From positions 1 through 64,000 of the forward strand of contig NZ_MDWE01000003.1 of assembly GCF_001715195.1 (NCBI RefSeq): 64,000 bases of DNA, read 5' to 3'. Shown one piece after another: positions 1 through 64,000 of this stretch (position 1 is its first letter; each line of letters starts with the position of its first letter). The notes below the pieces were generated by a model that was not told the DNA's origin, did not search any database, and worked only from the letters and a program-made list of their open reading frames with translations. A program made the translations under genes and the position numbers. This DNA is from Rhodohalobacter halophilus (GTDB lineage: Bacteria > Bacteroidota > Rhodothermia > Balneolales > Balneolaceae).

Positions 1-19
1 CTGAACCCGTGGAGGGTTA
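1..19. repeat. Half copy of a palindromic intergenic repeat
   Basis: The first 19 bases match the right arm of the palindrome at 2102-2135 (CTGAACCCGTGGAGGG), with divergence after that. The left arm would lie outside the window. This is one of two copies visible here, so it looks like a small dispersed REP-like repeat. Confidence 0.5.
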
Positions 20-54
20 CTTTTACGGTACTTGCACTTTCTTTACATTGAATC

Positions 55-294
55 ATGAATTGTCCAACAGGTAAAAATCAATACAGTACAAAGCTCCTCG
101 CGGAAACATCCCTGATTGATGTTCATATTCACCGGAATTTCCAACCGGATCAGGGTCCGCAAGATGTCTATGAATGTGAATTTTGCGGAGAGTGGCACTT
201 TACCAGTAAATCTCCAAAACGAAATGAGCGTCTCCAGAAGATGATTGACTCCGGTGAGATGCGCCGAATACAGCAGGCAAGAGAGTGGGAGTGA
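55..294 (+). CDS. Small hypothetical protein with a zinc-knuckle-like motif
   Basis: This 79-residue protein has a Cys-x2-Cys-x3-His arrangement at residues 41-48 (CEFCGEWH), followed by a charged, arginine-rich helical tail. A single Zn-binding knuckle is possible but not proven. It stands alone and is read toward the convergent outer-membrane protein gene. I do not recognise the family. The start is the first ATG, and codon use and length look reasonable for a real small gene. Confidence 0.55.
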   Translation: MNCPTGKNQYSTKLLAETSLIDVHIHRNFQPDQGPQDVYECEFCGEWHFTSKSPKRNERLQKMIDSGEMRRIQQAREWE

Positions 295-356
295 TTCTAT
301 CTGACAATAAGAGACAACCTTAACCTAAAGTCCGACTGCTCAATCTTTCCGTGTTA

Positions 357-1019
357 TCAAAACGTATATCCCAACAGTATTGAAATTGCAGTGTTTCGAT
401 TGGGCCTTGAAAATTCACTGTTGCTTTCGGGATTGAAACCCGAATCATAAACTTCTGATAAACCCCGGCTGAACCGGAGTTCGAGACTTAATCTTTCTGA
501 GAGAGAGGGTGCCTTTAATTCCAATCCGGCAAGAAGACCGAAATCCACATTGTTCGTCATATCTTCAAGGTCCATATCGCGGGATGACTCTGAAAACTTT
601 GAGCGGATCAAAAATGAAACAGAGGGTCCGGTAAAGAATTTTGTATGAAGTTGCTTGAATACGTCCGGCGAGTAGGCAATTAACAGCGGCACTTTGATGT
701 AATCTGTACGATATGTTCCTGTATATACAATGTCATCAGATTGAAAACTTGATTTTGAACCGTTCCGGTAATAGAAAACTTCAGGCTGAAAACTGAAAGG
801 AGTGCTTCCCAAAGGTACATTGGTAAAAGCTCCGATTCGAAAAGTGGAAATGGCATCCGCATCAAATTGGGCATCGTAATGAGTTGTAAAATTCACTCCT
901 CCCTTCAGTCCGTAAGAAACATCTTGTGCCTGAACGTTAATGGATGTAAATCCAATAATTAGCAGCAGAGTTAAGAGGGATAGAGTTCGCTGAGTAAATT
1001 CGTAGACAGTTTTGATCAT
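357..1019 (-). CDS. Outer-membrane beta-barrel protein (PorT-like)
   Basis: This 220-residue protein starts with a signal peptide (hydrophobic stretch LSLLTLLLIIGF, cleavage probably after NVQA at about residue 31). Alternating amphipathic strands follow, and the chain ends in the aromatic LLGYTF, typical of an outer-membrane barrel. The KGGVNF opening of the mature part is common in Bacteroidota PorT-like barrels of about 200 residues. It probably sits in the outer membrane as a small barrel of unknown cargo. No operon partner is visible. Confidence 0.75.
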   Translation of the reverse strand: MIKTVYEFTQRTLSLLTLLLIIGFTSINVQAQDVSYGLKGGVNFTTHYDAQFDADAISTFRIGAFTNVPLGSTPFSFQPEVFYYRNGSKSSFQSDDIVYTGTYRTDYIKVPLLIAYSPDVFKQLHTKFFTGPSVSFLIRSKFSESSRDMDLEDMTNNVDFGLLAGLELKAPSLSERLSLELRFSRGLSEVYDSGFNPESNSEFSRPNRNTAISILLGYTF

Positions 1020-1322
1020 GTTGATTAATGGAGTTTCTGATGAATGATAATGTTGTTATTCAATAATTTTCACACACTATCCTGTTACTAAAGAGTATAT
1101 GAAAAAAAAAAAATAATAGAAACCCCCGAAAAGAAGATAATGGAAAACAAGCGGGTATCGTCATCCTGAGATTCTAATTTTGCCTAACCGCGTGGCAGCA
1201 CTCTTGAAGAGTTGACTGTCCGAAAGTCCCCTCATACCTGTTCCGAGCGATTCGGGGAGAGAGGATTTAGGGGTGTGATTGAACAGACCAAAAACGTTGA
1301 TTCAAACCAATAAACATATATT
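1020..1322. other. Intergenic stretch with an imperfect hairpin repeat
   Basis: No gene is seen. The left part is A-rich (poly-A around 1100). At 1227-1274 an imperfect hairpin has outer arms CCCCT/AGGGG and inner arms CCGA/TCGG. It resembles the degenerate intergenic repeats seen elsewhere in this chromosome. Confidence 0.35.
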
Positions 1323-2009
1323 TTACGAAATCCCCCGGCTGAACCTCTCTCTCAGTTCTACAATGTAGATCCCCAGTTCATCACGAATCTCTTTGGCTCG
1401 GCCATAATATTCGAGATATAATTCACGGTCAAACAGCTCCTTTTCACCGATCTTATAAAGTGCATCCAACACTTTATTGGCGGCGTTGAGGCCTCGCTTA
1501 CAGTTTGCGATATTGCCGCCGATGCTATCCCGGTCAAAACCGAAACCAAAACCTCCGGCAATTTTTGCGGGTGGAATCGTTACGTAGCGGGAGAACGTTT
1601 GAATGGATTCGTCATCCCGATCTGCAAAACTTTTGTTAAGCATCTTTTTGGCATCAACCGCAAAATCATGAGCTTTCTGATAGAGCGGCAGATCTTCAAA
1701 CTGATCAAAATCGGTGGGTTCATAGCCGGTCAAACGTTTCCATGCGTCTCCCTCCTCAACCTCATCCATATCAAATTCGTCTAACCATTCCTCATTTTCA
1801 CCATCATTGTCTTCAAGCAGGTGAGTCCAGCCCATCTGCTCAGCAATAATCCTGTCTCGATCGGGATGATCCATGTACTGTTCAAGCAGCAGAATATATT
1901 TATCCGTTCGTTTATCCGCCTCCCTGAAAAACTGCTCCTAGCGGTATTCATCCCAGATTTCGGGTTCGTCTCTCTCTTCATTTCCAAAATCCCTGTTTTT
2001 CTCACTCAT
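1323..2009 (-). pseudogene. Conserved hypothetical protein interrupted by an amber codon
   Basis: The open part (ATG at 1874 to stop at 1323, 183 aa) is acidic and ends in helices. Reading upstream in the same frame, coding-like sequence continues to an ATG at 2009 (MSEKNRDFGNEERDEPEIWD...). The only interruption is a TAG at 1938-1940, codon 24. Without it the protein would be 228 aa. TAG is one base from TGG (Trp), and the preceding residues are DEYR. Residues 25-45 after the stop are charged and helical like the rest, so the true gene very likely starts at 2009. The function is unknown. It is either a recent nonsense mutation, a sequencing error, or a gene now restarted at 1874. Confidence 0.7.
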
Positions 2010-2101
2010 GATTTTTGCTTTATATGGTTGAATAGATATGACTTAGATGCCTATTCATTATGGGATTTTTTGAGAAAGAAGTCAACGGAGGTAGAGGAGA
2101 A

Positions 2102-2135
2102 AACCCTCCAAGGGTTCTGAACCCGTGGAGGGGTT
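2102..2135. repeat. Palindromic REP-like repeat
   Basis: A 34-bp near-perfect inverted repeat has left arm AACCCTCCAAGGGTTC and right arm GAACCCGTGGAGGGGTT. The right arm recurs at position 1 of the window. It is not followed by a T-run, so it is not a simple terminator. Confidence 0.6.
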
Positions 2136-2185
2136 GGTGTTAACTAATCCCCGTAGTTCTTTATGGACGATAAAGAAAGAGGTAA

Positions 2186-2284
2186 AGACATGGTATTTTT
2201 ATGGATTCACAAATATATTTCAGTTATCAATACTAAAAAAGATTGAAGAATAGAGTAGGTCTGGCGAGTAAAAATACCATGTCT
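2186..2284. mobile_element. MITE-like element with 16-bp terminal inverted repeats
   Basis: The arms AGACATGGTATTTTTA (2186-2201) and TAAAAATACCATGTCT (2269-2284) are perfect reverse complements and bound a 67-bp AT-rich interior without a gene, 99 bp in total. No clear target-site duplication is visible. It lies just past the stop of the GntR gene. It could be a non-autonomous transposon remnant or a REP-type element, but also a large hairpin at the end of the transcript. Confidence 0.45.
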
Positions 2285-2298
2285 GAAATGATGTGTTA

Positions 2299-2667
2299 TC
2301 AGAATTCCCCATGATGTTTTTGATAAAGCTCATCCAGATCTGAACAGCTGAATCCAAGCAGTTTCATATCCCGGTAGAAGCGGGGCAGTTTGTCGCGAAT
2401 AAACTCCTCTCGTTTTAATTCTACAACCTGTTCGTACGCATTCTCAGATATAAAATACCCAACGCCGCGCTCATTGTAGAGCACGTTCTCATCCTGCAGA
2501 TAGTGAAAGGCGCGAATGGCTGTATTGGGATTGACTTCCATCTTGACGGCAATCTCCCTCACCGATGGAATCCGGTCGCCGGACTCCCACTTTTTGCGGA
2601 GGATTTGATCACAGAAGTGATCAGCGATCTGCATGTAAATCGGCTTGTTATCTGAATAGTCCATCAC
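2299..2667 (-). CDS. GntR-family transcriptional regulator (YtrA type)
   Basis: This 122-residue protein has an N-terminal winged helix (residues about 8-75). It includes the GntR signature RIPSVREIAVKMEVNPNTA and the wing segment YNERGVGYFI. The C-terminal part is only about 45 residues, as in YtrA-type regulators, which control ABC exporters encoded beside them. Its start overlaps the stop of the upstream permease by 4 bp, so it is the last gene of a three-gene operon (ATPase, permease, regulator). Autoregulation of the operon is therefore likely. Confidence 0.88.
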   Translation of the reverse strand: MMDYSDNKPIYMQIADHFCDQILRKKWESGDRIPSVREIAVKMEVNPNTAIRAFHYLQDENVLYNERGVGYFISENAYEQVVELKREEFIRDKLPRFYRDMKLLGFSCSDLDELYQKHHGEF

Positions 2668-3419
2668 GCAATCTGCCGGTTTTGAAGTTGACGGTAGGAG
2701 AGGAAGAGGAACAGAGCAGCTACGGCAATTTTGCCGAATACAACCGAAAAAAGCATGTTTTCGGGTGAATGTACGAACTGATAGCTGAAATTAAAGTCAT
2801 TAGCTATCAGAATGGTGAAAATCACAGAGATGATTCCCAATCCTATAAAGAAAAGAACAATGGCCAGCAGTGTTTTTAGGAAATGGTTTCCATCAAAATA
2901 GATGGAGCCGAGAAAGAAAACGCTGTGTAAAGCTGTATAAGTTAGCAGTGTGTCCAGAAAGTAGAAGTCGGACGCGTCAACAGTTGATTCAGAGAATGGT
3001 GGTGTGGTAAGGATCGGATTGACTTCAAGAAATAATCCGATCAAATAGAGCAGGCCCATGACTACAATAGTATAGAGGAAGTAGGTAAGAAACCAGCCGG
3101 CGAGGAATTTTTCCAATGTACTGGCAGGTAACGTAAGCATTTGTGAGGCTGAACTTTTTTTGCCCAACTCATTGAAAATTCCGGATGTGAGAAAATAGCC
3201 ACCAAATTTATAGAGAGTTAAACCTACCCCAAGAACCGCATATCCTGAATTTCCATAACCTGTTGGTTGTGTCGAATTGAGTAGGTATATGAGAATCAGA
3301 ATACCCACACCACCGGCAAAACCGATCAGCCATTTCTTCTGGTTCAGTACCCAAAATCGTTTCACTACTTGCAAAAACCGCTCTTTTGAAAATCCGTCTA
3401 CCTGATTGATCGTTTTCAT
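2664..3419 (-). CDS. ABC transporter permease, ABC-2 like
   Basis: This 251-residue integral membrane protein has about six hydrophobic segments (for example IGFAGGVGILILIYLL near the N-terminus). It forms the membrane partner of the ATPase encoded just upstream, with which it overlaps by 4 bp. The substrate is unknown. In YtrA-linked systems the transporter often responds to cell-envelope stress or peptide antibiotics, but this assignment is by context only. Confidence 0.75.
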   Translation of the reverse strand: MKTINQVDGFSKERFLQVVKRFWVLNQKKWLIGFAGGVGILILIYLLNSTQPTGYGNSGYAVLGVGLTLYKFGGYFLTSGIFNELGKKSSASQMLTLPASTLEKFLAGWFLTYFLYTIVVMGLLYLIGLFLEVNPILTTPPFSESTVDASDFYFLDTLLTYTALHSVFFLGSIYFDGNHFLKTLLAIVLFFIGLGIISVIFTILIANDFNFSYQFVHSPENMLFSVVFGKIAVAALFLFLSYRQLQNRQIA

Positions 3420-4258
3420 TTTTCTCCTCCGTTAAACTGTTGATTGATCTTCTCCGGCTGCTGAATGACCCCGTTGAACAGCAACTCCAAATCAAACTCA
3501 TTTCTGGCTCCATCTTTGAACGGCTGAATTGTGTGCAGTCCTCCGAGAATTTCTTCTGCATAGATAACATTGCCGGGCTGTTCAGCCTCCGTTTTGATGA
3601 ACGAGAGATGCTCAAAGATCTCGTCCAGAGAGTGATTGAATAGGATCCGTCCATCCTTGAGTATCGTCACATGGTCAATCATCGAGCCGAGATCCCGCAC
3701 CTGATGTGTGGAGATCACCGTGCAGCGATCGGGCTGATCGAGAGAGGCCTGCAGTTTCCGGAACTGACTTTTGGATGGTATATCCATTCCATTGGTCGGC
3801 TCATCCAGCAGGAGCAGTTTGGTGCGTGTTGCCAGGGCAAACGAGAGCAGAAACTTCTTCTGCTGACCAAACGAGAGCTCTGAGATCTTCTTTTTTGAAT
3901 CGACCTGAAGTTCTGAGAGAGCTCTCTCCATCAGCTGTTCATCAAACCTTGGATAGAACGGTGCATGAAGCTGAGTATATTGGTCGCCGCTCATGGGAGG
4001 AAGTTCAAACTGTTCCGGTACAATGAATAGCTCACTTAAGAATTGTGGATGTCGTTTTCTGACGACGTTTCTATCAAACGTACACTCTCCATCCTTCGGG
4101 AAGAGCATTCCGGATATGATGTTGAACAGGGAGGTTTTTCCGGCGCCGTTCAATCCGAGGAGTCCATACGTTTTTCCGGGCTGAAGTGACCAGTTTAGGT
4201 TGTTGAAAAGAGGCTCCCCTTTTTTAAAAGAGAAAGAGATGTTGTTGAGTTCAATCAT
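3416..4258 (-). CDS. ABC transporter ATP-binding protein
   Basis: This 280-residue ATPase has all canonical motifs: Walker A GLNGAGKTS (35-43), signature LSFGQ (128-132), Walker B LLLLDEP (148-154) and the switch His in STHQ (185). The C-terminal ~70 residues form an extra domain of the type found in ABC-2 exporters. It is the first gene of the operon with the permease and the GntR regulator. The start at 4258 gives the standard MIELNNISFSF opening. Confidence 0.9.
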   Translation of the reverse strand: MIELNNISFSFKKGEPLFNNLNWSLQPGKTYGLLGLNGAGKTSLFNIISGMLFPKDGECTFDRNVVRKRHPQFLSELFIVPEQFELPPMSGDQYTQLHAPFYPRFDEQLMERALSELQVDSKKKISELSFGQQKKFLLSFALATRTKLLLLDEPTNGMDIPSKSQFRKLQASLDQPDRCTVISTHQVRDLGSMIDHVTILKDGRILFNHSLDEIFEHLSFIKTEAEQPGNVIYAEEILGGLHTIQPFKDGARNEFDLELLFNGVIQQPEKINQQFNGGEK

Positions 4259-4399
4259 AATTTCTGTAGTTTATTACTGTATGAGTTTACTAATACACTA
4301 TGATAAATCCAAACGTTTATCGATTAAGAAATAACATTCCCGATTTGTAACTTATGCAGTGGTTCAAATCCTATGACTATTAAATCAATCTCGACATAT

Positions 4400-4870
4400 A
4401 TGAAAAAGCTTATTTGGCTTCTGCTGATACTTATATCCACTACTCCAATTATGGCTCAATCCCTTGATGAATCGATGGGTGAGTCGGATGAGGTTCGGGA
4501 GACGATCATGAAACTTTTTGATGGAATGGAGGCGGCCGACGGTAATGTATTGCGTTCTGTTCTGGATGAGGGTGCAACATTTCACACGGTCAGATCTTCT
4601 GAATCAGGGACTGAACTTAATGAAACAGATATGAAAAACTTCATTGAATCAGTTGAGGAGTCAGAGCCGGGATCTCTTATTGAAGAGATACTCTACATCT
4701 CTGTAAACGTGGACGGAGATCTGGCCACTGCCTGGATGGACTACCATTTTTACCAGGGTGTGGAATTTAGTCACTGCGGTGTGAACTCGATGAACCTGAT
4801 TCGAAAAAACGGTGAGTGGAAAATTTTCTCCATCGTGGATACCCGCCGGACAGAAGGATGTTTGGAGTAA
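4400..4870 (+). CDS. Secreted SnoaL/DUF4440-like (NTF2-fold) protein
   Basis: I place the start at the ATG at 4400, which begins a clean signal peptide (MKKLIWLLLILISTTPIMAQ). An ATG nine codons upstream at 4373 is also open. The mature part of about 135 residues has the pattern of the NTF2-like DUF4440/SnoaL families: an N-terminal helix (VRETIMKLFDGMEAADG), then a conical beta-sheet with WMDYHFYQG and NGEWKIFSIVDTRR near the end. It is probably periplasmic, with unknown substrate. It is monocistronic. Confidence 0.75.
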   Translation: MKKLIWLLLILISTTPIMAQSLDESMGESDEVRETIMKLFDGMEAADGNVLRSVLDEGATFHTVRSSESGTELNETDMKNFIESVEESEPGSLIEEILYISVNVDGDLATAWMDYHFYQGVEFSHCGVNSMNLIRKNGEWKIFSIVDTRRTEGCLE

Positions 4871-5016
4871 AAAATTTATTCCGACTTAATCCGGTAATCA
4901 GAATTTTCAGTTTCTAAAATCGTTAGCTTCACAGGTTGAATAAGGGTATTGAGAAAGGCTGAAAAGAGCTTATTTTCAGCTCACTAGTTATTTTTAAAAA
5001 TTAATCGTCTGCCATT

Positions 5017-6435
5017 ATGGAGTCCATTTCAGTATTGGACATGTTTAAAATTGGGATCGGTCCGAGCAGTTCACACACCTTAGGTCCGTGGAAAGCCGCA
5101 ACCCGCTTTATTGATGTGATTGGAGATCGCGCGGATCAGATTGAGCATCTTGAGGTACAGCTTTTTGGATCGCTGGCTAAAACCGGCCAGGGACACGGAA
5201 CGGATATCGCTCTGCTATTAGGTTTGAGCGGTAAGGATCCTGTAAATTTTGAAGTTGATCAAATCGATCCGACAGTTGCAAAAATCAAACAAGAAAAGAG
5301 GCTCAGTTTTGGCGGAAAGGTCTGGATCGATTTCAACCCGGAAAACCACATCCATTTTCTGAAGGATGAGATTAAACCGTATCATCCCAACGCACTTACA
5401 TTTATTGCCAGGTTCAGCGATACCACACTCGAAAAAGAGACCTATTACTCAGTCGGGGGCGGTTTCGTGGTTCAGGAAGGGGAAGAGGACCGATCTGAAA
5501 CTGATGATATCCCACTTCCATATCCCATCAATTCAGCGGCCGATTTACAAACAGCCTGTAAAGAGACCGGTCTGCCGATTTCAGGTGTAGTAGCTTTAAA
5601 TGAGCAGGAGTGGCGGTCTGAGGAAGAGACAAAAGAAGCGGTACTGAAAATCTGGGAGGTGATGTGTACCTGTATCTATCGCGGATGCCATACCGAGGGA
5701 TATCTGCCCGGAGGACTTCAGGTAATGCGACGAGCTTCGATTTTAAACAAGAGATTGCTAAATCACAAGAACTACAGTGACTATCACGAGTGGCGTGAAG
5801 CTATACGAAACGGCGGGGATGATTTTGCCTACATCCTCGACTGGGTGAGCTGTTTTGCTCTGGCTGTTAATGAGGAGAACGCATCCTTCAGCCGTGTGGT
5901 GACGGCACCAACCAACGGGGCGGCAGGTGTGATTCCTGCTGTGCTTCAGTACCTGGTGACGTTTAAGCGTGATCACTGTAAAGACATGGTTAGCAAGTTC
6001 TTGATGACTGCCTCTGAGATTGGAAGTATTTTTAAAAAACGGGCTACGATTTCGGCAGCGATGGGTGGATGCCAGGCAGAGATCGGTGTATCATCCGCAA
6101 TGGCGGCTGCAGGTTTAACGGAAGCTCTTGGCGGATCCGTAGAGCAGTGCCTGATGGCGGCCGAAATTGCCATGGAGCATCATCTGGGAATGACGTGCGA
6201 CCCGATTGGCGGGCTGGTTCAGGTTCCTTGTATCGAGCGAAATACAATGGGGGCGATTAAGGCGATTACGGCTTCTCAGCTTGCCCTGCACAGTGATCCC
6301 GACAAAGCCCGGGTTCCGCTGGATGCAGTGGTAAAGACCATGTGGGAGACGGCGCAGGATATGAATTCCAAATATAAAGAGACCTCCGATGGTGGCCTGG
6401 CAGTGAATATTCCGATTAGCCTGAGTGAATGCTAA
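5017..6435 (+). CDS. sdaA: L-serine ammonia-lyase, iron-sulfur dependent (single chain)
   Basis: It deaminates L-serine to pyruvate and ammonia. The 472-residue length fits the fused single-chain form: beta domain at the N-terminus (opening [17 protein letters not shown], where the SSSHT loop is diagnostic) and alpha domain from about residue 185. Cysteines that could bind the [4Fe-4S] cluster are visible in [10 protein letters not shown] and in [28 protein letters not shown] is the conserved alpha-domain motif. It stands alone, and no ribosome-binding site is obvious. Confidence 0.95.
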
Positions 6436-6534
6436 ACCAGTATAACAGTTTTACAGAATTTAGTGGCCAATATCTATAGGCATCATCCTAATGGGTTGAG
6501 AACTAACGGATGTAAGGCTCTCTTTAATAGTGAT

Positions 6535-6786
6535 CTACTTCAACGGCATCAGGATAATGTCTTCAAAGTCGAGCTCTGCGATTTCAAAAATGGGTTCGGC
6601 TATTTCCACAATCTCATCATTTGAGTAGTCTTGCAGCCCCTCAAGTTCAATGTAGAGAATGTTGTTCTGTTCATCTACGGAGTAATTTGCATCGGTAGAC
6701 TCAAAACTCTCTTTTAAGGTGTTGACAAAAAATTCGACCTCTTCTTCCCAGGATGATAACGCTTCTTCTTCGTTTTGTTCAGACAT
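6535..6786 (-). CDS. Small acidic hypothetical protein
   Basis: This 83-residue, strongly acidic protein has a regular helix-strand-helix pattern (residues 12-30 helical, YSVDEQNNILYIELEGL strand-rich). It is read convergently toward sdaA and divergently from anmK, with 81 bp between the two starts. No family is recognised. The even amino-acid composition and lack of low complexity support a real gene. Confidence 0.6.
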   Translation of the reverse strand: MSEQNEEEALSSWEEEVEFFVNTLKESFESTDANYSVDEQNNILYIELEGLQDYSNDEIVEIAEPIFEIAELDFEDIILMPLK

Positions 6787-6867
6787 CTGTTCCTTATGAT
6801 CTATATTTTAGAGATTGCTTGCGATATTTCAAGTCCATCGCATTAAACTTTTAAGTGAGTCCAAAAT

Positions 6868-8079
6868 ATGAATCCATCCATTAAAAAATTAGCACGAATT
6901 GCGGAGAAGAAAACCCGAACGGTTATCGGGCTGATGTCGGGTACATCGCTGGACGGTCTGGATATTGCACTCTGCGAAATTGAGGGTAGCGGTCCTGAAA
7001 CAGAAGTGAGTTTGCTGAATTTTATTACCAAACCCTATCAAAAAAAAGATAGAGAGAAGCTTCGAAAGGTTACATCAGTAGAGCAGATTTCTTTAAAAGA
7101 TCTCTGTTATATACATACCTGGCTGGGGCAATTGCATGCCGATATGATAGTCGAGGCCCTTTTTGAGTGGGATATTAAACCGGAAAAGGTGGACTGTATC
7201 GGGAGTCACGGGCAGACCATTTACCACCTTCCAAATCGTGACCTGAATGGAGATGAGACACCGCTAAACTCCACGCTTCAAATCGGGGATGGAGATCACA
7301 TAGCCGTAAATACCGGGATTCTGACTATCAGCGATTTTCGTCAGAAACATACCGCTTTTGGCGGCGAGGGTGCCCCAATGGCTCCGCTTGTGGATGAGTG
7401 GCTTTTTCGTGATAAAAATGAGCATCGAGTTCTTCTCAATATCGGTGGAATTGCAAATTATACGTTTATGCCGGCAAGGGAAGCTAAGGAGATGAAAAAG
7501 TTTTCAACCGATACAGGGCCGGGTAATACACTGATTGACGCCGTTGTGAAATCGAAGTTTGATAAACCGTTCGACAGAGGCGGTAAAATTGCAGCTTCCG
7601 GGAATGTGATCAAACCGCTGCTGAACAAGATGCTGGAGGATTCCTGGTTTCAAAGCGACGAGGAGAAGTCGACAGGTCCGGAATATTTTAATTTGAACTG
7701 GATCAAGGAAAAAGAAAATCAGGCCGGATTTTCAGGATCCGATATTTCCGATAAAGATATGGTGGCTACGGTTACGGAACTGACGGCCAGGACGGTCGCT
7801 CAGAATCTTCAAAATCACATCCCGGCAAATCTGCCTGTTGTGATCTATCCCAGCGGAGGTGGTGCACATAACGGTTTTTTGATGGAGAGAATATCGCACT
7901 ATTTAGATCAAGCGGAACTTCGTGAATTTTCAGAGCTGGGTATTTCACCCGATGCTAAGGAGGCTGTTATTTTTGCGGTGCTGGCTAATGAGACGGTGGG
8001 AGGCTATGGGTTTAATTTCAGTACGAAATACGGGTCAGATCAAAATATTCACTTTGGGAAGATTTCATTTCCGGTGTAG
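6868..8079 (+). CDS. anmK: Anhydro-N-acetylmuramic acid kinase
   Basis: It phosphorylates and opens 1,6-anhydro-MurNAc to MurNAc-6-phosphate in peptidoglycan recycling. The ATP-binding signature VIGLMSGTSLDGLDIAL is at residues 20-36. IGSHGQTIYH, ISDFRQKHTAFGGEGAP, LNIGGIANYTF and DTGPGNTLIDA are all family motifs in the expected order. The length (403 aa) is slightly above the usual 370-390. No other recycling gene is adjacent. Confidence 0.96.
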   Translation: MNPSIKKLARIAEKKTRTVIGLMSGTSLDGLDIALCEIEGSGPETEVSLLNFITKPYQKKDREKLRKVTSVEQISLKDLCYIHTWLGQLHADMIVEALFEWDIKPEKVDCIGSHGQTIYHLPNRDLNGDETPLNSTLQIGDGDHIAVNTGILTISDFRQKHTAFGGEGAPMAPLVDEWLFRDKNEHRVLLNIGGIANYTFMPAREAKEMKKFSTDTGPGNTLIDAVVKSKFDKPFDRGGKIAASGNVIKPLLNKMLEDSWFQSDEEKSTGPEYFNLNWIKEKENQAGFSGSDISDKDMVATVTELTARTVAQNLQNHIPANLPVVIYPSGGGAHNGFLMERISHYLDQAELREFSELGISPDAKEAVIFAVLANETVGGYGFNFSTKYGSDQNIHFGKISFPV

Positions 8080-8095
8080 GCTTTGAGTTAAATTC

Positions 8096-8995
8096 TTAAC
8101 TCACCCGCGTCAGCAAATCCCCCAACGCCTCAATCAACTCATTCCGGATTGGCATCGATCGTTCAAAGATCTCAGTCTGCTTGTTCAGATACATCTTTCT
8201 CCCCTCTTCTGTCTCAATTTTAATCGGCTCCAGGTCAAACTCGCGGGCGTCATACGGACTCGCCTGCATATCCACTTTTCTGGTTTCAACAGCGTTAAAG
8301 AACGCTTTGCGAATCAGTTCACTTGATATCCACGGATAGAATTTATAGGCCCACTTGTAGAGATCCATATTGGTGTGAAGACAGCCGGGCTGTTCCATCC
8401 CCTGAAACTTTTCGCGGCTGAGCTCATTCCGGTTCATCGGTTTTGCCTTCTCCGTAAAAAACCGAAAGGCATCAAAGTGTGTGCAGAGCAGCGGGCGGGA
8501 CTCTACAAATTCCGCTATTTCATCATCGGAGAGCCGAAATGGAATCTGTTCATGGCGAACTTCACCGGCGCGATAGACCATCGCCCACTCGTGCATGCCA
8601 AAACAGCCGAAGAGCGGTTTTTTACCCGCACTCTTTTTCAACAGGTTGAGCGTCCATCGAAGAGACTTGATTCTTTTTTTTGGAAAATGACCGGGGTCGA
8701 GATATGCAAATTGATCAGAAATTGTCAACTCAGATACTTCCGGCAGTTCTGAAGTCTCACTGAATTCAAGTGAAACCCCGATTCCGGGTGTCCATCTTCT
8801 TAAATGGGAAGGGCGAAACGCATAATACTCAAAGAGGAAATCGAGTACAGGATCTTTCTGCTGCATCGATCGTTTTTTAAGATATGGATCAAGCAGCACA
8901 GCCAGCTCAGCTTCATGAGATTCCATAAGGCTTTTCCAGGAGCACTCTTCGAGCAGTTCATTTTTCACTTCTATTTTGTCCACATAAATTTCCAT
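8096..8995 (-). CDS. Uncharacterised protein, often labelled 3-methyladenine DNA glycosylase
   Basis: This 299-residue soluble protein contains the segment LFEYYAFRPSHLRRWTPGIGV (residues about 49-69). I associate it with a conserved bacterial family commonly given the automatic name 3-methyladenine DNA glycosylase. I see no helix-hairpin-helix or other glycosylase motif, so that name should be treated as unproven. It converges on anmK with a 16-bp gap and diverges from the UbiA-like gene. Confidence 0.6.
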   Translation of the reverse strand: MEIYVDKIEVKNELLEECSWKSLMESHEAELAVLLDPYLKKRSMQQKDPVLDFLFEYYAFRPSHLRRWTPGIGVSLEFSETSELPEVSELTISDQFAYLDPGHFPKKRIKSLRWTLNLLKKSAGKKPLFGCFGMHEWAMVYRAGEVRHEQIPFRLSDDEIAEFVESRPLLCTHFDAFRFFTEKAKPMNRNELSREKFQGMEQPGCLHTNMDLYKWAYKFYPWISSELIRKAFFNAVETRKVDMQASPYDAREFDLEPIKIETEEGRKMYLNKQTEIFERSMPIRNELIEALGDLLTRVS

Positions 8996-9066
8996 GTGCT
9001 AAAAATATCACTCTTAGGCTTGCGATGCGAAACCGAATGCTGTAAACTGTCAAAAATCTTACGATT

Positions 9067-9957
9067 ATGGTAAAAGAAATCGCTCATTTTCTGCTACATC
9101 TTCGCCTGTACTACCAGTTTTTTATACTGTCGGGTGGTTTTTTTCTCGGCGGACTGATGGCAGATCAAATGAATACTGTACAGTTCTGGCTCCAGTTTTT
9201 GAATGTGCATGTTCTGCTCTTTGGCGGCGCAACAGCCTTTAACTCCTATTGGGATAAAGATGAAGGCCCGATCGGCGGATTGAAGAATCCGCCGAAAATG
9301 ACGGACTGGATGAGAGTGGCGGCTCTTACTTTTATGTATGGCGGCTGGGTTTGGTCACTCACAATCGATTGGCTGTATTTTGTTATATATGGGCTTAGTT
9401 TGCTCCTATTCTGGCTCTACTCCACTCCGCTGGCCCGCTGGAAAAGTCATCCTCAACTTAGTTTACTGGCAATTGCAGTGAGCACCGGTCTGAATTCAGT
9501 TCTTCTGGGCACGATTGCAGCCGGAGGGGCAATTGCAATTTCCGTAATACTATCTGCTGTTGGCGCATCTTTAATACTGCTGAGTCTCTACCCGGTTTCC
9601 CAGATCTTTCAGTTAGAGCAGGATATTAAGCGGGGAGACCGAACCTTCGCCGTGGAGTACGGAGTGGAAGGAGTGAAGTTCTTTTTCGTGATATCGTACC
9701 TGTTCGGGTTGATATTTTTCAGTGCCGGTCTTTTACAGGTATATCCCTATCCGGCGGTCATCTTCTTCATACTCGGTTTAATTTCGGGTGTTATTTTACT
9801 GCGTTTACTGCTCCGCCTGAAAGGAATGGAAAGTGAGTATAGCAGTGTTATGAAAATGAAGTTTTTAGCCTCACTTTCATTTGTACTTTTTTTGATTCTG
9901 CTAAACGCCATTCGGTATGAATGGATCGGTGAAACAATTTTAAAAACCTATTTCTAA
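9067..9957 (+). CDS. UbiA-family membrane prenyltransferase
   Basis: This 296-residue protein has eight or nine membrane helices. The two Asp-rich motifs of the UbiA superfamily are recognisable: motif I as NSYWDKDE (N-x3-D-x2-E, residues about 59-66) and motif II as DIKRGD in a loop near residue 187. Such enzymes transfer an isoprenoid chain to an aromatic or similar acceptor. The acceptor cannot be told from the sequence, and no quinone-pathway neighbour is present. The next gene starts 9 bp after it. Confidence 0.8.
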   Translation: MVKEIAHFLLHLRLYYQFFILSGGFFLGGLMADQMNTVQFWLQFLNVHVLLFGGATAFNSYWDKDEGPIGGLKNPPKMTDWMRVAALTFMYGGWVWSLTIDWLYFVIYGLSLLLFWLYSTPLARWKSHPQLSLLAIAVSTGLNSVLLGTIAAGGAIAISVILSAVGASLILLSLYPVSQIFQLEQDIKRGDRTFAVEYGVEGVKFFFVISYLFGLIFFSAGLLQVYPYPAVIFFILGLISGVILLRLLLRLKGMESEYSSVMKMKFLASLSFVLFLILLNAIRYEWIGETILKTYF

Positions 9958-9965
9958 ACAGATTT

Positions 9966-10592
9966 ATGACTGAAATAAAAGCGTACCCCATCACCCGCGA
10001 AATTATAGATGAAGCGCTAAACTATGCAGATTACAGAGAGTTGATCGACCGGCTGATGGCATCGGGAAAGACAACCGGAGAGAACCACTCCGAGGCGATG
10101 CTTCACTACACGAAAATGAATACATTTCGGATGCGCAGGCTTGATAAAACCACAGAACTTATGCCGGAACTTCAGACCACGTTAGAGCAAATTAAACGGC
10201 CGATGGTATGGTTAGTGTTGACGGAAGCATGGTGCGGTGATGCCGCGCAGATCATTCCGGTATTGCAGAAAATGGCTGATCAGAATGAAATGATTGAATT
10301 GAAGCTAATTTTAAGAGATCAGCATCTCGACATCATGGATGAATTTCTGACCAACGGAAAAAGCCGTTCCATTCCGAAACTGATTGTTCTTGATGCAAAT
10401 ACTCTTGATGTTTTGGGAGATTGGGGCCCTCGTCCGTTCGAAGCACAGGAGATGTATGAAGATTGGCGATTAAATGACGGTGAAGACTATCGTGAAATTT
10501 CTGAAACATTGCATAAGTGGTATGCGGACGATAAAACGGAATCAACTCAAAAAGAACTTCTTCCCCTGCTTGAAACGTGGGAAAATGCCTGA
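9966..10592 (+). CDS. Thioredoxin-like family protein with a single active-site cysteine
   Basis: This 208-residue protein has a thioredoxin fold around residues 70-170 (LVLTEAWCGDAAQIIPVL, followed by ELKLILRDQHLDIMDEF). Where thioredoxins have CxxC it has WCGDA, so the resolving cysteine is absent. This matches the Bacteroidota Thioredoxin_9-type group rather than classical thioredoxin. It lies between the UbiA-like gene and an aminotransferase (gap 3 bp) and is probably co-transcribed with them. Confidence 0.75.
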   Translation: MTEIKAYPITREIIDEALNYADYRELIDRLMASGKTTGENHSEAMLHYTKMNTFRMRRLDKTTELMPELQTTLEQIKRPMVWLVLTEAWCGDAAQIIPVLQKMADQNEMIELKLILRDQHLDIMDEFLTNGKSRSIPKLIVLDANTLDVLGDWGPRPFEAQEMYEDWRLNDGEDYREISETLHKWYADDKTESTQKELLPLLETWENA

Positions 10593-10595
10593 ATT

Positions 10596-11783
10596 ATGAC
10601 TCAAGATTCGGATTCATTTTACCGCCACATTGCGCAAACCAGTGATGCACCGATGGGATTGGAGATTGATTATGCTGAGGGATGTCATATTCACACCAAA
10701 GATGGGAAAAGCTACCTGGATCTGATCTCAGGGATTGCGGTGAGCAGTTTAGGCCATCGCCACCCTGCGGTTATCGCTGCTATCAAAAAGCAGCTCGACA
10801 AGCATCTGCACGTGATGGTGTATGGTGAGTACATTCAGGAACCGCAGAGCCGTTTTGCCAAGCTTCTGACAGATCAGCTGCCCGATTCCCTTGACCGCGT
10901 CTATTTTGTGAACAGCGGAACGGAGGCCAACGAGGGAGCACTCAAACTGGCTAAGAAATATACAGGGCGAAGTAAATTTGTCGCTTTTAAAAACAGTTAT
11001 CACGGTGATACTCATGGATCGCTGAGTGTTACCGGCCGGGATGTCTACCGTGATCCATACAAACCGCTTTTGCCCGATGTTCATTTTATCGATTTTAACG
11101 ATCCTGCCGTATTGAGTGAAATCGATACCGAAACTGCAGCGGTGATCATGGAACCGATTCAGGGTGAAGGCGGGGTGATTCCGGCTGATAAAGAGTGGTT
11201 GAAGCAAGTTCGAAAGAAGTGTAATGAAACCGGTGCACTTCTTATTTTTGATGAGATTCAGACCGGATTTTACCGTGCCGGGTCACTCTTTGCCTTTCAA
11301 TATTACGATGTTGTACCGGATATTTTGTCGCTGGCAAAGGCGATGGGCGGCGGTATGCCAATTGGGGCGTTTGTCTCATCCACCGAGATATTTGAAGAGT
11401 TCAAGCACAATCCGCCGTTGAACCATGTAACAACTTTTGGCGGTCATCCGGTTTGCTGTGCTGCGGCACATGCAAACCTGGAAGCTCTGCTGAGTGGCGA
11501 TTTTGTTTCAAAAGCAGAACAGATCGAAAAATCTGCCCGTACAATGTTGAAAGGAGATGGAATTGTTGAAGTACGCGGACGCGGAGGAATGATCGGCCTG
11601 CAACTTCGGGACTCTGATTTGACACAAAAAGTTGTGGAAGCTTGTTTCAAAAAAGGGATCATCCTTGGCTGGACGTTGCACTCCAATTCGCTCATTCGCA
11701 TTGCTCCTCCGTTGATTATTGAGCAGGAGCTGTTAGAAGAATCTCTGCGAATGATTCAGTCTGCCGTTCAAAGATTTGCTTGA
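10596..11783 (+). CDS. Class III PLP-dependent aminotransferase (ArgD-like)
   Basis: This 395-residue enzyme has the class III motifs: VNSGTEANEGALKLA (PLP phosphate contact), MEPIQGEGG, LIFDEIQTGFYRAG (Asp that holds the PLP ring) and the Schiff-base lysine in LSLAKAMGGGMPIGA. It is closest to the acetylornithine/ornithine aminotransferase group. No arginine-pathway gene is nearby, so the substrate is open. The start 3 bp after the thioredoxin-like gene supports one transcript. Confidence 0.85.
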   Translation: MTQDSDSFYRHIAQTSDAPMGLEIDYAEGCHIHTKDGKSYLDLISGIAVSSLGHRHPAVIAAIKKQLDKHLHVMVYGEYIQEPQSRFAKLLTDQLPDSLDRVYFVNSGTEANEGALKLAKKYTGRSKFVAFKNSYHGDTHGSLSVTGRDVYRDPYKPLLPDVHFIDFNDPAVLSEIDTETAAVIMEPIQGEGGVIPADKEWLKQVRKKCNETGALLIFDEIQTGFYRAGSLFAFQYYDVVPDILSLAKAMGGGMPIGAFVSSTEIFEEFKHNPPLNHVTTFGGHPVCCAAAHANLEALLSGDFVSKAEQIEKSARTMLKGDGIVEVRGRGGMIGLQLRDSDLTQKVVEACFKKGIILGWTLHSNSLIRIAPPLIIEQELLEESLRMIQSAVQRFA

Positions 11784-11792
11784 TTAGATTCT

Positions 11793-11880
11793 CGCAGATT
11801 ATCGCGGACTATTCCGCAGATTATCGCAGAAATTCTACGTAAATCAGCGTTTCATCTGCGCAATTCTGTGAGAAATTAGT
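11793..11880. repeat. Short direct repeats (CGCAGATTATCGC)
   Basis: CGCAGATTATCGC occurs at 11793-11805 and 11815-11827 (22 bp apart). It is followed by degenerate versions with the same 'cgcaga/tctgcg' theme up to about 11880. No gene or terminator is apparent. Confidence 0.5.
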
Positions 11881-11982
11881 CGCAATCTATTTTATTGTGA
11901 AAATCTGGTAATATTCCAATTCGCATCTTGATTAAGCTCCGATTAGCTCATACATTGTATATGTATAAAATGTGTGCAAATT

Positions 11983-13035
11983 ATGAGTCAGCCAATCAAA
12001 GGGCGTGGATCAGCTCAAAATCCCAAAAACCGTTTTCTCAAAACCAACCTGGAGTATGAGATCGATTCAGAAACCGGTCAGCTCAAGAAGCCAAAAACAC
12101 AGCTTTTAAAAGATCACACGTCCGATATTATATCCAGAAACCAAAGCCCGGATATTCCATTTGATGTAGGTTTGAATCCGTATCGCGGATGTGAGCACGG
12201 CTGCGTCTACTGCTATGCCCGCCCAACACATGAATTTCTGGGTATGAGTGCCGGTCTCGATTTTGAATCGAAAATTGTGGTCAAATACAACGCTCCGGAA
12301 CTGTTGAAGAAAGCGCTGGCCGATCATAACTGGAAACCGCAGACGCTTGTGATGAGCGGTGTAACAGACCCCTATCAACCAATTGAAAAGGATTTAGAAA
12401 TCACCCGTCGTTGTGTAAAGATTTTGGCAGATTGCCATCATCCGCTTGGGATCATTACCAAAAACTACCTGGTGACCCGGGATATCGATCACTTGAAAGA
12501 ACTGGCTGAAATCGGTGCTGTGGGGGTAACGATTTCGCTCACTTCACTCAGGCCTGAGATCACTAACGTGATGGAGCCGAGAACTTCGCGTCCTGCCCGA
12601 AGGCTCAAAGCGATTGAAGAGCTTACAAAAGCAGGGATTCCGGTAAATGTGAATATTGCACCGATCATACCGGGGTTGACGGATGATGAAATCGTACCGA
12701 TGATGGAGACTGCAGCAAATGCCGGGGCTTCATCGATGGCGTATACCATTGTGCGGCTGCCGTACGGAGTTAAAGATATTTTTTCGAAATGGCTGGAAGA
12801 TCACTTTCCTGATCGAAAAGATAAAGTGCTAAACCGAATCAGAAGCCTGAAAAGTGGGGAGTTGAACAGGTCGGGGTTTGGAGAGCGTTTTCGAAGTGAA
12901 GGACCCTATGGGGAACAGATCCGTCAATTGGTAAACATACACAGAAATAGGCTGGGATTAACAGGTGGGGGAGTGCATCTGAATGGTGCAGAGTTCCGAA
13001 GACCATCGATGGGGCAACTGAATCTGTTTGGTTGA
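11983..13035 (+). CDS. PA0069-family radical SAM protein
   Basis: The 4Fe-4S/SAM motif CEHGCVYC (C-x3-C-x2-C) sits near residue 67, inside NPYRGCEHGCVYCYARPTHEFLG. That extended form is characteristic of the PA0069/SPL-related group of radical SAM proteins, whose reaction is unknown. VMSGVTDPYQPIE and LGIITKNYLVTRD follow as in the family. I prefer the ATG at 11983. A GTG three codons upstream (11974) is also open. It stands alone. Confidence 0.85.
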   Translation: MSQPIKGRGSAQNPKNRFLKTNLEYEIDSETGQLKKPKTQLLKDHTSDIISRNQSPDIPFDVGLNPYRGCEHGCVYCYARPTHEFLGMSAGLDFESKIVVKYNAPELLKKALADHNWKPQTLVMSGVTDPYQPIEKDLEITRRCVKILADCHHPLGIITKNYLVTRDIDHLKELAEIGAVGVTISLTSLRPEITNVMEPRTSRPARRLKAIEELTKAGIPVNVNIAPIIPGLTDDEIVPMMETAANAGASSMAYTIVRLPYGVKDIFSKWLEDHFPDRKDKVLNRIRSLKSGELNRSGFGERFRSEGPYGEQIRQLVNIHRNRLGLTGGGVHLNGAEFRRPSMGQLNLFG

Positions 13036-13163
13036 TTCTTTTTCAACCCTAAACTTTCGTTATATGATTTTATATCTTCAGGCGAAATTTATGAATGTAT
13101 TGATCCGATCATCTGTTTAAACAGCAGAAGATTAACGAATAATTTTCAAAATGGAGATCAACA

Positions 13164-13751
13164 ATGTCTGCAGTAAATTCAACAATGCTTGAGCTGGGTA
13201 CCAAAGCCCCAAAGTTTTCTTTGACCGATACAGTGACCGGAAAAGAGGTGACGCTAAAAGATTTTAGAGGAAATAATGCACTGGTTGTGATGTTCATCAG
13301 CAATCACTGCCCTTATGTAAAAAAGATAAAGAAGGGTCTGACAGAGTATGCAAAAGATTATCTGCCCAAAGGTGTGGGTATGGTTGCAATCTGTTCAAAT
13401 GATGTCGAAAACTATCCCGATGACAGTCCGGAGAAAATGAGGGAGGATGCCGAGAAGTTCGGATATCCATTCCCATATCTCTATGATGAAGATCAGGAGG
13501 TTGCGAAAGCATATCGCGCCGCATGTACTCCGGATATCTTTCTGTTTGATGAACGACATGAACTCGTCTATCGCGGTCAGTTTGACGATAGCCGGCCCGG
13601 TAATGATGAGCCGGTAACCGGTAAAGATCTTCGTGAGGCTACAGATAAAGTATTAAACAATGAATCCGTGCCGGATGAAAATCAGAAGCCCAGTATCGGC
13701 TGTAACATCAAGTGGAAAAAAGGTAACGAACCGGATTATTTCGGAGTGTAG
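13164..13751 (+). CDS. Redoxin-domain protein, PRX-like
   Basis: This 195-residue AhpC/TSA-type thioredoxin-fold protein opens with LGTKAPKFSLTDTVTGKEVTLKDFRG. The expected active-site loop is ISNHCPYVKKIK at residues about 49-60. The peroxidatic-type cysteine is at CPYV, with further cysteines in AICSND, AACTPD and IGCNIK. It has no signal peptide, so it probably acts in the cytoplasm. It is 8 bp upstream of pdxH and likely shares its transcript. Confidence 0.8.
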   Translation: MSAVNSTMLELGTKAPKFSLTDTVTGKEVTLKDFRGNNALVVMFISNHCPYVKKIKKGLTEYAKDYLPKGVGMVAICSNDVENYPDDSPEKMREDAEKFGYPFPYLYDEDQEVAKAYRAACTPDIFLFDERHELVYRGQFDDSRPGNDEPVTGKDLREATDKVLNNESVPDENQKPSIGCNIKWKKGNEPDYFGV

Positions 13752-13759
13752 GTACTAAT

Positions 13760-14395
13760 ATGGACATTGCGGATCTTCGGAAAAGATACACCAGAAACGG
13801 GTTGGATGAGAAAGATTTGCCTTTAAACCCAATTGAGCTATTTAGAATGTGGATAGATGAAGCGTTAGATGCTGAAGTGCCCGAGCCGAACGCTATGGCA
13901 CTGGCAACAGTAACCGAAGCCGGCGCCCCAAACGTGAGAATGGTACTGCTGAAAGGTATAGATGAGCTGAGTGCCAGATTTTTCACAAATTATCAAAGCA
14001 GGAAAGGGCGAGAGCTGGAGTCAACTCCATCCGCCGCATGTACAATCTGGTGGGCCGAACTGGAGCGGCAGATTCGGTTTAGCGGCAGGGTCAAAAAATT
14101 GAGTGTTGCTGAAAGTGAAGAGTATTTCAGGTCGCGACCTCGTGAGAGTCGAATCGGTGCGTGGGCATCAGAACAGAGCCGGCCTGTTGCCAATCGAACT
14201 GAATTGGAGGAACGGTTCATTGAAGTTGAACAAATGTTTGAGGGAAAAGAGATTCCCAAACCTCAACATTGGGGCGGTTACAAAATCATCTTTGAAACAA
14301 TTGAGTTTTGGCAGGGAAGGCCGGGCCGGCTGCACGACCGTATTTTCTACCAACTGAGCTCAGGGAAGTGGAACAGACAACGTTTAGCACCATAA
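13760..14395 (+). CDS. pdxH: Pyridoxamine/pyridoxine 5'-phosphate oxidase
   Basis: It oxidises pyridoxamine or pyridoxine phosphate to pyridoxal phosphate using FMN. The 211 residues match the family length. NAMALATVTEAGAPNVRMVLLKGID, NYQSRKGRELES, ESEEYFRSRPRESRIGAWASEQS and the C-terminal WNRQRLAP are all family hallmarks in the right order. Several PLP enzymes are encoded in this window, but no direct operon link with them is seen. Confidence 0.95.
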   Translation: MDIADLRKRYTRNGLDEKDLPLNPIELFRMWIDEALDAEVPEPNAMALATVTEAGAPNVRMVLLKGIDELSARFFTNYQSRKGRELESTPSAACTIWWAELERQIRFSGRVKKLSVAESEEYFRSRPRESRIGAWASEQSRPVANRTELEERFIEVEQMFEGKEIPKPQHWGGYKIIFETIEFWQGRPGRLHDRIFYQLSSGKWNRQRLAP

Positions 14396-14414
14396 TACAA
14401 ATTCAACCGTAGGG

Positions 14415-15077
14415 ATGGCGAAAAACAAACTTCAGAAATTTGAGGATGTCGATCGATTCTCAAATGTTTTTGAATACACTGATTTTGAAGACGGAACGCC
14501 CAAGCCGAAGGGAACCTGGCACAAGGAGATTTTCAAGAACAACAATCCAATTGTGCTGGAACTGGCGTGCGGCAAAGGAGAGTATACGGTGAACCTGGCT
14601 CGAAAAAATCCGGATAAAAACTACATTGGCATAGACAAAAAAGGGTGGAGATTGTGGAAAGGTGCAAAAAAAGCTTTGGAAGAGCCGCTGCCTAATGTTC
14701 ATTTCATGAGAATTTATATCGATCATCTGGCAGATTATTTTGAGAAAGGTGAAGTGGATGAGATTTGGATTACATTCCCCGATCCATACCTTAGAGATTC
14801 AAAATCTTCGAAAAGACTGACATCACCAAAATTTTTGGATATCTATCGCAAGGTTGCGAAACCCGGAACGATTATTCATCTCAAAACCGATTCAGTCCCT
14901 CTTTTCCGCTTTACGCTCGAAACAATTGAAGCGGAAGGGTGTGAAATCGTTGATCGGGTAGATAATGTATATGCAGAACGCCCCGAAGATCCCGTTTTGT
15001 CAATCAAAACGTTTTATGAAAAAATGCACCTCGAAGAGAACAAGACGATCCAGTATGTTGCTTTTAAGCTAAAGTGA
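14415..15077 (+). CDS. trmB: tRNA (guanine-N7)-methyltransferase
   Basis: It methylates G46 of tRNA. This 220-residue class I methyltransferase has SAM motif LELACGKGEYTVNLA at residues about 49-63, NYIGIDKKGWRLWKGAKKA after it, and the TrmB-specific FPDPYLRDSKSSKRLTSPKFLDIY. It starts 19 bp after pdxH and may be in the same transcript. Confidence 0.92.
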   Translation: MAKNKLQKFEDVDRFSNVFEYTDFEDGTPKPKGTWHKEIFKNNNPIVLELACGKGEYTVNLARKNPDKNYIGIDKKGWRLWKGAKKALEEPLPNVHFMRIYIDHLADYFEKGEVDEIWITFPDPYLRDSKSSKRLTSPKFLDIYRKVAKPGTIIHLKTDSVPLFRFTLETIEAEGCEIVDRVDNVYAERPEDPVLSIKTFYEKMHLEENKTIQYVAFKLK

Positions 15078-15120
15078 CAACCATTCAGGACCTTTTCCGG
15101 CAACAATTTCTCCCCATCTA

Positions 15121-15148
15121 TTGACATTCTAATCAGATTTGATAAATT
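15121..15148 (+). promoter_or_regulatory. Putative promoter of the TetR/acyl-CoA dehydrogenase operon
   Basis: A TTGACA hexamer at 15121-15126 and an AT-rich TAAATT at 15143-15148 are separated by 16 bp. They lie about 35-60 bp ahead of the TetR start. Confidence 0.4.
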
Positions 15149-15160
15149 AATGCTGTGAAC

Positions 15161-15173
15161 TTAACAGTGTTAA
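15161..15173. promoter_or_regulatory. Candidate TetR operator palindrome
   Basis: TTAACAGTGTTAA is a perfect 13-bp palindrome with a central base. It lies between the putative promoter and the ATG of the TetR gene, where an autorepressor would bind. Confidence 0.4.
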
Positions 15174-15183
15174 CCAACGGTAT

Positions 15184-15771
15184 ATGTCTCTCAGAGAAGA
15201 AATTTTAGATGTCAGTAAGGAGTTGTTGCTGAAGCATGGATTTAGCAAAATGTCGATGCGGAAAATTGCAAAAAAGGCAAATGTGACTGCCACAAGCATC
15301 TATCTGCATTTTAAAAATAAGGATGATCTTCTGCTGGCACTGGTTGAAGAGAGTATTGCCAAATTAAACCTTGTATTGAGAAACTCGCTGGACGAATCGG
15401 TCAGTCCTGTGGCGCAGCTTGAATCGTTAGCTGATGCGTATGTGGATTATGCGCTGGAGAATCCGCAGGAGTATGAGATTATCTATATGGTTCGCCCCGA
15501 AGAGATGCCAAAATATCCCAGGGAGAAATTTCAGCAGGTTCGGCAGATTTATGAACTGCTTGCCGGAATCATCAGAAAAGGGCAGGAACAACAACTGTTT
15601 GATGTGGAAGATCCATTGGTAAGTGCGTATACACTGTGGGCACAGATTCACGGAGTGGTCTCTGTAATTCTGGGCAAACGTCTGGATACCAGGATACCCA
15701 ACGAACGGTTTCTAAGCCTGGCAAAAGACCACATCATACAAGGATTTATTATTCAAAAAACACCCGCTTAA
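15184..15771 (+). CDS. TetR-family transcriptional regulator
   Basis: The 195-residue protein has an N-terminal TetR HTH (residues about 8-55) with MSMRKIAKKANVTATSIYLHFKNKDDLLLALVEE. A helical ligand-binding C-terminal domain follows. It lies 12 bp upstream of a FadE-like acyl-CoA dehydrogenase. A role as fatty-acid-degradation repressor sensing acyl-CoA is therefore likely, as for other TetR-type Fad regulators. That role is inferred from context. Confidence 0.88.
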   Translation: MSLREEILDVSKELLLKHGFSKMSMRKIAKKANVTATSIYLHFKNKDDLLLALVEESIAKLNLVLRNSLDESVSPVAQLESLADAYVDYALENPQEYEIIYMVRPEEMPKYPREKFQQVRQIYELLAGIIRKGQEQQLFDVEDPLVSAYTLWAQIHGVVSVILGKRLDTRIPNERFLSLAKDHIIQGFIIQKTPA

Positions 15772-15783
15772 AAGGAGTCAGTT

Positions 15784-18285
15784 ATGGAAGCTATTATGAG
15801 TCAACTTGGATTTTTTAGTGAAATGGAACCGTGGGCCGTTTGGACCGGGATTGTTTTGGTTTTCCTGGTATTTGGATTTACCGGTGCGCCGCTTTGGTTG
15901 TGGGCAGTTGCCGGACTGGTTGCTCTGGGCGGACTGGGAGCGCCAACCTGGCTCTTAGTTACTTACCTGGTTTTTGCCATAGTATTTAACATTAAGGCGA
16001 TTCGGCGCGCTATTTTATCCGGCCCATTGATGAGACTGTTGGATGCCCTGAAAATCCTTCCTGCAATCTCCGAAACCGAGCAGACGGCTATCGATGCTGG
16101 TACGGTTTGGGTAGAGGGGGAACTATTTTCCGGTAAACCAAACTTGAAACGGCTCAACAGTGAGAAGTATCCCGATTTGACCGAAGAAGAACGGAAATTT
16201 ATGGACGGCCCTGTGGAAGAGCTCTGCTCCATGGTTTCTGACTGGAAAGTGTTTCAGCGCAAAGGATTTGATGATCAGACATGGAATTATATGAAGGAAA
16301 AGCGCTTTTTCGGTTTGATTATACCGGAAGAGTATGGCGGCTATGGATTTTCGGCAAATGCCCACAGCGCCATTGTGGCGAAATTGGCATCCCGCTGCGG
16401 TCCGCTGGCCACAACAGTGATGGTTCCAAATTCACTTGGACCCGCAGAACTTCTGATGCACTACGGCACGCAGGAACAGAAAGATCACTATCTGCCACGG
16501 CTTGCGAAGGGTGAAGAGATTCCATGCTTTGCGTTGACCGAACCGAATGCGGGTTCAGATGCAGGCGGGATGCAGAGTCACGGAGAAGTTTTTAAAGGCG
16601 AAGATGGCAAGCTTTATCTGAAACTCAACTGGGATAAACGATATATCACCCTTGCCGCCATTTCAACTGTGATTGGCCTGGCATTTAAACTGTCTGACCC
16701 TGAGAATTTGTTGGGTAAAGGTGAGAACCTTGGTATTACTGCGGCACTGGTGCCCAGCGACGCTGATGGTGTTGAACTGGGTAAACGTCATGATCCACTC
16801 GGCGTTCCATTTTACAACTGCCCAACACGCGGTAAAGATGTAGTTGTTCCCGTTGATGCGATTATCGGTGGAGTGGATGGAGCCGGTAACGGCTGGAGAA
16901 TGCTCATGGAGTCTCTGGCTGTGGGGCGGGGAATTTCATTACCGGCCCAGGCAATTGGCGGGGCCAAAACAGCGACTCGAGCTGTTGGAGCCTATGCGCT
17001 TATCAGAAAACAGTTTGGATTGAACATCGGTAAGTTTGAAGGTATAGAAGAGCCGATGGCCAAAATTGGCGGATATACCTATATGATGGACGCTGCGAGA
17101 GGATACATCTGCGGAGCCCTGGATAAAGGTGCTAAACCGGCTGTTGTCACCGCAATTGCCAAGTACAACTTTACCGAGCTTGGTCGTGAGATTGTGAATG
17201 ACGCAATGGATATTGTGGGTGGTGCCGGAATATCTATGGGGCCACGGAATATCTTTGCTCATAGCTATATTGCCATGCCTATTGCTATCACCGTAGAAGG
17301 TGCCAACATTCTGACCAGAACATTGATGATCTTTGGACAGGGAGCAATTCGTAGTCATCCTTACGCCCTGAAAGAGATTGAGGCGTTGATGAATAAAGAT
17401 GTGAAGCAGTTTGATGATGCTTTCTGGAAACACATTGGTCATGTGGTTAAGAATTCAGTGCGATCACTGATTCTGAGTATAACCCGAGGACGGCTGGCTT
17501 CCTCACCGGTTAGCGGACCTGCATCGAAATACTATCGAAAACTGGCATGGGCTTCCGCATCATTTGCATTTATGGCAGACATGGCGCTTGGATCGTACGG
17601 TGGTGCTCTAAAAATGAAAGAGAAGCTTGCCGGCCGCTATGCTGATATTCTCAGCTGGATGCTCCTTGCAACAGCTACTCTGAGAAGGTTCGAAGCAGAA
17701 GGCCGTAAAAAAGAGGATGAAATATTCCTTCATTGGTCGATGCAGCATGCATTCTATAGAATTCAAACGGCATTCGACGAGATCTACTCAGAGATAGAAG
17801 TGCCCGGTTTGAGCTGGCTGTTCAGAGGTCCGGTTGGATTATGGTCTCGAATGAATCGAATTGGGAAAAAACCATCGGATAAACTGGGGCACAAGGTAGC
17901 TCAGGCGATGCAAACCAGGGGTGAACAGCGCGATAGATTGACCTCCGATATTTACGTGCCGGAATCAGCGGAAGAAGCTCTCGGTAAGTATGAATACGCT
18001 ATGAAAGTGATTGAAGAGTCATTCCCAATCTATAAGAAGCTCTACAAGGCAACCAAGGCCGGAGAAATCAAGAAAGCTCATGTCTTAAAGCAGCTCGATT
18101 CGGCACTTCAAAAAGGTGTCATCACCAAAGAAGAGGCTGAGATTGTTAAGAAAACAGAAGAGGCTCGATTCGATGCAATACTTGTGGATGAGTTTACCCT
18201 CGAAGAGTACAATCGGTCAGCTGTTTCTGAAAATGATATTCCAATGGGATATCGCAAGGATGACGGTGAAACAGTCTTGGTTTAA
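15784..18285 (+). CDS. fadE: Acyl-CoA dehydrogenase, FadE type
   Basis: It catalyses the first, FAD-dependent step of beta-oxidation. The 833-residue length and layout match E. coli FadE (about 814 aa): two or three N-terminal membrane helices (residues about 15-75), the acyl-CoA dehydrogenase core (FFGLIIPEEYGGYGFS, CFALTEPNAGSDAG, DIVGGAGISMGPRNIFA) and a C-terminal DUF1974-type extension. The start at 15784 is backed by an AAGGAG about 7 nt upstream, rare in this window. An ATG 4 codons later is less likely. Confidence 0.92.
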   Translation: MEAIMSQLGFFSEMEPWAVWTGIVLVFLVFGFTGAPLWLWAVAGLVALGGLGAPTWLLVTYLVFAIVFNIKAIRRAILSGPLMRLLDALKILPAISETEQTAIDAGTVWVEGELFSGKPNLKRLNSEKYPDLTEEERKFMDGPVEELCSMVSDWKVFQRKGFDDQTWNYMKEKRFFGLIIPEEYGGYGFSANAHSAIVAKLASRCGPLATTVMVPNSLGPAELLMHYGTQEQKDHYLPRLAKGEEIPCFALTEPNAGSDAGGMQSHGEVFKGEDGKLYLKLNWDKRYITLAAISTVIGLAFKLSDPENLLGKGENLGITAALVPSDADGVELGKRHDPLGVPFYNCPTRGKDVVVPVDAIIGGVDGAGNGWRMLMESLAVGRGISLPAQAIGGAKTATRAVGAYALIRKQFGLNIGKFEGIEEPMAKIGGYTYMMDAARGYICGALDKGAKPAVVTAIAKYNFTELGREIVNDAMDIVGGAGISMGPRNIFAHSYIAMPIAITVEGANILTRTLMIFGQGAIRSHPYALKEIEALMNKDVKQFDDAFWKHIGHVVKNSVRSLILSITRGRLASSPVSGPASKYYRKLAWASASFAFMADMALGSYGGALKMKEKLAGRYADILSWMLLATATLRRFEAEGRKKEDEIFLHWSMQHAFYRIQTAFDEIYSEIEVPGLSWLFRGPVGLWSRMNRIGKKPSDKLGHKVAQAMQTRGEQRDRLTSDIYVPESAEEALGKYEYAMKVIEESFPIYKKLYKATKAGEIKKAHVLKQLDSALQKGVITKEEAEIVKKTEEARFDAILVDEFTLEEYNRSAVSENDIPMGYRKDDGETVLV

Positions 18286-18709
18286 TCGGTAAAGTATAGG
18301 ATACGGAGTTGAAGTGAGGTTAACTGTACACTCTGGATCTCATTTCCGGATCGAAGAGCTTTTAATATTTCTCATTACACTCTCCATAGCTGCATAAAGT
18401 TTGCCTGTTTGGTGAAATATTGATGGAACGGGAATATTCTTGATCGCGTATACAATTGAGATTTTAAATCATAATCAATTACTCTTCAATATAGGCCTCA
18501 CGCTTAAAAAGAGGGTAATATCAAGCTAGTGGTTCTTCACCCGCCTAATATCTGATACTTCTACGCTCATATTCAGAAAGATTAATTCGTTTCTTAGTAT
18601 ATTGCTGGAAGCCCTTCTATACTAAAGGATGGTTTGATGAAAGATTTTGTTGAACACAGCAGTGCGATTGGGTAACATAAGCAGGTACTATTAACTACGA
18701 ATGTGAAGG
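18286..18709. other. Intergenic region ahead of thrABC
   Basis: This 424-bp gap has no ORF with coding character. I looked for a threonine/isoleucine-rich leader peptide and a terminator-antiterminator pair, as in the enteric thr attenuator, and saw neither. It probably carries the thr operon promoter, which I cannot place with confidence. Confidence 0.4.
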
Positions 18710-21190
18710 ATGAGGATTTTAAAATTTGGTGGGAGCTCCGTAGGAACTCCTGAAGCGCTGGAACGTGTCATCACAATTATCAAGGATAAGCAAGAAGTGG
18801 AACGCCTGATTGTGGTAGTATCTGCATTCAAAGGGGTGACGAATCAACTTTTTGAGCTGGCATCCCTCGCTGAGAACAACGATAGCCGTTATCAGGATAG
18901 TTTAGCAGAGATTGAAAAAAGGCACATTGATACTATCAATAAGATAATTCCTGTGAACAATCGCAGCGACTCCATTACAGGTTTTAAAATTATGCTCAAT
19001 GAACTGGAGAATGTTCTCAAGGGAGTATCGCTGGTTCAGGAACTATCCAATAAAACCCTCGATTTTGTTGTCGGCTTCGGAGAGCGTTTTTCAGCTTCCA
19101 TTTTGAGTGCGTGCTTGCAAAACAGGGGGGTGGATTCTCTCTATACGGATACCCGGCAACTCATCAAAACCGATACAAGTTTTGGCGCCGCCAAGGTAAT
19201 CACCTCGTCTACGTTCATGAATATAAAAGAGTTCGTAAAGCAGCATGATGAAAATGTAATTGTGGCCACAGGATTTATCTCATCATCGGAGAAAAATGAA
19301 TCCACAACGTTAGGAAGGGGAGGATCAGACTATACGGCATCACTTTTCGGGGCAGCAACCGGAGCAAAAATGATTGAAATATGGACGGATGTGGATGGAT
19401 TGATGACTGCAGACCCCAGAAAAGTAGAGCGTGCATTTTCTATGGATTACGCCTCCTACGAGGAAGCTATGGAGATGTCCCATTTTGGCGCTAAGGTTAT
19501 CTATCCGCCAACAATTCAGCCTGTATTGAAATCAGGGATACCTATTTTAATTAAAAACACGTTCAAGCCCGACCACCCCGGTACACTTATCCAGCAAAAA
19601 GGAGAGAAGGAGAATGTAAATGGGAATATAAGGGGTATCTCATCCATTGATAATATCGCTTTGATTACAATTAAAGGAAGCGGTATGATCGGTGTAACCG
19701 GTGTGGCCGCAAGGATTTTTAACGCACTGGCCAGGGAGAGTATTAATATCATTCTTATCACCCAGTCCTCATCGGAGCATACAATCTCATTGGCGGTAAT
19801 GCCGGATCAGGCTCAAATGGCTAAAGCGGCAATTGAATTAGAGTTCAGTGAAGAGATTAAACATGACGTCATTGATGAAGTTCGTATCGAAAAAGAGCTC
19901 TCTGCCATTGCAGTTGTAGGAGAAGATATGCGTCAAATTCCGGGTATTGCCGGCAAGGTATTTTATGCATTGGGCCGTAATGGTATCAATGTTATTGCTA
20001 TTGCTCAGGGAGCATCCGAGAGAAATATTTCTTTTGTGGTGGCAAAAAAGAATGAGAAGAAAGCTGTGAACACTATTCATGACGCATTTTTTCTTTCAGG
20101 TGAGAAATCAATTAACCTGTATTTAATTGGCACCGGGTTGATCGGTGGAATGTTGTTAGAACTTCTGGAGAATCAAAAAGAGGAGTTGAGAACAAAATAC
20201 AAGCTCGACATTCAGTTGAAAGGGGTTGCAACAAGTCGGAACATGTTGATAGGAGAATCATCTATTTCACTTTCTGATTGGAGAAAAGAGATCGAGGAGA
20301 AAGGACGGGAAATGTCACTGAGCAAGTTTGTTGAAAAAATGAAATCGGCAAACCTGTCGAACAGTATTTTTATCGATTGTACAGCGAGTCCCGACATTCA
20401 AACGGTGTACGAAGATATTTTGAGTCAGAGTATATCGATCGTCTCACCAAATAAAAAAGCAAACTCATCATCGATGGAGTTTTATAATCTGCTTCAGAAA
20501 ACGGCCGAAAAGCATAACTGTGCTTTTAAATTTGAAACCAATGTAGGAGCCGGACTTCCTATCATTGAAACCATTCATGAACTGGTTCGAACCGGTGATA
20601 GAGTGGATCGTATTGAAGGGGTATTATCAGGTACACTGAGCTATATTTTTAATGATTTTGACGGCAAATCATCCTTTAGTGATGTGGTGAAAACAGCAAA
20701 AGAGAAAGGGTACACCGAGCCGGACCCGCGTGAAGATCTGAATGGTAATGATGTGGGCAGAAAACTATTAATACTTGCAAGAGTAGCCGGTTATAATGTT
20801 GAGATGGAGGATATAGATATTCAAAATTTAGTCCCGAATGATGCGAGAGATGTGGATAGTGTGGACGATTTTTTCAATAAACTGAAAAATCACGACGCTC
20901 ACTACAATCGCCTGCAAAATGAGGCAAATTCGGAAAATAAAAAATTGTGCTACATCGCCCGTTTTGAAAACGGTAAAGGAGTCGTAAAACTGGAAAAAAT
21001 TGATGACTCACACCCGTTTTACAATTTATCAGGCAGCGACAATATTGTGGCATTTTACACAACATATTATGATGAGTCACCTCTGATTGTAAAAGGACCG
21101 GGTGCAGGAGCCAAGGTGACGGCTGCAGGCGTAATTTCTGATATATTACGTGTTGCAAATACCAAGGCATATAATAACGCGGGGGACTAA
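18710..21190 (+). CDS. thrA: Bifunctional aspartate kinase / homoserine dehydrogenase I
   Basis: It catalyses the first and third steps of threonine synthesis from aspartate. In 826 residues it shows aspartate kinase (MRILKFGGSSVGTPE, then LGRGGSDYTASLFGAA near residue 205), two ACT regulatory repeats (about 320-460, each with an I-x-GxGM or VGEDM start) and homoserine dehydrogenase (NLYLIGTGLIGG near 465, VSPNKKANSSS, EGVLSGTLSYIFNDF). The ACT domains imply allosteric feedback by threonine. It is the first gene of the thrABC operon. Confidence 0.96.
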   Translation: MRILKFGGSSVGTPEALERVITIIKDKQEVERLIVVVSAFKGVTNQLFELASLAENNDSRYQDSLAEIEKRHIDTINKIIPVNNRSDSITGFKIMLNELENVLKGVSLVQELSNKTLDFVVGFGERFSASILSACLQNRGVDSLYTDTRQLIKTDTSFGAAKVITSSTFMNIKEFVKQHDENVIVATGFISSSEKNESTTLGRGGSDYTASLFGAATGAKMIEIWTDVDGLMTADPRKVERAFSMDYASYEEAMEMSHFGAKVIYPPTIQPVLKSGIPILIKNTFKPDHPGTLIQQKGEKENVNGNIRGISSIDNIALITIKGSGMIGVTGVAARIFNALARESINIILITQSSSEHTISLAVMPDQAQMAKAAIELEFSEEIKHDVIDEVRIEKELSAIAVVGEDMRQIPGIAGKVFYALGRNGINVIAIAQGASERNISFVVAKKNEKKAVNTIHDAFFLSGEKSINLYLIGTGLIGGMLLELLENQKEELRTKYKLDIQLKGVATSRNMLIGESSISLSDWRKEIEEKGREMSLSKFVEKMKSANLSNSIFIDCTASPDIQTVYEDILSQSISIVSPNKKANSSSMEFYNLLQKTAEKHNCAFKFETNVGAGLPIIETIHELVRTGDRVDRIEGVLSGTLSYIFNDFDGKSSFSDVVKTAKEKGYTEPDPREDLNGNDVGRKLLILARVAGYNVEMEDIDIQNLVPNDARDVDSVDDFFNKLKNHDAHYNRLQNEANSENKKLCYIARFENGKGVVKLEKIDDSHPFYNLSGSDNIVAFYTTYYDESPLIVKGPGAGAKVTAAGVISDILRVANTKAYNNAGD

Positions 21191-21227
21191 TTTTGGTAGT
21201 TTGCGCAAAGATAAATTCTAGTTAATT

Positions 21228-22181
21228 GTGATGGGAGAAAGAAAAAGAAAATCAGTTACAGTATTTGCCCCGGCCACTGTTGCCAATGTAGCGTGTGGAT
21301 TTGACGTGTTGGGATTTGCAATACATGGATTGGGCGACGAAGTAACAGCCAGAATTAGTGATCAGCCGGGGATTACCATTGCGTCAATAGAGGGAGATGG
21401 AGGTAAACTCCCGCTCGAAACCGAAAAGAATACTGCCGGACTTTCAGCGACGTCACTTCTAAATGAATTGGGTTACGGAGATACACCCGGAATTGAACTC
21501 AGAATAAAAAAAAATATGCCGCTTGGAAGTGGTTTGGGATCCAGTGCTGCAAGTTCAGCTGCAGCCGTTGTGGCGGTTAATGAATTTTTTGGAAAACCTT
21601 TTACCACGTCAGAACTATTGCCATTTGCCGTAGATGGAGAAATTGCAGCGAGTGGAACGGCACATGCCGATAATGTAGCTGCCTCACTTTTTGGCGGGTT
21701 TATACTTGTAAAAACACATCAGCCACCGGATGTTATTACTTTGCCAACACCAGAAGACTTGCACTGTACGATTGTTCATCCCCATATCGAAATAAATACT
21801 AAAAATAGCCGGTTGATTTTGAAAAAAGAGATTCTTCTGGAGAAAGCCGTCACACAGTGGGCAAATGTAGGGGGGTTGGTTGCCGGGCTATATAAGAATG
21901 ATTACAGTTTGATTGCCCGATCACTGCATGATGAAATTATTGAACCGGTTCGTTCGGTTTTGATACCCGGGTTCGATGAAATGAAATCAGCGGCGATACA
22001 GGGTGGAGCTTTTGGGTGCAGTATTTCAGGATCGGGACCTTCAGTTTTTGCCCTTAGCAAATCCAGAAAAGAGGCTCAGCATATTGGTGAAAAGATGGGG
22101 GAGTCACTGAAAAAGCTTGGACTGGATTTTGATATCTATATTTCAAAAATCAACACAGAAGGTGCCAAAGTTTTGGATTGA
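21228..22181 (+). CDS. thrB: Homoserine kinase
   Basis: It phosphorylates homoserine. This 317-residue GHMP kinase opens with VTVFAPATVANVACGFDVLGFA. The ATP loop is PLGSGLGSSAASSAAAV (residues about 95-111), and the C-terminal motif is GGAFGCSISGSGPSVFAL. The ATG at 21228 is followed by a second at 21231, and either could be used. It lies 37 bp after thrA. Confidence 0.96.
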   Translation: MMGERKRKSVTVFAPATVANVACGFDVLGFAIHGLGDEVTARISDQPGITIASIEGDGGKLPLETEKNTAGLSATSLLNELGYGDTPGIELRIKKNMPLGSGLGSSAASSAAAVVAVNEFFGKPFTTSELLPFAVDGEIAASGTAHADNVAASLFGGFILVKTHQPPDVITLPTPEDLHCTIVHPHIEINTKNSRLILKKEILLEKAVTQWANVGGLVAGLYKNDYSLIARSLHDEIIEPVRSVLIPGFDEMKSAAIQGGAFGCSISGSGPSVFALSKSRKEAQHIGEKMGESLKKLGLDFDIYISKINTEGAKVLD

Positions 22182-22218
22182 CCAAGCCCTGGATGATAAA
22201 CAGATAAATATCGAACAC

Positions 22219-23538
22219 ATGAAATTTATAAGCACAAGGGATCATTCACCGCGGATCAGTTTTTTTGAAGCGATGCGCAAAGGTCTTGCTCCGGATGGCG
22301 GCCTTTATATGCCCGAGAAAATTCCTGTACTTTCAGAGAGTTTCTGGTCATCAATTTCAGGCAAAAGCTTTACGGAGATCGCTTACCAAATGGCCAAACC
22401 CTATTTGGAGGAAGAGCTAACGGACAACACTTTAAGAGCCGTAGTTGAAGAAGCTTTCAACTTTCCTATTCAGATGAGAAGCCTTGAGAACCGGCAGCAT
22501 GTGCTTGAACTTTTTCATGGACCAACACTGGCATTTAAAGATTTTGGTGCACGATTTATGGCTCGCCTGTTCTCCGAAATTGCTCAAAAAAAGGAAGAGG
22601 AAGTAACGATACTTGTTGCTACTTCAGGGGATACCGGAGGCGCAGTTGCTAACGGGTTTTATAAAGTGCCCGGTGTTAACGTATGTCTGCTGTATCCTAA
22701 AGGAAAGGTGAGCCCCCTGCAGGAAAAACAGATGACCACACTTGGCGAAAATATCACAGCTCTTGAAGTAGACGGAGTTTTTGATGACTGTCAGCGCCTG
22801 GTGAAGAAAGCGTTTTTGGATAATGAGTTAAATAAAAATATTCAGCTTAGTTCGGCCAACTCGATTAATATAGCAAGGCTTCTGCCACAATCATTTTATT
22901 ATGCTTATGCTGTTGCTAAACTCATGAGTAGCGATGAACTGACTGATCCGCCGGTTTTTTCGGTGCCCAGTGGTAATTTTGGCAATCTTACCGGTGGATT
23001 GCTCGCAAAGCGAATGGGATTGCCGGTAAAGCACTTTTTGGCGGCTACCAATGTGAATGATGTGGTTCCAAATTATTTGAAGAGTGGTGATTTTGAACCA
23101 AAAAATTCCATTCAGACCATATCCAATGCTATGGATGTTGGAAATCCGAGCAATTTTTCGAGGATGAGGTTTCTGTTTCAGGATGCAGAATATTCGATGA
23201 GAAGCGTTATAACAGGATATTCCTATTCTGATGAAGACACACGCCAAACCATACTGGATGTCTATGAAAAAAAGGGTGGGTACCTGCTTTGTCCACATAC
23301 CGCTATAGGGTATCGGGCAGCTGATGAGTATCAATCTGAAAATGACGTTGATAACCATATAATTACGCTTGCTACAGCACACCCCGTGAAATTTCGAGAC
23401 GTAATCGAGCCGGTAATTGGGAAAAAAATTGAAGTTCCCACCCGGTTAAATCGTACTCTCAAAAATGATAAGAAGAGTATTTCAATGGATAGACATTATG
23501 AATCGTTCAAGGAAAAGTTAATAGAATTGAATGCATAG
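22219..23538 (+). CDS. thrC: Threonine synthase
   Basis: It converts phosphohomoserine to threonine with PLP. I set the start at the ATG at 22219 (MKFISTRDHSPRISFFEAM). The 34 codons open upstream overlap thrB and do not resemble the family. LAPDGGLYMPEKIP, the PLP lysine in FHGPTLAFKDFGARF (about residue 110) and ATSGDTGGAVANGF are diagnostic. The length of about 439 aa fits the bacterial type. It is the last gene of the thr operon. Confidence 0.96.
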   Translation: MKFISTRDHSPRISFFEAMRKGLAPDGGLYMPEKIPVLSESFWSSISGKSFTEIAYQMAKPYLEEELTDNTLRAVVEEAFNFPIQMRSLENRQHVLELFHGPTLAFKDFGARFMARLFSEIAQKKEEEVTILVATSGDTGGAVANGFYKVPGVNVCLLYPKGKVSPLQEKQMTTLGENITALEVDGVFDDCQRLVKKAFLDNELNKNIQLSSANSINIARLLPQSFYYAYAVAKLMSSDELTDPPVFSVPSGNFGNLTGGLLAKRMGLPVKHFLAATNVNDVVPNYLKSGDFEPKNSIQTISNAMDVGNPSNFSRMRFLFQDAEYSMRSVITGYSYSDEDTRQTILDVYEKKGGYLLCPHTAIGYRAADEYQSENDVDNHIITLATAHPVKFRDVIEPVIGKKIEVPTRLNRTLKNDKKSISMDRHYESFKEKLIELNA

Positions 23539-23652
23539 AGGATCTTTTGACATGAATTAAGTGATTTCATTTTTACCAATGGATTGCAAAAGCACAAACG
23601 ATCCCGTATATTTGGTTTCTATAAAAGATTTAATCAACGCCAGACCACGATT

Positions 23653-23865
23653 ATGAAAAAAGGAATTCATCCCGATTATAAAGAAATTACAGTAGTTTTA
23701 AGTGATGGTACTGAGATGAAAACAAGAAGTACCATGGACGTTTCTGATGGTATTTACAAGAGTGAGGTAGATTCTAAAAACCATCCGTTCTACAATAAGG
23801 ATCAGAAAATTACTCAAAAAGCGGGTCGTATCGATCGTTTCAACAAGCGATACGCAAAGAAGTAA
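23653..23865 (+). CDS. rpmE: Ribosomal protein L31
   Basis: The 70-residue protein MKKGIHPDYKEITVVLSDG... with the C-terminal HPFYNKDQKITQKAGRIDRFNKRYAKK is L31. It binds the large subunit and bridges to the 30S head. The Zn-binding cysteines of the C+ form are absent (no Cys at all), so this is a C- variant. The start at 23653 gives the standard N-terminus; the 23 codons upstream are spurious. A strong terminator follows. Confidence 0.92.
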   Translation: MKKGIHPDYKEITVVLSDGTEMKTRSTMDVSDGIYKSEVDSKNHPFYNKDQKITQKAGRIDRFNKRYAKK

Positions 23866-23888
23866 AGCCGCTTAATTGTACAAAATTT

Positions 23889-23924
23889 AAGGATGTAGTG
23901 AATTTCATTACATCCTTTTTTTAT
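23889..23924 (+). terminator. Rho-independent terminator after rpmE
   Basis: A stem pairs GGATGTA with TACATCC, with an 11-nt loop, followed directly by seven T residues. Confidence 0.85.
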
Positions 23925-23935
23925 ATAGATAGCTC

Positions 23936-24571
23936 ATGGATGTTAAACAGTATGCTGTCGGCCCGTTTGCCGAAAATACCTACCTGCTCACGCAGAATCA
24001 TCAATCAATCCTGATCGACCCCGGATTTTTTGATCCAAGAGAGTTCACTGTATTTGAGAGTGACCTTGAGGAGCTGGGGTCGGAACTGGTTGCCGTCTGT
24101 TTGACACATGCCCATGTCGATCATATTATGGGGCTGAATAAAGTGCTCAACGAGTTTGATGTGCCGGTATATCTTAACCACAGCGATCTATATTTGTGGA
24201 ATCAGTATCCGGATCAGGCGCTCAGGTTTGGCATTCGTACTTCAGGATTTGATTTTACCCCGAAAGAGCTGCCTGAACAGGAGTCATTCTCAATCGGTGG
24301 GTTTTTGTTTGATGTTCTCTATACTCCGGGTCACTCCCCTGATCATGTCTCGCTCTATTTTCCGGAAGATCAACTGGTAATTGCCGGAGATGCTCTGTTT
24401 CGTGAAAGTATTGGCCGAACCGATCTGTATAAAGCAGATTTCGATCTGCTGGCAAAATCCATCCGGGAAAAACTTTATAAACTTCCCGAAGAGACGAAAG
24501 TGCTATCCGGGCATGGGCCGTCTACCACAATCGGCCACGAAATGAGCAATAATAATTTTGTGAAAGGGTAG
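23936..24571 (+). CDS. Metallo-beta-lactamase-fold hydrolase (glyoxalase II-like)
   Basis: This 211-residue enzyme has the dinuclear metal motif THAHVDHIMG (residues about 60-69), a later metal His in TPGHSPDHVSLY, and Asp/His in IAGDALF and LSGHGPST. It is of the short hydroxyacylglutathione-hydrolase-like type without the C-terminal glyoxalase II domain. The substrate is unknown. It faces the convergent TPR-like gene with an 8-bp gap. Confidence 0.88.
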   Translation: MDVKQYAVGPFAENTYLLTQNHQSILIDPGFFDPREFTVFESDLEELGSELVAVCLTHAHVDHIMGLNKVLNEFDVPVYLNHSDLYLWNQYPDQALRFGIRTSGFDFTPKELPEQESFSIGGFLFDVLYTPGHSPDHVSLYFPEDQLVIAGDALFRESIGRTDLYKADFDLLAKSIREKLYKLPEETKVLSGHGPSTTIGHEMSNNNFVKG

Positions 24572-24578
24572 AAGATAG

Positions 24579-25211
24579 TTACTCTTTACTTTTAGACTCT
24601 GCAATCTTCTGCTGAAGCCGAAAGATTTGCTCATCATAATACTCCTTCTTCGAAGAGTTGGACCGACGAAGTTTTTTAAACGTTTCAATAGCCCCTTTAA
24701 AGTTGCCCTGTTTTTCGTGAATAACGGCGAGTGTTTCCGTTACAATGTCATCCACCTGATTGCTGTTTTCACTTAAATCCGGCTGATCTTCATCCGAAAG
24801 ATCCGGTTTGATACGTTTCTTCTCAGCAGAGGAGAGTTTGGCGATGAGTGAGTCGAGATCTTGAATGGGATGCCCCCTGTCTTTATGTTGGTTCCGTTTG
24901 AAGGGTTCACGCTTCTGCTCGGGTTCCCATGCATTGAAGTGACGAGGATGAGCCATCACATAGTGCAAGCGCTCCATGAGGAGACTGCCCGGTGCAAAAA
25001 TTTTAGCTTTCAGTGCGGCCTGAACAGCTTCTTGCTTCTGGCCATTTCGGTGATAAAGCCATGAGAGAAAGAAGTAACCCACTGCACCAATATTGCGTTT
25101 ATGGATATGGTTCTCCAACCGCTCAATTGCAGTGTTAGGATCAGATTCAAACTGATCGACATATCCCTGCAGGGATTTTGGTATTTGTTCTGCCGATAAA
25201 TTCATGCCCAA
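24579..25211 (-). CDS. TPR-like hypothetical protein
   Basis: This 210-residue helical protein has one or two tetratricopeptide-like hairpins near residues 20-70 (YFFLSWLYHRNGQKQEAVQAALKAKIFAP) and another at the C-terminus (AVIHEKQGNFKGAIETFKKLRR). It follows lptE by 23 bp on the same strand and probably belongs to the sigma54 activator-lptE transcript. In Bacteroidota a similar helical gene often follows lptE. The start could be 25211 or the ATG two codons later. Confidence 0.7.
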   Translation of the reverse strand: MGMNLSAEQIPKSLQGYVDQFESDPNTAIERLENHIHKRNIGAVGYFFLSWLYHRNGQKQEAVQAALKAKIFAPGSLLMERLHYVMAHPRHFNAWEPEQKREPFKRNQHKDRGHPIQDLDSLIAKLSSAEKKRIKPDLSDEDQPDLSENSNQVDDIVTETLAVIHEKQGNFKGAIETFKKLRRSNSSKKEYYDEQIFRLQQKIAESKSKE

Positions 25212-25233
25212 AAGTATTGAAAGACGAGAAGAT

Positions 25234-25749
25234 TTACCAATTACTTACAGCATCATTAAACATATTATTTGCAATCTGCTGTAGGGCAGCTTCCGCGGCC
25301 TCAATCTCTCCGTCAACGGGATTTTCGAGTGTGTTGTAAGTGGCACTTCCGCTAAAGTTTTTATTCCATAGCGGTTCGTCATCTTTTTGATATTGAAAGG
25401 TAGCCCGAACGGTGATTTGAACTTCATTGATGTTAGCCTGTTCATCCCCGCGTACACTAAAGGGGCGGTTGACATAATTTTGAATTGCCCCCTCAACATA
25501 AGCATCTGATGAGGCTTGATCACTGGATAGTGAGAGCCGGCTTTGATTTACAAACCGATTGATCAGTGCACGATTCAAACGATCACTTAAATCGCCCAGT
25601 CCGCTTTGAGATTGATCCGGAAAGAATGGAATGTGTATGGTTCGAACATCGGATGGAATGGAGGTGCCTGTAAAACTGTAACTGATGCAGCCGGCAAGGA
25701 ACAGGGAGAAGAGGATCGAAACCCCGATGATAGACTTACTGAAGGTCAT
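25234..25749 (-). CDS. lptE: LPS-assembly lipoprotein LptE
   Basis: I start this at the ATG at 25749, which gives a lipoprotein signal (MTFSKSIIGVSILFSLFLAGC, lipidated Cys at residue 21). The 32 codons upstream overlap the sigma-54 activator and are not a signal peptide. The mature part with YSFTGTSIPSDVRTIHIPFF and DLSDRLNRALINRF matches the Bacteroidota LptE group. LptE plugs the LptD barrel for LPS export. It overlaps the preceding gene by 14 bp. Confidence 0.85.
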   Translation of the reverse strand: MTFSKSIIGVSILFSLFLAGCISYSFTGTSIPSDVRTIHIPFFPDQSQSGLGDLSDRLNRALINRFVNQSRLSLSSDQASSDAYVEGAIQNYVNRPFSVRGDEQANINEVQITVRATFQYQKDDEPLWNKNFSGSATYNTLENPVDGEIEAAEAALQQIANNMFNDAVSNW

Positions 25750-27028
25750 ATTGATCCAATTTTCTGTAGAGTGTTCGTTCGCTGACGCCGAGCGCTTCAG
25801 AGGCTTTTCTTCGGTTTCCTTCGTAGCGTTTGAGAGCCTGTTCAATAAGAAACTTTTCAGCCTCCTCTATGGAGGGAATCTCTTTACCGGCAAAAAAGCT
25901 CTCTACATCATCGTCATCCTTTTCGTGGTGATGATCTGCGGGGGTGGAGATCCCGAGAGATTCTTTGGAAGACTGTGAATCACGATAGATATGACTTGAA
26001 ATATCATTTGGGTCGATATCCCGAGGCATTGTGCTTGGCAGAGCTTTTAACTCCTTGTCTGAAAATGTGGAGTAGACAAACTTTGCAAGCATCTTTTTCA
26101 GGTCGGATATATCTCCCTGCATTTCAAGCAGAGCCCGGTAAATAATTCCCATGTCAGCTCCCGAATGTCCGTCAAAGCCCGAAGACTCCTCCTCTTCATA
26201 GTCATTTCTTGAAAGAACCGGCAGATTATCAGCAGAGCCCAGGTGCTGACGCCCTTTTAAATATTTCTGTAGTGTATCTTTGTCGATAAACTGAGATTTT
26301 TCCAGTACAACAAGCTGTTCCGCAACATTTCTCAACTCGCGGATGTTTCCCGGCCACCGATAAGAGACCAGCAGCTCCTTTGCTTCATCGGAAAAACCCT
26401 GGAAAACGGAGTCGTACTTAGAGGAGAATTCGGTAACGAATTTTCGGAAAATCGGGATGATATCATCCTGTCGATCGCGAAGTGGTGGCAGCTTAATTTT
26501 AACGGTATCGAGCCGGTAGTATAGATCTTCCCGGAATTTACCCTGCTGAACCAATTCCCATAAATCTTTGTTTGTAGCGGCGATTACACGGACATCCGCT
26601 GTGTACATTTTACTGGAACCGACCCGGAAAAATTCACCGCTTTCGAGAACTCGAAGGAGTTTAACCTGTATATTTTTGGGTGTGTCGCCAATTTCATCCA
26701 GAAAGATGGTGCCGCCATCCGCTTTTTCAAAATAACCTTTTCGAGCTTCATGAGCTCCGGTGAACGATCCTTTTTCGTGGCCAAACAGCTCGCTTTCGAT
26801 AATCCCTTCGGGAATGGCCCCACAGTTCACAATCACCAGGTCATTGCGGGTTCGCTTACTCAATGAATGGATAGCCCTTGCGGTAACATCTTTACCTACA
26901 CCGCTCTCACCCTGCAGAAGTACGGTAATATCCGTACCTGAAACCTGCATGATCTTATCAACCACCTGTTTGATGGCTGCAGATTCGCCAATGATTCCGT
27001 AACGCTCTTGTAGTGCTTCTCTGTCCAT
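25736..27028 (-). CDS. Sigma-54-dependent transcriptional activator (AAA+ and Fis HTH)
   Basis: The AAA+ domain begins almost at the N-terminus (residues about 12-240): Walker A GESGVGKD, the sigma-54 contact loop GSFTGA, and Walker B GGTIFLDEIGD. A Fis-type HTH closes the protein (NRRKASEALGVSERTLYRKL). No receiver or GAF domain precedes the AAA+ part, so activity is presumably controlled in trans or by level, as in PspF. The start at 27028 (MDREALQERYG) is preferred over 27037. It overlaps lptE, the gene order common near miaB in Bacteroidota. Confidence 0.9.
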   Translation of the reverse strand: MDREALQERYGIIGESAAIKQVVDKIMQVSGTDITVLLQGESGVGKDVTARAIHSLSKRTRNDLVIVNCGAIPEGIIESELFGHEKGSFTGAHEARKGYFEKADGGTIFLDEIGDTPKNIQVKLLRVLESGEFFRVGSSKMYTADVRVIAATNKDLWELVQQGKFREDLYYRLDTVKIKLPPLRDRQDDIIPIFRKFVTEFSSKYDSVFQGFSDEAKELLVSYRWPGNIRELRNVAEQLVVLEKSQFIDKDTLQKYLKGRQHLGSADNLPVLSRNDYEEEESSGFDGHSGADMGIIYRALLEMQGDISDLKKMLAKFVYSTFSDKELKALPSTMPRDIDPNDISSHIYRDSQSSKESLGISTPADHHHEKDDDDVESFFAGKEIPSIEEAEKFLIEQALKRYEGNRRKASEALGVSERTLYRKLDQYDLQ

Positions 27029-27258
27029 AATCAACATTCAATTAACAATGTAAAGGTAAGAAAATTCTGAATCTTGCCATAGAACGGATTTTAAATTCAA
27101 TCCAAGAAACTGAAGAAAAGTAAAGAGCAGGTTTTATATCCATTTCCGATTCAATTATACTTAATTGACCGTGATGAAAACGATGTAACCAATCAGGCAT
27201 TGAGTCGTCACACTTTTATTAATGGTAGATCGGTTGACAATATTGGTTAATAAATTGA

Positions 27259-27921
27259 ATGAGTAAATCATCTCAAAATGAAGAGTATCAGCTCATAGAG
27301 AAAATTCTGAATGGAAATCAGGATTTGTATGAGGTATTGGTTGATAGATACTCATCCATGGTTTTTTATGTTGTGCGTCGATTTGAGAAAGATCCGGATG
27401 AGGTGGAGGAGCTGGCTCAGGAAATTTTCGTTAAAGCCTATGAAAAACTTCACCAGTTCAAAGAGAATTCGAAGTTTTCAACATGGCTTTACACGATTGC
27501 CATGAATCACGGCCGTGATTATGCTGAAATTAATGAGGGAATTGTATATACCCTGCTTCTTGATTTTGATGCACTTCGTTCAGTACATAAAACCGGGCAA
27601 TCACCTGCAATCGACTATATTCTCAAACCTGTAATCCGTGCCTCAAATGAAGCACTGACCGGAAACATTGAAGGTGTGGTAAATCCCGTCGAAGCAAGAG
27701 CGGCCGTTTTTGCCATAGCCGGTGAGGATACACTTTCATCTACCTATGCTGATGAGGAGTCAGGATATTTTATGCTGGTTGGCCTTGAGGAAGGAAGTTA
27801 CAATGTTTCCGTGAATCCAAGGGAAGAGGGGTATGAAGAGACAATCATAGAAGATGTTTCAGTAACTGTTGGTGAATCAACAGATTTAGAGACAGTTGAA
27901 CTGAATGAATCAGGCAGTTAA
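27259..27921 (+). pseudogene. Chimera of ECF sigma-factor head and DUF4382 tail
   Basis: Residues 1-88 are the region-2 half of an ECF sigma factor: LVDRYSSMVFYVVRRF, DEVEELAQEIFVKAYEKL and the -10-binding FSTWLYTIAMNHGRDY. From about residue 90 the sequence becomes the second half of a DUF4382 lipoprotein (INEGIVYTLLLDFDALRSV, then LKPVIRASNE), followed by a carboxypeptidase-regulatory-like beta domain to residue 220. Sigma region 4, which reads the -35 box, is missing, as are the signal peptide and first half of DUF4382. The join is near 27520-27535 and in frame. This looks like an internal deletion between two neighbouring genes. It lies on the opposite strand to its neighbours. Confidence 0.8.
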
Positions 27922-27943
27922 GTGTAGATCGAAATATCAGAGT

Positions 27944-27978
27944 AAAAAAAGGCTTCGTGTGAAAACGAAGCCTTTTTT
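27944..27978. terminator. Bidirectional terminator between the chimera and miaB
   Basis: The stem AGGCTTCG/CGAAGCCT has an A-run on its left and a T-run on its right, so it can serve both convergent genes. Confidence 0.85.
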
Positions 27979-27998
27979 AATTTTGAAAATAGGCTCGT

Positions 27999-29357
27999 TT
28001 AAACGACTGCAGCTTCGCCAAAAAATTCACCAATTGAACTTTTTCGGATCGGTTTGGCTATCAAAGTAGCAGAGGTAAAGTCGGTTATTTCAACCTCTAC
28101 ATAATCGCCTCGCTGATAATTTTCTTTATCAAACACTACCATTTTATTCGTATCGGTTCGGCCTGAAAGCTGTTCATCAGACTTTTTACTAGTACCTTCC
28201 ACAAGAATCAGGTGTCTTCGGCCAACTTCCAATTTGTTATTTTTTTCCTGTATAGCCCTCTGCTGGTCAATAATCTCAGACAATCTCCGCTTTTTCACAT
28301 CTTCAGGAACATTGTCTTCATATTTACGAGCAGCAAGTGTTCTCTCCCGCTCAGAATATGCAAACATATAGGCAAGATCATACTCAACAATCTTCATCAG
28401 TGACATGGTTGCCTCATGCTCCTCTTCTGTTTCGTCACAGAAGCCTGCAATAATATCGGTTGAAAGAGAAACTCCCGGAATAATTTCCCGCATCCGGTCA
28501 ATCAGCTTCAGGTATTGTTCGCGTGTGTATGGACGGCGCATTCTCTCCAGCATGGAATCACTTCCTGCCTGGGCCGGTATGTGGATATAGTTACACAAAT
28601 TGGGGCGCTCGGCAATAAGGTGCAGAAGCGGCTCCGGAAAATCCTTGGGATGCGGAGAGGAAAAACGGAATCGAATTTCAGGGTTTGCGGCGCTAAGTTC
28701 ATCCATCAAACGTGTAAAATCGATATCCTCATACTGGTAGGAGTTTACATTCTGACCAAGTACGGTAATTTCTTTGTACCCCTGATCATTTAACTGGCGA
28801 ACCTCTTCCATGATACTGCTCAGCGGCCGGCTTCGTTCTCGTCCCCGGGTGAACGGAACCACGCAAAATGCACACATATTGTCGCAACCGCGCATGATGG
28901 ATACAAATGCAGTAACCCCATTTCCACTTGTACGAACCGGTGTGATGTCTGCATAGGTCTCTTCAAGAGAGAGTAATACATTTACGGCTTTCCTTCCGTC
29001 ATCAACCTGTTTTAGCAAATTTGGGATGTCGCGGTAGGCGTCAGGGCCTACTACAATATCAACCAACTGCTCTTTTTCGATGATATTCTCTTTGATTCGT
29101 TCGGCCATACATCCGAGTACGCCAACAGTAACTCCTTCCTTCTCTTTCTTCAGCGAGCGGAACTCCTTGAGGCGGTTCCATACCCGGGTTTCGGCATTTT
29201 CGCGGATCGAACAGGTATTCACAAATATCACGTCGGCCTCTTCTGCCGATTGAACGGGGCTCATTCCTTCATTCATCAGAATGGAGTTTACGACCTCGGA
29301 ATCGGCCATGTTCATCTGGCATCCGTATGTTTCGATATAAAAACGTTTGTCACTCAT
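27999..29357 (-). CDS. miaB: tRNA-2-methylthio-N6-dimethylallyladenosine synthase
   Basis: This radical SAM methylthiotransferase acts on i6A37 of tRNA. The start at 29357 gives MSDKRFYIETYGCQMN. The 19 codons upstream are not part of the family. Domains are UPF0004 (cysteines in YGCQMN, NTCSIRENAE and LGCMAER), the radical SAM core with CDNMCAFC (C-x3-C-x2-C, about residue 150) and a C-terminal TRAM domain (about 375-440). The length of 452 aa is typical. Confidence 0.96.
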   Translation of the reverse strand: MSDKRFYIETYGCQMNMADSEVVNSILMNEGMSPVQSAEEADVIFVNTCSIRENAETRVWNRLKEFRSLKKEKEGVTVGVLGCMAERIKENIIEKEQLVDIVVGPDAYRDIPNLLKQVDDGRKAVNVLLSLEETYADITPVRTSGNGVTAFVSIMRGCDNMCAFCVVPFTRGRERSRPLSSIMEEVRQLNDQGYKEITVLGQNVNSYQYEDIDFTRLMDELSAANPEIRFRFSSPHPKDFPEPLLHLIAERPNLCNYIHIPAQAGSDSMLERMRRPYTREQYLKLIDRMREIIPGVSLSTDIIAGFCDETEEEHEATMSLMKIVEYDLAYMFAYSERERTLAARKYEDNVPEDVKKRRLSEIIDQQRAIQEKNNKLEVGRRHLILVEGTSKKSDEQLSGRTDTNKMVVFDKENYQRGDYVEVEITDFTSATLIAKPIRKSSIGEFFGEAAVV

Positions 29358-29490
29358 AACAGCGAATTTGAAAAGAAAAGTAGAGTTAAATATTGCGGAC
29401 AGGGTTGACCGCAAATGAGCTTGAAAAGATACAAATTTAAATATTGGATGTCATTACCCTTTCTTTTTCAAATACAAAAGTTAGGAGGAG

Positions 29491-30852
29491 CTACTCAACT
29501 TCTCCTGAAGGGGATATGAGTAGTTTGAAGATGTCTCGACCTGATTTTTGAGGTCCGCTGAAATTGCCGTTGTTTGAGAGAGTCCAGCCGGTAAATGCTA
29601 TATTCCCATTTGACGCACCGACGACCGACTCACCGATTTCATCCTGATCTCCGCCATAGCTTCTCAGAAAATTTTCAGATCCATTCAGCGCTGTGCTCGC
29701 CATTATGATATCCCGGTTTCCAAGATTTAACCCCTGAAAATCTCCATCATCCGAACCGGATCGGCCCACGGCAAAAAGGTTTCCTGAATTGGATTCAGTA
29801 ATGTCATTCAATTCATCCAAATTACTCCCGCCATAAATATTGAGCCACTCTACACTTCCAAATGTGTTTGTTTTGAGGATAAATGCATCAGTTTGCCCGT
29901 TTCCGGCTCCCTGGAAAAAGTTATCGTCAGATGTTGTGTAGCCCGCAATAGCAAAGCCGTTGTCTGATGTGGTTGTAATCGAACTAAACGTGTCTGCCCC
30001 TGAACCGCTATACGAGTAGAGCGCGCTGAATGCTCCATTAGGTTCAAGTTTCCAAAGAAATCCACCGCGTTCACCGGGATTCCGTCCGCTGAAGTCGCTA
30101 TCAGAAGAGGTGAAGGAACCTGCCACGGTGATTTGGCTGTTAGAATCGATGACTAAATCAAAAGCTTCATCATTATCGGACCCACCGAGAATTTGAGTCC
30201 AAAGGGGCTGTCCGTTGAAATCGGTTCGCAAAACAAATGCATCTAATGAGCTATTGGACCGGGAAGAGAAATTACCGTTAATGGATCGGGTTGAGCCCGC
30301 TATCAGATAACCGCCACCGGGATTTTCTGTGACGGTATATCCGTAATCTTCATCATTGCCCCCATAGGTTAGAGCATTGATGAAACTGCCGTTTGCCGAA
30401 ATTTTCAGAAGGAAAATATCATTTTCACCACGGTTCAAATTTTGAAATTGTCCGTCGTCGGACCGACTGTAACCGGTGATGACATAATTACCCTGTGAAT
30501 CCTCAATGACGTCCATGGCCCACTCGCTGTTGGACCCGCCGTAGGTGTTTACCCACTGCTGGTTTCCATTGGAGCTAAGCTTGAGTGCAAATACATCTCG
30601 GTTTCCGCGTGCAAGACCTGAGAAGAGACCGTCAGATGATGTGGTTGTTCCGATAATCAGATAGCCGCCATCGCTTGTCTGGATAATAGTTTTTCCTAAA
30701 TCATCATTAGAACCACCGTAGGAGAATTCAGCATCCGGATCGTCAGTATCAGATGGAGGCTGTGTGATGGATTCTGCATCGCAAGAGAGAAGCAGAAGGA
30801 TGGGGAACGCCATCATCAAGAACATTCGAAGAGTTGAAATGGAATGCTTCAT
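29491..30852 (-). CDS. Lipoprotein with delta-60/beta-propeller-like repeats
   Basis: A signal peptide with lipobox LLLSC is at residues about 20-24. The rest is about seven tandem repeats of 55-60 residues. Each carries a GGSN(D)D turn, a TSDGGYLI/IAG strand and a DVFALK/DIFLLK strand followed by G-x-x-x-W-x-x-x-YGG. The layout suggests a beta-propeller on the cell surface or in the periplasm. No enzymatic motif is seen. It is followed by the FKBP lipoprotein upstream on the same strand, 45 bp away. Confidence 0.8.
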   Translation of the reverse strand: MKHSISTLRMFLMMAFPILLLLSCDAESITQPPSDTDDPDAEFSYGGSNDDLGKTIIQTSDGGYLIIGTTTSSDGLFSGLARGNRDVFALKLSSNGNQQWVNTYGGSNSEWAMDVIEDSQGNYVITGYSRSDDGQFQNLNRGENDIFLLKISANGSFINALTYGGNDEDYGYTVTENPGGGYLIAGSTRSINGNFSSRSNSSLDAFVLRTDFNGQPLWTQILGGSDNDEAFDLVIDSNSQITVAGSFTSSDSDFSGRNPGERGGFLWKLEPNGAFSALYSYSGSGADTFSSITTTSDNGFAIAGYTTSDDNFFQGAGNGQTDAFILKTNTFGSVEWLNIYGGSNLDELNDITESNSGNLFAVGRSGSDDGDFQGLNLGNRDIIMASTALNGSENFLRSYGGDQDEIGESVVGASNGNIAFTGWTLSNNGNFSGPQKSGRDIFKLLISPSGEVE

Positions 30853-30897
30853 GGGGATGGTGTTTTGAATTTAAGATTAACTGAACAACACTTTGAA

Positions 30898-31733
30898 CTA
30901 CACTCCGGCCATTAAAAGTTCCACTTCAAACACAAGAACGGCACCTTCGGGAATAGATTGAGGCGGGTTTTCTCCATACCCGATATCAGCCGGAACAAAA
31001 AATTCATAAACCGCTCCCTCTTCCATAAGTTGAATTCCTTCAGAAAAACCGGGAATTACTCCTTGCAGGTTAAATTGAGCGCCGCCATCGGGGGACTCAT
31101 CAAATACATGGCCATTTGTGAAAGTTCCGGTATAGTTGACTCGTACAGCGCTGTTCTCATTAGGGCTGGGGCCGCTTCCCTGTTCTATAACTCTGTATTG
31201 CAGGCCGCTTTCTGTTACCTGAATATCCTCGAGTTCTGCATTTTCGGCAAGAAATTCGTCAGGCTGTTGTAGAAACGAATTGAGGGTAATATCAAAAATA
31301 AGAACGGAACCCGGACGAATGGAGGTTCCCATTGGGGGTTCATCTCCATAACCGAGTTCAGGCGGCATCACAAGTTCATAAGTAGACCCAACCTCCATAA
31401 GCTGAACACCTTCGTAAATTCCGGTTAGAATATCGCTGGTAAGTGCAAAGTAGTCGGGTCTTGTAGTCCGGACAAATACATCATCGTTTATAAGACGTCC
31501 TTCATATTCAACAAATACAACGGCACCATCATAAGGGCGATCTCCATCGGCCGCTTCCAGCACCCGATATTGTAGTCCGCTTTGTGTAACGGTGACGCCC
31601 TCTTTTTGAGCATTTTCTTCAAGGAAGTCTGTTTCGTCAACAGGCTCTCCATAAGGATTGCCGGGATCGCTTAGACAACCGGTAAGGGTGGTTGCGAAAA
31701 AAACAAGGGGAGTAGTAACTTATGAGAGAACAT
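30898..31733 (-). pseudogene. FKBP-type peptidyl-prolyl isomerase lipoprotein, frameshifted in the signal peptide
   Basis: The uninterrupted frame (GTG at 31563 to 30898) carries most of one FKBP domain and a complete second one (FDESPDGGAQFNLQGVIPGFSEGIQLM, YGENPPQSIPEGAVLVFEVEL). Upstream, the same frame continues through QSGLQYR, DFLEENAQKEGV and a lipobox LTGC (Cys codon at 31675-31677), then meets TAA at 31720-31722 with no start codon. In the frame one base off, an ATG at 31733 opens a perfect signal start (MFSHKLLLPL). One extra T in the T7 run at 31697-31703 would join them into a lipoprotein of about 278 residues. It may be a real frameshift, slippage switching or a sequencing error. 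Confidence 0.75.
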
Positions 31734-31773
31734 AGAATTATTGAATAGTTAGTAGTATCGATATGTTGAGAAA

Positions 31774-32253
31774 TCAAAGTTGAGCGATTTCCGGAAGTTT
31801 GTGAATGTAACGTTCAATCCGGACCACATCAGATGATATGGAATGTTCGATCATGCTGCCAAGCGCATCATTGTAAAAACTTACATCCGTAAAAGAATTC
31901 CAGAATGATCGCTGACGGTCGATAAGTGGAATGATACCCTGAATCAGGTTTGGCTCAAAAAATAGAATTTTCCGATGAAGTTCTTCCAGTATGTCATTGA
32001 TCTCGTTTGCAATTGTAACGACAAAAGGAGAACGATGTTTCGCAGGATCTTCTAAAAGGTTGATCAGGCCAAAGAGATCCATTCTGAGCTTACTGCAAAG
32101 CTCGAGCAGCTCAGATCTGTGGATAATCTCGGGTGAATCACCGCGATTTCTGTAGTAACGATGATTTCGTATAAATTTCCGGCTTGATGTGAGGGCTGCA
32201 GATGCCGCAGCCGCTGCAAACTCCAGATACTCTTCAGGCTCTAATTTGGCCAT
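31774..32253 (-). CDS. Hypothetical helical protein downstream of pyrE
   Basis: This 159-residue, all-helical protein is rich in Arg and Ser at the N-terminus (SAALTSSRKFIRNHRYYRNRG). It has no signal peptide or membrane segment. Its start overlaps the end of pyrE by 13 bp, so the two are translated from one message. No family is recognised, and a link to pyrimidine synthesis is only suggested by position. Confidence 0.6.
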   Translation of the reverse strand: MAKLEPEEYLEFAAAAASAALTSSRKFIRNHRYYRNRGDSPEIIHRSELLELCSKLRMDLFGLINLLEDPAKHRSPFVVTIANEINDILEELHRKILFFEPNLIQGIIPLIDRQRSFWNSFTDVSFYNDALGSMIEHSISSDVVRIERYIHKLPEIAQL

Positions 32254-32909
32254 TCTGAGGGGTTTTCTCTCCAGGCATTCAGCATCTTCAAATCACTCTC
32301 TTTGATGTAATTTTCCTCAAGGGCTACATCAATCAGTGTGGAGTAATCTGTGAGACAATAAACCGGAATATTCAACTTTTCGAAATGATCTACAGCAGCC
32401 TGAAAGCCGTATGTAAAGATACTTACCACACCGCGAACATCGGCGCCGATAAACTGCAGTGCTTCGATCACTGAAACAGCCGAGCCGCCCGTTGAAATCA
32501 GATCTTCAATGACGATGGTAGATTGACCTTTATCCACGCCTCCTTCAATCTGGTTGCCGAGCCCGTAAGCTTTGGCTTTTGCCCGGACGTAAGCCAGAGG
32601 TTTGTCAAGGTTTTCAGCAACCCATGCTGCGTGTGGAATACCCGCGGTTGCAGTTCCTGTAATAACTTCAACATCGGGAAACTCCCGGTTGATGACGTCG
32701 ATCAGGGCTTTAGAAATTTTCTTTCTGATTTTTGGATACCGTAGAGTCAGCCTGTTATCACAGTAGATGGGGGAATTCCATCCGGATGACCAGGTGAAGG
32801 GATCGTTGGGACGCAGGATCACCGCGTCAATTTCAAGAAGATGTTTAGCCAGCTCTCTGGCAAACTCTTTGTCTATAATTCTGTTTACTGATAGCGTATT
32901 TTCTGTCAT
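32241..32909 (-). CDS. pyrE: Orotate phosphoribosyltransferase
   Basis: It makes OMP from orotate and PRPP. The PRPP-binding motif TIVIEDLISTGGSAVSV is near residue 135, and FTWSSGWNSPIYCDNRL is the family N-terminal motif. I prefer the ATG at 32909 (MTENTLSVNR), giving 222 aa. An ATG 14 codons upstream at 32951 is also open. Confidence 0.93.
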   Translation of the reverse strand: MTENTLSVNRIIDKEFARELAKHLLEIDAVILRPNDPFTWSSGWNSPIYCDNRLTLRYPKIRKKISKALIDVINREFPDVEVITGTATAGIPHAAWVAENLDKPLAYVRAKAKAYGLGNQIEGGVDKGQSTIVIEDLISTGGSAVSVIEALQFIGADVRGVVSIFTYGFQAAVDHFEKLNIPVYCLTDYSTLIDVALEENYIKESDLKMLNAWRENPSEWPN

Positions 32910-33023
32910 GTTATCGTCTAATCTTAACTCTTGTACATTTTTGTTATGCACACTGCAGCTTGCAAATAATCAATTTACAAAACGTGTATTAACTGTCTGT
33001 TATTGAAATAATTAATAGAAAAA

Positions 33024-33503
33024 TTAAATAAGATGTGCTTTAAACACCATTTTGAGCAGTTCCAGGCAAATTAATGCATAGAGACCCGCTGCCAAATCAT
33101 CCAACAATATACCAAATTTTCCCGGTAATTGCTCCAAACGCTTAATGCCTAACGGTTTTGTGATATCAAACAGCCGAAATAGAAGAAAACCGATCAATAA
33201 AATGAAGATATCAGAGGCCGGATGCAGTGTAAATCCGGTCATTAAAAATACCACTGACTGACCGGCGGCTTCATCTATGACAAACTCGCCGGGATCATCC
33301 CCAAACTTTTCAACACATGTATCAGTAGCCCAGAGTGAGGCGATGGAGGAGAGGATCAAAAAACCTGTAACTCCGTATGCCGGATGAACCCAATATGCGA
33401 GGGAGATAAATGGCAGTGCAGCGAGACTTCCCCATGTGCCGGGTGCTTTGGGAAGTAGGCCCGATCCAATAAAAGTTCCGACTGTAAGTTTAAGAAGTTG
33501 CAT
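33024..33503 (-). CDS. pgpA: Phosphatidylglycerophosphatase A
   Basis: This 159-residue membrane enzyme dephosphorylates phosphatidylglycerol phosphate. The N-terminal GSGLLPKAPGTWGSLAALP and later FVIDEAAGQSV and LLDDLAAGLYA are PgpA motifs. It overlaps pgsA by 14 bp, so the product of PgsA is processed by the next gene product. Confidence 0.93.
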   Translation of the reverse strand: MQLLKLTVGTFIGSGLLPKAPGTWGSLAALPFISLAYWVHPAYGVTGFLILSSIASLWATDTCVEKFGDDPGEFVIDEAAGQSVVFLMTGFTLHPASDIFILLIGFLLFRLFDITKPLGIKRLEQLPGKFGILLDDLAAGLYALICLELLKMVFKAHLI

Positions 33504-34089
33504 TTCGCTCGGAATTGAAGAGTATGGAACGGTTCACAAACAGATACTCTATGCCGGAATACGCAGTGACGAAAGCAACGACAATCATCCCCCAATAGAA
33601 GATATCCAGACTGAAAACGTTGAGAACAAAATTCCCGACGGCACCTTTAAAAAGCATCAAAAAGCCAAAAAGCAGCGCCACGTAGAGATAGGTCATCTGC
33701 AGAGCGGTTTTTGCTTTGGCAGTTTTTCGTGTTTGAAGGGTGATGTTTCTGCGCTTTGTGTAGATCCTCAACCCGGTAATTCCAAGATCCCTGAAAACGA
33801 TGATTCCGATTGCCCACCAGGGAAACTGAGTGGGATCCAGGAACGGAAGACAGACAAACCCCGCAAATGTCAGAAATTTATCTGCCAGCGGATCCATAAA
33901 AATTCCGTATTCGCTCTCTACATCATACCGGCGGGCATAATATCCATCGAGTGCATCCGTAATGGCAGCTATGGCAAACACAACCAGACTGATGCCTCTG
34001 AGCAGTAGATCTTCCTGAATAAATAGAAACAAAAAAATGGGCGCCATGCCCATTCTCAATGTGCTGAGTATGTTGGGTAATTTTTCCAC
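33490..34089 (-). CDS. pgsA: CDP-diacylglycerol-glycerol-3-phosphate 3-phosphatidyltransferase
   Basis: This 199-residue membrane protein catalyses the committed step of phosphatidylglycerol synthesis. The CDP-alcohol phosphotransferase signature D-x2-DG-x2-AR-x8-G-x3-D-x3-D is complete in DALDGYYARRYDVESEYG followed by IFMDPLADK. Four to five membrane helices are seen. It is first in the pgsA-pgpA pair. Confidence 0.94.
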   Translation of the reverse strand: MEKLPNILSTLRMGMAPIFLFLFIQEDLLLRGISLVVFAIAAITDALDGYYARRYDVESEYGIFMDPLADKFLTFAGFVCLPFLDPTQFPWWAIGIIVFRDLGITGLRIYTKRRNITLQTRKTAKAKTALQMTYLYVALLFGFLMLFKGAVGNFVLNVFSLDIFYWGMIVVAFVTAYSGIEYLFVNRSILFNSERNATS

Positions 34090-34199
34090 ACCAAAAGGTA
34101 AAGCTCTATTTGAACAAATGATATATTATTTCCCGACAGACGGGGCAAAGAGAATACAAAATTTCATTGATCTCTTGCAAAATCCTATTTTCCAACCCT

Positions 34200-35486
34200 A
34201 TGAGAAAGGCGCACATAATATCTATCGGTAATGAGCTGCTGATTGGCGACACAGTAAACACCAATGCATCCTGGCTGGGCGGACTCCTGACCGAGCAGGG
34301 CTTTGAGGTGGAGCTGATCTCTACAATTCCTGATGATTATCAAATCATCTATGAAAAAGTTAAGGCCTCACTATCAGGTGCTTCGGTCACAATTGTGACC
34401 GGTGGGCTGGGGCCAACCCACGACGACATCACCAAGAAGGTAATAGCTGACCTGTTTGATGTGGATTTGATCGAGAACAGTGAGGTACTGGATTATATAA
34501 AATCGATCTTTCAAAGACGAGGCTTTCAATTCAGCCCCTCAAATGCCGCTCAGGCTCAGGTGCCATCAAATTGTGACGTGTTGTTCAACAATAAGGGAAC
34601 AGCTCCCGGTATGTGGTTTAACGAAGGTGGCCGGGTGTTGATCGTTTTACCCGGTGTGCCGGCAGAGATGAAATTTTTGATGGAGCAACGCGCAATCCCA
34701 AAAATTCATCGGCAGTTTCCTGATCGGGAAGTCTGGGCCACCCGCTACTTTAAAACTGCAGGTGTACCGGAGAGCACACTGAGTGAGCAAATTGGTGACC
34801 TTGATGAATTTGTTAATAATGGAGTTGGTATTGCATATTTACCAAATGTGGGCGGAGTAACCATCCGAATCAGTTCAAATGGAGTGACTTCAAAAGAGGC
34901 TGAGGCTAAGCTGCTAAAGGTGAAAAATTATCTCTATGAAAAGGCCGGTGATGTTATTTTTGGTGAAGGGAAATATTTGTCGATCGAAGAGGTTACCGGT
35001 ACCATTTTGAAGGAGAATGGGAAGACCATTGCGACTGCAGAAAGTTGTACCGGAGGGCTGCTTTCCAGCCGAATTACCGATATTCCGGGAAGCAGTAATT
35101 ATATGATTGGCGGTGTTGTATCCTATTCAAATAGAATTAAAGTGGAAGAACTGGGTGTTAGTGAGGCAGATCTGGCCGAACATGGAGCCGTGAGTGAACC
35201 TGTTGCGCTTCAAATGGCAAAAGGTGTGGCTGAGAAGATGGGAGCAGATATCGGAGTTTCTGCTACGGGGATTGCCGGCCCGGATGGCGGAACCCCTGAA
35301 AAGCCGGTCGGAACCGTTTGGCTGGGTTTTTGGATTGAAGGGGATCACTTTGCACTGAAGGCTGTGCTCAGTAACGATCGGATGCAGAATAAAGAGCGGA
35401 CGGTGATGATTATACTTGAAACGGTTCGTCGCAGGTTGCTTGGCCTTAACGACTATCCTTATCACCTAAAACCCCACCGGTCTTGA
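34200..35486 (+). CDS. cinA: CinA-like competence/damage-inducible protein
   Basis: I start this at 34200 (MRKAHIISIGNELLIGDTVNT), as the 11 codons upstream are not family-like. The N-terminal molybdopterin-binding-like domain (VTGGLGPTHDDIT) is followed by a C-terminal PncC-type nicotinamide-mononucleotide amidase domain (TAESCTGGLLSSRITDIPGSS, ATGIAGPDGGTPEKPVGTVW). The 428-aa, two-domain form recycles pyridine nucleotides in characterised relatives. Its stop overlaps the next start by 4 bp. Confidence 0.94.
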   Translation: MRKAHIISIGNELLIGDTVNTNASWLGGLLTEQGFEVELISTIPDDYQIIYEKVKASLSGASVTIVTGGLGPTHDDITKKVIADLFDVDLIENSEVLDYIKSIFQRRGFQFSPSNAAQAQVPSNCDVLFNNKGTAPGMWFNEGGRVLIVLPGVPAEMKFLMEQRAIPKIHRQFPDREVWATRYFKTAGVPESTLSEQIGDLDEFVNNGVGIAYLPNVGGVTIRISSNGVTSKEAEAKLLKVKNYLYEKAGDVIFGEGKYLSIEEVTGTILKENGKTIATAESCTGGLLSSRITDIPGSSNYMIGGVVSYSNRIKVEELGVSEADLAEHGAVSEPVALQMAKGVAEKMGADIGVSATGIAGPDGGTPEKPVGTVWLGFWIEGDHFALKAVLSNDRMQNKERTVMIILETVRRRLLGLNDYPYHLKPHRS

Positions 35487-37450
35487 TCTATCTTCTGACC
35501 ATATGGACGGCTCTCACCTTTTCGGTTCAGGATACGATTCCGCCTGTTCAGCAAGACTCACTGCGTGAGGCTGCAATAAATGATACGATTCCGGCAGCCG
35601 AAGCAGATACCACATCATTCGAGGAGCCGGAACCGGAAGTTGAAACTCCGGATACCGTTTATGTGTGGACATATCAGCAGAGCCCGGGCCTGGATATTGC
35701 AGAAACCGACAGTACGCTTCGTTGGGTGAATCAGGTAAATTTTTTCGATCGTTTTTATGGCGAAAGGGGAGCCATTACCTACCGTTTGGGTACATCCGGT
35801 CGTTTGGATGGTGTTGAGTTGCACTCCTACGAAACGCGACACATGAATGTGGAGATGGAAGGGGTGAGTCTGAATGATCCATTGACCGGTGCCGTGAACT
35901 GGAATCGCATACCCATCAGAAAGATTAAGTATTATGAAGAAGCCGACTACGGTGCAACGTACCGCAGCAGAATCCGGCTTCAGGATCACTACCTAACCCA
36001 GCCTCGCACCTATCTCAATTTTGATGAAAGTAAGTATGATTACCGGAATCTCGATTTTGTATTCACTCAGAACTTCAGGGCAGATACAAACCTTGAATTC
36101 TCCTTCTGGGATCGTCGTGACGGAGGCGGCTACAATCGATCGGGAGTTGAGGGCAGGCAGGCATCGGCCAAGGTGTACCATCAGCTGAATGATCAGTGGA
36201 TGGCTAAACTGCTCTATTTGAATAATGCACTCGATCGGCAGGAGTCTTTCGGGTATAATGTAGATAACCCTCTGCTCTTTCCATTCAATATTTTTACAGC
36301 CACTCCGCGCGAAAACAGTGCATCTTCCAATCAAACCTCAAGTGACATTTTCCTGAAGGCCCAATATCGGCCCAATGTGGATCGCGATGTCCGAACTGAA
36401 TTGGGGCTGCACTATCAAACCGACAACTGGTCGCTTGAATATTCAGCCGATTCCCTTGCAACATCATTCAGCAGGGCAGAGTTATTTGCAAAACAGAACT
36501 TCAGAATGGGTCGTACAGCACTCACGGTTCAAGGAAGCGGGACCTGGCTTCGTGAATCGGAGGAGGAAAACCTGACCGAGAACAGTTGGTTTGGAGGGGC
36601 AGGGGTTGCCGAGATCGAAAGCAGAATCATACCGTGGGTCAAGTTACAGGGGTATGCTTTAGCTGAAGGCTGGAGTGACGGACGTTTTAGCAGTGAAATC
36701 TCCGGGAAGGTGACTCTGTTTCCGGACAACCGGATTACATTAGCAGGATTTGGCGGAGTGTTGGATCGAGCTCCTGATATTCAGTCGGTCTATTGGCAGT
36801 CGAACCTCTATTCCGGGAACCCGGATCTGCTAAACGAACAGGAGATGACCGCTGGAGCTTCACTGGAGGTAAAACTTACCGATTGGCTGCTGACCGGTGT
36901 GCGAGGAGATATCCGGTTTAATGAGAATTCAATTTTTCTGGGTAATTCCGATCAGTTTGTGAATATCGACTCCTACACTCACTTGAGCGCGACAGGCTGG
37001 ATCGGCTTAGATAGCAGAATATTTGAGGGGGAGATATCGGCCCTCTATAAAAGTTCTGAGTCAGACTCTCAGAATGAAATCAACCTTGCGATGGCGGAGT
37101 CGGGCGAACGTGTTTGGTTAAAGGGAAAACTCTACTGGAAAAACTACCTATTCGACAGGGCAACATACGTAAAAGCCGGGGTGTCAGGTGTTTTTTCACC
37201 GAACCCGTTTCGAACGGCAGAGTATATAGCACCCTTGAATCGCTGGCAGCATGGAACAAATTCAACGGTTAATCCATCATATCACAGAATGGACGTTGAT
37301 GTGTCGGCTCGCATCCGCTGGTTTATGCTTTTGCTAAAGTGGGAAAATGTACTTGACGGTGTGAATCAGCTGGGCTACTTTGAGTCGGTGGGCTACCCCA
37401 TGCCAGAACGGCGTTTTCGTCTCGGTTTAAGAATACTATTTACAAATTAG
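35483..37450 (+). CDS. TonB-dependent receptor-like outer-membrane barrel
   Basis: This 655-residue protein starts at a TTG that overlaps the cinA stop (TTGA), which suggests translational coupling. No in-frame ATG gives a signal peptide. The first residues (MIYLLTIWTALTFSVQ) form a short signal. A proline/acidic stretch follows, then a plug-like segment (YRLGTSGRLDGVELHSYETRHMN...SLNDP). The remainder is long amphipathic strands ending in LRILFTN. It is an outer-membrane protein; the ligand is unknown. Some relatives are called putative porins. Confidence 0.7.
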   Translation: MIYLLTIWTALTFSVQDTIPPVQQDSLREAAINDTIPAAEADTTSFEEPEPEVETPDTVYVWTYQQSPGLDIAETDSTLRWVNQVNFFDRFYGERGAITYRLGTSGRLDGVELHSYETRHMNVEMEGVSLNDPLTGAVNWNRIPIRKIKYYEEADYGATYRSRIRLQDHYLTQPRTYLNFDESKYDYRNLDFVFTQNFRADTNLEFSFWDRRDGGGYNRSGVEGRQASAKVYHQLNDQWMAKLLYLNNALDRQESFGYNVDNPLLFPFNIFTATPRENSASSNQTSSDIFLKAQYRPNVDRDVRTELGLHYQTDNWSLEYSADSLATSFSRAELFAKQNFRMGRTALTVQGSGTWLRESEEENLTENSWFGGAGVAEIESRIIPWVKLQGYALAEGWSDGRFSSEISGKVTLFPDNRITLAGFGGVLDRAPDIQSVYWQSNLYSGNPDLLNEQEMTAGASLEVKLTDWLLTGVRGDIRFNENSIFLGNSDQFVNIDSYTHLSATGWIGLDSRIFEGEISALYKSSESDSQNEINLAMAESGERVWLKGKLYWKNYLFDRATYVKAGVSGVFSPNPFRTAEYIAPLNRWQHGTNSTVNPSYHRMDVDVSARIRWFMLLLKWENVLDGVNQLGYFESVGYPMPERRFRLGLRILFTN

Positions 37451-37461
37451 ATGGCTGCACA

Positions 37462-38352
37462 ATGAGCTTAAGTTATGTATTAAAAGAAGGAGTTGCAGGG
37501 CTTGGGCGCGCCAGGCTTGCTGCGTTTACATCTATTTTTTCGCTTTTTGTGGCTGTTCTTCTGGTTGGTGTACTCTCACGTGTGGGGTTCAATACGTATG
37601 AAGTTATTCAGCTTATCAAACAGCAGGTTGAGGTTGAAGTATTTCTGCAAAATATTGATGAGCAAACCACACAGGAGATCCGGGACAGAATTGCATCGGA
37701 AGAGTTTGTTGAAGAGCTTACTTACATATCCCGAGACAGTGCAGCGAAAATTTTTCAGCAAGATTTTGGGATCGGCAGCGATGCTCTCGCCGACCTGCAG
37801 TTTCTGCCGGCTTCCTTTAAAGTGACCATTTCAGATGGGGTGGAAATCGCCCAGATCGACTCATTGGTTCAGCAGGTTTCAACTTATCGCGGAGTGGATG
37901 ATGTTCGATATAACCAGGCGCTGTTGCAAACACTGGAGTCAAGATCTGAGACACTCTTCCTGATTGGCGGAGCGATTGGCCTCTTTATTCTCTTTGTGGC
38001 CATTGTACTGGTGTTCAACACCATACGATTAACGATCTATGCAAAACGGGATTTGATACGCGCAATGAAACTGGTTGGAGCTACAAACAGCTTTATCCGG
38101 CGCCCCTTCTTGGTGGAGGGGATGTTCCAAGGCGTGATTGCAGGAACTCTTGCAGCCGGATTGATCATCATCTTATTTGAGTGGATTGTGCCAAACCTGG
38201 TTCCACAGATTGGGGTGCTGAGCTGGCCTTTCGGCAGGTGGTACTTTTTAACAGGCGGTGTTCTGCTGCTTGCAATCATTCTCGGATGGTGGGGGAGCCG
38301 TTGGGCAGCCCGGAAGTTTATCAAAGAGACGAAGGTCTACACCAACGATTAA
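37462..38352 (+). CDS. ftsX: Cell division protein FtsX
   Basis: This 296-residue membrane protein has the FtsX topology: N-terminal helix (residues about 20-42), an extracellular domain (EVEVFLQNIDEQTTQEI ... VDDVRYNQALLQTLESR) and three C-terminal helices. It pairs with FtsE to control peptidoglycan hydrolases at division. No ftsE is beside it. It follows the barrel gene by 11 bp. Confidence 0.93.
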   Translation: MSLSYVLKEGVAGLGRARLAAFTSIFSLFVAVLLVGVLSRVGFNTYEVIQLIKQQVEVEVFLQNIDEQTTQEIRDRIASEEFVEELTYISRDSAAKIFQQDFGIGSDALADLQFLPASFKVTISDGVEIAQIDSLVQQVSTYRGVDDVRYNQALLQTLESRSETLFLIGGAIGLFILFVAIVLVFNTIRLTIYAKRDLIRAMKLVGATNSFIRRPFLVEGMFQGVIAGTLAAGLIIILFEWIVPNLVPQIGVLSWPFGRWYFLTGGVLLLAIILGWWGSRWAARKFIKETKVYTND

Positions 38353-38861
38353 GCTTCTTCTTTTTTCAATGACTTGATTTTATCTCCCTCTTTTTTTCGC
38401 AACTGGCACGCTTCCACATCACGGCACCGGCCAAAGAGATGAAGTGAATGCCCTTCCACATCAAAGTCATGGATTTGCTCCATCAGCTTCTGAATTTCAA
38501 GAATTCGCGGATCACAAAATTCAATCACAACCCCACACTCTTTACAGATCATATGGTCGTGCTGTTGGTAAGCGTATGATCGCTCGTAATAGTATTGGTT
38601 TTTGCCAAACTGTTGCCGCTGCACCAGGCCGCACTCAATCAGTAGGTCCAGCGTGTTATAGACGGTTGCACGAGATACACGCGTTCCGGCATTTTTCATG
38701 TTAAAGAAGATATCATCAGCGTCGAAGTGTCCTTCTGCCCGATAGATCTCTTCAAGTACCATGAACCGTTCAGGGGTTTGGCGCTGATTTCTCTCTTTCA
38801 GATAAGTTCTGAAAATCTCTTTTACCAGTGTGATTGTTTCTTCTTGGGCCGGATGTGCCAT
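38349..38861 (-). CDS. Fur-family metal-dependent regulator
   Basis: This 170-residue protein has a winged-helix N-terminus (QRQTPERFMVLEEIYRAEGHFDADDIFFNM, RVSRATVYNTLDLLIECGLV). The structural-zinc cysteines are ICKEC (about residue 106) and CRDVEAC. The His/Asp metal site lies in YAYQQHDHMIC. It may be Fur or PerR, which cannot be separated safely here. The stop overlaps the convergent ftsX stop by 4 bp. It diverges from the acyl-CoA ligase gene. Confidence 0.9.
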   Translation of the reverse strand: MAHPAQEETITLVKEIFRTYLKERNQRQTPERFMVLEEIYRAEGHFDADDIFFNMKNAGTRVSRATVYNTLDLLIECGLVQRQQFGKNQYYYERSYAYQQHDHMICKECGVVIEFCDPRILEIQKLMEQIHDFDVEGHSLHLFGRCRDVEACQLRKKEGDKIKSLKKEEA

Positions 38862-39030
38862 AGCGGAGCAGGTTTTAAAACGTCAGTGAATGATTTGAAC
38901 AGTTTTGCATTTAATATGTATTATCAGAACCACAAAATACAGAAGAAATTGCTACTAAAATTTAAAACCCCAAAAGAATTGGGTAATATGTTATTTTAGT
39001 GCCAATCCACAGTTAACAAAATTCAAAGAT

Positions 39031-40914
39031 ATGCCAACGCTTGTTGCTTTTGAGACTCTGACTGATTTGTACCAAAATCTGACCAAAAAATATGAAAATT
39101 CTACGAAAACTGCTTTCGCTTATAAACCTGCCCTCGATGCAGAGTATAAAACAATCACGTGGGATGAGGTACAAAATGACGTGAATGCGCTGGCAAGCTA
39201 TCTGATTGATTTTGGTATAGAAAAAGGTGACCGCGTTGCCATTCTGAGTGAGAATCGTTACGAATGGGCTGTTATTGACCTTGCCATTCAGATGGTTGGA
39301 GCCATTAATGTATCTCTTTATACCACACTTCCGCCCAAGCAGTGTGAGTTTATCCTTAAAGATTCTGAGGCGAAACTCTTTTTCGTCTCCACCGGTATTC
39401 AGCTCAAAAAAGCGGTAGAAGTTTTTGATAACTGCCCCAACCTGAAACATGTTGTAGCTTTCGACAATCCGAAAGTTAAAAAGTACATGGAGCATGGTTT
39501 TGTAACTCTTTTTGATCAGGTTTGTAAGAAAGGAAAAGAAGTTGAAGGAACCCATCTTGAAACGGTAAAGAAACGTGCGCTAGAAACAGAACCGGAAGAT
39601 GTAGCCACACTCATCTACACATCCGGAACAACCGGAAACCCGAAAGGGGCAATGCTTACGCACAGAAATATCGTGAGTAACGTAAAATCAGCTCACGATG
39701 CGATTAATATTAGTGAGACAGATCGCTGCTTGTCGTTTCTGCCTCTCTGCCATTCGTTTGAACGAACCGGCGGCTACTATGCTATGATGGCCGGCGGTGC
39801 AGAAATCTACTATGCGGAAAGTGTGGATACAGTGGCAAAAAACATGCTTGAGGTACATCCTACCATTGTAATTAGTGTGCCGCGGCTGTTTGAGAAGATC
39901 TACAACCTGGTAATGAATAATGTAAAGGATGGATCAGCTATCCAGCAATCTATTTTTGAGTGGGCTCTGGATATTGGAAAACGCTACTGGCAGGGTGAGC
40001 GCGGACTGGTCAGCGTTCAAAAGAAAATTGCGGATAAGTTGGTTTTTGACAAGCTAAAACAGCGAACCGGAGGGAAGATTCGTTTTTTTGTATCGGGCGG
40101 CGCTGCACTTCCTTCAGATATTGGAACCTTTTTTATGTCAGCCGGCCTCAACATCCTTGAAGGGTACGGGTTAACGGAAACCTCACCGGTGATGTGCTGT
40201 AACCGCTACGGAGAGGAGGTGATGGGAACAGTTGGAAAGGTAATAAACGGAGTAACCGTTGGGATTCAGCGATTAGAGGACAGTAAAATTATCGCGCAGT
40301 TAAGCGGCGAGGATTATCCGTCCGACCTGACATCCGAAGAGGGTGAAATCCTGAATCGCGGACCCAATACCATGAAAGGGTATTGGAAAAATGATGAAGC
40401 CACCAAAGAGATGATTGATGAGGATGGCTGGCTTCACACCGGTGATGTTGGGAAATTTGAGAATGGCCGCCTTAAAATAACCGATCGTATCAAGCACATG
40501 ATCGTCAATGCCGGCGGCAAAAATATCTATCCCGGCCCGATTGAAGACATGTTCAAAACCAGCCCGTGGATAGATCAGCTTGTGGTAGTGGGAGAGAAAC
40601 GGAGCTACATGGCCGCTTTGATTGTTCCCGATTTTGAAGCACTCGAGAAGTACGCAAAGGAAAATAATATCAGCTACTCAAACATTGAAGAATTGATAGA
40701 AAATGAGGCGGTTCAGAACCTCTACAACAAAGAGATCCGATCGTTCTCCAAAGAGCTGGCATCACACGAAAAACTGCGTGATTTCCGTCTGATACCAAAT
40801 GAATTTACTGTAGAAACCGGCGAACTGACTCCCACGCTGAAGGTGAAGCGCAGAATTATCGAAGAGAAATACGGTCACCTGATAGAGGACATCTTTGAAG
40901 GGGATCATGCATAG
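39031..40914 (+). CDS. Long-chain fatty acid-CoA ligase
   Basis: This 627-residue ANL-superfamily adenylating enzyme activates fatty acids as acyl-CoA. The P-loop LIYTSGTTGNPKGAML (about residue 195), the AMP motif LEGYGLTETSP and the hinge GWLHTGDVGKFENGRLKITDR are all present. It has the long-chain type insert and the C-terminal lysine region (GELTPTLKVKRRII). With the FadE-like enzyme it would feed beta-oxidation, though the two genes are far apart. Confidence 0.93.
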   Translation: MPTLVAFETLTDLYQNLTKKYENSTKTAFAYKPALDAEYKTITWDEVQNDVNALASYLIDFGIEKGDRVAILSENRYEWAVIDLAIQMVGAINVSLYTTLPPKQCEFILKDSEAKLFFVSTGIQLKKAVEVFDNCPNLKHVVAFDNPKVKKYMEHGFVTLFDQVCKKGKEVEGTHLETVKKRALETEPEDVATLIYTSGTTGNPKGAMLTHRNIVSNVKSAHDAINISETDRCLSFLPLCHSFERTGGYYAMMAGGAEIYYAESVDTVAKNMLEVHPTIVISVPRLFEKIYNLVMNNVKDGSAIQQSIFEWALDIGKRYWQGERGLVSVQKKIADKLVFDKLKQRTGGKIRFFVSGGAALPSDIGTFFMSAGLNILEGYGLTETSPVMCCNRYGEEVMGTVGKVINGVTVGIQRLEDSKIIAQLSGEDYPSDLTSEEGEILNRGPNTMKGYWKNDEATKEMIDEDGWLHTGDVGKFENGRLKITDRIKHMIVNAGGKNIYPGPIEDMFKTSPWIDQLVVVGEKRSYMAALIVPDFEALEKYAKENNISYSNIEELIENEAVQNLYNKEIRSFSKELASHEKLRDFRLIPNEFTVETGELTPTLKVKRRIIEEKYGHLIEDIFEGDHA

Positions 40915-40968
40915 TATCCCCTGAAAAACCTGATGTGAAATGCAGGTGACCGACTATGAAGTACTAAG

Positions 40969-41346
40969 CTATTCCTTTCCGGTTTTTCGGGCATCCATAA
41001 ACGATTTGATGCCAAAGATCAGAAAGAAAATACAGAGAACGGCCATCACAGCCTGACTGGACGCAGCCGTGAAACGAGCCGGCATCTCTCCTCCAAAAAG
41101 TGCGGTCATAATCTGCCTTAACCCCGTAAATGATCCGCCCAGGCCAAGCAGCGCCAACAGCATGGCGGCATGCATTGCGTGTTTCTGGAGATCATCGGAC
41201 TTTCTGGCTAACAGGCCGAGCCCGACGAATACAATGCCAAATGCAGATGGGATAAGAGCGGTGAGGCTCACCATATCTGATGCGATATATGAGAAGAAAC
41301 CGAGAATGATAAGCAGAACACCAATATTGATAGAAAGTTTAGCCAC
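40969..41346 (-). CDS. Small four-helix membrane protein
   Basis: This 125-residue protein has four hydrophobic segments (INIGVLLIILGFFSYIA, LIPSAFGIVFVGLGLLA, MLLALLGLGGSFTGL, AVMAVLCIFFLIFGI) and short charged loops. It is 16 bp after the DUF1499 gene on the same strand and so probably is the last gene of the desulfurase-LOG-DUF1499 transcript. The function is unknown. Confidence 0.65.
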   Translation of the reverse strand: MAKLSINIGVLLIILGFFSYIASDMVSLTALIPSAFGIVFVGLGLLARKSDDLQKHAMHAAMLLALLGLGGSFTGLRQIMTALFGGEMPARFTAASSQAVMAVLCIFFLIFGIKSFMDARKTGKE

Positions 41347-41362
41347 TGTCGTAAAATTGAGT

Positions 41363-41842
41363 TTAAATGTGAATATTCAAGGTTTGTTGAATCCGGTTGA
41401 GAATTTTGCCAACCCGTCGTCGATTGACGCCCAAATCCGAATAGCCGACCCGGCTCGCACTTCTTATATGAAGGGATGCTGAATTATGTTCATTTGCAGA
41501 AACCAGCAGGTGCACATCGTCTTTAAATCCAAACAGAGGAATTCTGAATACAGCTTTAATTTGCTTTTTTTCAGTCATTATGGTGAGGCTATGGGGATTC
41601 AAATCATTGAGTGTTTTTGAAGCCGCTACAAAAAGCTGATTTGGATCAACGGAATATCGTTTTGAGAGTACCACGCAGTTTGGCGAATCGGGGCACGGCC
41701 GGAGGTCTGCATGATGAACCGTGTCAGATATAAAATCTGCCGATGTTGAGCCCTGAAGTGGAAATTTCAAAACCATGAGTGTGGCAAGTATCATCCCGGA
41801 TAGGATGAACCGGAATTTTCGGTTTAGATTACGCTTGCTCAC
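41363..41842 (-). CDS. DUF1499-domain protein
   Basis: This 159-residue protein begins with one hydrophobic segment (FILSGMILATLMVLKFPLQ), probably a signal or anchor. The DUF1499 hallmark LRPCPDSPNCVVLSKR follows at about residue 48, and FRIPLFGFKDDVHL and SASLHIRSASRVGYSDLG come later. Its role is unknown. It overlaps the LOG-family gene by 14 bp. Confidence 0.85.
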   Translation of the reverse strand: MSKRNLNRKFRFILSGMILATLMVLKFPLQGSTSADFISDTVHHADLRPCPDSPNCVVLSKRYSVDPNQLFVAASKTLNDLNPHSLTIMTEKKQIKAVFRIPLFGFKDDVHLLVSANEHNSASLHIRSASRVGYSDLGVNRRRVGKILNRIQQTLNIHI

Positions 41843-42365
41843 AAAACTTTAAACACTCGTCCAGCGTTTCCGCAACCTGAACTATTTTTCGGTTTTCCGG
41901 TTTGATAAAACCGGCTTCAACAGCCTGATCAATCATTTTTACCAACGAATTATAATATCCTTCCAGATTCATGATGGTAACCGGTTTTTTAAGCAGGCCG
42001 ATTTGATTCCAGGTAATGATCTCGAACAGTTCCTCCATCGTACCGAAACCACCGGGGAAGGCCACAAATGCATCGGCCAGTTCCGCCATGTGCGATTTAC
42101 GCTGATGCATATCTTTTACAGTGATGAGCCGGGTGATTCCGCGATGAGCCACCTCTTTGCTGAAAAGGTTTTCCGGAATCACGCCAATGACTTCCCCGCC
42201 ATTAATCATCACAGAGTCGGCAATGGCGCCCATAATTCCGAGGGAAGACCCTCCGTAAATGAGATTGTATCCCTGCTCGGCCATCAGCCGCCCAAACGCT
42301 TTGGCTTGTTCAATAATTTTCGGGTTGTTACCGGGTGATGAACCGCAGTAGATACAGATGTTCAT
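41829..42365 (-). CDS. LOG-family (TIGR00730) nucleotide 5'-monophosphate phosphoribohydrolase
   Basis: This 178-residue Rossmann-fold protein has the lysine-decarboxylase-like motif PGGFGTMEELFEIITWNQIG and the N-terminal IYCGSSPGNNP. Relatives cut the base from nucleoside monophosphates (LOG). The activity is inferred. Its ATG shares one base with the stop of the cysteine desulfurase gene (TGATG), so the genes are coupled. Confidence 0.9.
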   Translation of the reverse strand: MNICIYCGSSPGNNPKIIEQAKAFGRLMAEQGYNLIYGGSSLGIMGAIADSVMINGGEVIGVIPENLFSKEVAHRGITRLITVKDMHQRKSHMAELADAFVAFPGGFGTMEELFEIITWNQIGLLKKPVTIMNLEGYYNSLVKMIDQAVEAGFIKPENRKIVQVAETLDECLKFCEQA

Positions 42366-43534
42366 CAGGATGCTACTTTCAACATTCTATCCAGAACTCC
42401 TTCCAGCTTATCCAGAAAGTAATCAACTTCTTTGTCGGTATTCTGTTTTCCAAAACTCACGCGAATGCTCGAGCTGGCAATCGCATCGTCATCAACCACC
42501 TCTTTTAATACGTGGGAAGGTTCGGTCGCTCCGGAAGTGCACGCGGATCCGTTCGATACGCAGATGCCTTCAATATCGAGATTTAGCAGCAACATTTCGC
42601 CATCCAATCCCTGTTCGTTACTCGTTTTGAACCCGATATTTATGATATGTGCAACCCCGCCTTCTTTGGGGCCGTTTATGGTAAATTTTTCCTCAAAGCG
42701 GGATTCAAGCCCTTCGATCAATTTTGATCTGAGCGCAACAAATTTCTGTGTATTGGTCTCCATGTTGCCGATGCTCAGCTCCATCGCTTTGGCCAACCCC
42801 ACAATACCCGGAACGTTGGACGTTCCGCCCCGCCGCCGTCGCTCCTGAGAACCGCCCTGCAGCCAGGGAATCCAGGGTGTACCATTTTTTACATAGAGAA
42901 CTCCAATCCCTTTCGGCCCGTAAATTTTATGGGCGCTGATACTCAACATATTCATTCCAATCTCTTTCACATCCACGGGAATTTTACCCACGCTCTGCAC
43001 GGTGTCGGAATGAAACGGCACGCCGGCTTCTTGGCAAACATCGGCAATCTCTTTTACGGGGTTGATCGATCCGATTTCGTTATTTACATGCATCAAAGAG
43101 ACAAGCCCGGTTTTGTCGGTAATCGCCCCTCTTACCTGATCTGCCGTGATGACTCCGTTTGAATTGGGTTTCAGGTAGATGATTTTAGCACCACTTCTTT
43201 TCAAAGCCTCGGCAGGGTGAGTAACGGCGTGATGCTCGATCGGGGAGGTGATGATTTCGTTTTTTCCAGCCGGAGACAAAGCAGAGTATACTCCCTTGAT
43301 GGCTGCATTATCACTTTCTGTTCCGCCACTGGTGAAGATAATTTCCGAAGGTTCGGCATTTAACAGACGGGCAATTTTTTCCCGAGCATCTTCAACGGCA
43401 ACTTTGCATGTGCGGCCGACTTGATGAGCGGCATCTGCATTACCAAACGTGTTCTTGAAATAGGGGAGCATGCTGTCCAGCACATCCGGATCTACCGGGG
43501 TTGTGGCTGCATTATCAAAATAGACTGGATCCAT
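42365..43534 (-). CDS. Cysteine desulfurase (NifS/IscS type)
   Basis: It removes sulfur from cysteine for Fe-S clusters or tRNA thiolation. This 389-residue PLP enzyme has YFDNAATTPVDPDVL at the N-terminus, FTSGGTESDNAAIKG, the Schiff-base lysine in LSISAHKIYGPKGIGVLY and the catalytic-loop cysteine in GSACTSG (about residue 334). No iscU or other Fe-S gene is beside it. It leads a four-gene transcript. Confidence 0.95.
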   Translation of the reverse strand: MDPVYFDNAATTPVDPDVLDSMLPYFKNTFGNADAAHQVGRTCKVAVEDAREKIARLLNAEPSEIIFTSGGTESDNAAIKGVYSALSPAGKNEIITSPIEHHAVTHPAEALKRSGAKIIYLKPNSNGVITADQVRGAITDKTGLVSLMHVNNEIGSINPVKEIADVCQEAGVPFHSDTVQSVGKIPVDVKEIGMNMLSISAHKIYGPKGIGVLYVKNGTPWIPWLQGGSQERRRRGGTSNVPGIVGLAKAMELSIGNMETNTQKFVALRSKLIEGLESRFEEKFTINGPKEGGVAHIINIGFKTSNEQGLDGEMLLLNLDIEGICVSNGSACTSGATEPSHVLKEVVDDDAIASSSIRVSFGKQNTDKEVDYFLDKLEGVLDRMLKVAS

Positions 43535-43735
43535 AATTTATTTCTCAGTTACGGTTTTCGAGCTGAATAAAAATATTCAAAATGAGTGTGAAAAACAGTT
43601 TTGAATTCAATGTTCTTCAAGCCGCTATGTTCAACTGTTAAGCTGGCAGAATATTTCAGGATTTAGAAAGAACGAATCCTGAACTTTTCTTACCTTTAGC
43701 GCACATCGAATTTCACATTTTACAGATCCAAAAAC

Positions 43736-45973
43736 ATGTCAAATACATCTCCGCAGGAACCTGAAGTTACTCTCGATCTGGCCATCGAACACGGATTGAA
43801 TGAAGAAGAGTTTGAAATGATCAAAAACTTCCTCGGCCGAACCCCCACATTTACCGAGCTGGGTGTATACTCAGTAATGTGGAGCGAGCACTGTTCCTAT
43901 AAAAATTCCATCCTTGAGATTAAGAAGCTGCCGAGAGAAGGGGAACAGCTCCTTGTGGATGCGGGTGAAGAGAACGCCGGTTTGGTAGATATTGGTGACG
44001 GCCTGGCGTGCGCATTTAAAATTGAGAGCCACAATCACCCGTCTGCCGTTGAACCCTACCAGGGAGCGGCAACCGGAGTCGGTGGAATTCACCGGGATAT
44101 CTTTACGATGGGTGCTCGTCCCGTAGCCTCGCTTAACTCACTCCGGTTCGGATCAATGGACAATCCGCGTGTACGCTATCTTCTTGATGGAGTTGTGCGC
44201 GGTATTTCCGATTACGGTAACTCTTTTGGAATTCCAACCGTAGGCGGCGAAATCTATTTCGATGAAGCCTATGAGGGAAATCCGCTGGTGAACGCGATGA
44301 GTGTGGGTATTGTAAAACATGGTGAAACGGCTTCGGCCATCGCCAAGGGAATCGGAAACCCGGTATTGATTGTGGGAGCCAGTACCGGCCGGGATGGAAT
44401 ACACGGTGCTACGTTTGCATCCGAAGAGATTAGTGAAGAGAGCGAGGCGAAGCGGCCAAGCGTGCAGGTGGGTGACCCCTTCACGGAAAAACTTCTATTG
44501 GAAGCCAGCCTGGAAGCACTGAAAACCGGCGCCATTGTTGGCCTTCAGGATATGGGTGCTGCAGGAATTACCAGTTCATCTTCCGAAATGACGGCCCGCG
44601 GAGGGCAGGGGATGACACTCGACCTGGATAAAGTGCCGATGCGAGAAGAAGGGATGACAGCTTATGAACTGCTGCTGAGTGAGAGCCAGGAGCGGATGCT
44701 GGTTGTGGCTGAAAAAGGACGGGAACAGGAAATTATTGATGTTTTTGAAAAATGGGATCTCAACGCAGTTGTGATCGGTGAAGTAGTGGAAGGGGATAAG
44801 CTTACCTACATTAAAGATGGGGAAGTGAAGGCAGAAATCCCGGCCGATTCACTCGTGCTTGGCGGCGGTGCTCCTCAGTATAAGCGTGAAAGAAAGAAAC
44901 CGGCCTATATTGATGAAGTCCAGAGTTTCGATTTTTCTGCGCTCAAACATCCGGAAGATGTCAATGAAGCACTGTTGAAAGTTTTGGCTTCCCCCAATGT
45001 GGCGTCTAAAAGATGGGTTCATGAGCAGTACGATACCACCGTTCGCACCAACACGGTGAATGCGCCCGGTGCCTCCGATTCGGGAGTAATTCGAATTAAA
45101 GGCACCAAAAAAGGTCTGGCCGTAAAAACTGACTGCAATGGCAGGTACGTCTATCTCAACCCGAGAAGAGGCGGACAAATTGCAGTGGCCGAATCAGCCC
45201 GGAATGTGGTGTGCAGCGGTGCGAAACCGGTGGCGATCTCAAACTGCCTGAATTTTGGAAATCCGTACAAACCAGAAGTGTATTGGACGTTCAGCGAAGC
45301 ACTGGCCGGAATGGGAGATGCCTGCCGGGCTCTCAATACTCCGGTAACAGGTGGAAACGTAAGTTTATACAATGAAAACCCGAACGGAGCCATCTTCCCG
45401 ACTCCTGTAATCGGAATGCTCGGTTTGATTGAGGATGTGGAAAATCATACCATGACGCCCCAGTTTAAGAATGAAGGGGATGTCATTTACTACCTGGGTG
45501 CGAATCGTAAAGGGCTGGGCGGATCAGAATATATTAAAGCCGTACATGGCCTCACTACAGGTGATGCTCCCGAATTGGATCTGGACCTGGAAGTGAAACT
45601 TCAGAAATCTGTTCTGCAACTCATTCACGATAAAGTTGTCAATGCTGCACACGATGTATCTGATGGCGGACTCAGTGTAACATTAGCCGAAATGGCAATC
45701 CACTCAGGGTTGGGAGCGGATGTGTCACTCGAAAAACTGAGCGGAGAGATCTATGAAATTCTCTTCAGCGAGGCACAGTCCGGAATTGTCGTGACCGTAC
45801 CGAAGGAAAATGTAGCGAATCTCGAAAAAACATTAGGTGATGGAGCGGTTCCGTTTTATCCGCTGGGAACCGTTACCGGTAAAACTCTCACCATCAATCG
45901 CTCAATTAACCTGCCGGTGGAAAAATTAACCGAAGTGTATGAATCCGTCATACCCAGGGCGATGGAGCAGTAA
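43736..45973 (+). CDS. purL: Phosphoribosylformylglycinamidine synthase subunit PurL
   Basis: It makes FGAM in purine synthesis together with PurS and PurQ, which are not adjacent. The 745-residue length is the small PurL type. [33 protein letters not shown] and [24 protein letters not shown] are diagnostic. The C-terminal half repeats the same ATP-grasp-like AIR synthase domain ([16 protein letters not shown]). Confidence 0.96.
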
Positions 45974-46013
45974 ATAATTTCGTTGCCGGTATATCTGAAA
46001 CTCTGAACGATTT

Positions 46014-46062
46014 AAATCTCTTTGGGCTTTTAAAGGTTGAAATTTAAAACCTAAAGAGATTT
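46014..46062. promoter_or_regulatory. Inverted repeat in front of the SDR gene
   Basis: AAATCTCTTT (46014-46023) and AAAGAGATTT (46053-46062) are perfect 10-bp arms around a 29-nt AT-rich loop. The right arm ends one base before the ATG at 46064 and occupies the ribosome-binding position. It could be a translational switch or the terminator of purL. Confidence 0.4.
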
Positions 46063-46063
46063 T

Positions 46064-46783
46064 ATGGACGATAAGATTGTACTCATTGTTGGCGGATCAG
46101 GCGGAATCGGACAAGCTTCTGCTGATTTGTTTGCCAAAGCCGGCGCAAAAGTTGTATTAGCTGCCAGAAACAAGGCCAAAGCCGAACAGAAAGCGAAAGA
46201 GATTAACGACAACGGAGGAGAGACGTTTGCCATCGAGGTAAATGTAACCGATTTGGGTTCAGTATCCGATATGGCGCGCGAAGTCACCGAAGAGTTGGGA
46301 GATATTGATGTTCTGGTAAACGCTTTTGGCCTGGGTATGATTCAGCCACTGCTCGACATCAAACCGGATGATGCCAAAGAGGTTTTTGATGTGAATGTGT
46401 ACGGTACGTTTCTGGTTACGCAAACGGTTACACGTTATATGGCTACGGCTAAGAAAGGACGTGTCATTATGTTTCCGGGAATCCTCGGCAAAGCGGTGAT
46501 GAGAAACTCTTCTGTCTATTCTGCTTCCAAATATGCTGTAACCGGATTTACCAAGGCACTCGTAGAAGAGAATAAGAGGTCAGGCGTAAAATTTTCACTT
46601 CTATATCTGGGCGGCGTGGCTACAGATTTCTGGGAGAATCCCAATATTGATATGCGGGTTCAGAAAGATAAGATGCTGACGCCGGAACAGGTGGCAAAAG
46701 CGGTTTATTACTCCGCATCACAGCCGGACGATTCCGTTCTGAATGAAATTACGATTCAGCCCGAATCGCATCAGATGGTGTAA
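46064..46783 (+). CDS. Short-chain dehydrogenase/reductase
   Basis: This 239-residue SDR has a cofactor motif VGGSGGIGQ (residues 9-17; the usual TGxxxGIG with Gly for Thr), NAFG in place of NNAG, and the active-site YSASKYA (Tyr about residue 155). GGVATDFWENP fits the usual post-catalytic loop. The substrate is unknown. It stands alone. Confidence 0.88.
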   Translation: MDDKIVLIVGGSGGIGQASADLFAKAGAKVVLAARNKAKAEQKAKEINDNGGETFAIEVNVTDLGSVSDMAREVTEELGDIDVLVNAFGLGMIQPLLDIKPDDAKEVFDVNVYGTFLVTQTVTRYMATAKKGRVIMFPGILGKAVMRNSSVYSASKYAVTGFTKALVEENKRSGVKFSLLYLGGVATDFWENPNIDMRVQKDKMLTPEQVAKAVYYSASQPDDSVLNEITIQPESHQMV

Positions 46784-46790
46784 ATTAACT

Positions 46791-46819
46791 CCGTCAGACC
46801 GCTCCACGCGGTCAGACGG
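46791..46819. repeat. Palindromic repeat 1 of an intergenic cluster
   Basis: Arms CCGTCAGACCGC and GCGGTCAGACGG differ by one base from perfect pairing around the loop TCCAC. It is in the gap between convergent genes. Confidence 0.6.
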
Positions 46820-46834
46820 ATGAATCTGGAACAA

Positions 46835-46865
46835 CCCATCTGACCGGCTTTAGCGGCCTGACGGG
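46835..46865. repeat. Palindromic repeat 2, degenerate copy of repeat 1
   Basis: An imperfect hairpin has arms CCCATCTGACCGGC and GCGGCCTGACGGG. It shares the TGACCG/CGGCCTGACGG theme of the copy at 46791. Confidence 0.5.
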
Positions 46866-46895
46866 TGTAATTATAAAAAGTAGTAATCTAACCCA

Positions 46896-46918
46896 TGGCA
46901 CGACTTTGAGGCGTGCCA
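46896..46918. repeat. Palindromic repeat 3
   Basis: Stem TGGCACG/CGTGCCA encloses a 9-nt loop (46903-46911). It ends close to the lat stop codon and could also act as a weak terminator. Confidence 0.45.
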
Positions 46919-46950
46919 CGACTAATAAACTCACTACTCAACTAAACTCA

Positions 46951-48291
46951 CTACTCAACAACGGGGCATTTCTCAATTGCTGTTTTGTAGCTCTTTTTGA
47001 TGATCTCAATTCCCTCATCAATCTGATCTTTCTGAATGGTGAGTGGCGGACGGAACCGGACGGTTTTTGTTCCGCATCCGAGAATCATCAGGTTGTTGTT
47101 CATGCACTCTTTTACGACTTCATTTCGAGCGTGGCTGTTTGGAAGGTCCATCGCGCAGAATAATCCTTTACCTCTTGGGTTGGAGATGTGCTCAAATTCA
47201 TCAGCCAACGATGCTATTTGTTTCTGCAGGTGCTTGCCGACCGTAGCCGCGTTTTCAACTAATTTATCCTCTTCAATAACCTCCAGAATGCGGTCAAACC
47301 GAACCATATCAACAAGGTTACCGCCCCAGGTTGAGTTTATTCGGGATGATACGTGGAAGCAGTTGGTTTCGATATCATCAATTCTGTCGCTTGCCAGAAT
47401 ACCGCAAACCTGAGCTTTCTTACCGAAGGCCAGAATATCCGGCTTTACATAGTATTCGTGAGCCCAGAACTTTCCGGTCAGCCCCACACCGGTTTGTACT
47501 TCATCGTAAATGAGAAGTGCATCGAATTCATCACAGAGGTCACGCAGGGCCTGATGGAATTCAACTCTGAAGTGATTGTCGCCGCCTTCACCCTGGATCG
47601 GTTCAAGAAGAATACAGGCGATGTCATCTTTATAGGTTTCAAAATACTGGCGAGCCTGAGCCAATGCTTGCTTCTCTTCAAGCTCAACCTGTGCGGTGTT
47701 CTCTTTATTCAGGGGGAATTTTGCAGCCGGTGTGTGGATTCGCGGCCAGTCAAATTTCGGGAAATATTTTACTTTGTTTGGATCCGTGTTGGTCAGAGAA
47801 AGGGTGTATCCGCTGCGGCCGTGGAAGGCACGGTCGAGGTGAAGCGCCTTGTGGCCTTTTTCAGTGCGGTATCCTTTTTTGAAATTCTTCTGAACTTTCC
47901 AGTCGAAGGCAACTTTCAGGGCATTTTCTACGGCAAGTGCACCACCTGAAACAAAGAAAGCATATGGCATGTATTTCGGAATACCCACTCGAGAAAATGT
48001 TTCGACAAAATGTGCCATCTCTTCGGTGTACACGTCCGAATTGGACGGTTTGTTGATGGCAACTTGTCCCAGTTTGGCAACAAACTCCGGATCTCCGGCC
48101 AGTTTATCATGATTCATGCCAAGGGGATTGGATGCAAAGAAGGTGAAGAAATCCAGATAATCTTTTCCGGATGCAGAATCGTGCAGGTACGCACCCTTAC
48201 TTTTTTTGAGGTCGAGAACCATCTCATATCCGTCTGCCAGAATATGCTTTTGAAGTGTTGAGCGTACGTTTTTTGGTTGAATCCCTTTCAT
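46951..48291 (-). CDS. lat: L-lysine 6-transaminase
   Basis: This 446-residue class III PLP enzyme converts lysine and 2-oxoglutarate to allysine and glutamate. The LAT-type start RSTLQKHILADGYEMVLDLKKSKG is recognisable. LLEPIQGEGGDNHFR, LIYDEVQTGVGLTGKFWAHE and the PLP lysine in ILAFGKKAQVCG follow, and RINSTWGGNLVDMVR is specific to the family. It lies 57 bp from rocD on the same strand, suggesting a joint lysine/ornithine catabolic unit. Confidence 0.9.
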   Translation of the reverse strand: MKGIQPKNVRSTLQKHILADGYEMVLDLKKSKGAYLHDSASGKDYLDFFTFFASNPLGMNHDKLAGDPEFVAKLGQVAINKPSNSDVYTEEMAHFVETFSRVGIPKYMPYAFFVSGGALAVENALKVAFDWKVQKNFKKGYRTEKGHKALHLDRAFHGRSGYTLSLTNTDPNKVKYFPKFDWPRIHTPAAKFPLNKENTAQVELEEKQALAQARQYFETYKDDIACILLEPIQGEGGDNHFRVEFHQALRDLCDEFDALLIYDEVQTGVGLTGKFWAHEYYVKPDILAFGKKAQVCGILASDRIDDIETNCFHVSSRINSTWGGNLVDMVRFDRILEVIEEDKLVENAATVGKHLQKQIASLADEFEHISNPRGKGLFCAMDLPNSHARNEVVKECMNNNLMILGCGTKTVRFRPPLTIQKDQIDEGIEIIKKSYKTAIEKCPVVE

Positions 48292-48348
48292 GTAATAATA
48301 CGTTTAAGATTTAAATTTTAGCTCCTGTTTGGTCGTAAGTAGAGGCTT

Positions 48349-49614
48349 TTAAGCTTCAAATTCAAGGAAAGTTTTCCGGATAATTTCGATACATTTTTGA
48401 AGCTGTTCCTCATTCATTACAAGGGGTGGGGCAAACCGGATAATGTTACCATGAGTCGGTTTGGCAAGTAACCCGTTTTCTTTGAGTTTTACACACAGAT
48501 CCCATGCAGTAGAACTGTCGGGTGAGTCGTTGATCTCCACAGCATTGAGCAGACCTTTCCCGCGAACCAAAGAGATCAGTTCACATTCCTCCTTCAGCTT
48601 GTTCATGGCATCCCGGAACATTTCACCCAATTTACGGGCATTTTGAGCCAGTTTTTCATCCCGAACAACTTCCAGTGCAGCAATGGCAACACGTGCAGCC
48701 AACGGGTTTCCGCCAAATGTTGAGCCGTGCTGTCCCGGCTTGATGACATCCATGATCTCATCATCAGCCAATACAGCAGAAACAGGATAAACCCCTCCGG
48801 AGAGTGCTTTTCCAAGAATCAGAATATCGGGTTTCACATAGTGTTCGGGCTGACGTTCACAGCTCCCCTGACATGTACAGTTGCCGCAAACAGCCAGCAG
48901 GGAGCCGGTTCGGGCAATTCCGGTTTGAATCTCATCAGCAATGAAGAGCGCATTATGTTTTTTGCAAAGTGCGGCGGCTTTTTTCAGATAGTCGTCATCA
49001 GGCACCATCACGCCGGCTTCACCCTGAATCGGCTCTACAAGAAAGCCTGCAATATTTTCGCCCTTAAGAGCCTCTTCGAGCTCGTCCAGGTTGTTATATT
49101 CAACCTTTTCGAAGCCCGGAGTGTAAGGGCCAAAGTTTTTGCTTGCATCCGGATCATTGGAAAATGAAATAACGGTGGTTGTCCGTCCATGAAAGTTATT
49201 GTTGCAGACGATGATCTTCGCTTCATTTTCAGGGATTCCCTTCACTTCGTACGCCCATTTACGGCAGATCTTAATGGCGGTTTCCACACCTTCGGCTCCG
49301 GTATTCATAGGGAGTACTTTATCAAATCCGAAGAAATTGGTAATAAACTGCTCATATTCACCGAGAACATTGTTATAGAATGCCCGGGAAGTCAACGTGA
49401 GCGTTTCAGCTTGTTTTTTTAATGAACCGATAATATGGGGATGGCAGTGCCCCTGATTGACGGCAGAGTAAGCCGAAAGAAAATCGAAATACCGGTTTCC
49501 TTCAGGGTCCCATACATAAACTCCATCACCCTTTGCCAAAACAACCGGCAGCGGATGGTAGTTGTGAGCTCCATATTTATCTTCAAGTGCAATTGCGTCT
49601 TTAGTGGAAAGCAT
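48349..49614 (-). CDS. rocD: Ornithine-oxo-acid transaminase
   Basis: This 421-residue class III aminotransferase opens with [29 protein letters not shown], as in Roc[31 protein letters not shown] and the PLP lysine in [16 protein letters not shown] are present. Between them is an extra cysteine-rich loop ([12 protein letters not shown], about residues 244-255), which I know from Bacteroidota-type RocD. Its cysteine spacing could hold a metal, but that is not shown. Confidence 0.92.
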
Positions 49615-49969
49615 AAAATCAGAAAAGTCATTTAGAGGTTGTCCGTTGAGGATAAGATAGCAAATACCCCGATACAGGGCGACAGGTAGCGATTTTCTTT
49701 ACAAATTTACAGAGAACCATGCCTATAACTTTTAAAGTTGGAAGTAGGGTGAAAATCGTAAGGATGAAGGTTGGATTTGTATCGGTTCTGCATAACCTGA
49801 AGGGTGGGTTTTGAGAGTGGAGGCTTTGTAAACAGAGATGAGATATAAAATAAATCAATAAAATTTATTTGAGGTATCGCTTGACTTCGGGAGGCATTAA
49901 CCCTTATCTTTAGAGTCTTGTTGGGAGATGGTCATGGCATCACAAAAACTCAACAAAATTTATTGACAT
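49615..49969. other. Intergenic region upstream of the initiator tRNA
   Basis: No coding sequence is seen. It holds the shared 5' region of rocD and the tRNA promoter listed separately. Confidence 0.5.
49881..49910 (+). promoter_or_regulatory. Putative promoter of tRNA-fMet
   Basis: TTGACT (49881-49886) and TATCTT (49905-49910) are separated by 18 bp. They lie about 60 bp before the tRNA. Confidence 0.5.
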
Positions 49970-50042
<73 letters not shown>

Positions 50043-50047
50043 CTACT

Positions 50048-50096
50048 TAAAAGGGTTTAAGGCTTGTGAAAACAATGCTTTAAGCCCTTTTTTATT
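50048..50096 (+). terminator. Element-borne terminator after tRNA-fMet
   Basis: The arms AAGGGTTTAAGGC and GCTTTAAGCCCTT pair with G-T wobble and are followed by a T-run. The element thus replaces the terminator displaced to attR. Confidence 0.75.
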
Positions 50097-50102
50097 TTGC
50101 CG

Positions 50103-50122
50103 TGGTGAAACTATGGTGAAAC
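50103..50122 (+). promoter_or_regulatory. Paired integrase arm-type sites at attL
   Basis: TGGTGAAAC occurs at 50103-50111 and 50114-50122, 11 bp apart. The same nonamer occurs beside attR. Confidence 0.5.
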
Positions 50123-50160
50123 AAAGTCGCTGTTTTCTCCCTTTTCTCTTCTTTTTTATA

Positions 50161-50205
50161 GTGCCGAAATACTCTTTACATACAGGTTAGAAACGATTCC
50201 GGCAC
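50161..50205. repeat. Inverted repeat GTGCCG/CGGCAC
   Basis: GTGCCG (50161-50166) and CGGCAC (50200-50205) flank a 33-nt AT-rich loop. It marks the outer edge of the structured region near attL. Confidence 0.4.
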
Positions 50206-50233
50206 TCTCAAAATATCAGGTTCAGAATTAAAC

Positions 50234-50366
50234 ACGTATTTCCACGTAAAATACGTTGGTCATCCTATAAGCACCTATAAAATATAGGACGTTATTTAAC
50301 ACAAAATAACGGTAGCCATAAACATCCATAAATTATGGTCGCCTGAATATTACAGGTGTTTTCAGG
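50234..50366. repeat. Array of five tripartite hairpin units
   Basis: There are five consecutive units. Each holds three copies of its own short word, with two copies in one orientation and one inverted. Words and copy starts are: ACGTA at 50234, 50244 and (inverted) 50252; CCTATA at 50264, 50274 and (inverted) 50283; GTTA at 50291 with inverted 50297 and 50307; CCATA at 50316, 50326 and (inverted) 50334; CCTG at 50342 with inverted 50353 and 50363. Units repeat about every 26 bp (25-30). In units 1, 2 and 4 the two direct copies are exactly 10 bp apart and the hairpin loop is AAA, AAA or AAT. The words differ, so this is not a CRISPR or simple tandem repeat. Confidence 0.75.
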
Positions 50367-50430
50367 TTTTAATTGGCTTACCCTCTTTATAAGATTCCAA
50401 ATCTCTGAACTATATCGCAGTATTTTCACT

Positions 50431-50447
50431 GTTTAAAGGCTTTAAAC
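50431..50447. repeat. Palindrome GTTTAAA-GGC-TTTAAAC
   Basis: A perfect 7-bp stem with a 3-nt loop lies in the same non-coding stretch as the hairpin array. Weaker CGTT/AACG and AAGC/GCTT triplets follow up to about 50526. Confidence 0.5.
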
Positions 50448-50562
50448 GCTATTCTCTCATTTAATGAATATCGTTCAAAAAAACGCTTTCGAGATTCGTT
50501 TCTAAGCGCTTCAATTAGGCTAAAGCATACCTTAACATTATTGAAAATTGGGCTTTAACATT

Positions 50563-50919
50563 CTATTCATATGGAAAGTTGAATTTATTACAGAAGTATG
50601 CTTCCAGTATGTTATCGGTTTTGTGCTGATAGGGTTTCAACTCTTCCGGCCAATCGGGTTGCTGGTCGTCTTTGCTTCTTACTACATGCACAATAAAAAC
50701 TGTGATTAACGGTTCAATTCCGTTCAATCTCTCATAAGTACGCTTTAACCGGATATTGTGTAGCCATTTCCGGGCTTCTGCTTCATCCATATCATTCACA
50801 GATGAAAAATCCCATCCATCCCGGCCACACATCACACGTTTTACACCTTGTGAAAGCAATTTTTCATACTGGTGTTTAGTGATTGCTCTGTCGTTATGAA
50901 TTAAATCTGTTATTCGCAT
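50563..50919 (-). CDS. Element hypothetical protein A
   Basis: This 118-residue soluble protein has no motif I recognise. It includes WHTH-free helices in the N-terminal half and RTYERLNGIEPLITVFIVHVV in the middle. Its ATG overlaps the end of the preceding small gene by 10 bp, so it is the last gene of the element's transcript before the hairpin array. Confidence 0.6.
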   Translation of the reverse strand: MRITDLIHNDRAITKHQYEKLLSQGVKRVMCGRDGWDFSSVNDMDEAEARKWLHNIRLKRTYERLNGIEPLITVFIVHVVRSKDDQQPDWPEELKPYQHKTDNILEAYFCNKFNFPYE

Positions 50920-51071
50920 GGATTCCGTTTTATTCGGTTGGGGTTATACAAATTCTGAAAATCCCGATATTCTTTAGTGCCGGGTGTTTGTTCACGTTCG
51001 TAAAGCTCTTTTAGATTTTTTGCCAGTCGGTCGGGTTTAGAGCGTTTGGATATAATGTTCTCTATTCTCAT
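50910..51071 (-). CDS. Element small protein B
   Basis: I set the start at the ATG at 51071, which follows the stop of the HGG-motif gene after one base (TGATATG). That gives 53 residues, highly charged and Arg/Lys rich (SKRSKPDRLAKNLKELYE). A longer reading to 51143 would overlap that gene by 71 bp. No family is recognised. Confidence 0.5.
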   Translation of the reverse strand: MRIENIISKRSKPDRLAKNLKELYEREQTPGTKEYRDFQNLYNPNRIKRNPCE

Positions 51072-51072
51072 A

Positions 51073-51570
51073 TCAATTCTGTGAAAGTTTGAAATTTTTA
51101 AATTGCTCAATGATTGCGTATCCATCGTCTCCGATACGGTCAATTAAGAGAGTTTCCACATAGTCGAGGAACCGTTCAATATCGGAAGCCGGAACTAACC
51201 GCTGTTGTTCAACCTGTATCATCATTGAACGTTGTTTAGCTGTTACTAATCGGTCGATTATCTTACTCAGCGTATCCAAATCTTTTAAATCCGGTATATC
51301 GTTTTTCAATGCTTCCGCTGAAATGATAAGTGCCTGCATCAACCGGATTTCATTCTCCGGGTTAATCAGTTCATCACTTGAAAAGTTTTCCAATTCGGAA
51401 AGTACCTGTTTCAATGATTCACCTGCATATTTTGAATACATCCCGTGTTTAAAATGCGGGGAGTCGGTTCCTTTCGGTGTGGCTCCCCCATGTAACCGGC
51501 AACGGGTTGAACCTTTAGCTGGAGAGCGTTTACATGGAGTTCCTGTTCGGGTTTTGGCGTTACATTTCAT
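51073..51570 (-). CDS. HGG-motif protein (possible small-terminase-like)
   Basis: This 165-residue protein begins with a cysteine-rich module of 32 residues (CNAKTRTGTPC, then RCRLHGG and PHFKHGMYSK). It matches the HGG-x-KHG proteins commonly encoded in prophages, often next to terminase genes. The rest is helical (residues about 50-160). In a satellite-sized element such a protein could redirect packaging, but this is inference from family habit and not from a recognised TerS domain. It overlaps the basic-protein gene by 4 bp. Confidence 0.6.
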   Translation of the reverse strand: MKCNAKTRTGTPCKRSPAKGSTRCRLHGGATPKGTDSPHFKHGMYSKYAGESLKQVLSELENFSSDELINPENEIRLMQALIISAEALKNDIPDLKDLDTLSKIIDRLVTAKQRSMMIQVEQQRLVPASDIERFLDYVETLLIDRIGDDGYAIIEQFKNFKLSQN

Positions 51571-51755
51571 GGGGTTTTTGGTTTTGATTGTTTGTTTATG
51601 GGGTTATCGTTTTTATCCTGCTTTTGTTTCTGCTTATGCGGGTCAAACTCTTTACTCCAATGGTCGGGAGCGTTTACCTTTTCAATGCGTTTACGCTTTC
51701 GCTTCTTTTTTCGTGTGGGTTGGTAAAGTGCTTTCGCTATATCGTGGCCGTTCAT
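51567..51755 (-). CDS. Small basic protein
   Basis: This 62-residue protein is Lys/Arg/Gln rich (TRKKKRKRKRIEK, PHKQKQKQDKND). It is linked by 4-bp overlaps to the genes on both sides, which supports a real gene. It may bind nucleic acid. No family is recognised. Confidence 0.55.
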   Translation of the reverse strand: MNGHDIAKALYQPTRKKKRKRKRIEKVNAPDHWSKEFDPHKQKQKQDKNDNPINKQSKPKTP

Positions 51756-52951
51756 GGTTCTGTGATTAGTTCAGGTTCAAAGGTTTCATCTATCTGTTTT
51801 AAAATCGGGTCGGCATCCATAGCCCGGTAATATTCGGCTTCTGCATATTCAGCCGTTCCCGGTTCCGGCGCTTCGATTTCATCCCATGAAGCCGGATACC
51901 CCCGATTATCGAATATCTCCCCCGTATATGGGTTGAAGCCGTTAGGCGCTGAATTTTGGCTCTCATATTTGCCGTTTCCGGCGCTATCTCTCCGGGGTGC
52001 ATAGTTTACCCTTTCTGAATTTCGGCTAATTGAATCCTGGGTTCGGGGAGTCTTTGTTCCGGTATCAAAACCGCTGTTTATAGTCGCCCGTACTTCATGG
52101 GATTTCAATCCTATGGAGAGTGCCGTTTGTTCGAGTGCCTGTTTTACTTCGTACTCTTTCAACATACCCCCGGCAACCAATCCGGCTAAACTTGCCGTGG
52201 CTTTAAACAGGGTATTATTGCGTTCACCTTTTGGAGCGCTTGCCAGCTCTTCAATTTCATATCTGAATGCAGATTCAGCATACCGGGAATAATCATTCGA
52301 GAGCTGAACCGGTGGCCGGGGTTGAACCGTGTTTACCTTTTCCGGCGGGAGCTTTTTATAAACCGTGAATGAATCTTTGATAATAGCGCCGGGGTCGTAA
52401 CTATAAAAGCGTGCATCATTCGGATTTTTTCCTTTGGAGCTATCCAGCGTTATACCAAACGCTTTAAAATCGGCCTGTAACGCTTCAAAATGTTCGGCCT
52501 GTCGCTTGGGTTGGCTAACCTTAACTAAAGCCCATACGCCCCGCCCGCCGGTACTCAATCCACTGAATGCAACGTTCTTTATCTTTGCCACTTCATCCCG
52601 GAGATGTTCGGCATCGGTTAAATGTGGGTTATCCTTTGCATCTATATCTAAAGCAATCCAGCCGGTGCGGGTTACTACATTCTCCAGCTTCCGGGCATCT
52701 TTGCAAACAGCGCCAACGGTGGCAAGCGGGAGAGATGTTTTTAACTGATCTTTGCCGTTATTCTCCAGCTCTTTTTTTGCTTCATCCAGCGAATACCCCT
52801 TATCAATCAAATCATTTAAACAGCGCCGGTATTGGAGAACCTGTTCAGCATATCGGGAACCCTCTTTACATACTTTCAGCCATTGCCCCAAAGTGATTGT
52901 TTTGGGTTCAGATTGAAAGTTTTTGAATACGCTTATTTTATCTGTCAGCAT
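51752..52951 (-). CDS. BT4734/VirE_N-type primase-like protein
   Basis: This 399-residue protein has the VirE_N/BT4734 domain in its first 200 residues. It includes GWIALDIDAKDNP (acidic pair), FSGLSTGGRGVWALVKV and DSSKGKNPNDARFYSYDP, which correspond to the DxD, sxH-like and acidic motifs of primase-polymerase proteins. A helical C-terminal region follows (ERNNTLFKATASLAGLVAGGM, a PriCT-like segment). It pairs with the DUF3987 gene, a standard replication couple in Bacteroidota elements. A GGGGG stretch sits 9 nt before the ATG. Confidence 0.8.
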   Translation of the reverse strand: MLTDKISVFKNFQSEPKTITLGQWLKVCKEGSRYAEQVLQYRRCLNDLIDKGYSLDEAKKELENNGKDQLKTSLPLATVGAVCKDARKLENVVTRTGWIALDIDAKDNPHLTDAEHLRDEVAKIKNVAFSGLSTGGRGVWALVKVSQPKRQAEHFEALQADFKAFGITLDSSKGKNPNDARFYSYDPGAIIKDSFTVYKKLPPEKVNTVQPRPPVQLSNDYSRYAESAFRYEIEELASAPKGERNNTLFKATASLAGLVAGGMLKEYEVKQALEQTALSIGLKSHEVRATINSGFDTGTKTPRTQDSISRNSERVNYAPRRDSAGNGKYESQNSAPNGFNPYTGEIFDNRGYPASWDEIEAPEPGTAEYAEAEYYRAMDADPILKQIDETFEPELITEP

Positions 52952-52964
52952 AAGGGAACCCCCT

Positions 52965-53037
52965 GCTTAATTAGCTTAATTAGCTTAATTAGTTCGATAT
53001 TTGGGTACTTACTAAGCATACTAAGCAAACTAAGCGC
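52965..53037. repeat. Inverted 3+3 iteron set between the replication genes
   Basis: Three perfect tandem copies of GCTTAATTA occupy 52965-52991. After a 19-bp spacer, three 9-bp copies ACTAAGCAT, ACTAAGCAA and ACTAAGCGC occupy 53011-53037. On the other strand these read GCTTAGT, related to the first set in opposite orientation. The last copy overlaps the DUF3987 stop. An iteron origin or operator is likely. Confidence 0.75.
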
Positions 53038-54433
53038 CCCCCTTGTATCTGTATTCCCGTATCGGTCGCCCGCCGGTTGGCGTTTCAATCGCTTCGATAT
53101 AACCGGCTTCCATCTCATTATCGAGCGCCCTATCCAGTTGCTCTTTATCCATGTGAGAATGATTCATTAAATCGGTTCGGTTCATAGCTCCCCCGTTCTT
53201 TTTAAGAATCTCCCGTACCCTTAACCGGTCGGCATAGTACCGGTTGAATATGTAGTTTTTCTCCAGCATGTAAATGATATGGTTGAACAGCCATTCACAG
53301 AGAGAGATTGAAGCCTGCATATTCCCGGCGCTTATCGGCCGGTCGGGTTGGTCGAGAGATTGAAAGATCAGAGCAAACTTTAGCCCGTAAATATTCAACC
53401 GGGAAACATACCCGCCAATATCATTTATCTGATTTTCGAGCTGTAAGGCTCTATCATTTAAACGGTGGCTCCATTGTGTGAATATCTGCTCTGCATCCCC
53501 GGAGAGCTGAACCGGCGCTGTATGTAAGCGTGCAACGGCTTCCATCTCCCGGTTTAATTCATTGTAAAGCTCTGCATTAGGCCGGGGTAATTCCGTTACC
53601 GCCTTAAATGGTTTGGTACGCTCTTCAATGGTTACTGGGAGTATCCTTTGCAAAAGCCCGCTCCCCCGTTCGGTTGCTGTCAGGCTTCTTTGAAATGCTG
53701 TAATGGTTGTGGCTCCGGCCAAACACCAAACAGGGTTATTCAGCTCAATATCTCCGGCTGATTTTGTATTACGCCGAACGGAATCTTCTGCATCAAATAA
53801 CTGGAGCGCTAAATCCTGGAGAGAGTTCCGGGAGCGTGTTAATTCCTGCCATAACGCTGTAAACTCCCCGGTAACGGAGATAAGGTTTCCGTTATCCCTT
53901 AACATCTCCCAAAAGGTTAAATCTGAAAAGCCATCAGAACAGTATAGCGTTTTCTTTTTGGGTTCGGGTTGGTCGAATATCTCCCCGTTCTCTTTGGCGT
54001 TCTGTTTATCCTGCCTGTATTGTTCGAGCTTCGATTCATACGATAACTTCCAGTTCTCAATAACCGATTGAAACGGCTTCTTAGCCATGTTCAGGCCGGT
54101 GGATTTTCTTAGAGTAGATGAACCCGCAAAAATCACAGTCCAAACAACCGGGTATATGGTTATTCCGCCCATTTCAATGAAACGCTTTTTACCGATTAAC
54201 GCCCCGGCCATTGCTAAAAATGGAGTCAGTAAAAATTCATCCGGTACATCAGAAAGGGGAGAACTGTAATTCAGATAGTTTTTAACCGTTGGCGGGAGCT
54301 GTTCAAATAGTTCATTTGGGAGCGTTAAATCTTCCGGGGTAATCGTAAGCCCCAGCGCTTTGCTCTGTTCAACCGTTGGCCGGTGGTTAAGTTCATTCAA
54401 ATCTATATTTTCGGGAATGTTCAAATCATTCAT
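53030..54433 (-). CDS. DUF3987-type helicase/replication protein
   Basis: About 467 residues starting at the ATG at 54433 (MNDLNIPENIDL); an ATG five codons upstream is also open. A RecA/AAA-like core carries the Walker A variant GSSTLRKST (about residue 105), a Walker B-like strand LISVTGEFTALW and a later sensor region (VWCLAGATTITAF). A winged-helix C-terminus (MNRTDLMNHSHMDKEQLDRALDNEMEAGYIE) ends the protein. It likely acts as the replicative helicase partner of the primase-like gene 3' of it. Confidence 0.82.
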   Translation of the reverse strand: MNDLNIPENIDLNELNHRPTVEQSKALGLTITPEDLTLPNELFEQLPPTVKNYLNYSSPLSDVPDEFLLTPFLAMAGALIGKKRFIEMGGITIYPVVWTVIFAGSSTLRKSTGLNMAKKPFQSVIENWKLSYESKLEQYRQDKQNAKENGEIFDQPEPKKKTLYCSDGFSDLTFWEMLRDNGNLISVTGEFTALWQELTRSRNSLQDLALQLFDAEDSVRRNTKSAGDIELNNPVWCLAGATTITAFQRSLTATERGSGLLQRILPVTIEERTKPFKAVTELPRPNAELYNELNREMEAVARLHTAPVQLSGDAEQIFTQWSHRLNDRALQLENQINDIGGYVSRLNIYGLKFALIFQSLDQPDRPISAGNMQASISLCEWLFNHIIYMLEKNYIFNRYYADRLRVREILKKNGGAMNRTDLMNHSHMDKEQLDRALDNEMEAGYIEAIETPTGGRPIREYRYKGGA

Positions 54434-54647
54434 ACTGAACCCCCTCAAATTTTGATTCTAAAGCACTGCAAACTCTTAGATACGTACTGTATCCACTAAT
54501 GAGAGTTCGTTCCAGTTCGGCTAATCTCCGGCGCTGTCGGTTGTATTGGAAAGCCCTTTTCACTAAATTGGAATTGCCGGTTCGCCGGTTACCAATTAAA
54601 CGGGTCGTACCTTTCGCCGGGTACGGCTCTTTTTTTTGCTCTCTCAT
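54426..54647 (-). CDS. Small Arg-rich protein
   Basis: This 73-residue basic protein (RAFQYNRQRRRLAELERTL) overlaps the DUF3987 start by 8 bp and the HTH gene end by 4 bp. The coupling suggests it is expressed. No family is recognised. Confidence 0.55.
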   Translation of the reverse strand: MREQKKEPYPAKGTTRLIGNRRTGNSNLVKRAFQYNRQRRRLAELERTLISGYSTYLRVCSALESKFEGVQYE

Positions 54648-54937
54648 TTTTCGCCCCCGTTGCTGTTTACTTTGCCCCGGTTCAGGTAGGCTTCCACTTC
54701 ATCAATATCGTAACGGATAACCCGGCCATTCTGCCGGTATGGTAGGCGCCCGGAATCCCGGAGATGTTGAACGTGTCGGCGTGAACACTGGAGAATGTCC
54801 ATCACGTCATCAGTGGTTAGCCATTTTTTACGGGTGGCTTTTCGGATGGCGCCGGGGAGTGAGTCGTTTACCGTTTCTTTCACGGCATCCCGGATAATTT
54901 CTTTTAGATCTTCTTTGGTGGGTATGTATGCGTGCAT
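54644..54937 (-). CDS. Excisionase-like helix-turn-helix protein
   Basis: The C-terminal half (residues about 37-88) is a MerR/HTH_17-type domain: WLTTDDVMDILQCSRRHVQHLRDSGRLPYRQNGR and VIRYDIDEVEAYL. These are typical of excisionases and AlpA-like regulators. The N-terminal 35 residues are helical. It probably controls integrase direction or the replication genes that follow. It is the first gene of the replication segment. Confidence 0.8.
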   Translation of the reverse strand: MHAYIPTKEDLKEIIRDAVKETVNDSLPGAIRKATRKKWLTTDDVMDILQCSRRHVQHLRDSGRLPYRQNGRVIRYDIDEVEAYLNRGKVNSNGGEK

Positions 54938-55036
54938 TTCATCAGTGATTAATTAATGTTCACTGATAATTTGCATTCACTTAAAAAAGGAACTCAATAC
55001 CCCGTATAACTGGAATTTAAACCGGAATAACTGGAA

Positions 55037-56227
55037 TTAGTGTTCTGTTTGCGCTTGGTCGGTGGGCTTGTATTCGTTCCAGTAAAATTTTACCCATCCA
55101 TCTATCGTTTTTAAATCGGTTTTACTGAATGAATCGGCTTGCTCCTGTACCTCTTTTGAAATGGTTCTAACCTTTCTATTTATAGAAACAATTTCTTCAT
55201 CAAAAATGAACTTCCGAACTATGCTTAAAGCCTTAGAAATAATTTCAGGTTCATATTTTCCGGCTTTATTCTCTTCTCTATTACAGAATTTTTCGGCTAC
55301 GCTTTCAGGTTCAGGGAGTTGCTTAAACCGTTCATCCAATTCAAACTGGATTTTAGATTTAATTCTATCACTTAAAAAAGCATCTTCCAAAATACTTTCT
55401 AACGGGTTGATTTTATGAGCTAATTGTACCGCCATATCTATTATCGGGTCTTTCTTTTTGGAAAGGGTTAAAACCCCGTGAATAGTGGCATCAATCAGAT
55501 GTTCAGATAAATATTTATTCTCTTTGAGCTTTTTCAGCATTGAATGGCGTTCAATCAATTCTGTTTTTGCTCCGCTTAATATTAGAGCATCGAACAGGTT
55601 TCTGATATTTCTTAAAACGTTGCTTCGGTCTATTACTCTCTGCTCAATCTCTTCATCTGAATATTCATCTGCATTTCCTTTCAGAATGGCCTGTTCCGAT
55701 TCGTAATAAAACACTTTCAGAACATTGGCTATTTTCTGATTCCATTCATTTAGCTGTTCAGCTTGTCTATGGAGCTGTTTTAAAAGTGTATCTCTGTAAT
55801 TAGAAATAACGGGTAACTTCTCCGGGGGAATGGTTCCGTTTTCACTAATCCCGAATGTTTCCAGCGCTTGTTTATATTCGTCTCCCTTAAATCCGTATCT
55901 GTTAATCTGAATATTTATAAATCTAAACCGGGGAGTTAAATATCCCGTTGGTTCAGATTGTGGAATGTCTTTAATTACAGGTTCTATACCGTGTTTCTTT
56001 GAGCCGGGGAATTGAACCTTTTCAGTTTTCCCGGTTGGTCTATGTGAACTTTTATAATGAATCGGCTCCGGTATGTCAAAGTACCCTTTCCAGTTGAACC
56101 CTGGTTTCATTTTACTGTCATTGGATTTATTCCAATGGTAATAAATACCGCCATTCGCAGAAGTATAGGAATACTTACCCCCTAATTGAGCGCCTAAACT
56201 TTCATTTATTTCTTTCCAATTATCCAT
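55037..56227 (-). CDS. Unknown 396-aa protein next to the integrase
   Basis: The start codon is 1 bp after the integrase stop, so it is co-transcribed with it. The N-terminal 60 residues are Gly/Tyr/Trp rich (GGKYSYTSANGGIYYHWNKSN). The rest is a long run of helices (residues about 115-380) with a Lys/Glu-rich pattern. I see no enzymatic motif, signal peptide or membrane segment. Bacterial defence or regulatory cargo is possible, but nothing in the sequence shows it. Confidence 0.65.
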   Translation of the reverse strand: MDNWKEINESLGAQLGGKYSYTSANGGIYYHWNKSNDSKMKPGFNWKGYFDIPEPIHYKSSHRPTGKTEKVQFPGSKKHGIEPVIKDIPQSEPTGYLTPRFRFINIQINRYGFKGDEYKQALETFGISENGTIPPEKLPVISNYRDTLLKQLHRQAEQLNEWNQKIANVLKVFYYESEQAILKGNADEYSDEEIEQRVIDRSNVLRNIRNLFDALILSGAKTELIERHSMLKKLKENKYLSEHLIDATIHGVLTLSKKKDPIIDMAVQLAHKINPLESILEDAFLSDRIKSKIQFELDERFKQLPEPESVAEKFCNREENKAGKYEPEIISKALSIVRKFIFDEEIVSINRKVRTISKEVQEQADSFSKTDLKTIDGWVKFYWNEYKPTDQAQTEH

Positions 56228-56228
56228 A

Positions 56229-57452
56229 TCAAAACACCTTTTTCATTGCTTTATCTGCCAGCTCTTCATTTAGGCTTTTCAGATACGATTGAGTGGTTTC
56301 TATTTTGGAGTGCCGGAGCGTCTGCATTAGTTCATATACATCTAAGCCCCGTTCACTAACTGCATATTGAGCGAATGAATGGCGGGAAACGTGAAAGCTA
56401 ATGTTTTCATCTATCCCGGCCAGTTTTGCAATCAGCTTTAACCCGGTTTCTTTCCCCTCTTCTTTTTTGCCGTTAACCAATACATTATTGGAACTGATAG
56501 CCCGGCGCAATTCTACCGGGTCGCTGTAATCTTTATGGCTATTCAGAAACGGGAATATGTATTCATCAGAAGCGCCGGAGTACCTGTTCAAAATCTCTTT
56601 TTGATAGTCGTTTAATTCAGTACTAAATGGCTTTTCATTCTTATTCATCTGATAGGAGAGTTTCCCGTTTTTCACGTTCTGCCATTGAAGCCCGCAAATA
56701 TCCCCGAACCGTATTCCCCCGCTGTAAAAACTGAACAGGAAAGCGTTCCGAACGTGCCATTCCCATGAACCGGGTTCAAGTTTAAGCGCTTCAATATCCT
56801 GTATCTGCTCAAAGGTTAGCTTTACTTTTTGTTTGGCTCTGCTCCGGGTCGGTACTTCATATTCCTTAAACGGATCGTTTGCCATTAAGTGAGATTTTAA
56901 AGCCCGGTTAATGATTTTCCGTATCGGCTCAAAGTTTTTGTTTATAGTTGAGTCGCTGTTCCCGTACTCTGTTCGTAAATGGTTTTCAAACTTTTCGAGA
57001 TACCCGCCATCAATCTGTTTCAACGGGAGAGAGCGTTCCCCCTCAAACTCTTCAAACTTCTTTAAAACTACTTTCAGCGTTTTGGAAGCATAGTATTTTT
57101 TATTCGCTTCAAGTTCTTTGAGTAGCTGTTCCCCTAACTCAAAAAAATCTGCTTTTTGGGTTGTTTTAATTCTCTCCCGGATTGCCTTAGCCGTTTCATG
57201 GCCGTTTCTACTCAATTCCGTTTGAACCCGCCGGGCTTCATTTACTTTAAGCTCCAGCGTTTCATTCAGGGTTTTATAATTATCGTGGTTCCGCCGTACC
57301 TCTTCCGCTTCCGGGTTCCAGTGTTTCTTTTTAACAGATAGGCCGGTGCTAACATATTTATGTTTCCGGTTGTTAGTGATTCGCAGATAGATAGGGTATT
57401 CGCCGTTCTGCTTTTTTCTGTTCTTTAGAAACAGATGAAATGAAGTCGCCAT
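56229..57452 (-). CDS. Tyrosine recombinase (integrase)
   Basis: This 407-residue enzyme has an N-terminal arm-binding domain (residues 1-90), a core-binding SAM-like domain (about 105-205) and a catalytic domain. The catalytic residues Arg (YSGGIRFGDICGL), His-x2-Arg (HVSRHSFAQ) and Tyr (TTQSYLK) are all present. It sits at the attR end and reads inward, as expected of a tRNA-targeting element. It recombines the 3' end of tRNA-fMet with attP. Confidence 0.95.
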   Translation of the reverse strand: MATSFHLFLKNRKKQNGEYPIYLRITNNRKHKYVSTGLSVKKKHWNPEAEEVRRNHDNYKTLNETLELKVNEARRVQTELSRNGHETAKAIRERIKTTQKADFFELGEQLLKELEANKKYYASKTLKVVLKKFEEFEGERSLPLKQIDGGYLEKFENHLRTEYGNSDSTINKNFEPIRKIINRALKSHLMANDPFKEYEVPTRSRAKQKVKLTFEQIQDIEALKLEPGSWEWHVRNAFLFSFYSGGIRFGDICGLQWQNVKNGKLSYQMNKNEKPFSTELNDYQKEILNRYSGASDEYIFPFLNSHKDYSDPVELRRAISSNNVLVNGKKEEGKETGLKLIAKLAGIDENISFHVSRHSFAQYAVSERGLDVYELMQTLRHSKIETTQSYLKSLNEELADKAMKKVF

Positions 57453-57518
57453 GTTTTCGCCGTTTGGTTACCAATTTTTGTTTTACCGTGTATTCCAATA
57501 TAACGCTATTAATGAAAA

Positions 57519-57538
57519 GGGTAAAACAATGGTGAAAC
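57519..57538 (+). promoter_or_regulatory. Paired integrase arm-type sites at attR
   Basis: TGGTGAAAC at 57530-57538 is preceded 11 bp upstream by a degenerate copy GGGTAAAAC (57519-57527). This has the same spacing as the pair at attL. Confidence 0.45.
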
Positions 57539-57654
57539 ATTTTTTGTATTTGATACTTTTTTGGGAGTATTCAGAAACTTTAAATATACTCTATAAACGG
57601 CGTTTTTGTGTTCGGTGCGCTGTTTTCACGGAATTGAAAAGAACTGAAATTTAG

Positions 57655-57671
57655 TCCTGCCCCCGCCACTA
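57655..57671 (+). other. attR of the integrated element
   Basis: TCCTGCCCCCGCCACTA repeats the tRNA 3' end with one mismatch. The sequence beyond it diverges from the attL flank. Confidence 0.9.
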
Positions 57672-57675
57672 AGAC

Positions 57676-57712
57676 AAAAGGCTCAATTGCTCACGCAGTT
57701 AAGCCTTTTTTT
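57676..57712 (+). terminator. Displaced original tRNA terminator
   Basis: Stem AAGGCT/AGCCTT with a T-run follows attR. It is the terminator that would have followed the tRNA before integration. Confidence 0.6.
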
Positions 57713-57739
57713 ATTCAGTTTGATTTCGAGAGTGAGGTA

Positions 57740-57756
57740 CTGCACCTCCGGTGCAG
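57740..57756. repeat. Perfect hairpin CTGCACC-TCC-GGTGCAG
   Basis: A 7-bp stem with a 3-nt loop. It opens the repeat-rich gap before the sodium:solute symporter gene. Confidence 0.5.
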
Positions 57757-57835
57757 ATTGGTGTTCTGGGCTTTGTAGCTGTACAAATCTACTGCTCCCC
57801 CGGAGCACCGATGGTATGAGGTGAATCCAATTTGT

Positions 57836-58020
57836 CGATACAGAGTTAACATCCTTTTCGTAATAATCAGCCGCAGCCAAACAATGCCCCAGATAGGATA
57901 TCGCAACGTTTTAGAAGTTCTGGGGAGTGTTATAAGGTTCTGATATACAAAGTACAGGGTTGACATCCTATTCGTTGTAATCAAGCACTGCCAACCAATG
58001 CCCCGGACGGGGCAGTACCT
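57836..58020. repeat. Degenerate tandem repeat of about 70-75 bp, two copies
   Basis: Copy A (57836-57905) and copy B (57944-58020) share ordered blocks: ATACA, GTTAACATCCT or GTTGACATCCT, TTCGT, TAATCA, GCAGCCAA or CTGCCAA, and CAATGCCCC. The pattern resembles widely dispersed intergenic repeats. An ORF across it (57715-58158) is best explained as chance. Confidence 0.55.
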
Positions 58021-58187
58021 ACTCACATACCCGCTTCTAAATCTTATCGAGATCCAAATTTGAAGCTCACCCACATACCCCTTACCTTTAGGCGAATTAA
58101 AAACGGAAGGGCAATTTTTATAAAACCGATCATAAAAATCTGTTATGAGTGAGTACACCGATCAACAGCCAATCGTAACGGTGTCCC

Positions 58188-59624
58188 ATGCATCCGGTTG
58201 ATCTTACCATATTTATCCTCTACATCGTTGGCCTGCTCGGTTTCGGCTATTTCTTTTTTCAGAGAAATAAAAGCGGAGATGACTACTATGTAGGCGGCCG
58301 GAAAATGAAAAGCTATCATGTGGGCCTTTCTGTAGTAGCCACGGATGTGGGCGGCGGATTCTCAATTGGGCTCGGCGGACTCGGCTTTGTGATGGGACTT
58401 TCCGGCTCCTGGATGCTCTTTACGGGGCTGATCGGCGCCTGGCTTGCCGCCGTATTTTTAATTCCAAAAATCAAACAGAACAGGGTTTTTGACAACGCAT
58501 ATACATTTCCGCAGGTTTTCGAACACTACTACTCGGCAAACGTAGCGTTAGTTGCCGCCATCATCTCAGCAATCGGGTATGCGGGGTTTACCAGTTCCCA
58601 GATGCTGGCCGGTGCAAAACTGGCAAGCGGCACATTTGCCGATCTGGATCAAACCATGGCTCTTTACATTATGGGTACGGTAGCCGTCGTTTATACGGTT
58701 TTGGGCGGACTAAAAGCGGTAATCTACACCGATACCATTCAATGGGCGCTGTTGATGGTCGGACTGATATTTATAGGAATCCCCATCGCCTATGTTGAAA
58801 TTGGCGGAATGGAAGCGATCCGGGCAACAGTAGCCCCCGAAATGCTGACACTTACCAACGTATCCTGGCAAGATATTGTCTACTGGGCGGTAACCATCAT
58901 CCCGATCTGGTTTGTGGGGATGACGCTCTATCAACGAATCTATGCTTGCAATGATGAAAAAACTGCAAAAAGGGCCTGGTATCTGGCCGGCCTGTTTGAA
59001 TGGCCTATCATGGCATTTCTGGGTGTTCTGCTGGGACTGTTTGCAAAAGTGGGAGCCGACCAGGGGATGTTTGAGTACCTGGGCGCAGCCGATATTTCAG
59101 ATACGGATCCGGAAACCGGACTTCCAATGCTTTTGAGGACCGTTCTGCCGGTCGGGCTGTTAGGGATTATGATGGCCGCCTACTTCTCAGCCATTTTATC
59201 AACAGCCGATAGCTGCCTGATGGCCTCATCAGGAAATGTTGTAACCGACATCATTGGCCGGTTTACTCCGTTCGATTCAGATAATCCAAAGTTTGTACGA
59301 ATATCACAGGTGGTAACACTTATTATTGGCGGGCTCGCACTGCTTTTGGCCGGAACAATGACCAACGTACTCGATTTAATGCTTGACTCCTATGCTTTCA
59401 TGGTATCCGGGCTTTTTGTACCGGTAATTGGTGCACTGTTCTGGAAAAGGAGTACTCCTGCCGGCGCAATGACGGCTATGATTGTAGGAGGTTTTACAAC
59501 AATCGGTTTACGATATTCCGGTATTGAGCTTCCCTATGAACTCGACCCGAATGTATTTGGAATTACAGCATCGGCAATATCATTTATTGCAGTGAGCCTG
59601 GTAACAAACGATAACAAAAAGTGA
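58188..59624 (+). CDS. Sodium:solute symporter (SSS family)
   Basis: This 478-residue membrane protein has about 13 hydrophobic helices. The SSS signature region includes YYVGGRKMKSYHVGLSVVATDVGGGFSIG (residues about 33-60) and TVLGGLKAVIYTDTIQW (about 165). The C-terminal STADSCLMASSGNVVTDI is also a family motif. The solute cannot be identified. No enzyme neighbour points to it. Confidence 0.9.
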   Translation: MHPVDLTIFILYIVGLLGFGYFFFQRNKSGDDYYVGGRKMKSYHVGLSVVATDVGGGFSIGLGGLGFVMGLSGSWMLFTGLIGAWLAAVFLIPKIKQNRVFDNAYTFPQVFEHYYSANVALVAAIISAIGYAGFTSSQMLAGAKLASGTFADLDQTMALYIMGTVAVVYTVLGGLKAVIYTDTIQWALLMVGLIFIGIPIAYVEIGGMEAIRATVAPEMLTLTNVSWQDIVYWAVTIIPIWFVGMTLYQRIYACNDEKTAKRAWYLAGLFEWPIMAFLGVLLGLFAKVGADQGMFEYLGAADISDTDPETGLPMLLRTVLPVGLLGIMMAAYFSAILSTADSCLMASSGNVVTDIIGRFTPFDSDNPKFVRISQVVTLIIGGLALLLAGTMTNVLDLMLDSYAFMVSGLFVPVIGALFWKRSTPAGAMTAMIVGGFTTIGLRYSGIELPYELDPNVFGITASAISFIAVSLVTNDNKK

Positions 59625-59705
59625 AATCTTCAATTTTGAACATTGAATTGGATAAATTCTAATTCAACGTTGAAAATTCACCATTCAAAATTTTACAAAT
59701 ATAAA

Positions 59706-60152
59706 ATGAACATCGAATATACCATCATAAAGAACGACAGAGACAGTGATCCAAAATTTTCAAGGGATCAGATTGCAGACTTTCTCTACGACCATCTTGA
59801 TCAGTACGGAGATGAAAGAGAGGCTATTCTGAAATGTATATCCTACGCGTATGGTGATAATGTAGGGCAGGGTGGTTTTATCCTAGTGGCACATGATGAG
59901 AGTGAAATTCTGGGTGTAGTCATTATCAACAACACGAACATGGGCGGTTACATACCGGAGCATATTTTGGTGTATATTGCGGTTCACGAAAAAACCCGGG
60001 GGCAAGGTGTAGGCAAAGCGCTGATGCAGCGAATTATTGATGAAACGGAAGGAGATATCGCCCTGCACGTGGAGCCCGAAAATCCCGCAAAGTTCCTCTA
60101 TGAGAAATTTGGATTTACCAATAAATATCTTGAGATGAGGCTCAAAAAATAG
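59706..60152 (+). CDS. GNAT N-acetyltransferase
   Basis: I start this at the ATG at 59706 (MNIEYTIIKNDRDSDPKF), as the 21 codons upstream are AT-rich and repeat-like. The 148-residue protein has acetyl-CoA motif A ILVYIAVHEKTRGQGVGKALMQRIID (the Q/R-x-x-G-x-G/A loop is RGQGVGKAL) and a following strand DIALHVEPENPAKFLYEKFGF. The substrate is unknown. It precedes the racemase-like gene by 68 bp and may share its transcript. Confidence 0.88.
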   Translation: MNIEYTIIKNDRDSDPKFSRDQIADFLYDHLDQYGDEREAILKCISYAYGDNVGQGGFILVAHDESEILGVVIINNTNMGGYIPEHILVYIAVHEKTRGQGVGKALMQRIIDETEGDIALHVEPENPAKFLYEKFGFTNKYLEMRLKK

Positions 60153-60220
60153 CAATTCAAAGTCATTTTCAGCGGTTTGCCTGAAACATTGATAACTTGA
60201 GACATTGTGGTCTGAATTTT

Positions 60221-61294
60221 ATGGCGTACGTTAAACTATATCGAAGTGAACTGAAGCACAATTTCGACTTTCTGGATTCACTTTTTAAAGAGAATGGAAT
60301 CAAGTGGGGAATTACAACAAAACTGCTTTGCGGAAATCGCGCATTTCTGGAAGAGGTGATTGGCCTGGGGATCGGAGAGGTTCACGACTCGCGAATCAGT
60401 AATCTGAGAAGAATCAAGGAGATTGACCCCGATACACTGACCATCTACATTAAACCGCCGCCAAAGGACATCATTCCTGATGTGGTGAAATATGCGGATG
60501 CCAGCTTAAATACGGAGCTCTCCACACTTTATGAGCTTTCGGAGGAGGCCGAGCGCCAGAATAAAGTACATAAAGTGATCATTATGATCGAAATGGGGGA
60601 TCTTCGGGAAGGGGTGATGCGCGAAGACCTGATCAATTTTTATGAAAAGGTGTTTAAACTGCCGGGCATTGAGGTCATTGGCCTGGGAACCAACCTGAAC
60701 TGTATGCATGGTGTGATGCCCGACAGCGACAAGCTGATCCAGCTCGCCCTCTATAAGCAGATTATTGAACTGCGGTTCAACAAAAAAATTCCGCTGGTTT
60801 CAGGCGGAACCACTGTTACGATTCCTTTACTGATCCGCGGTCAGTTGCCGGATGGAATCAATCATTTTCGGGTTGGTGAAGCTCTCTATTTTGGGAAAGA
60901 TCTTTTCACCGATGGTGTGATAGAAGGGATGAGTGACCAGGTGATGGAGCTCTACACGCAGGTGATCGAAATTTCAGAAAAGCCGGTTGTTCCGACCGGT
61001 GAGCTGGGTATGAATCCACAGGGCAAAAAGATGGAAGTGTCGCAGGATGATTATGGAAAAACGGCCTACCGTGCTATTGTAGATATTGGGGTGCTCGATA
61101 TTCAGCCAGACTATTTAATTCCCGTAAACGATAATCTCAAAATTATTGATGCCAGTTCCGATATGCTGATTCTGGATGTGGGAACCAATCCGGAAGGATA
61201 TCAGGTTGGGGATGAGATCCGGTTCAAATTGAAGTATATGGGCGCCCTCGGTTTGATGAGCTCTGATTACATTGAAAAGCGGGTGACGGATTAA
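60221..61294 (+). CDS. Alanine/ornithine racemase-like PLP enzyme
   Basis: This TIM-barrel protein (fold type III) opens with the PLP lysine in WGITTKLLCGN (about residue 30). TLTIYIKPPPKD, IMIEMGDLREGVMR, IEVIGLGTNLNCMHGVMP, VSGGTTVTIPLL and the PLP phosphate-type region FRVGEALYFG follow. This pattern fits the Orr/YhfX-like group more than classical alanine racemase. I choose the ATG at 60221 over 60197. The substrate is not determined. Confidence 0.8.
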   Translation: MAYVKLYRSELKHNFDFLDSLFKENGIKWGITTKLLCGNRAFLEEVIGLGIGEVHDSRISNLRRIKEIDPDTLTIYIKPPPKDIIPDVVKYADASLNTELSTLYELSEEAERQNKVHKVIIMIEMGDLREGVMREDLINFYEKVFKLPGIEVIGLGTNLNCMHGVMPDSDKLIQLALYKQIIELRFNKKIPLVSGGTTVTIPLLIRGQLPDGINHFRVGEALYFGKDLFTDGVIEGMSDQVMELYTQVIEISEKPVVPTGELGMNPQGKKMEVSQDDYGKTAYRAIVDIGVLDIQPDYLIPVNDNLKIIDASSDMLILDVGTNPEGYQVGDEIRFKLKYMGALGLMSSDYIEKRVTD

Positions 61295-61382
61295 ACCTTA
61301 GTTTCTCGCAGAGTTGCGCTGATGAATCGCTGAGTAGTGCAGTGGATGAATAAGTGAAAACTATTTAAAAGGAACCATCTAA

Positions 61383-61973
61383 ATGATCAAAACCCAAACA
61401 CACCCGGTTATGAACCTGCCGGACAACTATGAAGTATTTGATTTTTCTGAAGGATATGATTCCGACAAAATGAGCCGGTTTGTGGAAAAAGGTGGCTGGG
61501 GTGTTGGCGGGTACAGCGAGAAACGAAACAATATGTATTTGACTCCGCAGTACGAGAACCGCCGGAATATTCACATGGGGATTGATATATGGGCGGCAGC
61601 CGGTGAACCCGTCTTTGCGCCGCTCGATGGTAAAGTGGCCTATTTAGCCAACCACGACCAGGAGGGAAATTACGGAGGTACACTGGTACTTGAGCATAAG
61701 GTGAACGGGCAAATTTATTATGCACTCTATGGTCATCTGTCACCTGAAAGTATTTCTCATTTAACTCCCGGACAGAAAGTAGATGCAGGAGCCAAGGTAG
61801 GAGAATTAGGAAATGAGCAGGAGAATGGAAACTGGCCTCCTCATCTTCACTATCAAATCAGTACTAAAGATCCCGGCGAAGCAGATATGCCGGGAGTGGT
61901 ATCGAATGAGGAGTACGATGAGGCATTGAAACTCTATCCCGATCCCAGGATTATTCTGGGCGATATTTATTAG
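61383..61973 (+). CDS. M23-family metallopeptidase
   Basis: This 196-residue protein has a LytM-type domain: first zinc motif H-x3-D in IHMGIDIW, then YALYGHLSPES, and the HLHYQIST motif (HxH). It would cut peptidoglycan cross-links if exported. However, no signal peptide or membrane segment precedes the domain, so its site of action is unclear. A GGAACC lies about 9 nt before the ATG. Confidence 0.82.
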   Translation: MIKTQTHPVMNLPDNYEVFDFSEGYDSDKMSRFVEKGGWGVGGYSEKRNNMYLTPQYENRRNIHMGIDIWAAAGEPVFAPLDGKVAYLANHDQEGNYGGTLVLEHKVNGQIYYALYGHLSPESISHLTPGQKVDAGAKVGELGNEQENGNWPPHLHYQISTKDPGEADMPGVVSNEEYDEALKLYPDPRIILGDIY

Positions 61974-61984
61974 AACTGTGTAAA

Positions 61985-62017
61985 AGACCTGACAGGTTTT
62001 GGAAACCTGTCAGGTCT
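61985..62017. repeat. Perfect 15-bp-stem hairpin
   Basis: Arms AGACCTGACAGGTTT and AAACCTGTCAGGTCT surround a TGG loop. It sits between two convergent stops and lacks a long T-run. Its 15-bp perfect stem is typical of REP-like dispersed palindromes. Confidence 0.7.
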
Positions 62018-62034
62018 GGCGGATATAACCAAAA

Positions 62035-62754
62035 TTAATCAGACAGATAGTATACAATCGTGGAAACTACCCGTACCTTTTTGATATGCGGATTGTTATT
62101 ATCGCGGTCACTGATGCTAAACTGCCCCTGAGAAGCGGACTTTATTTTTCCCAGTTTACTGTTTGAATCTTCCGCAAATTTTTCTGCAACCTGCCGGGCT
62201 TCTTTAGTGGCTTGCTCAATCATTTCCGGCTTGATTTCATTCAAGCGGGTAAAGATATATTCAGGCCGAACTTCGTACTCGTTACCGCTGAGCGTAACAC
62301 CCTGTTTGCCAAGTTCAACCAGGTCGCTCATCATGTTTCGTACTCCTTCCACATTTTCGGAGTAGATGGTGGCTGTCTGTGAGGCGATGTAGCGATATTG
62401 AAAATTTTCGTTTCCACCGTATCTCTGGGCGGATCGATCCGTCAAAAGCGGGGTGGAGAAGGAGATCTCACTGTCAGCTATTCCCTGGCTGACAAGAAAC
62501 TCCCTCACACGTTCTGCACTCTGATCGAGCGACTCATATACATCATCCAGAGAGTTACTCGCCTCTGTGAACTGAATAGGCCAAATTACAATATCCGCGA
62601 TGTGTTCCTGCTCCGCCAGTCCCTTTACGGTAACCGACCGATCAAAACTTTTGAAATCGACGGCGGCTTTGGTTATGAAATATCCTAATGCGGTCAGCCC
62701 CAGAAAAATGGAGATTCCAATAGTTAACTGGACTACGCTGCTGTTATCGTTCAT
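62035..62754 (-). CDS. SIMPL-domain (DUF541) protein
   Basis: This 239-residue protein has one N-terminal membrane segment (LTIGISIFLGLTALGYFIT) and the SIMPL domain. VKGLAEQEHIADIVIWPIQF at the start and EATKEARQVAEKFAEDSNSKLGKIKSASQGQ at the end are the recognisable parts. It is probably anchored in the cell envelope, with unknown function. Confidence 0.85.
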   Translation of the reverse strand: MNDNSSVVQLTIGISIFLGLTALGYFITKAAVDFKSFDRSVTVKGLAEQEHIADIVIWPIQFTEASNSLDDVYESLDQSAERVREFLVSQGIADSEISFSTPLLTDRSAQRYGGNENFQYRYIASQTATIYSENVEGVRNMMSDLVELGKQGVTLSGNEYEVRPEYIFTRLNEIKPEMIEQATKEARQVAEKFAEDSNSKLGKIKSASQGQFSISDRDNNNPHIKKVRVVSTIVYYLSD

Positions 62755-62817
62755 AGAGTAAATTTTATGATTAAAATGACTAACGATTTTTTTTTACTAC
62801 CAGCTTAAAAAAAACAT

Positions 62818-64000
62818 TTAAACCAAAAGTCCGCTCGAAGCTCCTTTCACATCTGCTCTGTGGAATTTTAATTCAAACGTTGTTCCGGATTCCTCAGAAA
62901 TGTACCGGTTTTTTCCTTCAAGTTGCTTGGTGAGTACTTCAATCAGCTCCAGACCCAGTGAAGTGGACTTCATGGAGTTGAAATTCTCTGGAAGGCCAAC
63001 ACCGTCATCCTTCACCCGAATGGTAACTAAATCATCTTCAAGTGTAGTTGAAAGGTGAATGTTTCCTTTTTCTTTGCCGGTAAATCCGTGTTTCAGAATG
63101 TTGGTGATGATTTCATTCATGATCAGGGAACAGGGCACACTCTGATTGATATTTAACTCAATGGGTTGAAGATCAAAATCGATAGTTACATCAGTATCAG
63201 TCTGCAGGGTCTCAATAATGCTGTTAAAGAGTGATTTAAGGCTGTCGGAAAATTGAAGCTTTGAAAAATTATTCGCTTTATAGAGCTGTTCGTGAATTCC
63301 TGCCATCGATTTAATACGTAATACACTTTCCAATAATTGCCTGTTTAATTCATCACTGTCGCTATTCATTGCCTGCATCTGCATCAGGCTGGAGACAATA
63401 GCCAGGTTATTTTTTACACGATGGTGAATTTCGGCAAGAAGCGTTTCCTTTTCTTTAATCGACTCCTTCAGCTCTTTTTCATTTTGTTTATAATCCGATA
63501 CATCGCGTCCTATAATTACCCAGTGGGAGTAGTTATCATTCCGATCCTTCACCGGTACAAGTGAAAAGCTATTCCAGAAGGTTCTACCGTCTTTGGTGTA
63601 ATTGAGGATTTCGGCTTCACAGGCTTCCAGATTTTCAACAGAGTTTCGAATTTTATTGACCTCACGGTCATCCGTTTCCGGTCCGTTTAAGATCTCAATC
63701 GATTTGCCAAGAACCTCTTCTTTTGAGTAGCCTGTAATTCTCTCAAAAGCATCGTTTACATAGATAATTTTCCGCCATTTTTTACCCTCATCCGGATTTG
63801 CTTCCGTGATGACGACCGTATCATTTGTATTGGTAATCACAGATTCGCGGAGCTTCAATTCCTGCTGTTCTATGGTCTCCTGAGTGATATCCTGCATAGC
63901 GCCAATCATACGGACAGCTTCACCCATTTCATCTTTCAGAACAAAAGCGCGGTCAAAAACATGTCTATAACTTCCATCGGAGGCACGGAACCGATACTCC
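62818..64000 (-). CDS. PAS/HisKA_2 sensor histidine kinase, partial
   Basis: The gene continues past the window's end. Upstream of the ATG at 63927 the frame stays open and reads YRFRASDGSYRHVFDRAFVL, clearly the end of a PAS domain. Then come a second PAS (residues about 25-145 from 63927, with NPDEGKKWRKIIYVNDAFERITG), a HisKA_2 dimerisation segment (LLAEIHHRVKNNLAIVSSLMQMQA, phospho-acceptor His) and an HATPase_c (NEIITNILKHGF, VKDDGVGLP, GLELIEVL). No partner response regulator is in the window. Confidence 0.9.
   Translation of the reverse strand, partial: EYRFRASDGSYRHVFDRAFVLKDEMGEAVRMIGAMQDITQETIEQQELKLRESVITNTNDTVVITEANPDEGKKWRKIIYVNDAFERITGYSKEEVLGKSIEILNGPETDDREVNKIRNSVENLEACEAEILNYTKDGRTFWNSFSLVPVKDRNDNYSHWVIIGRDVSDYKQNEKELKESIKEKETLLAEIHHRVKNNLAIVSSLMQMQAMNSDSDELNRQLLESVLRIKSMAGIHEQLYKANNFSKLQFSDSLKSLFNSIIETLQTDTDVTIDFDLQPIELNINQSVPCSLIMNEIITNILKHGFTGKEKGNIHLSTTLEDDLVTIRVKDDGVGLPENFNSMKSTSLGLELIEVLTKQLEGKNRYISEESGTTFELKFHRADVKGASSGLLV

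Follow-up and report, generated by a model that had tools for sequence, protein, structure and literature searches.

A five-unit hairpin array of constant geometry and changing words in a tRNA-fMet integrative element of the Balneolaceae

Iteron origins, CRISPR, integron attC sites and REP elements are, like the locus described here, arrays or hairpins of 20-40 bp, but their copies share one word or motif, whereas each unit of our array has a word of its own; a preliminary description of this DNA had found no match to CRISPR, iterons or attC. Two plasmid systems offer a different comparison. RepB′ of RSF1010 primes at ssi hairpins (PMC4434180), and the origin of pRN1 is a stem-loop without sequence conservation that lies downstream of an archaeo-eukaryotic primase (AEP) replication gene and has conserved flanks (PMC4234260). 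The 64,000-nt stretch of Rhodohalobacter halophilus DNA analysed here (the window) holds five short hairpin units within 133 bases, 50234-50366, each carrying its own word three times in a common layout, and both the coordinates and the words given in the preliminary description proved correct (Table 1). The five-unit array is a genuine, statistically strong and odd feature, and it is a singleton without comparative support for a function.

The host is a 7.6-kb integrative element at tRNA-fMet in a Balneolaceae genome, its bounds indicated by the 3′ end of the tRNA gene, which recurs at the other end of the element. The element genes listed in Table 1 all lie on the minus strand and read towards the tRNA, and the array is placed between the last of them and the probable integrase arm sites, so that the setting had been described accurately, including the att core and the replication and terminase-like genes. 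The last gene encodes a 118-aa orphan with one distant relative, in genome G010. The 165-aa protein weakly matches putative terminase small subunits of Bacillus phages over residues 3-81 (tblastn E 3e-3) and is also encoded in L217, L218 and L219, which are tRNA-borne Balneolaceae elements; the occurrence of this terminase-like protein in several tRNA-borne elements suggests that they are phage satellites. The BT4734-like family is counted among the AEP families (PMC5862659). A terminator-like hairpin was read from the sequence at about 50045-50095, and just outside attR, at 57839-58007, there are two 55-nt direct repeats, 80% identical and 114 bp apart. Other element ends also carry repeats or hairpins. 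The attL-proximal ends of L054 (G000:C16) and L224, which adjoin tRNA-Val and tRNA-Leu, have two adjacent conserved hairpins, GGTGGTTTATATCACC and TCAATA...TATTGA. In L061 (G060:C15, about 1600-2050), tandem truncated tRNA-fMet 3′ ends, followed by a terminator-like hairpin, adjoin an apparently intact tRNA-fMet and may have arisen by repeated integration at the att site or by duplication there.

Table 1. Features of the hairpin array and its host element, in window coordinates. W1/W2/W3 are given in unit orientation, with W3 as its reverse complement; W1 and W3 are the hairpin arms and W2 is the middle copy.
Feature	Coordinates	Strand	Details
tRNA-fMet	49970-50043		
attL core	50029-50045	+	3′ end of tRNA-fMet, TCCTACCCCCGCCACTA; direct repeat with 57655
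Probable integrase arm sites	50103-50122	+	TGGTGAAAC, two direct copies
Left flank block	50160-50192	+	AGTGCCGAAATACTCTTTACATACAGGTTAGAA; common to the G075:C4 element, with unrelated integrase
U1	50234-50256	+	ACGTAttccACGTAaaaTACGT; 5-bp word, ACGTA / ACGTA / TACGT; W1/W2/W3 ACGTAT/ACGTAA/ACGTAT
U1 outer stem			8 bp, ACGTATTT/AAATACGT; direct copies at 10-bp offset
U2	50264-50288	+	CCTATAagcaCCTATAaaaTATAGG; CCTATA in all three copies; bistable between a 6-bp outer stem and a 6-bp inner stem with AAA loop; W1/W2/W3 CCTATA/CCTATA/CCTATA
U3	50290-50311	-	mirrored; outer stem 8 bp, CGTTATTT/AAATAACG; TAAC copies at 10-bp offset; W1/W2/W3 CGTTAT/TGTTAA/CGTTAT
U4	50316-50338	+	CCATAAacatCCATAAaTTATGG; CCATAA in all three copies; bistable between a 6-bp outer stem and a 5-bp inner stem with AAT loop; W1/W2/W3 CCATAA/CCATAA/CCATAA
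U5	50342-50366	-	mirrored; outer stem CCTGAA/TTCAGG; CAGG copies at 10-bp offset; W1/W2/W3 CCTGAA/CCTGTA/CCTGAA
Right flank block	50404-50423	+	CTGAACTATATCGCAGTAT; common to the G075:C4 and G. mengyeensis elements
118-aa orphan, last gene before array	50563-50919	-	no known family
165-aa protein with HGG motif	51073-51570	-	weak resemblance to putative terminase small subunits (Bacillus phages)
BT4734-like protein (archaeo-eukaryotic primase superfamily)	51752-52951	-	Pfam PF08800, BT4734-like_N, E 1.8e-8
Iteron-like direct repeats	52965-53027	.	GCTTAATTA x3, TACTAAGCA x2; between helicase and primase genes
DUF3987 predicted helicase	53030-54448	-	Pfam PF13148, E 8e-30
HTH_17 protein	54644-54937	-	
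Tyrosine integrase	56229-57452	-	Arm-DNA-bind_5, SAM_5, catalytic domain
attR core	57655-57671	+	TCCTGCCCCCGCCACTA; one change versus attL core

Each unit consists of a word, 4 nt, the word again, 0-3 nt and the inverted word, and U3 and U5 show the mirrored design (i.e., one word and two inverted copies 10 bp apart). Successive units start 30, 26, 26 and 26 bp apart. A scan of 50187-50526 that required a 4-bp word, its repeat 10 bp further along and an inverted copy close by returned exactly five non-overlapping units (at 50234, 50264, 50291, 50316 and 50342), and the same scan at offsets of 6-9 and 11-19 returned at most one unit each. The 10-bp offset had been claimed for units 1, 2 and 4 only; because the mirrored U3 and U5 have it as well, the regularity is stronger than first stated. 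None of the weaker palindromes that had been described as reaching 50526 forms a triple-word unit. When the units were aligned with MAFFT, U2, U4 and inverted U5 resembled diverged copies. Together, the ~26-bp stem-loop units form a short tandem family that has diverged in sequence and kept one geometry.

Lone 6-bp stems are frequent, with 125 in the window having loops of 10-14 bases, and the array might on that account be taken for a chance arrangement in AT-rich DNA. However, the proposed shuffle check came out clearly against this: in 252,259 dinucleotide shuffles of 50187-50526, the observed five units at offset 10 were never reached (a unit being counted if it had 6-bp arms, a loop of 9-14 and at least 4/6 matches in the middle copy). 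The best shuffles at this offset held three units (ten of the 252,259), and the maximum when offsets of 7-13 were allowed was four, seen once. In ~2 Mb of other sequence, 462 of 5,149 6-bp stems with 9-14-base loops (9%) have a middle copy at offset 10, a background rate that makes the five out of five found in the array itself unlikely; the array is also unique within ~2 Mb of related DNA. A chance origin is already refuted by the shuffles and receives next to no weight from us. The 13-nt inverted repeat that flanks the array (50187/50493) arises in 29 of 300 shuffles; since about one shuffle in ten has such a repeat, it was rejected as a closing stem and should be dropped as evidence.

Summed over the five units, the hairpin arms (W1-W3) are identical at 30/30 positions and the middle copy (W1-W2) at 26/30, and for both comparisons the true pairing scores best of all 120 unit re-pairings (means 17.2 and 16.2), which indicates that the words covary inside units. 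All six stem pair columns vary on both sides among units. Because MAFFT alignments of the units shift the arms, these pair counts were made by script with hand-set registers. The earlier statement that layout is kept while words are not is thus confirmed statistically, by the re-pairings as well as by the shuffles. This three-way covariation is real, but the units compared are paralogues within a single sequence, and mutation could have produced it.

In the proposed fold check, a 351-nt region folds better than its shuffles as DNA (z -4.4 on the plus strand and -4.1 on the minus strand) and as RNA (z -4.8 and -2.9, respectively), and the three best ssDNA z-scores among 187 sliding 150-nt segments of the element (-4.2, -4.0 and -3.4) belong to the array, which is the strongest ssDNA-folding locus of its element. 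The ssDNA-fold peaks of relatives lie elsewhere, beside the primase gene in L035 and near 16870 in L124. It had further been suggested that each unit can form two exclusive hairpins. As RNA on the unit strand, the outer hairpins of U1-U5 have energies of -4.7, -2.6, -5.2, -2.4 and -4.3 kcal/mol and the inner ones -2.0, -3.7, +0.7, -2.0 and -3.6 kcal/mol, so that a switch fits U2, U4 and perhaps, more weakly, U5, but not U1 or U3, which would hardly leave an 8-bp outer hairpin favoured by about 2-6 kcal/mol. The array has four CAC/GTG triplets, one each in U1, U2, U3 and U5 and none in U4, all inside hairpin loops and not 3′ of a hairpin, a weak signal (~2% by chance) that was noticed after the fact.

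Relatives of the integrase are present in 32 of 92 family genomes; the named nearest relatives compared were Gracilimonas mengyeensis DSM 21985 and a Balneolaceae MAG, and the array's own genome was covered in part, sampled by place. Geometric scans found no second array with at least three strict units at offset 10 in ~2 Mb of related loci, and relaxing the scan to 4-bp words gave a single cluster of three, next to another integrase (L044/L013), that looks like chance. A covariance model of the array recovered only its source from 129 genomes of the order; because such a single-sequence model could overlook arrays whose words differ, the geometric scans, which cover ~2 Mb only, are the fairer test. 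No such array was seen at the tRNA ends of the compared integrase-related elements, in relatives that share the primase type (L035, L036, L045 and L124) or in those that share the helicase type (L045, L158 and L160). Apart from the flanks, DNA similarity searches of phages, plasmids and the order returned short or chance matches only. The exact unit 2 sequence has no match in IMG/VR, and the flank-motif matches there that were read in sequence context look like chance, with 24 further loci also matching. The preliminary description had named similar architecture in related elements as a test of its reading, and none among the relatives searched has it, so that this test went against it.

The closest relative, an element of G. 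mengyeensis (L035) whose integrase is 94% identical, is without the array. It is 87% identical over 54392-57671 and 84% identical at the att side, has no homologue of 50150-50397, shares next to it the 29-base block 50398-50426 only, and carries different cargo. Its helicase module is also swapped, with a RepA-like AAA_25 helicase (14005-15003) in place of DUF3987 and the adjoining repeats replaced too. Among 395 genomes of the phylum, the left flank pattern is matched only in G000 and G075. The G075 element, which has a BT4734-like protein and an unrelated integrase, shares the left block (50154-50200) as well as the right one, and its interior between the blocks is different, 100 nt long and without a significant fold (z -0.8). 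The array thus lies in an accessory zone, flanked by two blocks that are common across elements. These blocks, which are non-coding and are also seen at L124 9965-10124, recur in elements whose integrases are unrelated and whose tRNA sites differ.

The array had also been proposed as a packaging or replication signal, and neither a packaging nor a main-origin role is supported, as elements with the same terminase-like protein or the same primase are without it. The iteron-like region is more likely than the array to be the main origin, because in L035 (13919-14032), L036 (about 5750-5850) and L157 (about 8000-8130), too, palindromic repeats lie close to where the primase gene starts; in the window and in L035 these are placed between the BT4734-like gene and the helicase gene. 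Such iteron-like or palindromic repeats are probably replication origins, each element having its own word (GCTTAATTA in the window, GTTCAC in L035, GTTCAA in L036 and GGTGGTTTAA in L157). The array itself was rejected as an iteron origin on its five different words, the constant-word repeats of the element being those at 52965-53027, and this separate region also argues against the array as main origin.

We tentatively favour, at a probability of roughly 0.35, the reading that the array is an accessory cis-site read by its shape, with stem-loops that serve replication of the element, perhaps by single-strand priming. Mechanistically, each unit would fold into a hairpin during replication of the excised element or on extrusion by supercoiling. 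A replication protein, with the BT4734-like primase as first candidate, would use this hairpin to initiate on, or load onto, the single strand. Priming might occur at the CAC/GTG triplet in the loop, and the differing words would prevent cross-pairing or recombination between units. We infer that the structure is in use, that it acts as DNA and not as RNA, and which protein reads it. For this shape-read site speak the shuffle result, the covariation, the ssDNA-fold peak, the primase and helicase genes of the element, the mixed orientation of the units, weakly the triplets in the loops, the RSF1010 and pRN1 precedents, the close relative, in which array and DUF3987 are both missing and a RepA-like helicase is present, and the flanks common to another primase-bearing element with an unrelated integrase; against it, the relatives with the same primase or helicase type offer no second example, the G075 region between the shared flanks has no significant fold, and the covariation comes from five units of one sequence. 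As no relative carries such an array, the selection for structure that was first proposed draws its support only from covariation within the array, which template-switch correction could equally yield. A bolder version, in which the array is a new shape-read DNA signal with a free-sequence word repeated three times at a 10-bp step, W1 and W2 competing for one partner, words diversified against cross-pairing and a primase or helicase of the element reading the switchable hairpin and not a sequence, appears quite unlikely.

The main rival to the shape-read site, which we consider possible without expecting it, grants the array no function: an ancestral 26-bp quasi-palindrome would have been duplicated with inversions, template switching at the hairpins during replication would have copied arm onto arm and so held the three words of each unit alike, and the units would have drifted apart. 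Template switching creates and maintains perfect hairpins, multi-base compensatory changes included (PMC8794818). It would account for the constant geometry as inherited and for the different words as drift plus local correction, for the absence of the array from relatives, and for the resemblance of U2, U4 and inverted U5 to diverged copies. Alone, however, it leaves unexplained why the 4-nt spacer (i.e., the 10-bp step) is intact in 5/5 units after their words have diverged, and why the outer stem (30/30) is better kept than the middle copy (26/30); template-switch hairpins are not known to form arrays with a fixed 10-bp direct-repeat step. A structured RNA, either the 3′ untranslated end of the minus-strand element operon or a small RNA, that stabilises the transcript or titrates something is unlikely. 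The operon does read towards the array, transcription would cross it before the terminator-like hairpin, and RNA folding is better than in shuffles on both strands, but promoter and terminator signals are no higher than chance, conservation in relatives is lacking, and the orientation of the units is mixed, as would be expected of a DNA site more than of one RNA. Rfam covariance models, strict and lax, brought tRNA alone to threshold and thus gave the array no match; with no CRISPR family above threshold and no constant repeat, CRISPR was rejected. A packaging (pac/cos) or partner-protein site on dsDNA would have its words 10 bp apart on one helix face, about one helical turn, bound by a terminase-like or regulatory protein, and the gene for the 165-aa protein indeed stands shortly upstream of the last gene. 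We hold this to be very doubtful, and rejected packaging, as the words vary from unit to unit, which pac, cos or operator repeats do not, and three elements with 47-56% identical terminase-like proteins have no such array near attL. Integrase arm sites were rejected as well, because the element with the 94% identical integrase lacks the array and copies like the arm sequence TGGTGAAAC are found elsewhere, including in relatives without the array.

If the array is used, it would be a rare case of geometry alone being conserved in mobile-element DNA, with three-way instead of two-way covariation, and BT4734-like primases, which have been little studied, would together with DUF3987 helicases be linked to a cis-site. 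An unused array would instead show cleanly, in nature, how homogenisation by template switching can make structure that looks selected, and would be a caution for claims based on covariation.

Among known systems, template-switch quasi-palindromes share with the array perfect short inverted repeats and multi-base compensatory changes (PMC8794818). The ssi sites of RSF1010 (IncQ) are likewise short ssDNA hairpins of a mobile replicon with a primase of the archaeo-eukaryotic superfamily, and there a GTG start triplet lies near the hairpin (PMC4434180), whereas the CAC/GTG triplets of the array sit in loops. The array forms stable ssDNA hairpins as such sites do (DNA z -4.4 and -4.1 on the two strands), and an AEP primase is encoded in the same replicon (BT4734-like_N, E 1.8e-8). 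RSF1010 differs in having one 40-nt ssi per strand and no five-unit triple-word cluster, and its RepB′ contacts specific 5′ bases, whereas for the array recognition by the primase is what we infer. Similar to the origin of the Sulfolobus plasmid pRN1, the array lies downstream of an AEP replication gene, keeps structure without sequence and has conserved flanks (PMC4234260). The pRN1 structure is one ~100-nt stem-loop conserved across a plasmid family, whereas the array comprises five small hairpins in a single element that also has iteron-like repeats, and the relatives compared do not show the same structure downstream of the replication gene. Finally, the promoters of the N4 virion RNA polymerase resemble the array in being small hairpins with a 3-nt loop that are extruded by supercoiling and whose stem bases are partly free if paired (PMC4496689), and differ from it in that their loops and closing pairs are conserved and they stand before early genes and serve a dedicated polymerase.
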